Of a stretch of 33,687 nucleotides of DNA, positions 1 through 33,687 are shown piece by piece (within the stretch, counting starts at the first letter, position 1; every line of letters begins with the position of its first letter). A program made the translations under genes and the position numbers. The notes beneath the pieces were generated by a model that was given only the letters and a program-made list of their open reading frames with translations, had not been told where the DNA came from and searched no databases. The stretch is taken from IMG/VR virus record IMGVR_UViG_3300025141_000400, positions 1 through 33,687 of that record. The stretch is one strand, 5' to 3'. The DNA is from a virus.

Positions 1-1120
1 AGTCAGCCACGAAGCACTTGTTGAATGCCTCGGAGATTTGCTCCATCGTGATTACTTCTGCGCTCAATCCTGAACGATTTGTCTGCGATGCTGTCCAAAT
101 AGGACACTGAAACTCCGTTGAAAGGGCCCGCAGCTCTTCATAAATAGACTCCAGTTCGTTTCGTTTCTCTTTTCTCACCAGCACAGGCTTGAGGAGATCA
201 GCATAGTCTACAATAATCAATCCTGGCTTTATGCCGCGCTTCACAAGGCGTGATAGATGTGCTCGGATTGTGTTGGTAGATGCCGACTTCGTAGGATACT
301 CCTTGATAATCAGATTACCTTCAAAGTCTTTAATCTCTTCATATATCTCTTGTTTAAAATTCTTGATGTCCGAGAGGGGATAGCCGGTAATACAGCTATC
401 GTAGCGGTTAGCGATCACTGTGTCCTGTAGCTCTAACGTATACTGAACTACAGTCTTGCCCTCGCGCAGTGCGGCTGCACCAAGGTGAACCAGCACCATA
501 CTTTTACCTGCGCCAGTCGGAGCAATCACAACTCCCAACTCGCTCTTGCCTAGGCCACCGCCTACAATCGCATCAATGTCTTTCCATCCGGTTGTGATCG
601 GATTTCTGTGCTTTGGCATAAACCGTTCTTCAAAATCAGCCATATAATCGTAGCCAAAGTTGTTCTCGGATCCAAGTTTAAGCGAGTCATTGATGACCTT
701 AGAGATCTCATCGAACGAGCATGTCTGAAGCAACCCAACAGACTTCATCATCGCCTCTTTAAGGTTCTGCTTGCGACAGAAGTCTAGCGACGTTTCCTTA
801 ATGTAGTCATTGTCTTGAAGCTCGCGAGTGTGGATGCGTGCGAAATACTCTCGCACTTGCCTCTGTGTAACCTCGTCTTCACTCTCAAGCTCAGTTCGCA
901 CAATCGTCATCATCGCATCCAAAGATGGATGAGTGCTATACTTTGCTCTATATGTCACAATCTTTCGTAGAAAAACTTGAAGATATTCAAGCTCTAAAAA
1001 GTTAATGTCCAGCACCTCTGTGATCTGATCCGCGAACGGTCTGTCCTCAAAGATTAGCTGAACAAGCCCTTCTTGGAAGGTTTTTCCATACCTCCCGAAG
1101 TTTGCTTTTTCTGCGATCAT
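1..1120 (-). CDS. 41: DnaB-family replicative helicase (T4 gp41-like), 3' end outside the window
   Basis: Replicative 5'-3' DNA helicase that would load at the phage fork and work with primase. I translated it from the minus strand. ATG at 1120 follows AGAGGG by 5 bases, and the frame stays open for 373 residues to the window edge, so the C-terminus is missing. The N-terminal 170 residues are helical. The RecA-like core then shows a Walker A motif APTGAGKS (about residues 200-207), a Walker B strand LIIVDYADLL, and a motif-H3-like segment WTASQTNR near the cut end. This order is that of DnaB/gp41 hexameric helicases. A near-perfect sigma70-type promoter lies just upstream in the gap after the 5' nuclease gene. 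Family is sure; the gp41 name is by analogy with T4. Confidence 0.9.
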   Translation of the reverse strand, partial: MIAEKANFGRYGKTFQEGLVQLIFEDRPFADQITEVLDINFLELEYLQVFLRKIVTYRAKYSTHPSLDAMMTIVRTELESEDEVTQRQVREYFARIHTRELQDNDYIKETSLDFCRKQNLKEAMMKSVGLLQTCSFDEISKVINDSLKLGSENNFGYDYMADFEERFMPKHRNPITTGWKDIDAIVGGGLGKSELGVVIAPTGAGKSMVLVHLGAAALREGKTVVQYTLELQDTVIANRYDSCITGYPLSDIKNFKQEIYEEIKDFEGNLIIKEYPTKSASTNTIRAHLSRLVKRGIKPGLIIVDYADLLKPVLVRKEKRNELESIYEELRALSTEFQCPIWTASQTNRSGLSAEVITMEQISEAFNKCFVAD

Positions 1121-1143
1121 TAATGCCCTCTGTATGTCTTGTA

Positions 1144-1171
1144 ATTATAGCCGATCCTCCCTGAATGTCAA
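1144..1171 (-). promoter_or_regulatory. sigma70-type promoter for the helicase gene
   Basis: On the minus strand TTGACA (1166-1171) is followed by a 16-base spacer and TATAAT (1144-1149). Transcription would start near 1137 and give a leader of about 17 bases carrying the AGAGGG ribosome binding site. It fills most of the 65-base gap between the nuclease stop and the helicase start. Confidence 0.8.
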
Positions 1172-1185
1172 GGTAAGATCAAATT

Positions 1186-2166
1186 TTATTCGCTTGCGCC
1201 GTCAACGCATTCGTAGTTGATCTTGTTTAACTGTGACTTAAGATCTTCCCAATTTAACTCACCAAATCCGTCTTCGCGCATCATGCGAATTAGCTCTGTC
1301 CTGTTGAAATCACACTCGAAATTCTCCACTGCTTCTTGCGTAAACTGCTTTGCCTGAACAGACATTTGGGGCGCATAGAGTTGCATCATTTTATAGTTAT
1401 GTTCCACCAACTTTTTATTCTCGATCACGGTGTCGTAAAATTTAACGCGCGATCCTTTAGCGCTCTTGACGCAGTAGTCTATAACCTCTGGGATTGTACA
1501 ATCTCTATTCTCGCTTAGAAACGGCAGCCGCTTTTGGATCGTCTTCAATCCTGCACCTTTGATCCCTGGTAGGTTGTCAGATGCATCGCCGGCCATTGCG
1601 CGAGCTAGTGCCATATTGCGAGGGTGAACCCCCACTGTCTCCACGATGCGCTTAGCGTTAAGCATCTCGTTCACAGTGGGGCGCCACAAAATAGTCTCAT
1701 CATCACATAGCTGCATGAAATCCTTATCGTTTGACACAATAATCTTTTGCCAGCCATCGTAGTATTTCATTTGTGTTACATATGAAATGATATCATCAGC
1801 CTCAATCTGCTCAATCAGCACTTGAATGATCGGCATCTCGTTCATATACTCGATAATGCGCTTCTGCTGCCACATTTTGTTGGCTAGCTCCTCGTCTTCC
1901 GTCAAGTTGCGGATAGCGCGGTTAAGGCGAATAGGCTTCCTGCCTGCCTTGTAGTTCTTGTCCATAGTCTTGCGCTTGCGGGAGCCATCAGGACCATCCC
2001 ACGCAATGATAATATTATCGGGCTTCGTCTCCCGAGCTAGCTTCTGGAGGATTTTGATAAAACCCTTCAGTCCTCCGATCGGCTGTCCATTAGTTGACAG
2101 TGACGGGTCCACAATATAGGCCCGTAGGTATGCGTTTAACGCATCGATAATTAATACTCTTTTCAA
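1186..2166 (-). CDS. rnh: RNase H / 5'-3' exonuclease (FEN family, T4 Rnh-like)
   Basis: Flap/5'-nuclease that removes RNA primers and processes Okazaki fragments, 326 residues against 305 in T4. The metal-binding acidic set of the FEN fold is complete: D8 in IIDALN, D57 in AWDGP, E122-D124-D125 in IEADDI, D147 and D149 in SNDKD, D194 and D197 in AGDASDN. A helix-hairpin-helix DNA-binding motif follows (LPGIKGAGLKTI, residues 199-210). A KAGRK segment at 73-77 fits the helical arch. The start is TTG at 2166, chosen because GAGGGGG lies 7 bases upstream and the conserved first strand begins at once. It has its own promoter and is separated from the His-rich gene upstream by 63 bases holding a promoter-hairpin device. 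Confidence 0.92.
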   Translation of the reverse strand: MKRVLIIDALNAYLRAYIVDPSLSTNGQPIGGLKGFIKILQKLARETKPDNIIIAWDGPDGSRKRKTMDKNYKAGRKPIRLNRAIRNLTEDEELANKMWQQKRIIEYMNEMPIIQVLIEQIEADDIISYVTQMKYYDGWQKIIVSNDKDFMQLCDDETILWRPTVNEMLNAKRIVETVGVHPRNMALARAMAGDASDNLPGIKGAGLKTIQKRLPFLSENRDCTIPEVIDYCVKSAKGSRVKFYDTVIENKKLVEHNYKMMQLYAPQMSVQAKQFTQEAVENFECDFNRTELIRMMREDGFGELNWEDLKSQLNKINYECVDGASE

Positions 2167-2169
2167 AAT

Positions 2170-2211
2170 AAAACCCCCTCAAGTCATATACATTATAACT
2201 TATTGAGGGGG
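2170..2211 (-). terminator. hairpin acting as terminator and ribosome-site occluder
   Basis: Nine-base perfect arms, CCCCCTCAA (minus-strand bases 2211-2203 as read) and TTGAGGGGG (2182-2174), enclose a 20-base loop. On the minus strand the right arm is followed by TTTTATTTT, a terminator-like tract for the upstream UvsX/His-rich operon. The right arm contains the GAGGGGG ribosome binding site of the nuclease gene, so a folded read-through RNA would hide it. Confidence 0.7.
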
Positions 2212-2221
2212 CCTACGTCAA
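2192..2221 (-). promoter_or_regulatory. sigma70-type promoter with its -10 box in a hairpin loop, for the nuclease gene
   Basis: Minus strand TTGACG (2216-2221), 18-base spacer, TATAAT (2192-2197). The expected start point is near 2184-2186, downstream of the left arm of the 2170-2211 hairpin. The resulting RNA therefore has only the right arm, and the ribosome binding site is free. Confidence 0.75.
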
Positions 2222-2229
2222 GCGTTTTT

Positions 2230-2520
2230 TTAGAATCTGATAACAACGGTCCAACGACCGGCGATATGATTCCACTTCCACATAAGATGTGGCCTGTGAT
2301 GGGTCATCACCCAGTGGCCACGATAAAAATATACCGAGTGGCTAGTGCGGGCCTTCGATGGGCGAACGGGCTTTTTCACGCTATATTGGTGATGCCGATG
2401 CGTAACATGTTTGTGTGGCACAGGCTTCTTGTGTGCGTGATGCTTGTGCGGTACCGCCTTCTTGGCATCGGCAACGTTGAGCTGTGTTGCCAGCAGCAGT
2501 GCTGTAATTAATGAAGTCAT
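2230..2520 (-). CDS. small His-rich exported protein, function unknown
   Basis: A 96-residue protein that I do not recognise. The first 19 residues (MTSLITALLLATQLNVADA) look like a short secretion signal ending in a possible ADA cleavage site, although the usual basic N-region is absent. The mature part is very basic and has 15 histidines, in HKHHAHKK, HKHVTHRHH and MTHHRPH. The C-terminal part, with RGHWV, MWKWNH and AGRWTVVIRF, recalls the aromatic G-x-W repeats of small periplasmic proteins. Start ATG overlaps the uvsX stop in an ATGA arrangement, so translation is probably coupled to uvsX. Metal or polyanion binding at the cell envelope is a guess. Confidence 0.65.
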   Translation of the reverse strand: MTSLITALLLATQLNVADAKKAVPHKHHAHKKPVPHKHVTHRHHQYSVKKPVRPSKARTSHSVYFYRGHWVMTHHRPHLMWKWNHIAGRWTVVIRF

Positions 2521-3659
2521 GACTTCTCCTTGTGTGGTACTGTTAAATCTTCTGGTTCTGTATAGAAAGCATCGGCGCTTCCTTCGCGTTTATCAAACTT
2601 CTGAATAATCTCTTCATCCATTAGACGCAGAACCCTCTCTTTAAATTCATTATCAGTTGTAATTAGTTGTGTCCACTTTGATGGTTGGAACTTCTTTTCG
2701 TAGTCGTCCAACTTTAACGTATACCACGCACCCGCAGAAGTCAGATGCCCAGATGACTTGATCGCATCAAACCAACTCTCCTCATCTCGGATGCCAATCT
2801 CGTTACCCCAGAGGATACGGAAGGCGCAGGATCTACCCTGAGTTCCAAAGCGAGACTTCTCAAGCTTGATCTTGACCTCCGATCCAATGCGGAACCCCTT
2901 CTCGTCTGTAACGAAAGAAGACTTAGCCTTGCGCCCAGTCAGCCAGATGCGCAAAGAATAAGCATAGTGCATAGCCTTTCCGCCTGGGGTGATGAAGGGC
3001 GTAGTCATCGCGACAATACGCGCTGTCGGCCCCTGTGGGATGTTTGTCTTCAACTGGTTAAGCACGATGAAAGTCGCCTGCTTATCAGCAATAGGGATCG
3101 TCAACTTGGACATCCCCTTTGCGAGAATGCGCGCCTTCATTGCCATCGAAGATTGTGGATTAAAATCGCCTTCTACATCTGAGACAGCAGGCGTGAATGC
3201 CAACGAATCCCAAATTAAAACAAGCTTCTCGTCGGTAGCTCCTAGCAACTCCTCAATAGTTTCTAAGACAAACTCGACGGAGGATGCTTGAACATACATT
3301 AGACGGCTCAAATCGCACCCTGCTTGCTCTAAAAAAGTTGGGTCGATTGCTGATTCAGAATCAAAATATACAACCAATTTTCCTTGTTTCTGGGCGTTTG
3401 CTGCGATCTGTGCAGCCATATAAGATTTGCCTGTGGATTCTAGTCCCGCAATTTCAGTTACTTTACCAACAGGGATGCCTGCGCGTCGACCCTTACAGAT
3501 AATAGAGTCAAGCCAGCGCGAGCCAGTTGGGATCCAATCTTTAACGGAGGTTGGATTGTCTCCGGTCAAGTCGTGCGCGACATTCCGGCCGGCCTTCTTG
3601 TTTACTAATTTCATTAGGTCTTGCATTGCCACGCGACCTGCTTTCGTTTTCTTTGCCAT
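2517..3659 (-). CDS. uvsX: UvsX/RecA-type recombinase
   Basis: Strand-exchange ATPase that forms filaments on ssDNA and drives recombination-dependent replication. At 380 residues it is close to T4 UvsX and RecA. Visible core motifs are Walker A GLESTGKS (72-79), the catalytic-glutamate segment VYFDSE (E102), Walker B LVLIWDS (D151), the VLNQLK strand (N201-Q202, matching RecA INQIR), and the L2-following segment TPGGKAMHYAYSLRIWL. ATG at 3659 has AGAGGG a few bases upstream. A hairpin repeat ends 22 bases before the start. It follows the AIPR-like gene and is coupled to the His-rich gene. Overall length and phage context favour UvsX, although the GGKAMHYA segment is RecA-like. Confidence 0.93.
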   Translation of the reverse strand: MAKKTKAGRVAMQDLMKLVNKKAGRNVAHDLTGDNPTSVKDWIPTGSRWLDSIICKGRRAGIPVGKVTEIAGLESTGKSYMAAQIAANAQKQGKLVVYFDSESAIDPTFLEQAGCDLSRLMYVQASSVEFVLETIEELLGATDEKLVLIWDSLAFTPAVSDVEGDFNPQSSMAMKARILAKGMSKLTIPIADKQATFIVLNQLKTNIPQGPTARIVAMTTPFITPGGKAMHYAYSLRIWLTGRKAKSSFVTDEKGFRIGSEVKIKLEKSRFGTQGRSCAFRILWGNEIGIRDEESWFDAIKSSGHLTSAGAWYTLKLDDYEKKFQPSKWTQLITTDNEFKERVLRLMDEEIIQKFDKREGSADAFYTEPEDLTVPHKEKS

Positions 3660-3681
3660 AGAGCCCTCTTGTTAAAAATGG

Positions 3682-3715
3682 GGCAGACTTTTTACCGGTC
3701 TGCCAGCGGCTTGTT
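3682..3715 (-). repeat. intergenic hairpin repeat, copy A (before uvsX)
   Basis: Thirty-four bases identical to copy B at 5051-5084. Seven-base arms GGCAGAC/GTCTGCC flank a 9-base loop, and on the minus strand the hairpin is followed by CCATTTTTAAC. It lies directly after the tandem stop TAATAA of the AIPR-like gene and 22 bases before the uvsX ATG. It is either a weak intrinsic terminator/attenuator or an RNA processing or stabilising element. Confidence 0.8.
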
Positions 3716-3717
3716 TA

Positions 3718-4986
3718 TTATTTCGCCACTAGTGCAAGGCGCGTGCTCCACGTAGGCCTATTGACAACAGTGCGCTGTGCTTCGTTTGAGCAAAGTGCCC
3801 AAAGCGTCTCATCTGCTACAAAATCACCCCAACGATTGTTAAACACTGATGCAAAGTTGCTTTGATAACGAGCCTCAATCTGATCGAGCACCTGCTTTCC
3901 GCATGCAAGCCAAATCGCCTTTAGTTCTGCGATTGTATATTCGGCTACTAGCTTTCCATCTTCTGGACGAAAGGCGTGATTAAGAACCGAATAACATACA
4001 GTGTTTAGCAACTCTTTTGTGAGAGCGTATTCGGTTGATTCCGCATCCTTAAAGGTATAGTTGCAGAACGGCGCTGGGCCCTTCTTAGTGTCCTTGGTAA
4101 TAATCGCGTAGGTGTTCACGCCAGCGCCCAAGATAGTGCGCATCTCGGACTGCACAAAATCTGCAAACTCAAGAATAATATCAATGTGTTCCGAAGCACT
4201 GTTCAGGAGAACACCCTTATCTTCATGAATCCAAAACTTGTTGAGTGCTTCGCGGCCCTTCTTTGGCCAAGAACTGATGTCTCCCAAGCCAGCACCTGTA
4301 ACGTACAGACTAGGAAGCACCGTACCAAGCAAACAAGTTACTTGTCCGACTCCCAGTTCGTTTGGCACCTTCTCGCCGGTCGGAAGCTTTTGATTCTCCT
4401 TCCAACCAATGTGGGTCTCGTCGCAGTAGCTAAGGTTGCCCTTGGCCACGTCAAAGCCGCCAAGAATGTTAATTTCGCTCTTGGACTTCTGCGGCTGGAC
4501 CGCGTTGGCTGCACTCGCAACACCCCGGATCTCATCTTTTGACAAGAAAGCGGTGTTTTCAACCAAATGCAAAGTATATGTCTTGTTACTAGCATCTTCA
4601 TCGTGATTAATAGCGCTATCAGTGCGATCTGCTGAGTGCTGACCATCATAGTGGCCGGCCAGATAGCTGTCAAAAGCCATACTAACGTACCAGCCAGTAG
4701 GGCTGTCCTCGTCTTCATAGATTCTTAGCGAATCGGCATCAATAACGGCGCGCATTCCGCGACACTTGATAGCAAACAGGGGATCATTAAGATAACTGTT
4801 GAAAATCGCTTTGGGGATCTTTCCAGTATCATCCACATCGCGAGGGTTAGGGCCCTTGGGTATATCACATAGCGGATGCTCTGTGTCTGGGCGTGTAAAT
4901 ACGGTATAAAATCGGGCTCCGTTTGGCAGTGTATCATCTGCAATAGAAGTGGGTCCCGAAACCGGAAACTTGATTGTGTTTGTCAT
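3718..4986 (-). CDS. AIPR-like protein (abortive infection phage resistance superfamily)
   Basis: A 422-residue cytoplasmic protein. I assign it to the AIPR superfamily from a remembered succession of motifs, not from a search: FAIKCRGMRAV near 71-81 (family F-x-x-x-N-R-G-I pattern), GHYDGQHS at 111-118 (family D-G-x-H-T), VASAANAVQPQ at 156-166 (family AxNTsxQV), GWKEN at 194-198, the helix ELGVGQVTCLL at 210-220, and the late VLLNSASEH segment. AIPR proteins are known from abortive-infection loci and near restriction-modification systems; their biochemical role is poorly defined. It sits between the lipoprotein and uvsX with a hairpin repeat on each side and only a weak purine-rich site before ATG 4986. 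Related families with DGQHR motifs (DndB-like) are an alternative. Confidence 0.55.
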   Translation of the reverse strand: MTNTIKFPVSGPTSIADDTLPNGARFYTVFTRPDTEHPLCDIPKGPNPRDVDDTGKIPKAIFNSYLNDPLFAIKCRGMRAVIDADSLRIYEDEDSPTGWYVSMAFDSYLAGHYDGQHSADRTDSAINHDEDASNKTYTLHLVENTAFLSKDEIRGVASAANAVQPQKSKSEINILGGFDVAKGNLSYCDETHIGWKENQKLPTGEKVPNELGVGQVTCLLGTVLPSLYVTGAGLGDISSWPKKGREALNKFWIHEDKGVLLNSASEHIDIILEFADFVQSEMRTILGAGVNTYAIITKDTKKGPAPFCNYTFKDAESTEYALTKELLNTVCYSVLNHAFRPEDGKLVAEYTIAELKAIWLACGKQVLDQIEARYQSNFASVFNNRWGDFVADETLWALCSNEAQRTVVNRPTWSTRLALVAK

Positions 4987-5050
4987 TTTTTTCTCTTTTG
5001 TGTTTGTGCTGCCTCTGGTCCCTCTATGGACCGCAGCGGTTGTTAAAAGC

Positions 5051-5084
5051 GGCAGACTTTTTACCGGTCTGCCAGCGGCTTGTT
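5051..5084 (-). repeat. intergenic hairpin repeat, copy B (between lipoprotein and AIPR-like gene)
   Basis: Identical over 34 bases to copy A. It starts 3 bases after the lipoprotein stop and is followed on the minus strand by GCTTTTAAC, a T-tract typical of weak terminators. The 64 bases from here to the AIPR-like ATG hold two small dyads (ACCGC/GCGGT and GGTCC/GGACC) and no promoter that I can see. Confidence 0.8.
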
Positions 5085-5087
5085 GTT

Positions 5088-5186
5088 TTACTCGACGGCG
5101 ACTGCGGTGTCTTCGCCAGTGTCTTCATCAGCGTCTCCGCAGCCACTCATAAGAGCGCATGCGGCGATTAGTACAACGTACTTCAT
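5088..5186 (-). CDS. 32-residue lipoprotein microprotein
   Basis: A short ORF: a basic residue at position 2, a hydrophobic stretch (YVVLIAACALMSG), then Cys16 in the lipobox-like ALMSGC, then an acidic tail CGDADEDTGEDTAVAVE. The ribosome binding site is excellent (AAGGAGG, 5 bases before ATG). If processed by signal peptidase II, only 17 residues anchored by lipid would remain, as in bacteriocin release proteins, Rz1-type spanins or immunity/exclusion lipoproteins, though no homology to any of these is visible. Met at -3 of the lipobox is not the favoured Leu. It sits between two hairpin repeats, upstream of the AIPR-like gene and downstream of the ssDNA-binding protein gene. Confidence 0.7.
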   Translation of the reverse strand: MKYVVLIAACALMSGCGDADEDTGEDTAVAVE

Positions 5187-5202
5187 AATCCCTCCTTTGG
5201 AA

Positions 5203-5240
5203 AAATGTGGCAGAGTATTTCAACCCGCTCTGCCATCGGT
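5203..5240 (-). repeat. intergenic hairpin repeat, diverged copy C (before the lipoprotein)
   Basis: Same design as copies A and B with different bases: arms GGCAGAG (minus strand from 5234) and CTCTGCC (to 5209), a 12-base loop, then ACATTTTTCC on the minus strand. The stem ends 22 bases before the lipoprotein ATG, the same distance as copy A to uvsX. It lies about 27 bases after the stop of the ssDNA-binding protein gene. Confidence 0.7.
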
Positions 5241-5261
5241 AATAGACTCACCTAGTTACTA

Positions 5262-6032
5262 TTAGCCTGTCATCAATTCATCAAACGCACGGTCTACATC
5301 ACTCTTACCATTGGTGGCGCCGTACTTGGCTGTCTCAGAAGAGCGACTTTCTGCGGAAGAACTTCCCGAAAGCTGCTCATCGAGGATTGCGTCGACCTGG
5401 GCGGGACTAAGACGATCGAATAGACCATCAAAATCAGGCATGCGATCGAGGAGGGCGGGGATCGCTTCGCTGTCTGCCAGGAGGGTGGACGTGTTTCGAC
5501 GCATCTTTAGGTTTGTCTGAGGATACGCTCCAGGCTTAGTGGGCTTGGTATAAGTAAGGGTAATGTCCGTACCCTCCTTGATATCAGTGATATCACCATA
5601 CTCGGGATCCAAGATGTACCCCAAGAGAAGCTCGTAAGCCTGCTTTCCGTAGCCGTAGACCTTGATGCCCTCGTCTTCGCGACCACGGATAACAACGGGC
5701 GAGAAATAGCGAGTGCGCACAAAGAGACTCTTCGCGAGCTTCTTGCTCTCCTCATCGTTGTTGTCAACTCCCTCGCGCCAAAGCGAAGAAGCAAATTCAC
5801 ACACGGGGCAGTGCTCGCCAAAGTTGCGCTTTGGACAGAGGATACCTCCGCGATGCTCGCCCACATTATAGTGGAAGAACATTTCCTTCAACGGATCGCC
5901 ATCATTGGTCGGCACGATCCGAATATCTGTATCGCCCTCATCTGGCTTGAACCAGGGTGAGTTTGCATCCTTATTTCCTTCGCCGCGAAGGGATGCGAGC
6001 TTCTGCCGCATCAGTTCCATATTAATTCCCAT
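5262..6032 (-). CDS. 32: single-stranded DNA-binding protein, T4 gp32-like
   Basis: Coats ssDNA at the fork and recruits replication and recombination proteins. I start it at ATG 6032 (256 residues, MGINMELMRQKL...), which has AGGAG 8 bases upstream; an in-frame extension to 6113 would run into the promoter. The zinc-binding signature HRGGILCPKRNFGEHCPVC gives H60, C66, C75 and C78, close to T4 gp32 spacing. The N-terminal MRQKLASLRG resembles the gp32 cooperativity domain. The C-terminus is Ser-rich then acidic (SDVDRAFDELMTG), as in the protein-recruiting tail of gp32. It is first in an operon of lipoprotein, AIPR-like, uvsX and His-rich genes, behind its own promoter. Confidence 0.88.
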   Translation of the reverse strand: MGINMELMRQKLASLRGEGNKDANSPWFKPDEGDTDIRIVPTNDGDPLKEMFFHYNVGEHRGGILCPKRNFGEHCPVCEFASSLWREGVDNNDEESKKLAKSLFVRTRYFSPVVIRGREDEGIKVYGYGKQAYELLLGYILDPEYGDITDIKEGTDITLTYTKPTKPGAYPQTNLKMRRNTSTLLADSEAIPALLDRMPDFDGLFDRLSPAQVDAILDEQLSGSSSAESRSSETAKYGATNGKSDVDRAFDELMTG

Positions 6033-6061
6033 TTTATTTTCTCCTGTTTGTTGGGTAAAGT

Positions 6062-6082
6062 AAATCAAGCTTTCCTTGATTT
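6062..6082 (-). promoter_or_regulatory. perfect dyad at the transcription start of the ssDNA-binding protein gene
   Basis: Arms AAATCAAG and CTTGATTT (8 bases each) with a 5-base centre. The predicted start of transcription (about 6077-6080) falls inside the first arm. It could be an operator overlapping +1, or a 5'-terminal stem-loop on the mRNA. T4 gp32 is known to repress its own translation through a structured leader, so an autoregulatory site is a reasonable inference. Confidence 0.55.
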
Positions 6083-6084
6083 CT

Positions 6085-6113
6085 ATTGTAGAACACTCAA
6101 CGTAGCTTGTCAA
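6085..6113 (-). promoter_or_regulatory. sigma70-type promoter for the ssDNA-binding protein operon
   Basis: Minus strand TTGACA (6108-6113), 17-base spacer, TACAAT (6085-6090). The -35 box overlaps the TGA stop of the tubulin-like gene upstream, marking the join between the late operon and the replication module. Confidence 0.8.
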
Positions 6114-6949
6114 GTGTATTGTTGTATTGCATTAGTGTGGGCAACGCAAAGCCCAAAATCTTGATGATCTGTTTCATATATTGCATAAGAGACTCTACGA
6201 AATGTGTTGCGAGGTTTCTCCTTTAACATGTCAACAATTTTCTTATGCAATCCTCCTTCTTTTTCTAATCTGTCTTTGTTGATACATAGATAATAACACA
6301 GGTCACGCTCCATGTCAAGCTCGTAAAGCCATTTTTCTTCTAAACTTTTCGGATCCAAAAGACCATAAGTTCTAATCCGATTAATCTCTAAAGGCTTTGC
6401 GGTCATTCCAATTTCTGGCTCTGCGTGAGTAAAGTAATTTACATAATGAACAGTTGAAAAAATTGAATCATTAATTTTATCATAATATGTTTTAATGGGG
6501 ATGTCGCCTATTGATTTTTCAATCATAACATTTGAAATAAGAGTAAATGAGTTTAATAGCGCCGATCTAGCGTATTCCTGCAGAACACTAAATACAATCT
6601 TGTCTAGCATTTTTGGAACACCGGTCATCAGCTCTGAATCGGGCTGGATGTAGAATACATCTATCTTTTTATCTTTAAGCTGCTCAAAAATCCCAAGTGA
6701 GTAATTGGAACTAAACGAAGAACCCATTATAAAGAATTGTATATGATCGTCAATTTCAGAAAAAAACTTTCTGACATCGGGAATATTATTTTCATATTCT
6801 TCAGCGGATTCGTAAGATTTAAGCCTAAATTTATATTTTGAGTTTCTTTGAACATGATCGTTCATAACATAGACATTATAATTTTTTGTCTGCTTAAATT
6901 TTTCAGCAATTCTGGTGCCGGCTGTGCCTAGTCCCACGATTGAAATCAT
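6110..6949 (-). CDS. divergent tubulin/FtsZ-like or Rossmann-type nucleotide-binding protein
   Basis: A 279-residue protein. It opens with IVGLGTAGTRIAEKF (T1-like G-x-G-x-x-G loop, residues 4-18), as in FtsZ (GVGGAGGN) or a Rossmann fold. Further on, FFIMGSSFSSNYSLGIFEQL (72-91) occupies the place of the tubulin signature loop (GGGTGTG) but lacks its glycines, followed by DVFYIQP (97-103), comparable to the FtsZ strand that ends in xxTxPF. The rest is helical with no known motif. Tubulin-like phage proteins such as PhuZ centre or move DNA, but polymerisation is unproven here and the degenerate loop argues for loss of GTPase activity. ATG at 6949 overlaps the polymerase stop (ATGA). Confidence 0.45.
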   Translation of the reverse strand: MISIVGLGTAGTRIAEKFKQTKNYNVYVMNDHVQRNSKYKFRLKSYESAEEYENNIPDVRKFFSEIDDHIQFFIMGSSFSSNYSLGIFEQLKDKKIDVFYIQPDSELMTGVPKMLDKIVFSVLQEYARSALLNSFTLISNVMIEKSIGDIPIKTYYDKINDSIFSTVHYVNYFTHAEPEIGMTAKPLEINRIRTYGLLDPKSLEEKWLYELDMERDLCYYLCINKDRLEKEGGLHKKIVDMLKEKPRNTFRRVSYAIYETDHQDFGLCVAHTNAIQQYT

Positions 6950-8121
6950 AACTTTATCTCATTCAGGTTATAATAATCTTTTCCAGCTCTGAGATTTGCA
7001 AGATAGCCGTCCTCAAAAACATCTCTCAACCCAATAACCATATCTCTGTCATGATCAGAATAATCAATCACAATTTCATCATGAACAATGTGAGAGATAA
7101 AAGATTTTTTACCCTCAAGCATCTTATCAATGATAACTGCCTTTTGCAATACACGATCAGCAGTGGTGCTTTGAATAAGGTAATTTAGTGCTTTACGCGG
7201 CTGTACTTTGATTTTGCGGCCATATGGAGTATGAACATAGCTATCTTTGTAATAAGTTTCAAGAACTTTTTCACGATCATAATAATTTGAATCAATATCG
7301 TTTGATTCTGGATTATATAACCATGCGAAGAAAAAGAGCTTTGCTTCCTCGCGAGTCATCTCTAAATCGTTTATAACATTCTGTATGTTCCATTCGTGAA
7401 CATCGTACTCTGGTTGCTCCTGGCCACACAAATCTAACAACGTGCGAATTTCAGCACCATTATAATCAAAGCTCATCATTAAGTCATTATGGGGCTTTAT
7501 TATACGCCTCAAATCTTTTTGCAAATTTAAAATTGGAAAAGAGCCTGGATGCGTTGCAAGGCGGCCGGTAATTGTTCCAAACATGTTGTAATCAATTGTT
7601 TTGTAGTTCTTCATCAGTTCTTGAATTTTCTGCCGATTCATTGAAGAATAAAATAGGTGCTTACAATCTTCGCTATTCAAATTCAAGCGCTGATACCTAA
7701 TCTTGTGAAGCAGCCTATACACAGCGCTTAAGTGATCATAGTTTTCTGGCTTATCGTATGTCTGAAAAACGTGTGCAGTTACTTTATTTTTAATCTCGCA
7801 AAAGCGCACAAGGAAATCATGAGGAATCAGATCAAACACACAATGATCCATCATGTTAACCTTTGCAATTTCAAAAGACTTAAGGTAAGCTTTCATTTTT
7901 CTTTGGACGGCCTGAAGTTCATTACACAAATCTTCTGGGCAGCAATCGGCAATATTGCGCCCTCCAGCATGGATCCAGGCATACTCCACCGAGGGGTCTG
8001 TAATTGATGCGCTATAGCGCCACGTTCTTGTTAGGTTTTCTGGAAAATCCTCAAACGACAGCTTGCCGTCTGCGTAAATTCCAATGCATTCTGACTTGTC
8101 ATCAAGTGCTTGAAATATCAA
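6946..8121 (-). CDS. minimal family A DNA polymerase (palm and fingers, no proofreading domain)
   Basis: A 391-residue PolA-type polymerase. TITGRLATHPGSFPILNLQ (183-201) matches the Pol I TGRLSS...PNLQ block. Motif A is FDYNGAEIR (D219, E224, R226). Motif B is REEAKLFFFAWLYN (R257, K261, F265, Y269; the usual Gly after Tyr is Asn). YGRKI...ALNYLIQSTTADRV matches GRRR...NxxxQGTAAD. Motif C is HDEI (347-350). The N-terminal 180 residues show no DEDD exonuclease or 5'-nuclease motifs. T4 itself uses a family B polymerase. The start is TTG 8121, overlapping the upstream TGA with GGGGGTGG just before; the next Met is residue 90. It sits at the end of the virion-gene operon. Confidence 0.85.
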   Translation of the reverse strand: MIFQALDDKSECIGIYADGKLSFEDFPENLTRTWRYSASITDPSVEYAWIHAGGRNIADCCPEDLCNELQAVQRKMKAYLKSFEIAKVNMMDHCVFDLIPHDFLVRFCEIKNKVTAHVFQTYDKPENYDHLSAVYRLLHKIRYQRLNLNSEDCKHLFYSSMNRQKIQELMKNYKTIDYNMFGTITGRLATHPGSFPILNLQKDLRRIIKPHNDLMMSFDYNGAEIRTLLDLCGQEQPEYDVHEWNIQNVINDLEMTREEAKLFFFAWLYNPESNDIDSNYYDREKVLETYYKDSYVHTPYGRKIKVQPRKALNYLIQSTTADRVLQKAVIIDKMLEGKKSFISHIVHDEIVIDYSDHDRDMVIGLRDVFEDGYLANLRAGKDYYNLNEIKL

Positions 8122-9383
8122 TAACCACCCCCAGGCGAACTTGGAGTAGTCGGAACAACCTCTCCAGCGCGCACCTCTTCAGGCTCTTTCAGTACCTTGT
8201 TAATATAATAACTCATTGAGCCATTATAGTCAAATGGTAAATTCAAAATTCTTTCAAATGCCCACAAAGCAGTTCGGAGGCTGCGGGATTGATACACTTG
8301 CATGCAATCTTCAACTATTCTGTGTTTTTTTGCAGCGCTGTATTGTGACTCTTCTTCTGCAAATCTAAGTTTGAAATATAGCCTTAAAAAGAACTCTTCG
8401 CTATATTCTCTCGTTAGCATTTCAAGACCATACCTTCTTGATCTGCTAATCGTAACGCCAACTTTGCGACTATTCTTACACTGCCGCGGTACGGTATAGG
8501 CTTCCGCTCTAACCTTATTATACAGATTTAACAAATAACTTTTAAATTGAATATAATATTTTAGATGAGTATGTTTATAATAATTCTTCAAAAAAGGCTC
8601 TGTGCCGCCGGCGGCTGATATATTTACCCTGCGTATATATTCCTGCATGCCTGTAGAGTTAATATCCGCTACTAATCTCCATGGCGCGTTCCGATCGATC
8701 ATAAAGCCGTAATCATTAGCTGCATTAACATAAAATTCCCAATTTGGGCTATTAACAAAAGTTTGATATTTGTTGTCATCATCTGAATGCTTAAATTCAG
8801 CTATTTCGATCGCCAAACCAGTACAATTAATCGGGCATTGACGACTTTTAATATATGCCGGTAATGTAAAGGGCATTCTTGATATTCCTTCACCGGTAAA
8901 AATAATATTTTGTAGACTTTCTATAAATATATTGAAATCTAATACAGTAATTCTCTCCTTTTCAAATCTCCGCACAAGAACGTTTGAAAACATCTCCCGG
9001 TATCGTTGGTATAAAACTTCCGGATTCTGATAGGCTTTAACTACTCGTAAGTTGCTTAAATATGGATCGTCACTTCTTATGAGCCCTATCGCGGCTCTTG
9101 CTTTAAATTGTGCGTTCATATCCTTGAAGGCGCTAACAACGAAATCCAGAGCAGCAATTCTTTGTCCGTTTGCCGAGCCGGCTGGAAGGCTTGAAATTTT
9201 TGTTTGATCCTGCAGCATTATTGGAAGAAAAAATCTATCGACTCGGCCATATAAGATCTTTTCAGCATAATTGAAGTCCACAATATGGTCTCCAAATTCA
9301 GACAGATCGCCATTATACACGATTCTCTTATAAAAAAGCTCTACCGTCGACTCGTCATTGCTTTCTACATAAAATTGGCTCAT
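8118..9383 (-). CDS. conserved virion-type protein, function unknown
   Basis: A 421-residue protein with no motif I can name. It is mixed alpha/beta, rich in aromatic and charged residues, and ends in a Pro/Gly tail VVPTTPSSPGGGY. Position after the large baseplate-type gene (20-base gap) and before the polymerase (4-base TTGA overlap) suggests a virion or tail-assembly role. Segments such as FVNSPNWEFYVNAANDYGFMIDRNAPWRLVADI have the style of large structural proteins in marine T4-like phages, but this is an impression. ATG 9383 has AGGAAAC upstream. By eye this gene, the polymerase and the tubulin-like gene are more AT-rich than their flanks. Confidence 0.6.
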   Translation of the reverse strand: MSQFYVESNDESTVELFYKRIVYNGDLSEFGDHIVDFNYAEKILYGRVDRFFLPIMLQDQTKISSLPAGSANGQRIAALDFVVSAFKDMNAQFKARAAIGLIRSDDPYLSNLRVVKAYQNPEVLYQRYREMFSNVLVRRFEKERITVLDFNIFIESLQNIIFTGEGISRMPFTLPAYIKSRQCPINCTGLAIEIAEFKHSDDDNKYQTFVNSPNWEFYVNAANDYGFMIDRNAPWRLVADINSTGMQEYIRRVNISAAGGTEPFLKNYYKHTHLKYYIQFKSYLLNLYNKVRAEAYTVPRQCKNSRKVGVTISRSRRYGLEMLTREYSEEFFLRLYFKLRFAEEESQYSAAKKHRIVEDCMQVYQSRSLRTALWAFERILNLPFDYNGSMSYYINKVLKEPEEVRAGEVVPTTPSSPGGGY

Positions 9384-9403
9384 TTGTTGTTGTTTCCTAT
9401 ATA

Positions 9404-12400
9404 TTAACTACACTTCTTGGGATCTTCTATTCCGCCATCGCCACACGATTCTTTTGTGGCCCCGCTCGAATCAACCTCATTTACCCACTTAGCGGTAATC
9501 TTAGTATTGGCTTCTCCCGCGCCAAATTCGTGCGCCGACCTAATAATCATATAATATCCACCAATACCATATTGAGTTAAGTTTAAAGGATCACAGGGTA
9601 TTAAATTAGTAGTCGGAGCAAAGCTTTGTGGGTTAACAAAAATATAAGTTCCTGGAAATGTTTTCGGGAAGGCATACGCATCAATTTCAACATCGTATAC
9701 AACGCGAAGCTGCTGGAGGCCATCGTAACCATCTTGTTCGAATCTAACCTCTTGTAACCCCGGCGTCTGTGTTTTTGACAGGGCAATATTTTTAACAATT
9801 CCCTTGTCTTTGCCAAGAACATAGTGCATTATACCTGCGGCCTCATCGGATGCGCGATCGCCTGTCATCTTTTCCATGGGCCTTATTCTGCCGGCAAAAA
9901 AGCTTAGATAATTTATTTGATTTTCAAATCCTAGATTTCCTCCATCATGCTGGCCTGAGATTCCTGAAATGTTTAAAATACTATTTTTCTTACTTTTTCT
10001 TGCCAGCCTTTCTAATCTACTAATAGATGTTCTGCCGATCTTGGCAAGTTCCACTATTTCGTCATAACGCGAGTGAGGGTTTTTATAAGACGATATGACC
10101 GATTGATTAACGGTGACCTTCTGCTTGACATTTGTGCTAAAGCAAGTATCGTCATTCAAGAAATTCCTTATTAACGAATTAAATAAATCGCGTAGGAAAT
10201 TTGCAAGAGTATAAACTGTCTCTTCTTTCTTTGCAAGTTTGTCTGTTAAGAATTCAATGAAGTATTTTACTGAAATTGGCATATCTCCCATATTAAAGGT
10301 TCTAGTTCTGATATCGTCTGTTCTGCTAACAATCTCCAGGGGGCCCAAAACAAGTCTAAATTTTTTAAATTCTGCAGCTGTTCTTATGATTTCATTTGAT
10401 TTATTCTGCATATCACAGGAATACGGCGCAGCATTTTTATACGTGATGCCGCCAATCATAGCTTCCGCGCCTTCACGTGTTTCCCAGTCACTTGGGATTG
10501 ATTTCGCCCACTTGGACATGTCTTCAAAATAAGCTGTCATGTCGGCCAATATAACATCCACCAGATCGGAAACAAAAAAGAATGGAACGTCGGCCTTGTT
10601 GGGGTTGTTGACCGTTAGGGCGGCACGGATGGCCTGTTGATTGAGCGCCTCTCCTTCGTTTCTTTCTATATATGGCGTCAGGGCAGCTTCTACATCTAAT
10701 TCTGCTTGAGTGCTTCTTTGTGCCGAGGTCTTGGGCGTCATTTTATCTCCACCTAGTTCGTAAAAAGGACCTTGGCTCATAAAATTTCTAATATCATCAT
10801 ACGGCATATCAATATAATATATGTTGTCTGTGTCCATTAAAGAGCCTATGAGTTGAGATATGCTAGTTCGTTTTTCTTCTGCTATATCTGCTTGAGCTGC
10901 CTTTTTTAAAGCTTTGATTGCTTCGTGCTTGCACTGTCTTTTATAGTTCTTATATGTCAATTTCCTCATAATTTGTTGTTTGGAAATGGTGGAATCTGTA
11001 AAAATATTATACAATGTCTGATCAAAATAATCATCTACAAAGGCCAAATAATTAATTTCAAAAGTCACCCGACCCTGTTCATCAAAATCAAAATTATGAA
11101 CCGTGGGAACCAAATTCAATGTGACAAATGAATCATAAAGTGCGCTTTTTAATCCAGGCGTCATATGGTCTTTATTGCCCGCGGGAAACGCCCAGCCGAC
11201 GACAGCTTTTAGTCTGAAGTTTAACTTTGCCAACTCTTTATTTTGGCTTTTCAGGCCGTAATTTTTACATTTATCGCCTGCCTTTCTGTTATTTGATGTC
11301 TTAAGCGCCAAATCAACATATTTGTACAGGCCGCCAGTTTCCCATGATACACGATCAACCATTAGTTCATCAAAACTATTTGCAAAAATCACCAATTTAG
11401 CTTTAATGCTCTTCTTTGCAGAGAAGGGGTTGGAGCCCTCATAGCTAAAAGTAAAATTTTGAATTCCAACGCCAAACCCTCTTCTTCTTTTGTTGGTCAG
11501 CATGTCAGTAATCTGTTTGCCTGATCCTGGATCAAACCGCAATTCCTCATTATTTGCAAAAGAGGAAAACTCTATTTTAGTCTCGGTTTCTTTTTTTCTT
11601 GCTTCGTCAAATTCAATTTTATAAAGAGAAATTTTAGGCTGTAATGTTGATATATCCCAGTTCTCTGCATTAAAAAGATAGTGATCGTGTTTATTGTTTG
11701 TCAGCCTGTTTAAGTACCCATAGGGATCAGCATCAATCATAATGCTAGCATTGGCCTTAGCCGTATCTCCTTTATAAGGTATTGCTTTTAAGCTGGGTTC
11801 ATTATACTGTTGCTGGGCATTCCAAGCGGCCAAGTCAAGAACATTTGCTAACAAAAAACACTGCTCTCTGAAGATAATATTTTTTGTATACGTGCTGGTG
11901 GCCTGGAGTATTTTTCCTTTGAGGCTGTTGAGTTTTTCTAGTTGTTCTTTTGCCTTGTCGCGAACTTCGCTGGTGACGGATGGATTATCTTCATAATATT
12001 CCGCAATCTCTTTCATATCGGTCGCTTTTATGTATACATCTACATCGAGATTCAGTATGCATTTTACTTTTTTGCGAAGTTCCATCATGGCTGTTTTGGC
12101 GGCATAATAGGCATCTTCAAGTGCTTCAACGTTTTTCTCGCCTATGTAGCCGTTTCCGGTGGAATATGGAGATCCCTGGAATTCATTGTTGGCGCTGTTG
12201 GCTCCAGGGTCCAATCCGTCGATCGAGTGTTTATTACATACACCCATGGCCTGTCGGATTCTTACTGCGGTGGCGGGTCCGCTATCCCAGGCGGGGTTGT
12301 CGGTGAAATACTTAGTCCAAATATCGCCGACATCGGGGTAGTTGGTAGTGACGAAATAGGAATCGCCATAGCCATTGCGGCCGGAACCTTCTTTGAACAC

Positions 12401-13666
12401 CCATTGGCTGAAGGATCCTCTCGTGGCGGTGACCCAATTGTACCCAATAAAAGAAGCATAGCGTACCCAGTTGCGGGATTTCGTCTTGTCTTTGAAATCC
12501 CAATTCGTATTCCACCAAGCCATGGTCTCAGGCTCTCGGAGAGTGCCCATAAAATATGTATTTCCAAGAAATGTGTGCCTAACAGTAGAAGCAGAGGTGC
12601 CTGGGCTAAAATCATTCCTCATCTGGGGGTCGCTCCAGGTCTGGTTCTTGCCGTACTGGTAGTCCACGGTGCCCTTGGCCGTATCGCCACCTGGGCGCAG
12701 TTCATTGTCAGAATCCCAGAGGACTTTATTGATGACATTCCATTTGCTATGCCACTGCACGATCCATTCAGGCTTCGCATCTTTCCACGCGTGGGGCTCT
12801 TTTACTTGGCCGTCTGGCTTTTTATCGTAAAATTTATTATACCAAAAATCATGGCATGCCATGGTGGAGATTCGTTTCATGAACCCATCAATCGAGGTCC
12901 CGAAGGTCTTCTCGGTCGGCCACTCTGGGCGAGATGCGCCAATGTTATTAGATAGCCATGGCTCAAACCACTGTTGTGGGTGCCAAGCCTTGGGCCGGTA
13001 CTTTCGGCCATGGTGAGCGCCAGGGTTGTAGAAGTTCGCAGGAACCTTGTCCAGGGGAGAGACTACCAGCTCTGCCGCTGGTGTGCCTTTGATTTCCGCA
13101 CCATAGTAGCCTTCGCCGACTGCGCTCTGTCCCATCATGAGGATTTTGTCGGCAGAGCCATGATTGGCCTTTATAATTGTTTTATATGCCGCCTCTAATT
13201 CGTCTTCGCCAACAGCACCTGGGGCCTGATACTTTGTTAGCGTATTGATATCGGGAATGGCGTCCATCTTCTCGGTCATGAGCGCCCAGTGCTGTTCGTA
13301 GAAGGCCTTGAATTTAGGCCATGGCATCTTCATATATTGCAGTTTGTCCCAAGTACTGCATTTTTTACACATTATCTCTTTGCCGCCGATCTGGCCACTA
13401 AAAGAAAATGTGGGTTGCGTCGTGAATCCAGCTGGCGCGGTGCGCTCAGCATCGAGGGCGGCAATTAGTTCATGGCTTTTCTTTTCAAATTCATCCCACG
13501 CCTTTATAAGCTCGATAGTGCATGGGATTATTTCTTTAGTAAGTTTATCATTAGCATCTACAAACGCTTGCTCTGCGTTTGTAAGATCCTCCATTGGAGA
13601 GGTGGCTGTGTCTATAATTGCTGGATTTTCATCGGAGGTGCTGTTGTCTCCATCATAATACGCCAT
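9404..13666 (-). CDS. giant virion protein (baseplate/tail type), 1420 residues
   Basis: The largest gene of the window. Residues 1-90 are acidic and helical. About 90-500 form a Trp- and Pro-dense region with CKKCSTW near its start and repeated W-rich segments such as HPQQWFEPW and WNTNW. Residues 540-640 are helical. From about 690 to 900 blocks such as KISLYKIEFDEARKK, RRGFGVGIQNFTFSYEG and DFDEQGRVTFEINYLAFVDDYFD look like beta-rich virion domains. The C-terminal part (GGYYMIIRSAHEFGAGEANTKITAKW) resembles the end of phage baseplate hub proteins. Ribosome site is weak (AAGAGA before ATG 13666). Operon position next to the gp53-like LysM protein supports a baseplate role. The 12.0-13.4 kb part is visibly GC-richer than 9.4-11.9 kb. 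Confidence 0.7.
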   Translation of the reverse strand: MAYYDGDNSTSDENPAIIDTATSPMEDLTNAEQAFVDANDKLTKEIIPCTIELIKAWDEFEKKSHELIAALDAERTAPAGFTTQPTFSFSGQIGGKEIMCKKCSTWDKLQYMKMPWPKFKAFYEQHWALMTEKMDAIPDINTLTKYQAPGAVGEDELEAAYKTIIKANHGSADKILMMGQSAVGEGYYGAEIKGTPAAELVVSPLDKVPANFYNPGAHHGRKYRPKAWHPQQWFEPWLSNNIGASRPEWPTEKTFGTSIDGFMKRISTMACHDFWYNKFYDKKPDGQVKEPHAWKDAKPEWIVQWHSKWNVINKVLWDSDNELRPGGDTAKGTVDYQYGKNQTWSDPQMRNDFSPGTSASTVRHTFLGNTYFMGTLREPETMAWWNTNWDFKDKTKSRNWVRYASFIGYNWVTATRGSFSQWVFKEGSGRNGYGDSYFVTTNYPDVGDIWTKYFTDNPAWDSGPATAVRIRQAMGVCNKHSIDGLDPGANSANNEFQGSPYSTGNGYIGEKNVEALEDAYYAAKTAMMELRKKVKCILNLDVDVYIKATDMKEIAEYYEDNPSVTSEVRDKAKEQLEKLNSLKGKILQATSTYTKNIIFREQCFLLANVLDLAAWNAQQQYNEPSLKAIPYKGDTAKANASIMIDADPYGYLNRLTNNKHDHYLFNAENWDISTLQPKISLYKIEFDEARKKETETKIEFSSFANNEELRFDPGSGKQITDMLTNKRRRGFGVGIQNFTFSYEGSNPFSAKKSIKAKLVIFANSFDELMVDRVSWETGGLYKYVDLALKTSNNRKAGDKCKNYGLKSQNKELAKLNFRLKAVVGWAFPAGNKDHMTPGLKSALYDSFVTLNLVPTVHNFDFDEQGRVTFEINYLAFVDDYFDQTLYNIFTDSTISKQQIMRKLTYKNYKRQCKHEAIKALKKAAQADIAEEKRTSISQLIGSLMDTDNIYYIDMPYDDIRNFMSQGPFYELGGDKMTPKTSAQRSTQAELDVEAALTPYIERNEGEALNQQAIRAALTVNNPNKADVPFFFVSDLVDVILADMTAYFEDMSKWAKSIPSDWETREGAEAMIGGITYKNAAPYSCDMQNKSNEIIRTAAEFKKFRLVLGPLEIVSRTDDIRTRTFNMGDMPISVKYFIEFLTDKLAKKEETVYTLANFLRDLFNSLIRNFLNDDTCFSTNVKQKVTVNQSVISSYKNPHSRYDEIVELAKIGRTSISRLERLARKSKKNSILNISGISGQHDGGNLGFENQINYLSFFAGRIRPMEKMTGDRASDEAAGIMHYVLGKDKGIVKNIALSKTQTPGLQEVRFEQDGYDGLQQLRVVYDVEIDAYAFPKTFPGTYIFVNPQSFAPTTNLIPCDPLNLTQYGIGGYYMIIRSAHEFGAGEANTKITAKWVNEVDSSGATKESCGDGGIEDPKKCS

Positions 13667-13673
13667 TCTCTTA

Positions 13674-14003
13674 TTACACCCTTAACATTCTTAAAATCTG
13701 TTGTATATTTGTCGGTATTTCAATAACATCTCCGTTATATACATTGGCCTCTGTTGGAATTCCATTATACCATGCGATTACCCACCAATATTGAACATCG
13801 TTATAATACTGGTGAGCTAGCTTATAAAATCTATCGCCATATTTCCAAATATGTGTCGCTGTGGTTATACTCATGCGATCGGATATAGTGGGGTGATTTA
13901 AGATCGGCGTCTCATAATGAACGATATTTTTCTTTCCTCTCCGAATAGGAGCATAAAATTCAGTATTGTTTGTAACTATTTTTGTGCCTGAATATCTTGG
14001 CAT
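13674..14003 (-). CDS. 53: LysM-domain baseplate wedge protein (T4 gp53-like)
   Basis: A 109-residue protein. The C-terminal half, WKYGDRFYKLAHQYYNDVQYWWVIAWYNG then VYNGDVIEIP, is a clear LysM-type fold in which a shortened glycan-binding motif is used as a structural domain, as in T4 gp53 and other baseplate wedge proteins. No signal peptide, so a cell-wall enzyme role is unlikely. ATG 14003 lies 3 bases after the stop of the upstream gene, whose end carries a GAGGAA ribosome site, and its stop is 7 bases before the giant virion gene. Confidence 0.78.
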   Translation of the reverse strand: MPRYSGTKIVTNNTEFYAPIRRGKKNIVHYETPILNHPTISDRMSITTATHIWKYGDRFYKLAHQYYNDVQYWWVIAWYNGIPTEANVYNGDVIEIPTNIQQILRMLRV

Positions 14004-14006
14004 TTT

Positions 14007-15227
14007 CTATTCCTCATAAATTAAAGTTGCGCTGCTAGTATCGCCTTCTTCGGTCAGGCCAGGATCGGACAAATCAGGATCAATGTCCGGACGATCTCTC
14101 AAGGATAGTGCATCTTCCGCAGCAGCGGAGTCAGCACGGCGGTCGGCTCTGATTGCACGATTCATGGCCATGGAGGTTCGGGCTCCACTTGCCCTTGATT
14201 TTATGTTTTGGCCTAGATGTTTAGCGCGCCAGATGCCGACGCCGATGCCCTCAAGGGCCCCTTGAAATCTTGCCGCGGCATTTGCTTTAAGATTATTATT
14301 TGGCTCTTCTTCGCCTCTCTCTTCAGCCTTTTTAGCTTCTTCGATCGCATTATAGACACCGGCCTGCATCACTTGTTTTTGTGCGTTTGATAGCGCGTCA
14401 CCAGATTTGCTGCCAGCCATATCTTGTCCATATGGGAAGGCCGCATTGCTAAAGTTGCCTTGCTCGTCCCAGCCGAGAGCATGCTCATGAATAATTGCAA
14501 AATCTAATGCGATCTCGATAAGCTTAGGCAAGATTACTCCGTCGCCAACTTCCAACACCCCCGCCTCGTCACTATCTAAATTATGATTAATTGATAAACT
14601 GGTGATGGCACCCAAAAGACCCAGCTCAGCGGAACTAAGCAGCTCCCCATATTTACCATATGCGAGGCCGTCCAGAAGAGAATTATCTTGTGCAAGATTC
14701 ATTACACTTAATCTGCACAAGGGGGATTGTCCAATTGTTGTCGCATCGTTTACGTCTACATACACTGGATATAGAAACTTAGCAAGCGTACCAACTTTGG
14801 CAAGATTTTCATAAGCTTCGCTTTGGCTAGCTGCCGGCACCAAAAGTGTAATATTCATAGTTCTCGTGGTATTCTTAAACAACATGACTGGATCAGCACG
14901 ACCATAAAGTACCTCAGAATTCCAATCAGAAGAATATGTCTCATTAAAAGCGGCTATAAAGGCTTTAAAGTATAATGTCCGACCAGAGGGCACATGTTTG
15001 AATCCAACTGACATACCTCTATTCCCGTATGCATCTGCGCCATCAACAAAGTAAGGCATAAATCCAGACTTGGCCTGACCACTCTGCGCAGTGTCATCTG
15101 CGGCTGCAGATCCTACACGTTCTAGTTTTGTTGAATCAAAACGAATGGAGGACTCGTCAAGCTCCATTACCGCACCGAGCCGATCAAGTTGGCTGTCACT
15201 AAAATCTTTTTCCCACCATTCTGCCAT
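14007..15227 (-). CDS. baseplate/tail structural protein, 406 residues
   Basis: The core (about 80-260) with YFKAFIAAFNETYSSDWN, EVLYGRADPVMLFKNTTR and NITLLVPAASQSEAYENLAKV is a beta-rich module that recurs in virion proteins of T4-like marine phages at the tube/baseplate junction; I know the pattern but not an assigned T4 number. The tail (280-406) is helical, then rich in Arg/Asp (NRAIRADRRADSAAAEDALSLRDR). Strong AAGGAGGA site upstream of ATG 15227. Lies between the tape measure and the gp53-like gene, which fits a gp48/gp54-like job joining tube to baseplate. Confidence 0.62.
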   Translation of the reverse strand: MAEWWEKDFSDSQLDRLGAVMELDESSIRFDSTKLERVGSAAADDTAQSGQAKSGFMPYFVDGADAYGNRGMSVGFKHVPSGRTLYFKAFIAAFNETYSSDWNSEVLYGRADPVMLFKNTTRTMNITLLVPAASQSEAYENLAKVGTLAKFLYPVYVDVNDATTIGQSPLCRLSVMNLAQDNSLLDGLAYGKYGELLSSAELGLLGAITSLSINHNLDSDEAGVLEVGDGVILPKLIEIALDFAIIHEHALGWDEQGNFSNAAFPYGQDMAGSKSGDALSNAQKQVMQAGVYNAIEEAKKAEERGEEEPNNNLKANAAARFQGALEGIGVGIWRAKHLGQNIKSRASGARTSMAMNRAIRADRRADSAAAEDALSLRDRPDIDPDLSDPGLTEEGDTSSATLIYEE

Positions 15228-15241
15228 TTTCTATATCCTCC

Positions 15242-18031
15242 TTAACTTGCGCCGATAGCCTTACTTGCTTGTTTGCCTTGAGCCTCAACCACAAGACCCT
15301 CTAGGAAGTCTTTTGTTTGTTTTGGATTTAGGCTAATTGAGATTTTTTGCTCGCCGCCGCCGAAGAGGCCGCCGCCTCCACCGCCGCCTCCGCCGCCTTT
15401 GGAGGTCTTACCCGTTTCTTTCATTAATTTAGTAACCAGTAAAACTTTTATCATACTAACATCATTAATGGCGTCGGATATATTTTGGAAAGAATCTGCC
15501 ATGGCATCGATATTACCAAGCTCAGAAAGACTATCAAACATGAAGGCCAGCGATACTGCAATTGCTGTCATTGCTACCCCTACCGCGATCATAGAGGCTG
15601 CCATGCCTACCATGAGCCCTTCAAGCACAACAAGGCCGGCTACAGCTAGCGGGTTCGCTAAACTTGATAACCCAAGAGATAATCCTATCATCGATAGCCC
15701 CATTATACCTAAAGCATAGGCGGTGGCCATGATCTGGGCCGGGGCCATTTTCGCAAACTGGGCTACTAAAACAGACATACCAAGGGCCGCTATAGCAATA
15801 CCGGCGCCCAGCATCAAAGCTGCAGCGCCCATTGCAAGTAGACCACCAGCAGCCGCCGGAAGAACACCAGTATATACTGCAACACCCAAGACGATCATGA
15901 ATGCCACAAAGGGTATCATCAGGATTGCGAGGGCCAATGCAGCCGAATTGGCTGCAGGGCCTAGGCCAGCAAAAGCATTAACTAAAACAGACATACCAAG
16001 GGCCGCTATAGCAATACCGCCGCCCATCATGAGCATTGCGGCGCCCACTGCAAGTATACCACCAGCAGCAGCCGTGGCGGCTTGCCCGAAGGCGCGGATG
16101 CCGCCGGCGCGGGTCACATCACCAGCTGCGGAAGCAGGCGCAAGGGCGGTCTTAGCGGCATCCTGGGTATTTTCCAAAGCCTGGGCTGCAGCTAGAGCCT
16201 TTTTGGTTGCAGCTGCAGCTCTCTGGGCTTTGATCCAGCCGGCCAGACCCTTGACTCCTGAGATTGCTGCGGCGCCTGCATCCCACAGTCCTTTTCCAAA
16301 TCTAAGCAATGGGCCGGCCATGCCGATGACAGCTTGAGCAAATTTTAATCCTATAAACACTTTTGTCCAAAATACTATTTGGGGCCACTTTTCCTTGATC
16401 TGGGTGATGGCTGGGCGCACTCGTGTCTTTAAAACGTTAACAAATTCTATAATGCCATCCTTAATATCCATTAGGGGCCCCTTTCCTTTGCTGAATTCAT
16501 CAAACATTTGATGAATAGAATCCAACAATCCGCCGTCCACAAGAGTTCTCATTATATCATCCAGGAACCCCTGAAACTTCTCTTGTAACGTTGCTTGCTC
16601 TGCTGCCTTTTGAGCCATCTCTTCATACTCTGAGGCTGTCTTGTTGGTCTCACCAGCGAGATCATCCATGTTTCCGCTCATCATTAGGGCTAAATCGCCA
16701 ACACTTTCCAGGCCCATGGATTCAGCAAAAAACTTTCTCTGGTAGTATGACATATCATCGAAAGTCAAGCCGGCATCGTCCAGGGCCCCGCGTAATTGCT
16801 CAAATCTACCGACAGGATCCGTCTCCATCATCATGTCCATGGCATTAACAAAGTTTCCGCCTAGTGCTGCATTTAGCTGACCGGTCATTTCGGCGGCGCC
16901 TTCAAAAGTATCAAACTTGTCGGTCAAGTTTAACAGCTTTCCGATCTCCAGGCCTGTGATTTTGGCAACTCTTGCCATTTCTTTAAAGGCTCGCGGTGCT
17001 TCGGAGCCAAGCTTGGCTATCTGCGGGCCCATAGCATTAAAGTCGCTCATCATCTGATCAACGGGAACACCAACATTCATTGCAAAACTGGCCATCTCTA
17101 AGGCTACCTGATCGGCTTGTTCGGGAAGGCGCCCCATCATCTTTGTGGCAAACTGGAACGATTTACCTACCTCTTGGGCACTTACCCCCCATTTTGCCAA
17201 CACAGATGTTGTTGCGGCCAATTGGTTTTGTGTTTGAGGAAGCAACATGGTAAAATCAGTCATAGTGCCATACAAGCCAACTGCTGCTTTTCCATATTCC
17301 TCTGTTGTTATCCAGAGGTGCGATACATCATCAGATGCATCTGCAAATTGTCGGGCCATTTGTCGATTCATACCGGTGGCCTTCATCATGCTTGATTCCA
17401 TTTCATCAAGCGCAAAAATAGCATCCATTATGCCGCCGATAAAATTATCAAGGATTCCAACAGCAAAGCTCGCAAGCCCTGCAGCAGTTGCTGCGGCACC
17501 AGAGGACATCACGTCCCAAAACTTGCCCATTGCAGCTACGTTAAAAAATTTACTTTTCTTGAAAGGAAGAAGGGTGTTGGCTGCCTCTTTTCCAAAAGAA
17601 CGCATCATGTCGGTCTGCTCTCTAATTTTGTCAGTGCCGGCTTCCAGTTTTTCGACGTTTTCTTCTGCGAGATCTACCTTTTTTTGTGCCGCCGCCAGGG
17701 CTTCGGCATCGGCGATGCCCATCGAGTTCTTTTCTTTCAGTTTCGCTTGGGCGATCTTAAGCTCTTGCTCAGCAATAAGCACCATCTGCTGAGCGCGCGC
17801 ATTTCGGCCGATCTCGGTCTTTCCCAGTCCCTCAAGTTTTGCATGGTATTGTTGTAAAACTGCAAGCTCATCCTCCATGGAGGCGACATCTTTCTTGCCT
17901 TTCTTCTTGGGAGATCCGGGTGCGCCCGATTCGCCGGTGCCTGCGGTCTTCTTTCCAGACTTTGACGCCCCCTCGGCGCGCGCAAAACCTTTTTCTATTG
18001 CTTTTACAATGTCGTCAATACTGGCTGCCAT
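15242..18031 (-). CDS. tape measure protein
   Basis: Sets tail length and is ejected with the DNA. 929 residues: a Lys/Gly-rich start, a coiled-coil region about 50-155 (Ala/Glu/Lys heptads), a soluble helical middle, and between about 655 and 850 a run of hydrophobic Gly/Ala-rich membrane-like helices. Two copies of a 72-residue hydrophobic unit share GIAIAALGMSVLV. After the hydrophobic block comes a run of ten glycines (LMKETGKTSKGG...), then LFGGGEQKISISL and a helical end. Location after tube and hub genes, size and hydrophobicity are typical. ATG 18031 has AGAGGG upstream and a conserved intergenic motif 23 bases before the start. Confidence 0.85.
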   Translation of the reverse strand: MAASIDDIVKAIEKGFARAEGASKSGKKTAGTGESGAPGSPKKKGKKDVASMEDELAVLQQYHAKLEGLGKTEIGRNARAQQMVLIAEQELKIAQAKLKEKNSMGIADAEALAAAQKKVDLAEENVEKLEAGTDKIREQTDMMRSFGKEAANTLLPFKKSKFFNVAAMGKFWDVMSSGAAATAAGLASFAVGILDNFIGGIMDAIFALDEMESSMMKATGMNRQMARQFADASDDVSHLWITTEEYGKAAVGLYGTMTDFTMLLPQTQNQLAATTSVLAKWGVSAQEVGKSFQFATKMMGRLPEQADQVALEMASFAMNVGVPVDQMMSDFNAMGPQIAKLGSEAPRAFKEMARVAKITGLEIGKLLNLTDKFDTFEGAAEMTGQLNAALGGNFVNAMDMMMETDPVGRFEQLRGALDDAGLTFDDMSYYQRKFFAESMGLESVGDLALMMSGNMDDLAGETNKTASEYEEMAQKAAEQATLQEKFQGFLDDIMRTLVDGGLLDSIHQMFDEFSKGKGPLMDIKDGIIEFVNVLKTRVRPAITQIKEKWPQIVFWTKVFIGLKFAQAVIGMAGPLLRFGKGLWDAGAAAISGVKGLAGWIKAQRAAAATKKALAAAQALENTQDAAKTALAPASAAGDVTRAGGIRAFGQAATAAAGGILAVGAAMLMMGGGIAIAALGMSVLVNAFAGLGPAANSAALALAILMIPFVAFMIVLGVAVYTGVLPAAAGGLLAMGAAALMLGAGIAIAALGMSVLVAQFAKMAPAQIMATAYALGIMGLSMIGLSLGLSSLANPLAVAGLVVLEGLMVGMAASMIAVGVAMTAIAVSLAFMFDSLSELGNIDAMADSFQNISDAINDVSMIKVLLVTKLMKETGKTSKGGGGGGGGGGLFGGGEQKISISLNPKQTKDFLEGLVVEAQGKQASKAIGAS
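15765..16019 (-). repeat. in-frame direct repeat inside the tape measure gene
   Basis: A 39-base stretch is identical at 15765-15803 and 15981-16019; similarity continues for roughly 50 more bases beyond each. The offset is 216 bases, exactly 72 codons, so the protein carries a duplicated hydrophobic unit. Confidence 0.9.
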
Positions 18032-18054
18032 TAAAAAACCCTCTTTTTAACAGT

Positions 18055-18068
18055 CTAAATTAAATAGT
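18055..18068 (-). promoter_or_regulatory. conserved intergenic motif, copy 1 (before tape measure)
   Basis: Minus strand ACTATTTAATTTAG, with 23 bases between it and the tape measure ATG. Identical to copy 2 at 19847-19860, including its spacing. Candidate late-promoter or leader element. Confidence 0.5.
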
Positions 18069-18094
18069 TTATATAAAAAAAAGACAAGGTGTTA

Positions 18095-18397
18095 CTACTT
18101 TGCCTTTTTTCTAAATTGAGGAGGTAAGGGCGGCTGATTGTGCGCAGAAAGCGTTTGCGACTTGGATCCTCGATTCCCACGCTGAGCATCCTCTATGGCC
18201 TTATTTTCTGTCTCTAGTTGCTTAATCAGGCGCTTTGTAAACCATTTTCTTAATCCTATGGGCAGGTTATATGCCTCGCTAAAAGACCAGCCGCCAGCAT
18301 ACTTTAAAAAGAAAAACTGCTCATAAATGCTCTCCATATATTCATCGGTCAGGCCAAAAAAAGTCCGCTGTAAGCGGAACCTCCAGGTCTTGCTCAT
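18095..18397 (-). CDS. baseplate hub/tail assembly chaperone-like small protein
   Basis: A 100-residue protein. I start it at ATG 18397 (MSKTWRFRLQRTFFGL...), which has AGGAG 7 bases upstream; a longer frame to 18436 lacks a ribosome site. The start lies inside the end of the gp26-like gene (56-base overlap). The segment FFLKYAGGWSFSEAYNLPIGLRKWFTKRLIKQ is a pattern I associate with small proteins next to gp26 in T4-like marine phages, often labelled gp51-like hub assembly. The tail is Gln/Pro/Lys-rich. In long-tailed phages a small gene just upstream of the tape measure is commonly an assembly chaperone, which fits. Confidence 0.65.
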   Translation of the reverse strand: MSKTWRFRLQRTFFGLTDEYMESIYEQFFFLKYAGGWSFSEAYNLPIGLRKWFTKRLIKQLETENKAIEDAQRGNRGSKSQTLSAHNQPPLPPQFRKKAK

Positions 18398-19205
18398 GAT
18401 CGCACTCCTGGCAAATAAATACCTGTGTAAGATCAATATTTGGGGCCGCTAATTTATATGCCAATCTCAAATGGCGAGAATCCATTGACGGTATGTTGTT
18501 GACAACATAATTAATCGCTTCAGAAGTATTGTTATCATTAACGGAAACAATGAAATTTGATAACTGGCGCGTGACTCCGCGCTCATGAATCTTCTGTTGA
18601 CGATCAGCCTTCATTCCCAGCATAAGATTCTTTTCGTCTTTGCCACATAAAAGCCTAAATGTGATCTTTAATTGTGTTTTCGGCAATATTGTGTTAAACG
18701 TGCCATCATCATTGCTGACAATATCGAGTTCAGACATATTGCCACCATTATAAACGCTAAACGAGTTCAAATCAAAGTAGCTTTCCTGAGATAGTTCGCA
18801 TGCCGGGCACTGAATTTTCGTTCGATAATCATTTCCGTAGCCGCTAACCCTTATGGCGATCAAAAGCGCATTTCTATCTCCAACATAAAGACTATCAGGA
18901 TTAATTCTCTTGTCTACAATCACGCTTTGAAGGAGCCGATCGATTGCGATTCCTTTCTTTAATAATGTCTTCGAAGTAAGGAGATCCTCTTCTTTTGCAG
19001 TCATTTGTCTAATCTCTATGCTGTCCTGCCCTCTAAGAGGGTGTCCATCCGGATAAAATAAGCCTTTTGAGGGAAGCTCAACGAATTCCGTTGGTACAAC
19101 AAAAGAAAAGCCATTATCGTTACTTTGCGACTGCGGTTGTGTTAGCGCCGCAGGGGGACTTACATCAGGCTGACTTGCGCCTGTGCGTTCTTTATTTCTT
19201 GACAA
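18342..19205 (-). CDS. 26: baseplate hub protein, T4 gp26-like, with a zinc ribbon
   Basis: A 287-residue protein. After a Gln/Pro-rich leader, FVELPSKGLFYPDGHPL (about 42-58) followed by IEIRQMTAKEEDLLTSKTLLKKGIAIDRLL is the hallmark of the T4 gp26-type hub family. Two Cys pairs, CPAC (about 139-142) and CQEC (about 271-274), would form a zinc ribbon. Start is TTG 19205, with GAGAGG 7 bases upstream; the next Met is residue 68, inside the conserved part, so TTG is preferred. It follows the tail tube gene by 27 bases and overlaps the next small gene. Confidence 0.8.
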   Translation of the reverse strand: MSRNKERTGASQPDVSPPAALTQPQSQSNDNGFSFVVPTEFVELPSKGLFYPDGHPLRGQDSIEIRQMTAKEEDLLTSKTLLKKGIAIDRLLQSVIVDKRINPDSLYVGDRNALLIAIRVSGYGNDYRTKIQCPACELSQESYFDLNSFSVYNGGNMSELDIVSNDDGTFNTILPKTQLKITFRLLCGKDEKNLMLGMKADRQQKIHERGVTRQLSNFIVSVNDNNTSEAINYVVNNIPSMDSRHLRLAYKLAAPNIDLTQVFICQECDHEQDLEVPLTADFFWPDR

Positions 19206-19232
19206 TATACACCTCTCGTTTTATTTGTCTTT

Positions 19233-19823
19233 TTAAATATTGAAGAATGAGCTTCCACCTTCGCCGGCAACAGCAGAAGATGTGCTCTGTGGGGTCTCTA
19301 ATCTGGCCCAATCATACTTAAGGGTAACCGATACCTCTGTTAGATCGTCACCGCCATATTCTAAATCTCCATATTTAAGCTCTGTAATAAAGGAGTTCCA
19401 AAGCGTCCAAGTTTCCAGGGGGGCACCATCAGAATCGATCTGAGTAATAATTACGGTTCCAAGGGCGCCGGCGGCTTTAGCCTTTGACATGCTTGTTAAA
19501 GAATTAGAATCAGTGGGTGGAGAATAGCCCGCCACTTCTATCATCTCCGATAGGGTGGCAGCCATGTCTGGATCAACTGGGTCAACTAAAGTCAAAGAAA
19601 CGTCCTGCCAGCTCACCGAGCCAGGATAATAAAATGTGTGATTTAAATATTTGTGTTCTGCGGCGGCAATCTGAAAAGAAGGTTTGGAGACAGTTTTGGC
19701 GTACCAAATTGCTGCTCCGCCGGCGGCAGCATTAATGCCCTGTATTTCTACTGTAAATCTAAATTTTCTTTTTGGATCTTTTAGCGCGGTATCTTCACCG
19801 AAATTTGTTGACCAGAATGCCAT
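19233..19823 (-). CDS. 19: tail tube protein, T4 gp19-like
   Basis: Builds the inner tail tube through which DNA passes. 196 residues against 163 in T4. FRFTVEIQG, WYAKTVSKPSFQIAAAEHKYLNHTFYYPGSVSWQDVSLTLVDP and the C-terminal TEVSVTLKYDWARLE are the standard tube-protein beta-strand pattern shared with Hcp. Good AGGAG site before ATG 19823. Directly follows the sheath gene, as in T4, across a 62-base gap that holds a GGGGG/CCCCC hairpin and a copy of the conserved intergenic motif. Confidence 0.92.
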   Translation of the reverse strand: MAFWSTNFGEDTALKDPKRKFRFTVEIQGINAAAGGAAIWYAKTVSKPSFQIAAAEHKYLNHTFYYPGSVSWQDVSLTLVDPVDPDMAATLSEMIEVAGYSPPTDSNSLTSMSKAKAAGALGTVIITQIDSDGAPLETWTLWNSFITELKYGDLEYGGDDLTEVSVTLKYDWARLETPQSTSSAVAGEGGSSFFNI

Positions 19824-19846
19824 TTTGCGAAACTCCTATATGTGTT

Positions 19847-19860
19847 CTAAATTAAATAGT
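19847..19860 (-). promoter_or_regulatory. conserved intergenic motif, copy 2 (before tail tube)
   Basis: Minus strand ACTATTTAATTTAG, with 23 bases between it and the tube ATG, the same spacing as copy 1. Confidence 0.5.
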
Positions 19861-19865
19861 GGGGT

Positions 19866-19880
19866 GGGGGAAAATCCCCC
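19866..19880 (-). other. short GC hairpin between sheath and tube genes
   Basis: GGGGG and CCCCC arms with a 5-base ATTTT loop, 5 bases after the sheath stop. There is no T-tract after it on the minus strand, so a processing or pausing site is more likely than a terminator. It may help give separate sheath and tube messages. Confidence 0.5.
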
Positions 19881-19885
19881 GTCTT

Positions 19886-22864
19886 TTAGTCATCGAATGA
19901 AGCACCAGTGGATGCAATCACGAAGTCGATGGCAATATACTCGATAGCCCGAGCAGGCTTAATCATAATCTTGGCGTACATAATGTTTTGATCAATAAGA
20001 TCTGGCGTTGTTGTACTTTCATCAAGGATTAATCTATAATCCGTGATACCAAACCGTGTCTTAACATTTGCCAAGAATGGCTCAATAAGAGACTTGAACC
20101 TATTCCAAGTAGCCTGAACATTCTGTTCAAAAAGTACCTGTGTGGAGAGGACAGAAATCTGCTTCTTGAGATAGATAACCAATCTTCTCACATTGATCCT
20201 GTCAAGAGCGCTTTGACGCTCCTGAAGTGTCTTTTGGCCGAAGAGGACAATTCCGCTAGAGGGGAAAGAGGCGATTGGATTAATGTTACTCTCATATAAA
20301 GTATCGCGATCCTTAGATGTTAATCTTTCAGTTACACCAGTAACTGCGATTCCAGCAGCTCCGTTAGTTAGGCCTCCGCGATTAAACCCGGCCGGCGCGA
20401 ACCAAAGTTCTGACGCAGCCTGAGAACTCGCAAGAACACCCAAAACGGCGACACTGGGCGGAACCCAAAGCATCTGGCCAGTGCCCTCGTCCCGAGTCTG
20501 AACCCAGGGATAGAAGGCAGCGCCATAGCTAGAGTCGATATCTCTTTCTCTCAAAGCCTTTGCTGCCTGGACTGGCGTTGTGCCAATTCTAGCAGATTTA
20601 GTGGTCTTATACGACTCATGCGTTGGGATATATACGTCTGGAAGGTCAACGAGAGCCATGGCATCTGCTCTATCTTCGCAAACTCGGACAGCATGTGTCG
20701 TAAGCTCTTTAAGTGTTAATCCTGGCGTAATCAACATATTCATGTCAACATATTCAGGATCCGCAACCGTATCGATAGCCCGCTTCCAGGTGTAATACGC
20801 ATAATCGTTTACTTCCGTGGAAGTGGAAGACATTCCAGCATTGTAGGTGGGATCTGGTTTCATCAAGTTCCAGCCATCCATACCGCCCCAGAAAGGTGCC
20901 GTAAATCTGTCATGCCCATCATCCAACAAGTCAGTAATAGAAGCAGTCGTCGCCGAAGACTCTTTGACACGTGAACCTGACTGATAATAATATCCATCGG
21001 ATCCGCTGACAAGATCATCCAAGGAAAAGACGTAAGACCACGCGTCTACACCGTTTGCATTGCGCCAACCATCCGAAACTGGATCATCGGGGAAATCCTT
21101 ATACAGCAGCCTGTTGACCTCATGAATGCCGGGTTGGCCGGCCTGAGAGGCACTCTGTTTGGTGGTCTGCATTCCAAAATAAGAATTCGTAGGATCAGAA
21201 ATCCCACCATCAGATGCTGAGTTCCGAAGCCTTACAACGGGGAACAGCAACGAACCGGTTAAAAAGCCCGACTTCTCACTTGTGCCGGCGCCTTCGTAGT
21301 CGGTTCCCCCTGAAAGCCAGTTTGTGGCGCCCAGGACGGCAACATCTTTTTCGCCGCCAGCGCCATACGAGACAAGCGCGCCGCCAGTAACATAAGCGGT
21401 AGTTGCTACTGCGCCGCCTGCCTTTGAATCGCCGGTCGAACCCTCGGTTAATGAATAAGCGCCACTAACAAGGCCATAAACATCACTGAACTTAGGTGGT
21501 CCGAAATATCCGAAGGGGAGCAGAGCGGCATCTGTTGCGCCGGCCTCAACATCAGCGTTCATTTCAACATATACAAAGTTAGACTGGTTCTCATATTCTC
21601 CATACTGCTTGAGACGCTTGCTGGTTGTGTCCCACTTGTTATACTTATCGCCAATCCGCCTAGCTATGAAATTTACAGACGTGGGATCAAGATTTAGATT
21701 ATCAAACCGCTCTAGAACTACAACATTGTTATCTGTATCATTAATGTTTCTTAATACAATCGAAAATGATCCATATTGAGTTGTGTTACTGGTGGGCTCT
21801 CTAACCTTTTCGATAGAGACTTTTACATTTCTGTTTAACCACTCTCCGTGGCCGCGGCCCTTTAGGCGAAACAACTTCTGCTTATTAAACGGCACATAGG
21901 AGGCTGGCGCGCCAAGATCTTGGCCGATGAACCAGCCGGCAATTGCCTCTCTCGATGCTTGCTTCATGTTGTGCAGGCCTGCTCCCGAAGAATTTTGAAG
22001 GGGCAATATAACTGCTTGAGAGCCTGTCAACATGCTCTTTCCGTCGACTCCGCCGTCTCTCAAAAATGCCTCAAATGTCTCACCAAGCCAGTATGCCTTT
22101 TCTGTTGCAGAAGGAAAGAAATCAGATGCATTTGTGTTTCCCACTTGCGGATTAGTGTTAAACTTCTTGCGGATATAGTTTTCTGATCCATCATCAAAGT
22201 TAAACTTAATCTTATCTTCTGCGACTCCTGAGCCACTAACCACGACTGTCCACAAGCTATCGCTACTTTGTCCGATAACAGCGCCCATTGATGCAGTTGC
22301 ATTACTGGAGTGGCCCACCTCGCCATCGGTGAAGTTAAGACCGCCTCTAACATTGCCGCTCAAAGCAATAGTGCCGTTATCTAAATACCAAACAGCGGCT
22401 AGCCTACCCAGTCCACAGTCCGTCTTGCTAGCAGAGTTGAAGATCCACATACCATAGGCGCCACCATTAGAAAAGAAGTCAACATTTGCAGTATTAGTAG
22501 TCTTCCAGCCGGCATCGCCGCTGGAACCATCAGTAGTATAATTCTCTTGCCCTAACAAGCGAACGTATGTAAGAGGAGCCACGTTAGCTCTTAAGAAAGC
22601 TTTAGCCGCATATGTACCATACATAGGAGAAACATAGTTGCCATCGCGCCACACGTCGCCACTTCCGGCGCCAGGGACGGTATCTCCAAACATAGTAACA
22701 AACTCTGAATACGACTGAACCTTTACAGGCTGCATGGCCAATCCGCGACGGGATCGACCGATAACCACTGGGCCAATGGCTTCAGCGGATTTTGGAATAA
22801 AAGAGTTGTCTATTTCGTTAATAAACACTCCAGGAGATACAAACTTAAAACTTTTTACTGACAT
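19886..22864 (-). CDS. 18: contractile tail sheath protein, T4 gp18-like, enlarged
   Basis: Polymerises around the tube and contracts on infection. The N-terminus (FVSPGVFINEIDNSF, GPVVIGRSRRG, SYSEFVTMFGDTVPG) and the C-terminal core from about residue 725 (LRERDIDSSYGAAFYPWVQ, VPPSVAVLGVLASSQ, RINVRRLVIYLKKQISVLSTQVLFEQN, YRLILDESTTTPDLIDQN, RAIEYIAIDFVI) are unmistakable sheath blocks. At 992 residues it is far longer than T4 gp18 (659). The extra length lies in Gly/Ser/Asp-rich beta segments in the middle (about 130-700), likely exposed on the tail surface. ATG 22864 has GAGGAA upstream. Confidence 0.95.
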   Translation of the reverse strand: MSVKSFKFVSPGVFINEIDNSFIPKSAEAIGPVVIGRSRRGLAMQPVKVQSYSEFVTMFGDTVPGAGSGDVWRDGNYVSPMYGTYAAKAFLRANVAPLTYVRLLGQENYTTDGSSGDAGWKTTNTANVDFFSNGGAYGMWIFNSASKTDCGLGRLAAVWYLDNGTIALSGNVRGGLNFTDGEVGHSSNATASMGAVIGQSSDSLWTVVVSGSGVAEDKIKFNFDDGSENYIRKKFNTNPQVGNTNASDFFPSATEKAYWLGETFEAFLRDGGVDGKSMLTGSQAVILPLQNSSGAGLHNMKQASREAIAGWFIGQDLGAPASYVPFNKQKLFRLKGRGHGEWLNRNVKVSIEKVREPTSNTTQYGSFSIVLRNINDTDNNVVVLERFDNLNLDPTSVNFIARRIGDKYNKWDTTSKRLKQYGEYENQSNFVYVEMNADVEAGATDAALLPFGYFGPPKFSDVYGLVSGAYSLTEGSTGDSKAGGAVATTAYVTGGALVSYGAGGEKDVAVLGATNWLSGGTDYEGAGTSEKSGFLTGSLLFPVVRLRNSASDGGISDPTNSYFGMQTTKQSASQAGQPGIHEVNRLLYKDFPDDPVSDGWRNANGVDAWSYVFSLDDLVSGSDGYYYQSGSRVKESSATTASITDLLDDGHDRFTAPFWGGMDGWNLMKPDPTYNAGMSSTSTEVNDYAYYTWKRAIDTVADPEYVDMNMLITPGLTLKELTTHAVRVCEDRADAMALVDLPDVYIPTHESYKTTKSARIGTTPVQAAKALRERDIDSSYGAAFYPWVQTRDEGTGQMLWVPPSVAVLGVLASSQAASELWFAPAGFNRGGLTNGAAGIAVTGVTERLTSKDRDTLYESNINPIASFPSSGIVLFGQKTLQERQSALDRINVRRLVIYLKKQISVLSTQVLFEQNVQATWNRFKSLIEPFLANVKTRFGITDYRLILDESTTTPDLIDQNIMYAKIMIKPARAIEYIAIDFVIASTGASFDD

Positions 22865-22910
22865 ATTGCTTTCCTCTTATAAAAATCTCGCAAATGATAG
22901 TGCAATCATT

Positions 22911-22921
22911 AATTAAATAGT
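22911..22921 (-). promoter_or_regulatory. conserved intergenic motif, copy 3 (before tail sheath)
   Basis: Minus strand ACTATTTAATT, identical to copies 1 and 2 over 11 bases, 46 bases before the sheath ATG in the 118-base gap after the gp15-like gene. The rest of that gap shows no gene. Confidence 0.45.
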
Positions 22922-22982
22922 ATTTTTAATCTCAAAAGGCGGTAAAAGCAACTTCAGGAAGTGATAAAAAAGAATTTTAAAC

Positions 22983-23870
22983 TTAAATTGTTTTACCAAA
23001 AATATTTGGAGAGCCAGCAGGAGCTATTCTTTCTTGCGGAAATGATACTTCTACTGTGTTTTCATCAATCCTGACAATCGGTCGATCGTCGTTATCTCCC
23101 TCTCCAATTAAATATCCCAGAACATTAATTGTCACCTCAGTGGTAAACATCCTGAGATCTTCACCCAAATTGCTCACATTGTTGCTGTGTGAAAACCCCT
23201 GATCAATAAATGCCTCATATAGATGGCCGTTTCTCTTCATCGTAAAGGCATTAATTTGTCCCGTTCTAGCAATGAAAGGCTGTAAAAGTTCGTTCATTTG
23301 CTGCTGGTACTCTGTCTTGATCATGATCTTGTATGAAACATTTACGTATACGGGAATTGGGACAGATAGGCTCTGTATAACAACTTTCTTGTTAACTCTC
23401 GGATAGTGCCTTTGTTTTGTTCCGCCGGTTTCGGACTGGCCGCGGGTCGACGCCGCGACGGCAAAATTACGTGTTTTATCTTTAACCACTCTTTTGGCAA
23501 TTACCCATCTTCCCGATCGGCCATTCCTGTCTTTTGAATAATAATGCGCCTGGAAGGATCCCTTCTTGGATGGATCTTTTGTCATTCCAGTTCTTTCAAC
23601 GCTTATAAGGGGCAATTTGAGGGCGCCCGAATAATCTCGCAAAGATTGATCATTTTTAACTTGATATGAGCGTTCAGGTGTCTGCCACAAAACAGGAACT
23701 TTCGTAAATCCCTCATTTGTTCGAGACCTTAACTTTAAGTCCTCTTTTAGCCATGAAACCATGGCATAATCAATAGTCTCTATTGTTGAAGCGAGCATCC
23801 CAAGCTCTTTCAAAGTGCGGTCCGAAGATCCGGCCGGCAACATCGCAAAATCAAAATTATCAGGTAGCAT
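22983..23870 (-). CDS. tail terminator/sheath stabiliser, T4 gp15-like by position
   Basis: A 295-residue protein. I prefer ATG 23870 (MLPDNFDFAMLPAG...), which has AAAGGGA upstream and overlaps the previous stop by 11 bases, over a TTG at 23936 that would overlap by 77. The part SLSVPIPVYVNVSYKIMIKTEYQQQMNELLQPFIARTG followed by a beta-rich end is the style of gp15 proteins, which cap the tail and hold the sheath. A central basic stretch (SKDRNGRSGRWVIAKRVVKDKTR) is unusual. Order relative to neck and sheath genes matches T4 genes 13-14-15-18. Confidence 0.6.
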   Translation of the reverse strand: MLPDNFDFAMLPAGSSDRTLKELGMLASTIETIDYAMVSWLKEDLKLRSRTNEGFTKVPVLWQTPERSYQVKNDQSLRDYSGALKLPLISVERTGMTKDPSKKGSFQAHYYSKDRNGRSGRWVIAKRVVKDKTRNFAVAASTRGQSETGGTKQRHYPRVNKKVVIQSLSVPIPVYVNVSYKIMIKTEYQQQMNELLQPFIARTGQINAFTMKRNGHLYEAFIDQGFSHSNNVSNLGEDLRMFTTEVTINVLGYLIGEGDNDDRPIVRIDENTVEVSFPQERIAPAGSPNIFGKTI

Positions 23871-24348
23871 CAAAAAGTCCCTTTCTTGCTCTCTTGCAAG
23901 TTGCTGCAATTTCAAATTCTCTAGTAGATTGACCAAATAATAATTTTGGTTCAGCTAATTTAACTATTTCATAATAATGATTACTGTACAAAATAAAGTC
24001 ACCTTCTCGCACAAACAAGTCTTGATCTTCTGACAGCCTTCTTCTATGAAAGTGGACCTTGATCTCCCACATACGATCTATTCCTGCGCTTTCCAAATAA
24101 TCCGTTTCATCAAGCATCCACTCTACTAAAGCATAAACTCTAACTGGGGGTAGGTACGTTTTTTCTATAGCTTCTCCGTATAAATCATGAAAATTGGTAG
24201 TTTCCATATCAATGGGATAATATAAAACCTGTTGACCAATAACCTTTTCGATTAATTCGTCATTTACCTGTTTTACTAGATCTCGTTCTTTTTTGCCAAG
24301 AAACAGTGGAGGTGGTGGATTTTCAGCTCGATCCCATTCATTTGCCAT
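23860..24348 (-). CDS. neck/head-completion protein, T4 gp14-like by position
   Basis: A 162-residue protein. The segment IGQQVLYYPIDMETTNFHDLYGEAIEKTY (about 37-65) resembles the gp14 pattern of a YY-P strand followed by D-x-L-x-G-E, and the C-terminal half is beta-rich (REGDFILYSNHYYEIVKLAEPKLLFGQ), similar to head-tail stopper proteins. It is shorter than T4 gp14 (256). ATG 24348 lies 6 bases after the upstream stop with AGGATGA as ribosome site, so it is tightly coupled to the gp13-like gene. Confidence 0.58.
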   Translation of the reverse strand: MANEWDRAENPPPPLFLGKKERDLVKQVNDELIEKVIGQQVLYYPIDMETTNFHDLYGEAIEKTYLPPVRVYALVEWMLDETDYLESAGIDRMWEIKVHFHRRRLSEDQDLFVREGDFILYSNHYYEIVKLAEPKLLFGQSTREFEIAATCKRARKGLFDAT

Positions 24349-24354
24349 CTTTCA

Positions 24355-25656
24355 TCATCCTACAAAAATTGGTAATGGAGAGTTTTTAAATGTTGTCGCG
24401 GTTGATTCTACCATTTCGCTCTCTCTCTTAGACAATTCAAGATACTCTGTCGAAGCTAACATCTCTATTAGACTAGTTTTTAGCTGATCTTGTTCCTCTT
24501 TCGCCTGAGAGAGTAACTCGGCATGATTTAGCGTAACGCTCTCACCAGGAATCGGCATTGTCGTAAATTTACCGCGTATTTGCCCCAGCATCTCCTTACA
24601 CAAGGCTAGGGAATATTTTCGAATCCACTGTTTACCTATTGAGTTAATGTTCGCGTATGGAATGTTCTCATACGGTAATGTGTTCATATTATTAATGCCA
24701 AGTGTTCCATCGTGATAGCCATCAGGCTCTTCCCAGGCCGCATTTTCAACATAAAACCTGAACCAAATACGGTCTGCTTGCATTGACCAATAACTCGGCG
24801 TTGGATAAAGTCTTAATTTATTATTGATCAGCTCATAAGAATAATGTGAGGTTCTCGTATAGATAGAGTCCTCATACATGATCGCCTGCATCTTATTCTG
24901 CCAAGTTGGTATAATTTCAAACGTAGAGTCATCGGCGAACTGGCCATATGTTGAATAATTTCCTACAACACCAACACCCCCATAATAACCATAAAAACGC
25001 CACATCGCGCGCGGCGAAATGAAGTAAACCTTCGTTATAACAACCCTTTGATTATCATTAATCTTGCCCGAGTAACCCACTGCTTGGCCAGCATCATCAG
25101 ATCCAGAAGATGATGCATCTTCAATTATCTTCTGCAAATCATAATCTTGAACATCCTCTGAAGGCGAAAAAGAGCCCGAATATTCGCTAATGGTGCCCCC
25201 CAAACCTCCAATTTGAGATAAGCCGTCTCCAACTTTTTTTGCAGAAGCCAGTTGAAATCTAGGGTATCTAAGTTGCACATTTGTGCCATTGGTGACCCCT
25301 GTTTCTGAGTTTATCTCACCATTGTGGTTAAATGTTCCTGTGGCCTGCCCTAAGACACTGGCCAATGAATTCTTGCCTTGGTGCATGTTAATGATGTACG
25401 AATATTCTAATACAGCCTCTTCATACGCTGCATATACATTGTCAACCGTTAATTCAATATCAACCACATCTCCACCAAGCTTTTTATAGACATAATCAAC
25501 TTGATTAGCGGCGCCAGTAATAAAGTCCAATGATCCGGTATATATTCCAAACGGGCATGCCGTTTTAACAGTCTGGCCTGCTGCCGGTGTGGATGCGCCG
25601 GATGCCGGCAATATAATCGCACTAGTTTGAGACTGCGGATTCATGTTTGTGGGCAT
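24355..25656 (-). CDS. neck/head-tail connector protein, T4 gp13-like by position
   Basis: A 433-residue protein. The N-terminal part DYVYKKLGGDVVDIELTVDNVYAAYEEAVLEYSYIIN and the later INSIGKQWIRKYSLALCKEMLGQIRGKFTTMPIPGESVTLNHAELLSQAKEEQDQL are helical connector-type sequences found in neck proteins of marine T4-like phages; between them is a long Ser/Gly/Asp-rich insert. Good GGAGGA site before ATG 25656. Strong terminator upstream (25685-25715) separates it from the basic-protein gene, so it may need its own transcription start or read-through. Confidence 0.6.
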   Translation of the reverse strand: MPTNMNPQSQTSAIILPASGASTPAAGQTVKTACPFGIYTGSLDFITGAANQVDYVYKKLGGDVVDIELTVDNVYAAYEEAVLEYSYIINMHQGKNSLASVLGQATGTFNHNGEINSETGVTNGTNVQLRYPRFQLASAKKVGDGLSQIGGLGGTISEYSGSFSPSEDVQDYDLQKIIEDASSSGSDDAGQAVGYSGKINDNQRVVITKVYFISPRAMWRFYGYYGGVGVVGNYSTYGQFADDSTFEIIPTWQNKMQAIMYEDSIYTRTSHYSYELINNKLRLYPTPSYWSMQADRIWFRFYVENAAWEEPDGYHDGTLGINNMNTLPYENIPYANINSIGKQWIRKYSLALCKEMLGQIRGKFTTMPIPGESVTLNHAELLSQAKEEQDQLKTSLIEMLASTEYLELSKRESEMVESTATTFKNSPLPIFVG

Positions 25657-25684
25657 AAAAAGTCCTCCTCATGTAATTAGTTCT

Positions 25685-25715
25685 GACAAAACAAAACCCC
25701 CAGACAAGCTGGGGG
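25685..25715 (-). terminator. intrinsic terminator after the basic-protein gene
   Basis: Minus strand arms CCCCCAG/CTGGGGG with a 5-base loop, followed by TTTTGTTTTGT. Confidence 0.85.
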
Positions 25716-25739
25716 CTGTTTTATAAAGATTAGCTTATT

Positions 25740-26066
25740 TTACGCAGATGCACTAGTTGTTTTCTTTTTTGGTGTTCTTTTTTTCTTAGTAGTCGACGTT
25801 TTCTTGCGAGGTGCCGCGGCTTTCTTCGCTTTCGGCCTCTCTATGGTCTTTGATATACTTGGGGGCGGAATCGGAGATATCTCCTGCACTGGCTCCACCT
25901 CTGTATGTGTTTCTGCCTCTGTGTGTATTTCTGCCTCTGTGTGTACTTCTGCCTCTGCGTGTTGTGTTTTTGTCTCTTGCTTCATCAATAACGTCATTCT
26001 TGGATGATTTGAGTGCTTGGAGGCAAATTTGCTTTTAGCAGAATTTAATCTTCTTTTCTTACCCAT
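25740..26066 (-). CDS. histone H1-like basic protein with an acidic repeat
   Basis: A 108-residue protein. ATG 26066 is chosen because AGGAG precedes it by 6 bases; the frame opens further upstream to 26171, but that would cross the terminator region. Three parts: a basic N-terminus (MGKKRRLNSAKSKFASK), a central Glu/His/Thr repeat of six residues (EAEVHT, EAEIHT, EAETHT), and a Lys/Ala/Pro/Thr-rich end (RPKAKKAAAPRKKTSTTKKKRTPKKK) like eukaryotic H1 tails or bacterial AlgP/Hc1. A DNA-binding internal head protein packaged with the genome is plausible from its place next to capsid genes. Low complexity makes homology weak evidence. It has terminators on both sides. Confidence 0.68.
   Translation of the reverse strand: MGKKRRLNSAKSKFASKHSNHPRMTLLMKQETKTQHAEAEVHTEAEIHTEAETHTEVEPVQEISPIPPPSISKTIERPKAKKAAAPRKKTSTTKKKRTPKKKTTSASA
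25897..25968 (-). repeat. 18-base tandem repeat inside the basic-protein gene
   Basis: Three good copies and one partial of an 18-base unit starting at 25897, 25915, 25933 and 25951; units 2 and 3 differ by one base. It encodes the six-residue Glu/His/Thr repeat and could expand or shrink by slippage without breaking the frame. Confidence 0.85.
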
Positions 26067-26157
26067 AAAAAACTCCTGTTTTGTGTAGTAACTAGTACAA
26101 AAAAGCAAAAATCTTAAAAAATTGCCGGGGAAAAAATTTGGCAGATCGTTATTTTTC

Positions 26158-26190
26158 AAAAAAAACCCCACTTCCCGAAAGAAGTGGGGC
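26158..26190 (-). terminator. strong intrinsic terminator after the small head protein gene
   Basis: Minus strand nine-base arms CCCCACTTC/GAAGTGGGG with a 6-base loop, followed by eight T. The remaining 90 bases up to the basic-protein ATG show no gene. Confidence 0.92.
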
Positions 26191-26220
26191 AGAATAATAT
26201 AACTAATTAATTATTATTTA

Positions 26221-26694
26221 TCAACCAGTAGATGTGATTCCACCATTGGCGCCAGAGTGTGTTATACACTGCCAAGTTGTTCCATCACTAATAACTTCAA
26301 CTCTATCACCAACCACAGCGGTGCCTCCGACAAATGTAATTTTATCTGCTAAGGTAATTGCAGTTGGAGAAGCATCAACATGCACACCCTGCATTGTATC
26401 AGCCGTAGCTGCAACAATATCAATATCCTGAGAGCCGTGAGCATCAGTTAGGATAAATGTGCAATACCACCCAGCCAACGCGTTAGCTGGTAGTGTAATG
26501 TCATATGCGCCACTATCTGCGTTAATTGTAAACACTGTACCGGAATCACTTTCCGTTAATGTCTTAGCAGCAGTAATGTTAGTAACTCTTTTCTTCATAC
26601 CAATAAGTGCAGTTCCTGCACCAAGCTCTAACTCTCTTTTTAACCCCTCGATTAACTTTTGCATTCTAGCGAGACCTATTCTCTTTGTTCCCAT
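26221..26694 (-). CDS. small beta-rich virion protein after the capsid gene (possible head decoration)
   Basis: A 157-residue protein. ATG 26694 has an excellent AAGGAGGG site; an upstream in-frame GTG at 26784 has none. Residues 1-30 are helical (MGTKRIGLARMQKLIEGLKRELELG); the rest is a beta domain with FTINADSGAYDITLPANALAGWYCTFILTD and VVGDRVEVISDGTTWQCITHSG. This pattern recurs in phage decoration and fibre proteins. The helical N-terminus contains LIEG, which fits the L-x-E/G rule of T4-type prohead protease sites, so processing inside the head is possible. Place between capsid and basic-protein genes supports a head role. Confidence 0.62.
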   Translation of the reverse strand: MGTKRIGLARMQKLIEGLKRELELGAGTALIGMKKRVTNITAAKTLTESDSGTVFTINADSGAYDITLPANALAGWYCTFILTDAHGSQDIDIVAATADTMQGVHVDASPTAITLADKITFVGGTAVVGDRVEVISDGTTWQCITHSGANGGITSTG

Positions 26695-26725
26695 AGTTAA
26701 AAACCCTCCTTTTATAATCGTGTCA

Positions 26726-26756
26726 CCGCTCAATTGCGGCCGTGCTTTTAAGCACG
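26726..26756 (-). other. two adjacent hairpins in the leader of the small head protein gene
   Basis: Seven-base arms CGTGCTT/AAGCACG with a 2-base loop (26741-26756), then CCGC/GCGG with a 6-base loop (26726-26739), about 30 bases before the ATG. Could stabilise the mRNA 5' end left after termination or processing behind the capsid gene. Confidence 0.5.
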
Positions 26757-26807
26757 CAATAACTTGGTACGAACTCTCGTTCACCTGTAAGTAGTTTCAG
26801 ACAAACG

Positions 26808-26834
26808 AAAGCCCCCGTCAAAGACGGAGGCTTT
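26808..26834 (-). terminator. terminator hairpin after the major capsid gene
   Basis: A 12-base stem with one mismatch and a 3-base loop (AAAGCC...GGCTTT), 22 bases after the capsid stop. It could work in both directions; the T-tract on the minus strand is short. Confidence 0.75.
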
Positions 26835-26856
26835 ACATTTATATTGCGATTACTGT

Positions 26857-28716
26857 TTAAGCAGTAGCGCCAGCCTGACCTAGGAGACCCTGAACGATAA
26901 CTAGACCGTACATATCGGGACGCACCATCTTCTTGGCGTACCGAGTCATCACGCCCTTACGGGGCACGAAGTCCTCTGGTCCAAAGATGGTAGGTGTGGT
27001 CTGCAATGGCACATAAGGTGCGTATACATATCCACTCTCAAGGAACGAAGAGCCACGACGGCCAACAAGGATAACGTTACGAAGGAAATAAGGATCCACG
27101 ATAACGTCAAACTTCTTGGAAAGACTTCCGACGCGAACTGCTCCAATGGAGCCCTTCTCATCATCAGCCGTGACACTTGCACGGAATCCAGCAGTAAACT
27201 CAAGGATGTTGGCAACTTCAGGTCCGCAGACGACAAAGTTAGCACCACCACGAAGAGTCTTTCTATGGATCTGTGCAGACACATCGTTGACTGTCTCAAC
27301 AAGTGTCTCATACCACTCACTCACTGTACCCGTAAAGTCGGGAGCAGCAGAGCTAGCGCCAATCTCCTTACCAGTTGTGCGCTCCACGAACAAGCCGGGA
27401 GAGCGACTCCAGTAATAAGTACCAGCAGTAGCACCAAGAATAAGATCTTCCATGATCTCACGATCAATCTCAAGAGCAATCTGCTCAGAGAGAAGGCTCG
27501 TAAGCTCGACCTCAGCATCAAGGTTGTGGTAAGCGTTAAGATCCTGTCCTAACTCTGGGGTCCACTTAGCCTTGAGTTTCTTGGTCATCGCCGTGACAGC
27601 GATGGAATCGACCTTGATGTCGATCTCGGGAATTAGTTGGTTATTTTCCAGTCCCCACTCAGTAGCACCAATAACGGAACCAAGGGCAGCAGAAGTGCTG
27701 AACTTGTCGTTAATTGGAATAGCAAACTTGTGATCGACACCACCTGTAACCGCAGCAACGAGGCCTTCACCTTCGTTATCACCATGCATCTGAACAGAGC
27801 CAGAAGCTTGAGTGAACACCATGGTCATCTTATAACCACCAGTGTTCGAAGCCGTGGGGCCTTTGCTTGGATCCGTTGTGGTAGAACCACTAGAAACAGA
27901 AGTCAAGCGACGAACAAGCTGTGCGGCAGACCGAGTATCAACAACGTACTCATCGTCAGCAACTGAGTCGAACCACGAAATTCCTACGAGGTTCTGAGTG
28001 TTCAGCTGTGCGAGGGCACTAGATCCTGTGATCTCAACGATAGCAACAAGAGAACCAGAGAGATCTGGATCGTACTTGGTAAGACTATCAATTGTAGCCT
28101 GTGTACCGGCATCCCAAGAGATGTTACCAGTCTCAGTTCCGGGGGCCTGTCCTGCAACACCAGAAGCGATGAGAACGAAGGCACCACCATCAATGAATAC
28201 CGATCCTGTGGGCGATGAATAACCATTATTCATTCCATAGGGACCAGCTTCGGCGTTATCTCCAGTAAGATCTACACCACCAGTCAGCTGAGAACCAACT
28301 ACTCCACCACCCCAAAGGGACTGCTCAGAAGAGCCCGAACCTGGATAACCAAGACGGGGGAGACCTGGACCATTCGTAGATGTAGTGAAGTCCAGGAAGA
28401 AAATGAGCCCACTTGGGAGACTCATTGGCTGAACGCTAACGAGATCGTTTGCGATCAAACCTGCGAAAACACGTCGAACGATAGGGAATGCGACGGCTGC
28501 AAAACCCTCAACATCTCCACCACTCATTGTGCTAGCTTCGCGAAGTAACTCTTTTGCTTGATTTTCAAGCAGGCGAGCCATAGAACCCTGTTTGCGGCTG
28601 TCGGAGAGACCCTCAAGGAGCCCCGTCCGCTGCCATTTCTGTAATAATGCGTGACTTTCAGCACGCATGTCGCGATTAACAATACCTTCTGTTAATCTTT
28701 CAACAATACCAGCCAT
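26857..28716 (-). CDS. 23: major capsid protein, T4 gp23-like
   Basis: Forms the head shell. 619 residues against 521 in T4. AAVAFPIVRRVFAGLIANDLVSVQPMSLPSGLIFFLDF (73-110) is the conserved gp23 start of the mature shell domain. ELTSLLSEQIALEIDREIMEDLI and the end FGPEDFVPRKGVMTRYAKKMVRPDMYGLVIVQGL are also typical. LLRE/AST at residues 57-63 sits where T4 gp23 is cut by the prohead protease (after Glu65), so a mature product from Ala61 is likely. The extra length is in Gly/Ser-rich stretches around 125-350. AAGGAGG site before ATG 28716. Codon use looks more biased than in neighbours, as expected for the most expressed gene. Confidence 0.94.
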   Translation of the reverse strand: MAGIVERLTEGIVNRDMRAESHALLQKWQRTGLLEGLSDSRKQGSMARLLENQAKELLREASTMSGGDVEGFAAVAFPIVRRVFAGLIANDLVSVQPMSLPSGLIFFLDFTTSTNGPGLPRLGYPGSGSSEQSLWGGGVVGSQLTGGVDLTGDNAEAGPYGMNNGYSSPTGSVFIDGGAFVLIASGVAGQAPGTETGNISWDAGTQATIDSLTKYDPDLSGSLVAIVEITGSSALAQLNTQNLVGISWFDSVADDEYVVDTRSAAQLVRRLTSVSSGSTTTDPSKGPTASNTGGYKMTMVFTQASGSVQMHGDNEGEGLVAAVTGGVDHKFAIPINDKFSTSAALGSVIGATEWGLENNQLIPEIDIKVDSIAVTAMTKKLKAKWTPELGQDLNAYHNLDAEVELTSLLSEQIALEIDREIMEDLILGATAGTYYWSRSPGLFVERTTGKEIGASSAAPDFTGTVSEWYETLVETVNDVSAQIHRKTLRGGANFVVCGPEVANILEFTAGFRASVTADDEKGSIGAVRVGSLSKKFDVIVDPYFLRNVILVGRRGSSFLESGYVYAPYVPLQTTPTIFGPEDFVPRKGVMTRYAKKMVRPDMYGLVIVQGLLGQAGATA

Positions 28717-28752
28717 AATTTAATCACCTCCTTTTATATAATGATTTTATGT

Positions 28753-29952
28753 TTATTTTATTCCAGCTAATCTCTTCATCCTTTCAGAGAAAGGATCAGA
28801 GTTTGTGCTCTCCTTGCGGGAAGCACGTATTATAGATGAACTAGAACGATGATTAATTGCCTCGCTTAGCGATTGTGGTCCACGCCTTGGCGTAGACTGC
28901 GCTGTGCTTTGAAGCGTATCAAAAATTGTTCTTGCTTCCATAACTGAACCGGCGCGTGAAATAGCTTCGACAATTCTTTCTTTTTGTCGCTCATTCAAGG
29001 AGGCATTTCTCAATACTCGGTTCGTGTAAAGCAAGCGAGCATTGGAAAGGTTTACATCTTGTAAACCTTCTTTCAGCTCATTGGTTGCCTGCCTATATTG
29101 TTTGTTTTGCTCTTTGAGTTGTTTATTTTCAAAAACCAACTCTTCTTGAGCTTTCTTTAAATCTTTTAATTCTTCGGCCACTTCTGTGCTGCGGCGGTGG
29201 GCTAATTCTTTTTCCATTTCCCACTTCATATCCTCTGAGGATCGGCCAGTCCAGCCAGATAGTTCAGCCCCCATATCAACGGTAAGTTTTTCCATGATAG
29301 CATCGGACAGAGAGTCAATATCAAGTTCCTCATTCTCTTCCATAAAGCCCTTCTTGCCCTTACCTTCGGCCTCTTTCTCAGCCTTGGCAACTTTTTTACG
29401 TTTTTCGGCGGCCTCTCTGCGTTTTTCGGATTCGCGCTTTTCCCGCTCCATCACGGGCGGCTCTTCATCAAACTCTCCGTCTTCAGAAAGAAGGTCCATA
29501 AGTTCCTCTTCATTAAGCTCTATCTCTTCGGATCCTTCTAGTTCTGCTTCTAATACTGCAACAGCCTCCTGAAGGGCATCTAAATTAACAGTAACTTGGA
29601 CGGGTTCGCCCTCGGCAGTAACATCGCCCAAGCCAGAACCATCTTTGTTGGTTAAATTGTCTGTAGCTGCAAGAGGTACGTCTTCTACAATTTCTTCTGC
29701 CTCTCCTTCTAAGGCTCCTTCAGCCCCAGGAACAGCTCCAGCAGCGGGAGCGGCTGTGGCGGTGGCTGGATCTGCGGCAGGATCTGCTCCAAGGCCTAAA
29801 TCCGCTCCTAAATCGTCTTGTTCCAAAAGATGTTCTAAAGTTTCGCGAACTTCATCAGCGTACTTTTCCACAATCGTAGTTTCGGCACTTTTTAAAGCGG
29901 CTTCGCGCAACGCTTTTGCATCCACGATTGCTTCTTTTAATAAACTAGACAT
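28753..29952 (-). CDS. 22: prohead core scaffolding protein, T4 gp22-like
   Basis: Internal scaffold degraded during head maturation. 399 residues: a helical start (MSSLLKEAIVDAKAL), an Ala/Asp/Pro/Glu linker (about 50-160), a Lys/Glu coiled coil (165-210 and 250-300), then NLSNARLLYTNRVLRNASLNERQKERIVEAISRA and a basic end FSERMKRLAGIK. The ARLLYTNRVL...LNERQK block and the terminal RMxxLAGI are hallmarks of gp22 in marine T4-like phages. Immediately upstream of the capsid gene, as in T4. AGGAG site before ATG 29952. Confidence 0.88.
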   Translation of the reverse strand: MSSLLKEAIVDAKALREAALKSAETTIVEKYADEVRETLEHLLEQDDLGADLGLGADPAADPATATAAPAAGAVPGAEGALEGEAEEIVEDVPLAATDNLTNKDGSGLGDVTAEGEPVQVTVNLDALQEAVAVLEAELEGSEEIELNEEELMDLLSEDGEFDEEPPVMEREKRESEKRREAAEKRKKVAKAEKEAEGKGKKGFMEENEELDIDSLSDAIMEKLTVDMGAELSGWTGRSSEDMKWEMEKELAHRRSTEVAEELKDLKKAQEELVFENKQLKEQNKQYRQATNELKEGLQDVNLSNARLLYTNRVLRNASLNERQKERIVEAISRAGSVMEARTIFDTLQSTAQSTPRRGPQSLSEAINHRSSSSIIRASRKESTNSDPFSERMKRLAGIK

Positions 29953-29981
29953 ACAGGTGCTCCTAAAAAAATACTAATTCA

Positions 29982-29992
29982 AAATAAATAGT
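29982..29992 (-). promoter_or_regulatory. conserved intergenic motif, copy 4 (before scaffold gene)
   Basis: Minus strand ACTATTTATTT, one mismatch from copies 1-3 over 11 bases, 29 bases before the scaffold ATG. Confidence 0.4.
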
Positions 29993-30004
29993 GTTTCTAC
30001 AACG

Positions 30005-30034
30005 AAAAAGCCAATATATTAAACAACGTATTGG
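30005..30034 (-). terminator. weak terminator after the fibre operon
   Basis: Minus strand CCAATA/TATTGG stem with a 12-base loop, followed by CTTTTTC. The short stem makes this only a candidate. Confidence 0.4.
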
Positions 30035-30044
30035 TTTATAGTTA

Positions 30045-32720
30045 TCAGAGCGCAGAAGTATTGTATTCCCAAATCAGAGACACGTTAACATCACCAGGGT
30101 TTGAGTTCATATCAAGGCTAACCGACACTGCCTCGCCGGCGCTGAAGTGTGACGAACCACTTGTATTAAAAACGCTAGTGGTGTCGGCGTTGCCCATAGA
30201 TACCCGAACAAACTCCACCTCATCGGAATCAGCAAATCCATCCGCGCCGGTGCCGTCAGCTACCTTGTAAATACGCATATCAACATTTCCATTTTGAGCG
30301 CCTGATGTTCTTACGAGCGCTCTTTTTAGAATGCCATCAAAGGGCGCAACAACTATGTGAACCGAGTCGGTTGAACCAGGGGATGCAGCCTCGCTAACGA
30401 TGTACATTGGAAGAGCTTTTTCCGAATTGGCCGTTGTGTTGTATTGAACATAGTGAGGCACAATGTATCCTTTCGCTCTGAGGCTACCACCGACAATCAT
30501 CTTGTGATTGGCGTCAATCGATAATGAGTTGTCTGCAACCGTGCCATCAAAAGCGGAGTCCGTATTAAGAATGAAGGTGTCGGCACTGTCATCGATTCCC
30601 ATGATGGTCTTGAGAGTAGAGTGTCCAAAAGTAATTGTTCTATCAGTACCGTCACCATCAGAGCCGACAACAATATCGGCACCAGTTACGGCTAAATCAC
30701 CAGCAACAGTTGTAATAGAATCGGCACCATTTCCGATTGTGACATCAATTTCGTCCTCCGCGGAACCATCAACAAGGACAAGTCCATTATTAATCTCTCC
30801 ATCGTGCGAGGCTACCTGCAGGGCCAATAGGCCGCCTTCCTGTCCGTTAGTGTGCACAGAAACCTGACCTGCAATACGGCTAAATAAAACCTGATCTTGT
30901 GCAGCGTCATCTGCATAGAATTCGATCATTCCCGCGACATCGTTTGCGGCGCCTGCGGCGCCCTTATCTTTAACGAAGCGTAAAACGGGCCCGTATGCAT
31001 CATTGGTAGTATTTTTAATTTCAACCAAGGGCTTTTGAGAAGTTGAACTAGCGACAGCAAGAGAAGGACCATCAATTGTAACCGCTGTTGATGCGTTAAT
31101 ATCAACTGTAGGTGCTGTTATATCAAGAGTCGTGCCAGAATTAATCTCAAGGTGTCCGTTTGAGGAGGCATAGATCTCTTCTCCGCCACCAACATCGTGG
31201 AATTTTAATTTCGTTGTCAACAGCAATGCTAGCTCATCCTCTGATGCATCATAAAGAATACCTTCATTGGTGGTGGCACTATAAATTCGAAAATCAACGC
31301 CGGTGTCATCAACACCAAGCTCAAGGGGCCACGCAAGCTTAGCCGTAGACGCATCACCATCAAGCTGTAAAACATTCGTGGTATTCATACGCAATATTAT
31401 ATCTTTGGCTGCGTCGTGTTGTCTAAGGAAGAAGTGTTCTGCCGAGTTCATATACATACTAACTTTATCTGTGCCCTCATTCTCAAAAACGATTTCTCTA
31501 GTATCACCATCTGCCTTCGCAATTCTTAAAACCTCGGTTCCGGCTGAATTTGATAAATGTGTTTCTCCTGCCACCAGAACATTGCCTGATACGTTTAAAG
31601 TACTTCCTAATGTTGTAGCACCAACAGCTTGCAAAGTACCTGACCCTGATAAATTTGAGAAAGTTGAGCCGGCTGCGGCAGCTGCCCACGACGGAACTCC
31701 ACTAGCAAGGGTCAAAACTTGATCGTCGTCTCCCTTTGCCAACCTTTGTAGATTGCCAGAGTTGCGGAAGTATATATCGCCGTCCGCATCTGAGCCCAGT
31801 GCAAAGCCGCCATTGGGTATATCTAGATCGCCAGCGATTGTGGTGAGAGAATCAGCGCCGGCGCCTATTGTAACATCGATTTCATCTTCAGCCGAACCAT
31901 CCTTAAGTCTTAAGCCGGTATTCATCTCACCGTCGTGAGAGGCAACTTGAAAATCTAACTGACCGCCTTCTTGTCCATTGGTTTCGACTGCAACGCGGGC
32001 TCTAATTCGCGCGAATTCGACCTGATCTTGATTGGCATCATCGCCATAAAACTGAATCAGGCCGATATCGTCGTCGGCAGCGCCGGCTGCACCTTTATCT
32101 TTAATAAACCTTAGACGAGCACCGTTAGCGTCATTCGTAGTATTTTTGATAATGACTAGAGGATCTTTTGAATTTGTCGACTGAAACGTGTGCGTGTCAC
32201 CAGTTACGGTTAGGTCCCCACCCGCAGTAATGCTTGCAACATTTGTAAGGTTTTTATCCGCATCAATTATAGTTGCGTTTCCAACTGACACTCCTTCTTC
32301 AAAGGTTCCTGTTAAGCCACTTACGGCGCCCGATCCTGAAATGGTGCTAGCACATGATATCGCGCCAGAAACGTTGAGAGTGCCGCCATCTACAAAATAT
32401 ACACTTCCCGTAACTATAAGTTCACCCGAACTTATCACTAGCGCAGGACTAGAGCCCGTAATAACAACGGAACCACCAGAAGTAGTAGTCGATCCACCGC
32501 TGCCAGATGTGTAAGAGCCGCTAGCGGAATACGTAGAATAACTGCTAGATGCCGCATAAGTGGTTTCACTACCAGAGGCGAATGATGAGCCCGCGCTGCT
32601 AGATATATAAGAGCCAGAAGTTGAAAGCTCAGAAACTCCATCAGATCCAGATATATAAACCGATCCCGTAAGCCCAATAGTGCCATGTGAACCAGATATC
32701 GAACTAGTTGAAATGCCCAT
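30045..32720 (-). CDS. fibre-like virion protein with a duplicated module
   Basis: An 891-residue protein. Residues 1-130 are a low-complexity Ser/Gly/Thr region (SYTSGSGGST style). Two related modules follow, about 185-300 and 562-677, each with PLV-IKNTTNDA-G, LRF-KDKGAAGAA, TNGQEGG, QVASHDGE-N-GL and DGSAEDEIDVTIG. The last 120 residues (FDGILKRALVRTSGAQNGNVDMRIYK...FSAGEAVSVSLDM...VSLIWEYNTSAL) match the C-terminal domain of many marine T4-like virion proteins. Likely a tail or head fibre. ATG 32720 overlaps the stop of the upstream gene (TAATG), so the two are coupled. Confidence 0.75.
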   Translation of the reverse strand: MGISTSSISGSHGTIGLTGSVYISGSDGVSELSTSGSYISSSAGSSFASGSETTYAASSSYSTYSASGSYTSGSGGSTTTSGGSVVITGSSPALVISSGELIVTGSVYFVDGGTLNVSGAISCASTISGSGAVSGLTGTFEEGVSVGNATIIDADKNLTNVASITAGGDLTVTGDTHTFQSTNSKDPLVIIKNTTNDANGARLRFIKDKGAAGAADDDIGLIQFYGDDANQDQVEFARIRARVAVETNGQEGGQLDFQVASHDGEMNTGLRLKDGSAEDEIDVTIGAGADSLTTIAGDLDIPNGGFALGSDADGDIYFRNSGNLQRLAKGDDDQVLTLASGVPSWAAAAAGSTFSNLSGSGTLQAVGATTLGSTLNVSGNVLVAGETHLSNSAGTEVLRIAKADGDTREIVFENEGTDKVSMYMNSAEHFFLRQHDAAKDIILRMNTTNVLQLDGDASTAKLAWPLELGVDDTGVDFRIYSATTNEGILYDASEDELALLLTTKLKFHDVGGGEEIYASSNGHLEINSGTTLDITAPTVDINASTAVTIDGPSLAVASSTSQKPLVEIKNTTNDAYGPVLRFVKDKGAAGAANDVAGMIEFYADDAAQDQVLFSRIAGQVSVHTNGQEGGLLALQVASHDGEINNGLVLVDGSAEDEIDVTIGNGADSITTVAGDLAVTGADIVVGSDGDGTDRTITFGHSTLKTIMGIDDSADTFILNTDSAFDGTVADNSLSIDANHKMIVGGSLRAKGYIVPHYVQYNTTANSEKALPMYIVSEAASPGSTDSVHIVVAPFDGILKRALVRTSGAQNGNVDMRIYKVADGTGADGFADSDEVEFVRVSMGNADTTSVFNTSGSSHFSAGEAVSVSLDMNSNPGDVNVSLIWEYNTSAL
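30690..31037 (-). repeat. fibre module, second copy
   Basis: Encodes residues 562-677 of the fibre-like protein and is clearly homologous to 31821-32168, with conserved KNTTNDA, KDKGAAGAA, NGQEGG and SAEDEIDVTIG. Confidence 0.85.
31821..32168 (-). repeat. fibre module, first copy
   Basis: Encodes residues 185-300 of the fibre-like protein; partner of 30690-31037. Confidence 0.85.
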
Positions 32721-33687
32721 TACTCGTCATCCTCCAGTGGAATCAGGTTCATTTTAAATTTCTTACCTGTCTTATTATTAATTACACACAAAAAGTCTTC
32801 TTCCTCAACAATTGTCCAATCGCCGCGATCATTTCTAAGGTGTAAGTCGCCAGTGTATACGTTTGCCCAGCGTTTCGCGGCTGATCCAAGGTTCCTAGTA
32901 TTATCACCATCCGGAAGAACATCACCACCAGCTGGTCCTAAAATAATATCGCCATCGACTGTAAATGTAAGATCAGCGGCTGCCCCACCATCATCAACGG
33001 TTGTTATTGTGGTGGCACCAACGGCTGTAGTCGCAATTGAGAAATAGTCTCCAGTATCAGCTGAACTCAGAATTTTCAGATCAGTGCCTCCATCTGCGCA
33101 ATTGATTATCAAGCCATTATTCGTGTCTGCACCAGTTGAAGTAAGCTCCATACCAGTCGCAACAGCCGTTCCATTTGTCCCGCCAGTTGCTGTGATGACC
33201 GCACCTTTTACAGTGGGGGTGCCGGCATCTGCTGCGTGCGTAAGCGTCGGGGTGACGTGTAAGCCATACATAGTGTTGGTGCCATTGGTGGCTGTGGTAT
33301 TATCCATGTCAAGTTGGATACCATACATGGTATTGTCTGACGTAGAGGTGCCGGTTTTATCCCAGTCTATATTTAAGCCGACTATTGAAGCTTCAGTGGT
33401 ATCCGAGTAATTCTTGTCTAATTCAATTCCAGTAACACCGCCATCCGATTGAACATGTAGCGCTGTGGCAGCAATTGCCGCGGCATTATTCTGAACTATT
33501 AGTGCGGTTTGTCTTGTTCCTGTATTTGATGAGTCATCATTAACTTTGACTGCGTTACCGGTTGTTAAGGCGTCTGCTGAAATATTAATTACCTTCGCCG
33601 TTGTTACAGCATCAGCAGTAATATGAAGCACATTCGCATCGACATTCGCAGCGTTGATTTCAACAGCTCTCTTATCAGTATCGTTGC
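32720..33687 (-). CDS. fibre-like virion protein, 5' end outside the window
   Basis: At least 322 residues. The frame is open through to the right edge (NDTDKRAVEINAANVDANVLHI...), so the GTG at 33631 is internal and the true start is outside. Repetitive Thr/Ala/Gly/Asn-rich beta sequence (VTTAKVINISADALTTGNAVKV) suggests a beta-helical shaft. The C-terminus, RNLGSAAKRWANVYTGDLHLRNDRGDWTIVEEEDFLCVINNKTGKKFKMNL, is a well-known end domain of marine phage fibre proteins. Its stop TAA overlaps the ATG of the next fibre gene. Confidence 0.78.
   Translation of the reverse strand, partial: NDTDKRAVEINAANVDANVLHITADAVTTAKVINISADALTTGNAVKVNDDSSNTGTRQTALIVQNNAAAIAATALHVQSDGGVTGIELDKNYSDTTEASIVGLNIDWDKTGTSTSDNTMYGIQLDMDNTTATNGTNTMYGLHVTPTLTHAADAGTPTVKGAVITATGGTNGTAVATGMELTSTGADTNNGLIINCADGGTDLKILSSADTGDYFSIATTAVGATTITTVDDGGAAADLTFTVDGDIILGPAGGDVLPDGDNTRNLGSAAKRWANVYTGDLHLRNDRGDWTIVEEEDFLCVINNKTGKKFKMNLIPLEDDE

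What the first reader, a model, noticed from the sequence alone, without database searches (positions are those of the whole stretch)
3718..4986. AIPR-like (abortive-infection-type) gene inside a phage recombination operon
The 422-residue protein shows the succession of motifs I recall for the AIPR superfamily (RG near 76, DGQH at 114-117, AANAVQPQ at 159-166). Known family members are linked to host abortive-infection and restriction loci. Here it lies between gp32-like and uvsX genes, where T4-like phages normally have none. Possible roles: excluding competing phages, blocking a host defence as a decoy, or a DNA-repair role that explains the family.
Basis: partly seen in the sequence, partly recalled or inferred. 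Interest (0 to 1): 0.78.

Follow-up and report, generated by a model that had tools for sequence, protein, structure and literature searches.

The report
Phage AIPR protein with RNA leader
A marine phage carries a distant member of a protein family known from bacterial anti-phage systems, in a gene-swapping site between two DNA-replication genes, and the mRNA just before this gene folds into a hairpin that related phages have kept although their letters differ, which suggests that the phage tightly controls the protein.

Summary
ORF 3718-4986 (minus strand, 422 aa) has no Pfam, NCBIfam or PADLOC hit of its own. As a 27-member family profile it matches bona fide AIPR proteins along most of its length (hhalign E 9.8e-16). 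Its N-terminal domain is predicted to have the ParB/sulfiredoxin fold, with DGQH at the nucleotide-binding motif. All 39 homologous loci found lie at the gp32-uvsX locus of uncultivated marine phages. That interval is a cargo hotspot (63 to about 3,500 bp): close relatives carry nothing, adenine methylases, a GHKL ATPase, an SF2 helicase or nuclease-like genes. In 10 of 22 AIPR clusters a D12 adenine methylase follows. Two things are new: 40-nt direct repeats containing terminator hairpins flank the gene (empty relatives have one copy), and a covarying bulged RNA hairpin sits 21-36 nt upstream of AIPR-like start codons in 13 of 21 testable clusters and nowhere else searched; Rfam has no match. 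Best reading: an NTP-binding DNA-conflict effector, often paired with a methylase and limited by its own RNA leader. Fold, family, hotspot and RNA structure are shown computationally; the activity and the leader's ligand are inferred.

The parts
3718..4986 (-). AIPR-like gene, 422 aa (ParB/Srx-fold N-terminal domain plus helical C-terminal region)
4483..4935 (-). codons ~18-168: predicted ParB/sulfiredoxin-fold NTP-binding domain
   Evidence: every PDB row with Z>=2 for the domain alone is ParB, Noc or sulfiredoxin
4636..4647 (-). DGQH motif (residues 114-117), counterpart of DGQHR/DGQQR and Srx GCHR nucleotide-binding motifs
   Evidence: invariant in 27 homologs; motif equivalence after PMC4619093
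5008..5037 (-). leader RNA hairpin: 5-bp outer and 5-bp inner stem, loop AUAGAG, 4-nt 3' bulge AGAG; 21 nt before the start codon
3676..3715 (-). direct repeat copy 2 (40 nt) with terminator-like hairpin, between the AIPR-like gene and uvsX
5045..5084 (-). direct repeat copy 1 (40 nt, 95% identical) with terminator-like hairpin, upstream of the leader
5088..5186 (-). 32-codon lipoprotein-like ORF (MKYVVLIAACALMSGCGDADEDTGEDTAVAVE) that also stands in the empty alleles
   Evidence: alignment, sequence
5208..5235 (-). hairpin after gp32 (GGCAGAG...CTCTGCC then U-rich), conserved in relatives
5262..6113 (-). gp32-like single-strand DNA-binding protein, upstream flank of the hotspot
2517..3659 (-). 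UvsX/RecA-like recombinase, downstream flank of the hotspot

Best explanation
The ORF encodes a divergent phage subfamily of the AIPR/DndB branch of ParB/sulfiredoxin-fold proteins. It is a swappable cargo gene in a hotspot between gp32 and uvsX. Shown here by computation: family membership, predicted fold, conserved DGQH pocket motif, cassette boundaries, site-specific turnover, frequent coupling to a D12 adenine-DNA methylase, and a conserved leader hairpin. Inferred: the protein binds an NTP and acts on DNA or on the nucleotide pool during phage replication as a restriction-like conflict effector, aimed at host or rival-phage DNA or at a host defence; where a methylase accompanies it, methylation marks phage DNA as self; and because surplus protein would be harmful, its translation is limited by the hairpin, most simply through the protein binding its own leader.
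For: Family: hhalign to real AIPRs E 9.8e-16, sister hits to PF10592, best viral structure match 'AIPR protein' E 2.6e-6. Fold: the N-domain alone matches only ParB, Noc and Srx (best Z 6.9). NTP binding is an established property of this fold, including a DndB-like protein that binds ATP and GTP (PMC12704722). Hotspot cargo typical of R-M and anti-phage systems: D12 methylases, a GHKL ATPase, an SF2 helicase, PD-(D/E)XK-like ORFs. D12 methylase downstream in 10 of 22 AIPR clusters, often overlapping by 4 nt. Known bacterial AIPRs sit in R-M and MORC operons (PMC2292703). Leader: 98% of cells paired, 9 of 10 pairs with double changes, covariation 0.83 against 0.26 shuffled; one copy per record, only before AIPR-like genes. 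Purifying selection.
Against: No activity is shown. The window and 11 other clusters have no adjacent methylase (in one of them the contig ends), and none was found in 50-84 kb of three such phages (the records are fragments). Bacterial AIPR proteins themselves lack a defined biochemistry. The leader model does not match in 8 of 21 testable clusters, so it is not obligatory. That the protein itself is the ligand of the hairpin is parsimony only. VIA Z-scores are moderate, and plain Foldseek against PDB is not significant.
Confidence: 0.5

Rival explanations
1. Counter-defence: the protein is an inhibitor, decoy or NTP-consuming antagonist of a host AIPR/MZA/Dnd-type system, borrowed from that system, not an effector against DNA.
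For: AIPR is a component of bacterial anti-phage and R-M operons; cargo turnover between close relatives is typical of arms-race genes; solo copies without a methylase exist.
Against: The DGQH pocket and about 20 other residues stay invariant, more than a decoy needs; methylase coupling is not explained.
Confidence: 0.22
2. DNA-modification accessory: like DndB or DpdB, it is an ATPase or regulator that assists a DNA-modifying enzyme (here often the D12 methylase) so that the phage genome escapes restriction.
For: DpdB, a ParB-like ATPase, drives base insertion (PMC12839542); DndB is an ATP-binding regulator; translational coupling to D12 methylases; phage ParB-fold domains are often fused to methylases.
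Against: 12 of 22 clusters have no adjacent methylase (in one, L090, the contig ends); the window has no D12 gene.
Confidence: 0.18
3. Core recombination/repair helper of UvsX and gp32.
For: Sits between gp32 and uvsX on the same strand in nearly all homologous loci.
Against: Phages with 90-96% identical gp32 and 92-96% identical UvsX lack it or carry unrelated cargo; its identity does not track core genes.
Confidence: 0.06
4. RNase toxin of the HEPN type (classical abortive infection).
For: AIPR proteins were described as carrying an N-terminal HEPN domain (PMC3506569).
Against: The N-domain is ParB/Srx, and no R-x4-6-H pair is invariant in 27 homologs; the only invariant histidines are H112 and H117.
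Confidence: 0.04

Closest known systems
AIPR family (PF10592), e.g. Nostoc, Calothrix and Lactiplantibacillus plasmid proteins; MzaE of the MZA anti-phage system
   Same: Whole motif succession and domain order; hhalign E 9.8e-16 over 316 columns
   Different: Single sequence has no Pfam hit; GHYDGQH in place of NGGHT; phage replication locus; own RNA leader; D12 methylase partner, while the related R-M/MORC operons mostly have cytosine methylases (PMC2292703)
DndB / DpdB / DUF262 (GmrS) DGQHR proteins
   Same: ParB/Srx fold, DGQH(R)/DGQQR pocket motif, links to DNA modification and restriction
   Different: No dnd, dpd or GmrD genes recognised nearby; different C-terminal region
ParB/Noc CTPases and sulfiredoxin
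   Same: Fold of the N-terminal domain
   Different: About 12% identity; no Pfam hit to any ParB domain model
P2/P4 phage and satellite defence hotspots (PMC9122126)
   Same: Fixed site with rapidly changing defence-like cargo, AIPR among it
   Different: Those are temperate or satellite elements; here the site lies inside the replication-recombination operon of T4-like phages with uvsX and gp32
PeSL cassettes of T4-type phages (Arbiol 2010, Comeau 2014, cited in PMC4503421)
   Same: Stem-loop repeats between genes as points of cassette exchange
   Different: Here terminator-like hairpins only; no early promoter was recognised

Membership tests
AIPR (PF10592) | Score above the curated Pfam cut-off (25 bits) for the single sequence | tested here: not met
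   Window protein 0 hits; L071 sister 19.4 bits; best member of 27 E 8e-6
AIPR (PF10592) | Profile-level homology across most of the AIPR domain | tested here: met
   hhalign of 27 homologs with six AIPRs (each over cut-off): prob 98.6, E 9.8e-16, 316 columns; N-domain alone E 1.1e-13
AIPR (PF10592) | Demonstrated abortive-infection or anti-phage activity | not testable with these tools
   Needs plating assays
ParB/sulfiredoxin fold superfamily | Fold of the N-terminal domain | tested here: met
   VIA Z 4.6-6.9; all seven rows are ParB, Noc or Srx; moderate Z, and plain Foldseek is not significant
ParB/sulfiredoxin fold superfamily | NTP binding through the DGQH(R)-type motif | not testable with these tools
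   Motif invariant; binding needs DRaCALA or ITC
MZA (MORC-Z1-AIPR) system | AIPR with MutL/MORC ATPase, Z1 helicase and nuclease in one operon | tested here: not met
   No locus examined holds the full set; GHKL ATPase, SF2 helicase and nuclease-like genes occur as alternative cargo at the same site; only a weak MzaE hit, E 0.08
HEPN RNase | Conserved R-x4-6-H | tested here: not met
   No such invariant pair in A2
T4-like standard replication protein | Match to a known T4-like replication family | tested here: not met
   Pfam 0 hits; PHROGs only one weak unknown, E 0.03
Rfam families | Leader hairpin matches a described RNA family | tested here: not met
   No match at 5008-5037 and none in six homologous loci

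The most novel reading that the evidence does not exclude
A phage module not described before: an AIPR/ParB-fold effector whose translation is held down by the protein binding a dedicated mRNA hairpin with two AGAK sites (loop and bulge), commonly with an adenine methylase as self-marking partner, exchanged as a terminator-bounded cassette in a phage-borne R-M-like hotspot.
Probability: 0.3. Interest if true: 0.8.

Novelty: new variant of a known kind. Interest (0 to 1): 0.62.

Why it matters
AIPR proteins are common in bacterial defence loci but their biochemistry is unknown. A phage subfamily with a clear ParB/Srx pocket, a methylase partner and a private RNA operator gives concrete, testable handles: which NTP, which nucleic acid, which self-mark. 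It also shows replication operons of marine phages carrying defence-type cargo, and adds a cis-regulatory RNA that Rfam does not hold.

Tried and rejected
Single-sequence Pfam, PHROGs, PADLOC and NCBIfam searches gave nothing useful. tblastn against cultured phages found no homolog; scanning 84,980 bacterial and archaeal genomes with two peptide patterns found none. PDB sequence-profile search: noise. Plain Foldseek against PDB: not significant. Other hotspot occupants with DGxHR-like strings (L025, L049, L043, L074) were tested as ParB/AIPR relatives by hhalign and are not detectable as such. The C-terminal region matched only generic helical proteins, so its fold stays undetermined. HEPN rejected by motif. 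A core repair role disfavoured by turnover. R1 does not match upstream of cyanobacterial and other plasmid AIPRs (L120-L125), best E 0.34. Two weak snoRNA Rfam matches in the window are below the curated cut-offs.

Full report
Observation. The ORF is real, on the minus strand, with the motifs at the stated residues, between a gp32-like SSB and a UvsX-like recombinase. The window is a 33.7-kb virus record with T4-type baseplate and tail-tube genes.

Homologs. Alone, the protein has no curated-family hit. A scan of IMG/VR with a four-member alignment found 39 loci encoding relatives; the complete ones fall into 22 clusters at 90% identity. All lie at the gp32-uvsX locus; in two the gene sits just after uvsX. 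A second scan with the 27-member alignment and a scan with L107 added no new contigs. None was found in the 50,697 phage records held.

Family and fold. Some sisters touch PF10592. A plasmid protein from Calothrix, reached by weak tblastn, is a bona fide AIPR (87 bits) and led to five more. Profile-profile comparison gives prob 98.6, E 9.8e-16 over 316 columns. AlphaFold2 on 27 homologs gives pLDDT 89.5. The best viral structure match is an 'AIPR protein' (E 2.6e-6), and phage sulfur-modification (DndB-like) and ParB proteins also appear. The N-terminal domain modelled alone (pLDDT 89.7) yields only ParB, Noc and sulfiredoxin among rows with Z>=2. This agrees with published views: DndB's N-terminal domain was placed in the AbiU1/AIPR family (PMC3506569), and DUF262 and DGQHR/DndB domains were tied to the ParB/Srx fold (PMC4619093). 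Bacterial AIPRs are listed in R-M and MORC gene neighbourhoods (PMC2292703), and AIPR-bearing operons resemble the mzaABCDE defence system (PMC9523054).

Hotspot. In about 60 relatives with both flanks, the gp32-uvsX interval ranges from 63 to 3,493 bp. Relatives with gp32 at least 88% identical hold only the small lipoprotein-like ORF, nothing at all, a CxxCxxCC protein, a D12 methylase with SF2 helicase and a 246-aa protein, a GHKL ATPase, or AIPR+D12 methylase. Other occupants include a PD-(D/E)XK-like ORF next to a D12 methylase (motif by eye, alignment). L102 has methylase, AIPR-like, methylase and a nuclease-like gene in a row. AIPR identity does not track core-gene identity: L107 has 91% identical gp32 and 94% identical UvsX but only 27% identical AIPR-like protein. 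The nearest cultured synteny found, in Microcystis phage Mel-JY01, has nothing between the two genes.

Cassette. The gene is flanked by a 40-nt direct repeat (95% identical), each copy a terminator-like hairpin. Empty alleles have one copy at the matching place. This looks like insertion or excision by recombination between terminators, comparable to PeSL shuffling in T4-type phages (cited in PMC4503421). The event itself is inferred.

RNA leader. Directly upstream of the ribosome-binding region lies GCUGC-GGUCC-AUAGAG-GGACC-AGAG-GCAGC (fold z -5.5 in a 66-nt stretch). A structural descriptor finds it once in the window and 29 times in 2.1 Mb of strand-sequence from relatives; all but one of the hits lie at AIPR-like genes, typically 21-36 nt upstream of the start codon. 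On 13 aligned examples, 98% of cells pair, 9 of 10 pairs have double changes, covariation is 0.83 against 0.26 in shuffles and at most 0.17 when slid. The examples were partly chosen by pairing, so the positional specificity is the stronger argument. The covariance model finds 24 loci at E<0.05 in 758 kb, all upstream of AIPR-like genes, including L096, L111 and L114, which were not used to build it. In 23 whole records it occurs once per record or not at all at significant E; 115-kb and 196-kb relatives without the gene have none. It is missing in 8 of 21 testable clusters even with filters off, though AIPR-like genes in general have more structured leaders than other genes in the same loci (P 1e-4). 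No Rfam family matches. Since gp32 and uvsX lack it and it goes with the gene in both AIPR lineages, the simplest ligand is the protein itself. This is untested.

Methylase link. In 10 of 22 clusters a D12 adenine methylase follows, in most directly and often with a 4-nt overlap, drawn from at least two methylase subfamilies. The window belongs to the solo type. No D12 gene was found in the window record or in 50-84 kb of three other solo phages, so the AIPR-like protein can probably act without its own methylase.

Mechanism. Shown: homology, predicted fold, motif conservation, site specificity, turnover, leader structure. From knowledge of the fold: NTP binding is likely (PMC12704722). Inferred: a conflict effector acting on DNA or nucleotides, self-marked by methylation in some phages and limited by its leader. 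Counter-defence and modification-accessory roles remain open.

Noticed in passing
5088-5186 (minus): 32-codon ORF with a signal peptide and lipobox-like LMSGC, conserved in empty alleles between gp32 and uvsX; absent in L011 and L016.
   Followed up: partly
L035:6266-7375, L047:11177-12286, L052:2759-3868, L102:3887-4933: ORFs with a PD-(D/E)XK-like core (GSDxxI...IELKT...DFGQFR) directly after a D12 methylase: possible R-M pairs carried by these phages. No Pfam hit for L035 and no PDB hit for L102.
   Followed up: partly
L017:8968-12271 and L025:2277-4773: A 246-aa protein of unknown fold is shared by a methylase+SF2 helicase module and a DGDHR protein+methylase module: the partner genes seem interchangeable.
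   Followed up: no
6110-6949 (minus): 279-aa protein conserved between polA and gp32, with GLGxAG near the N-terminus and GSSxSSNYS further on; perhaps Rossmann- or tubulin/FtsZ-like. A PDB profile search found nothing.
   Followed up: partly
6946-8121 (minus): Family A DNA polymerase of only 391 aa, apparently a polymerase domain without an exonuclease domain.
   Followed up: no
L161:3899-4927 (Bacillus phage vB_BmeM-Goe8): An annotated 'putative AIPR protein', the only one found among isolated cultured phages; it lies near a tRNA-His guanylyltransferase-like gene, a sigma factor and RtcB, not near recombination genes.
   Followed up: partly
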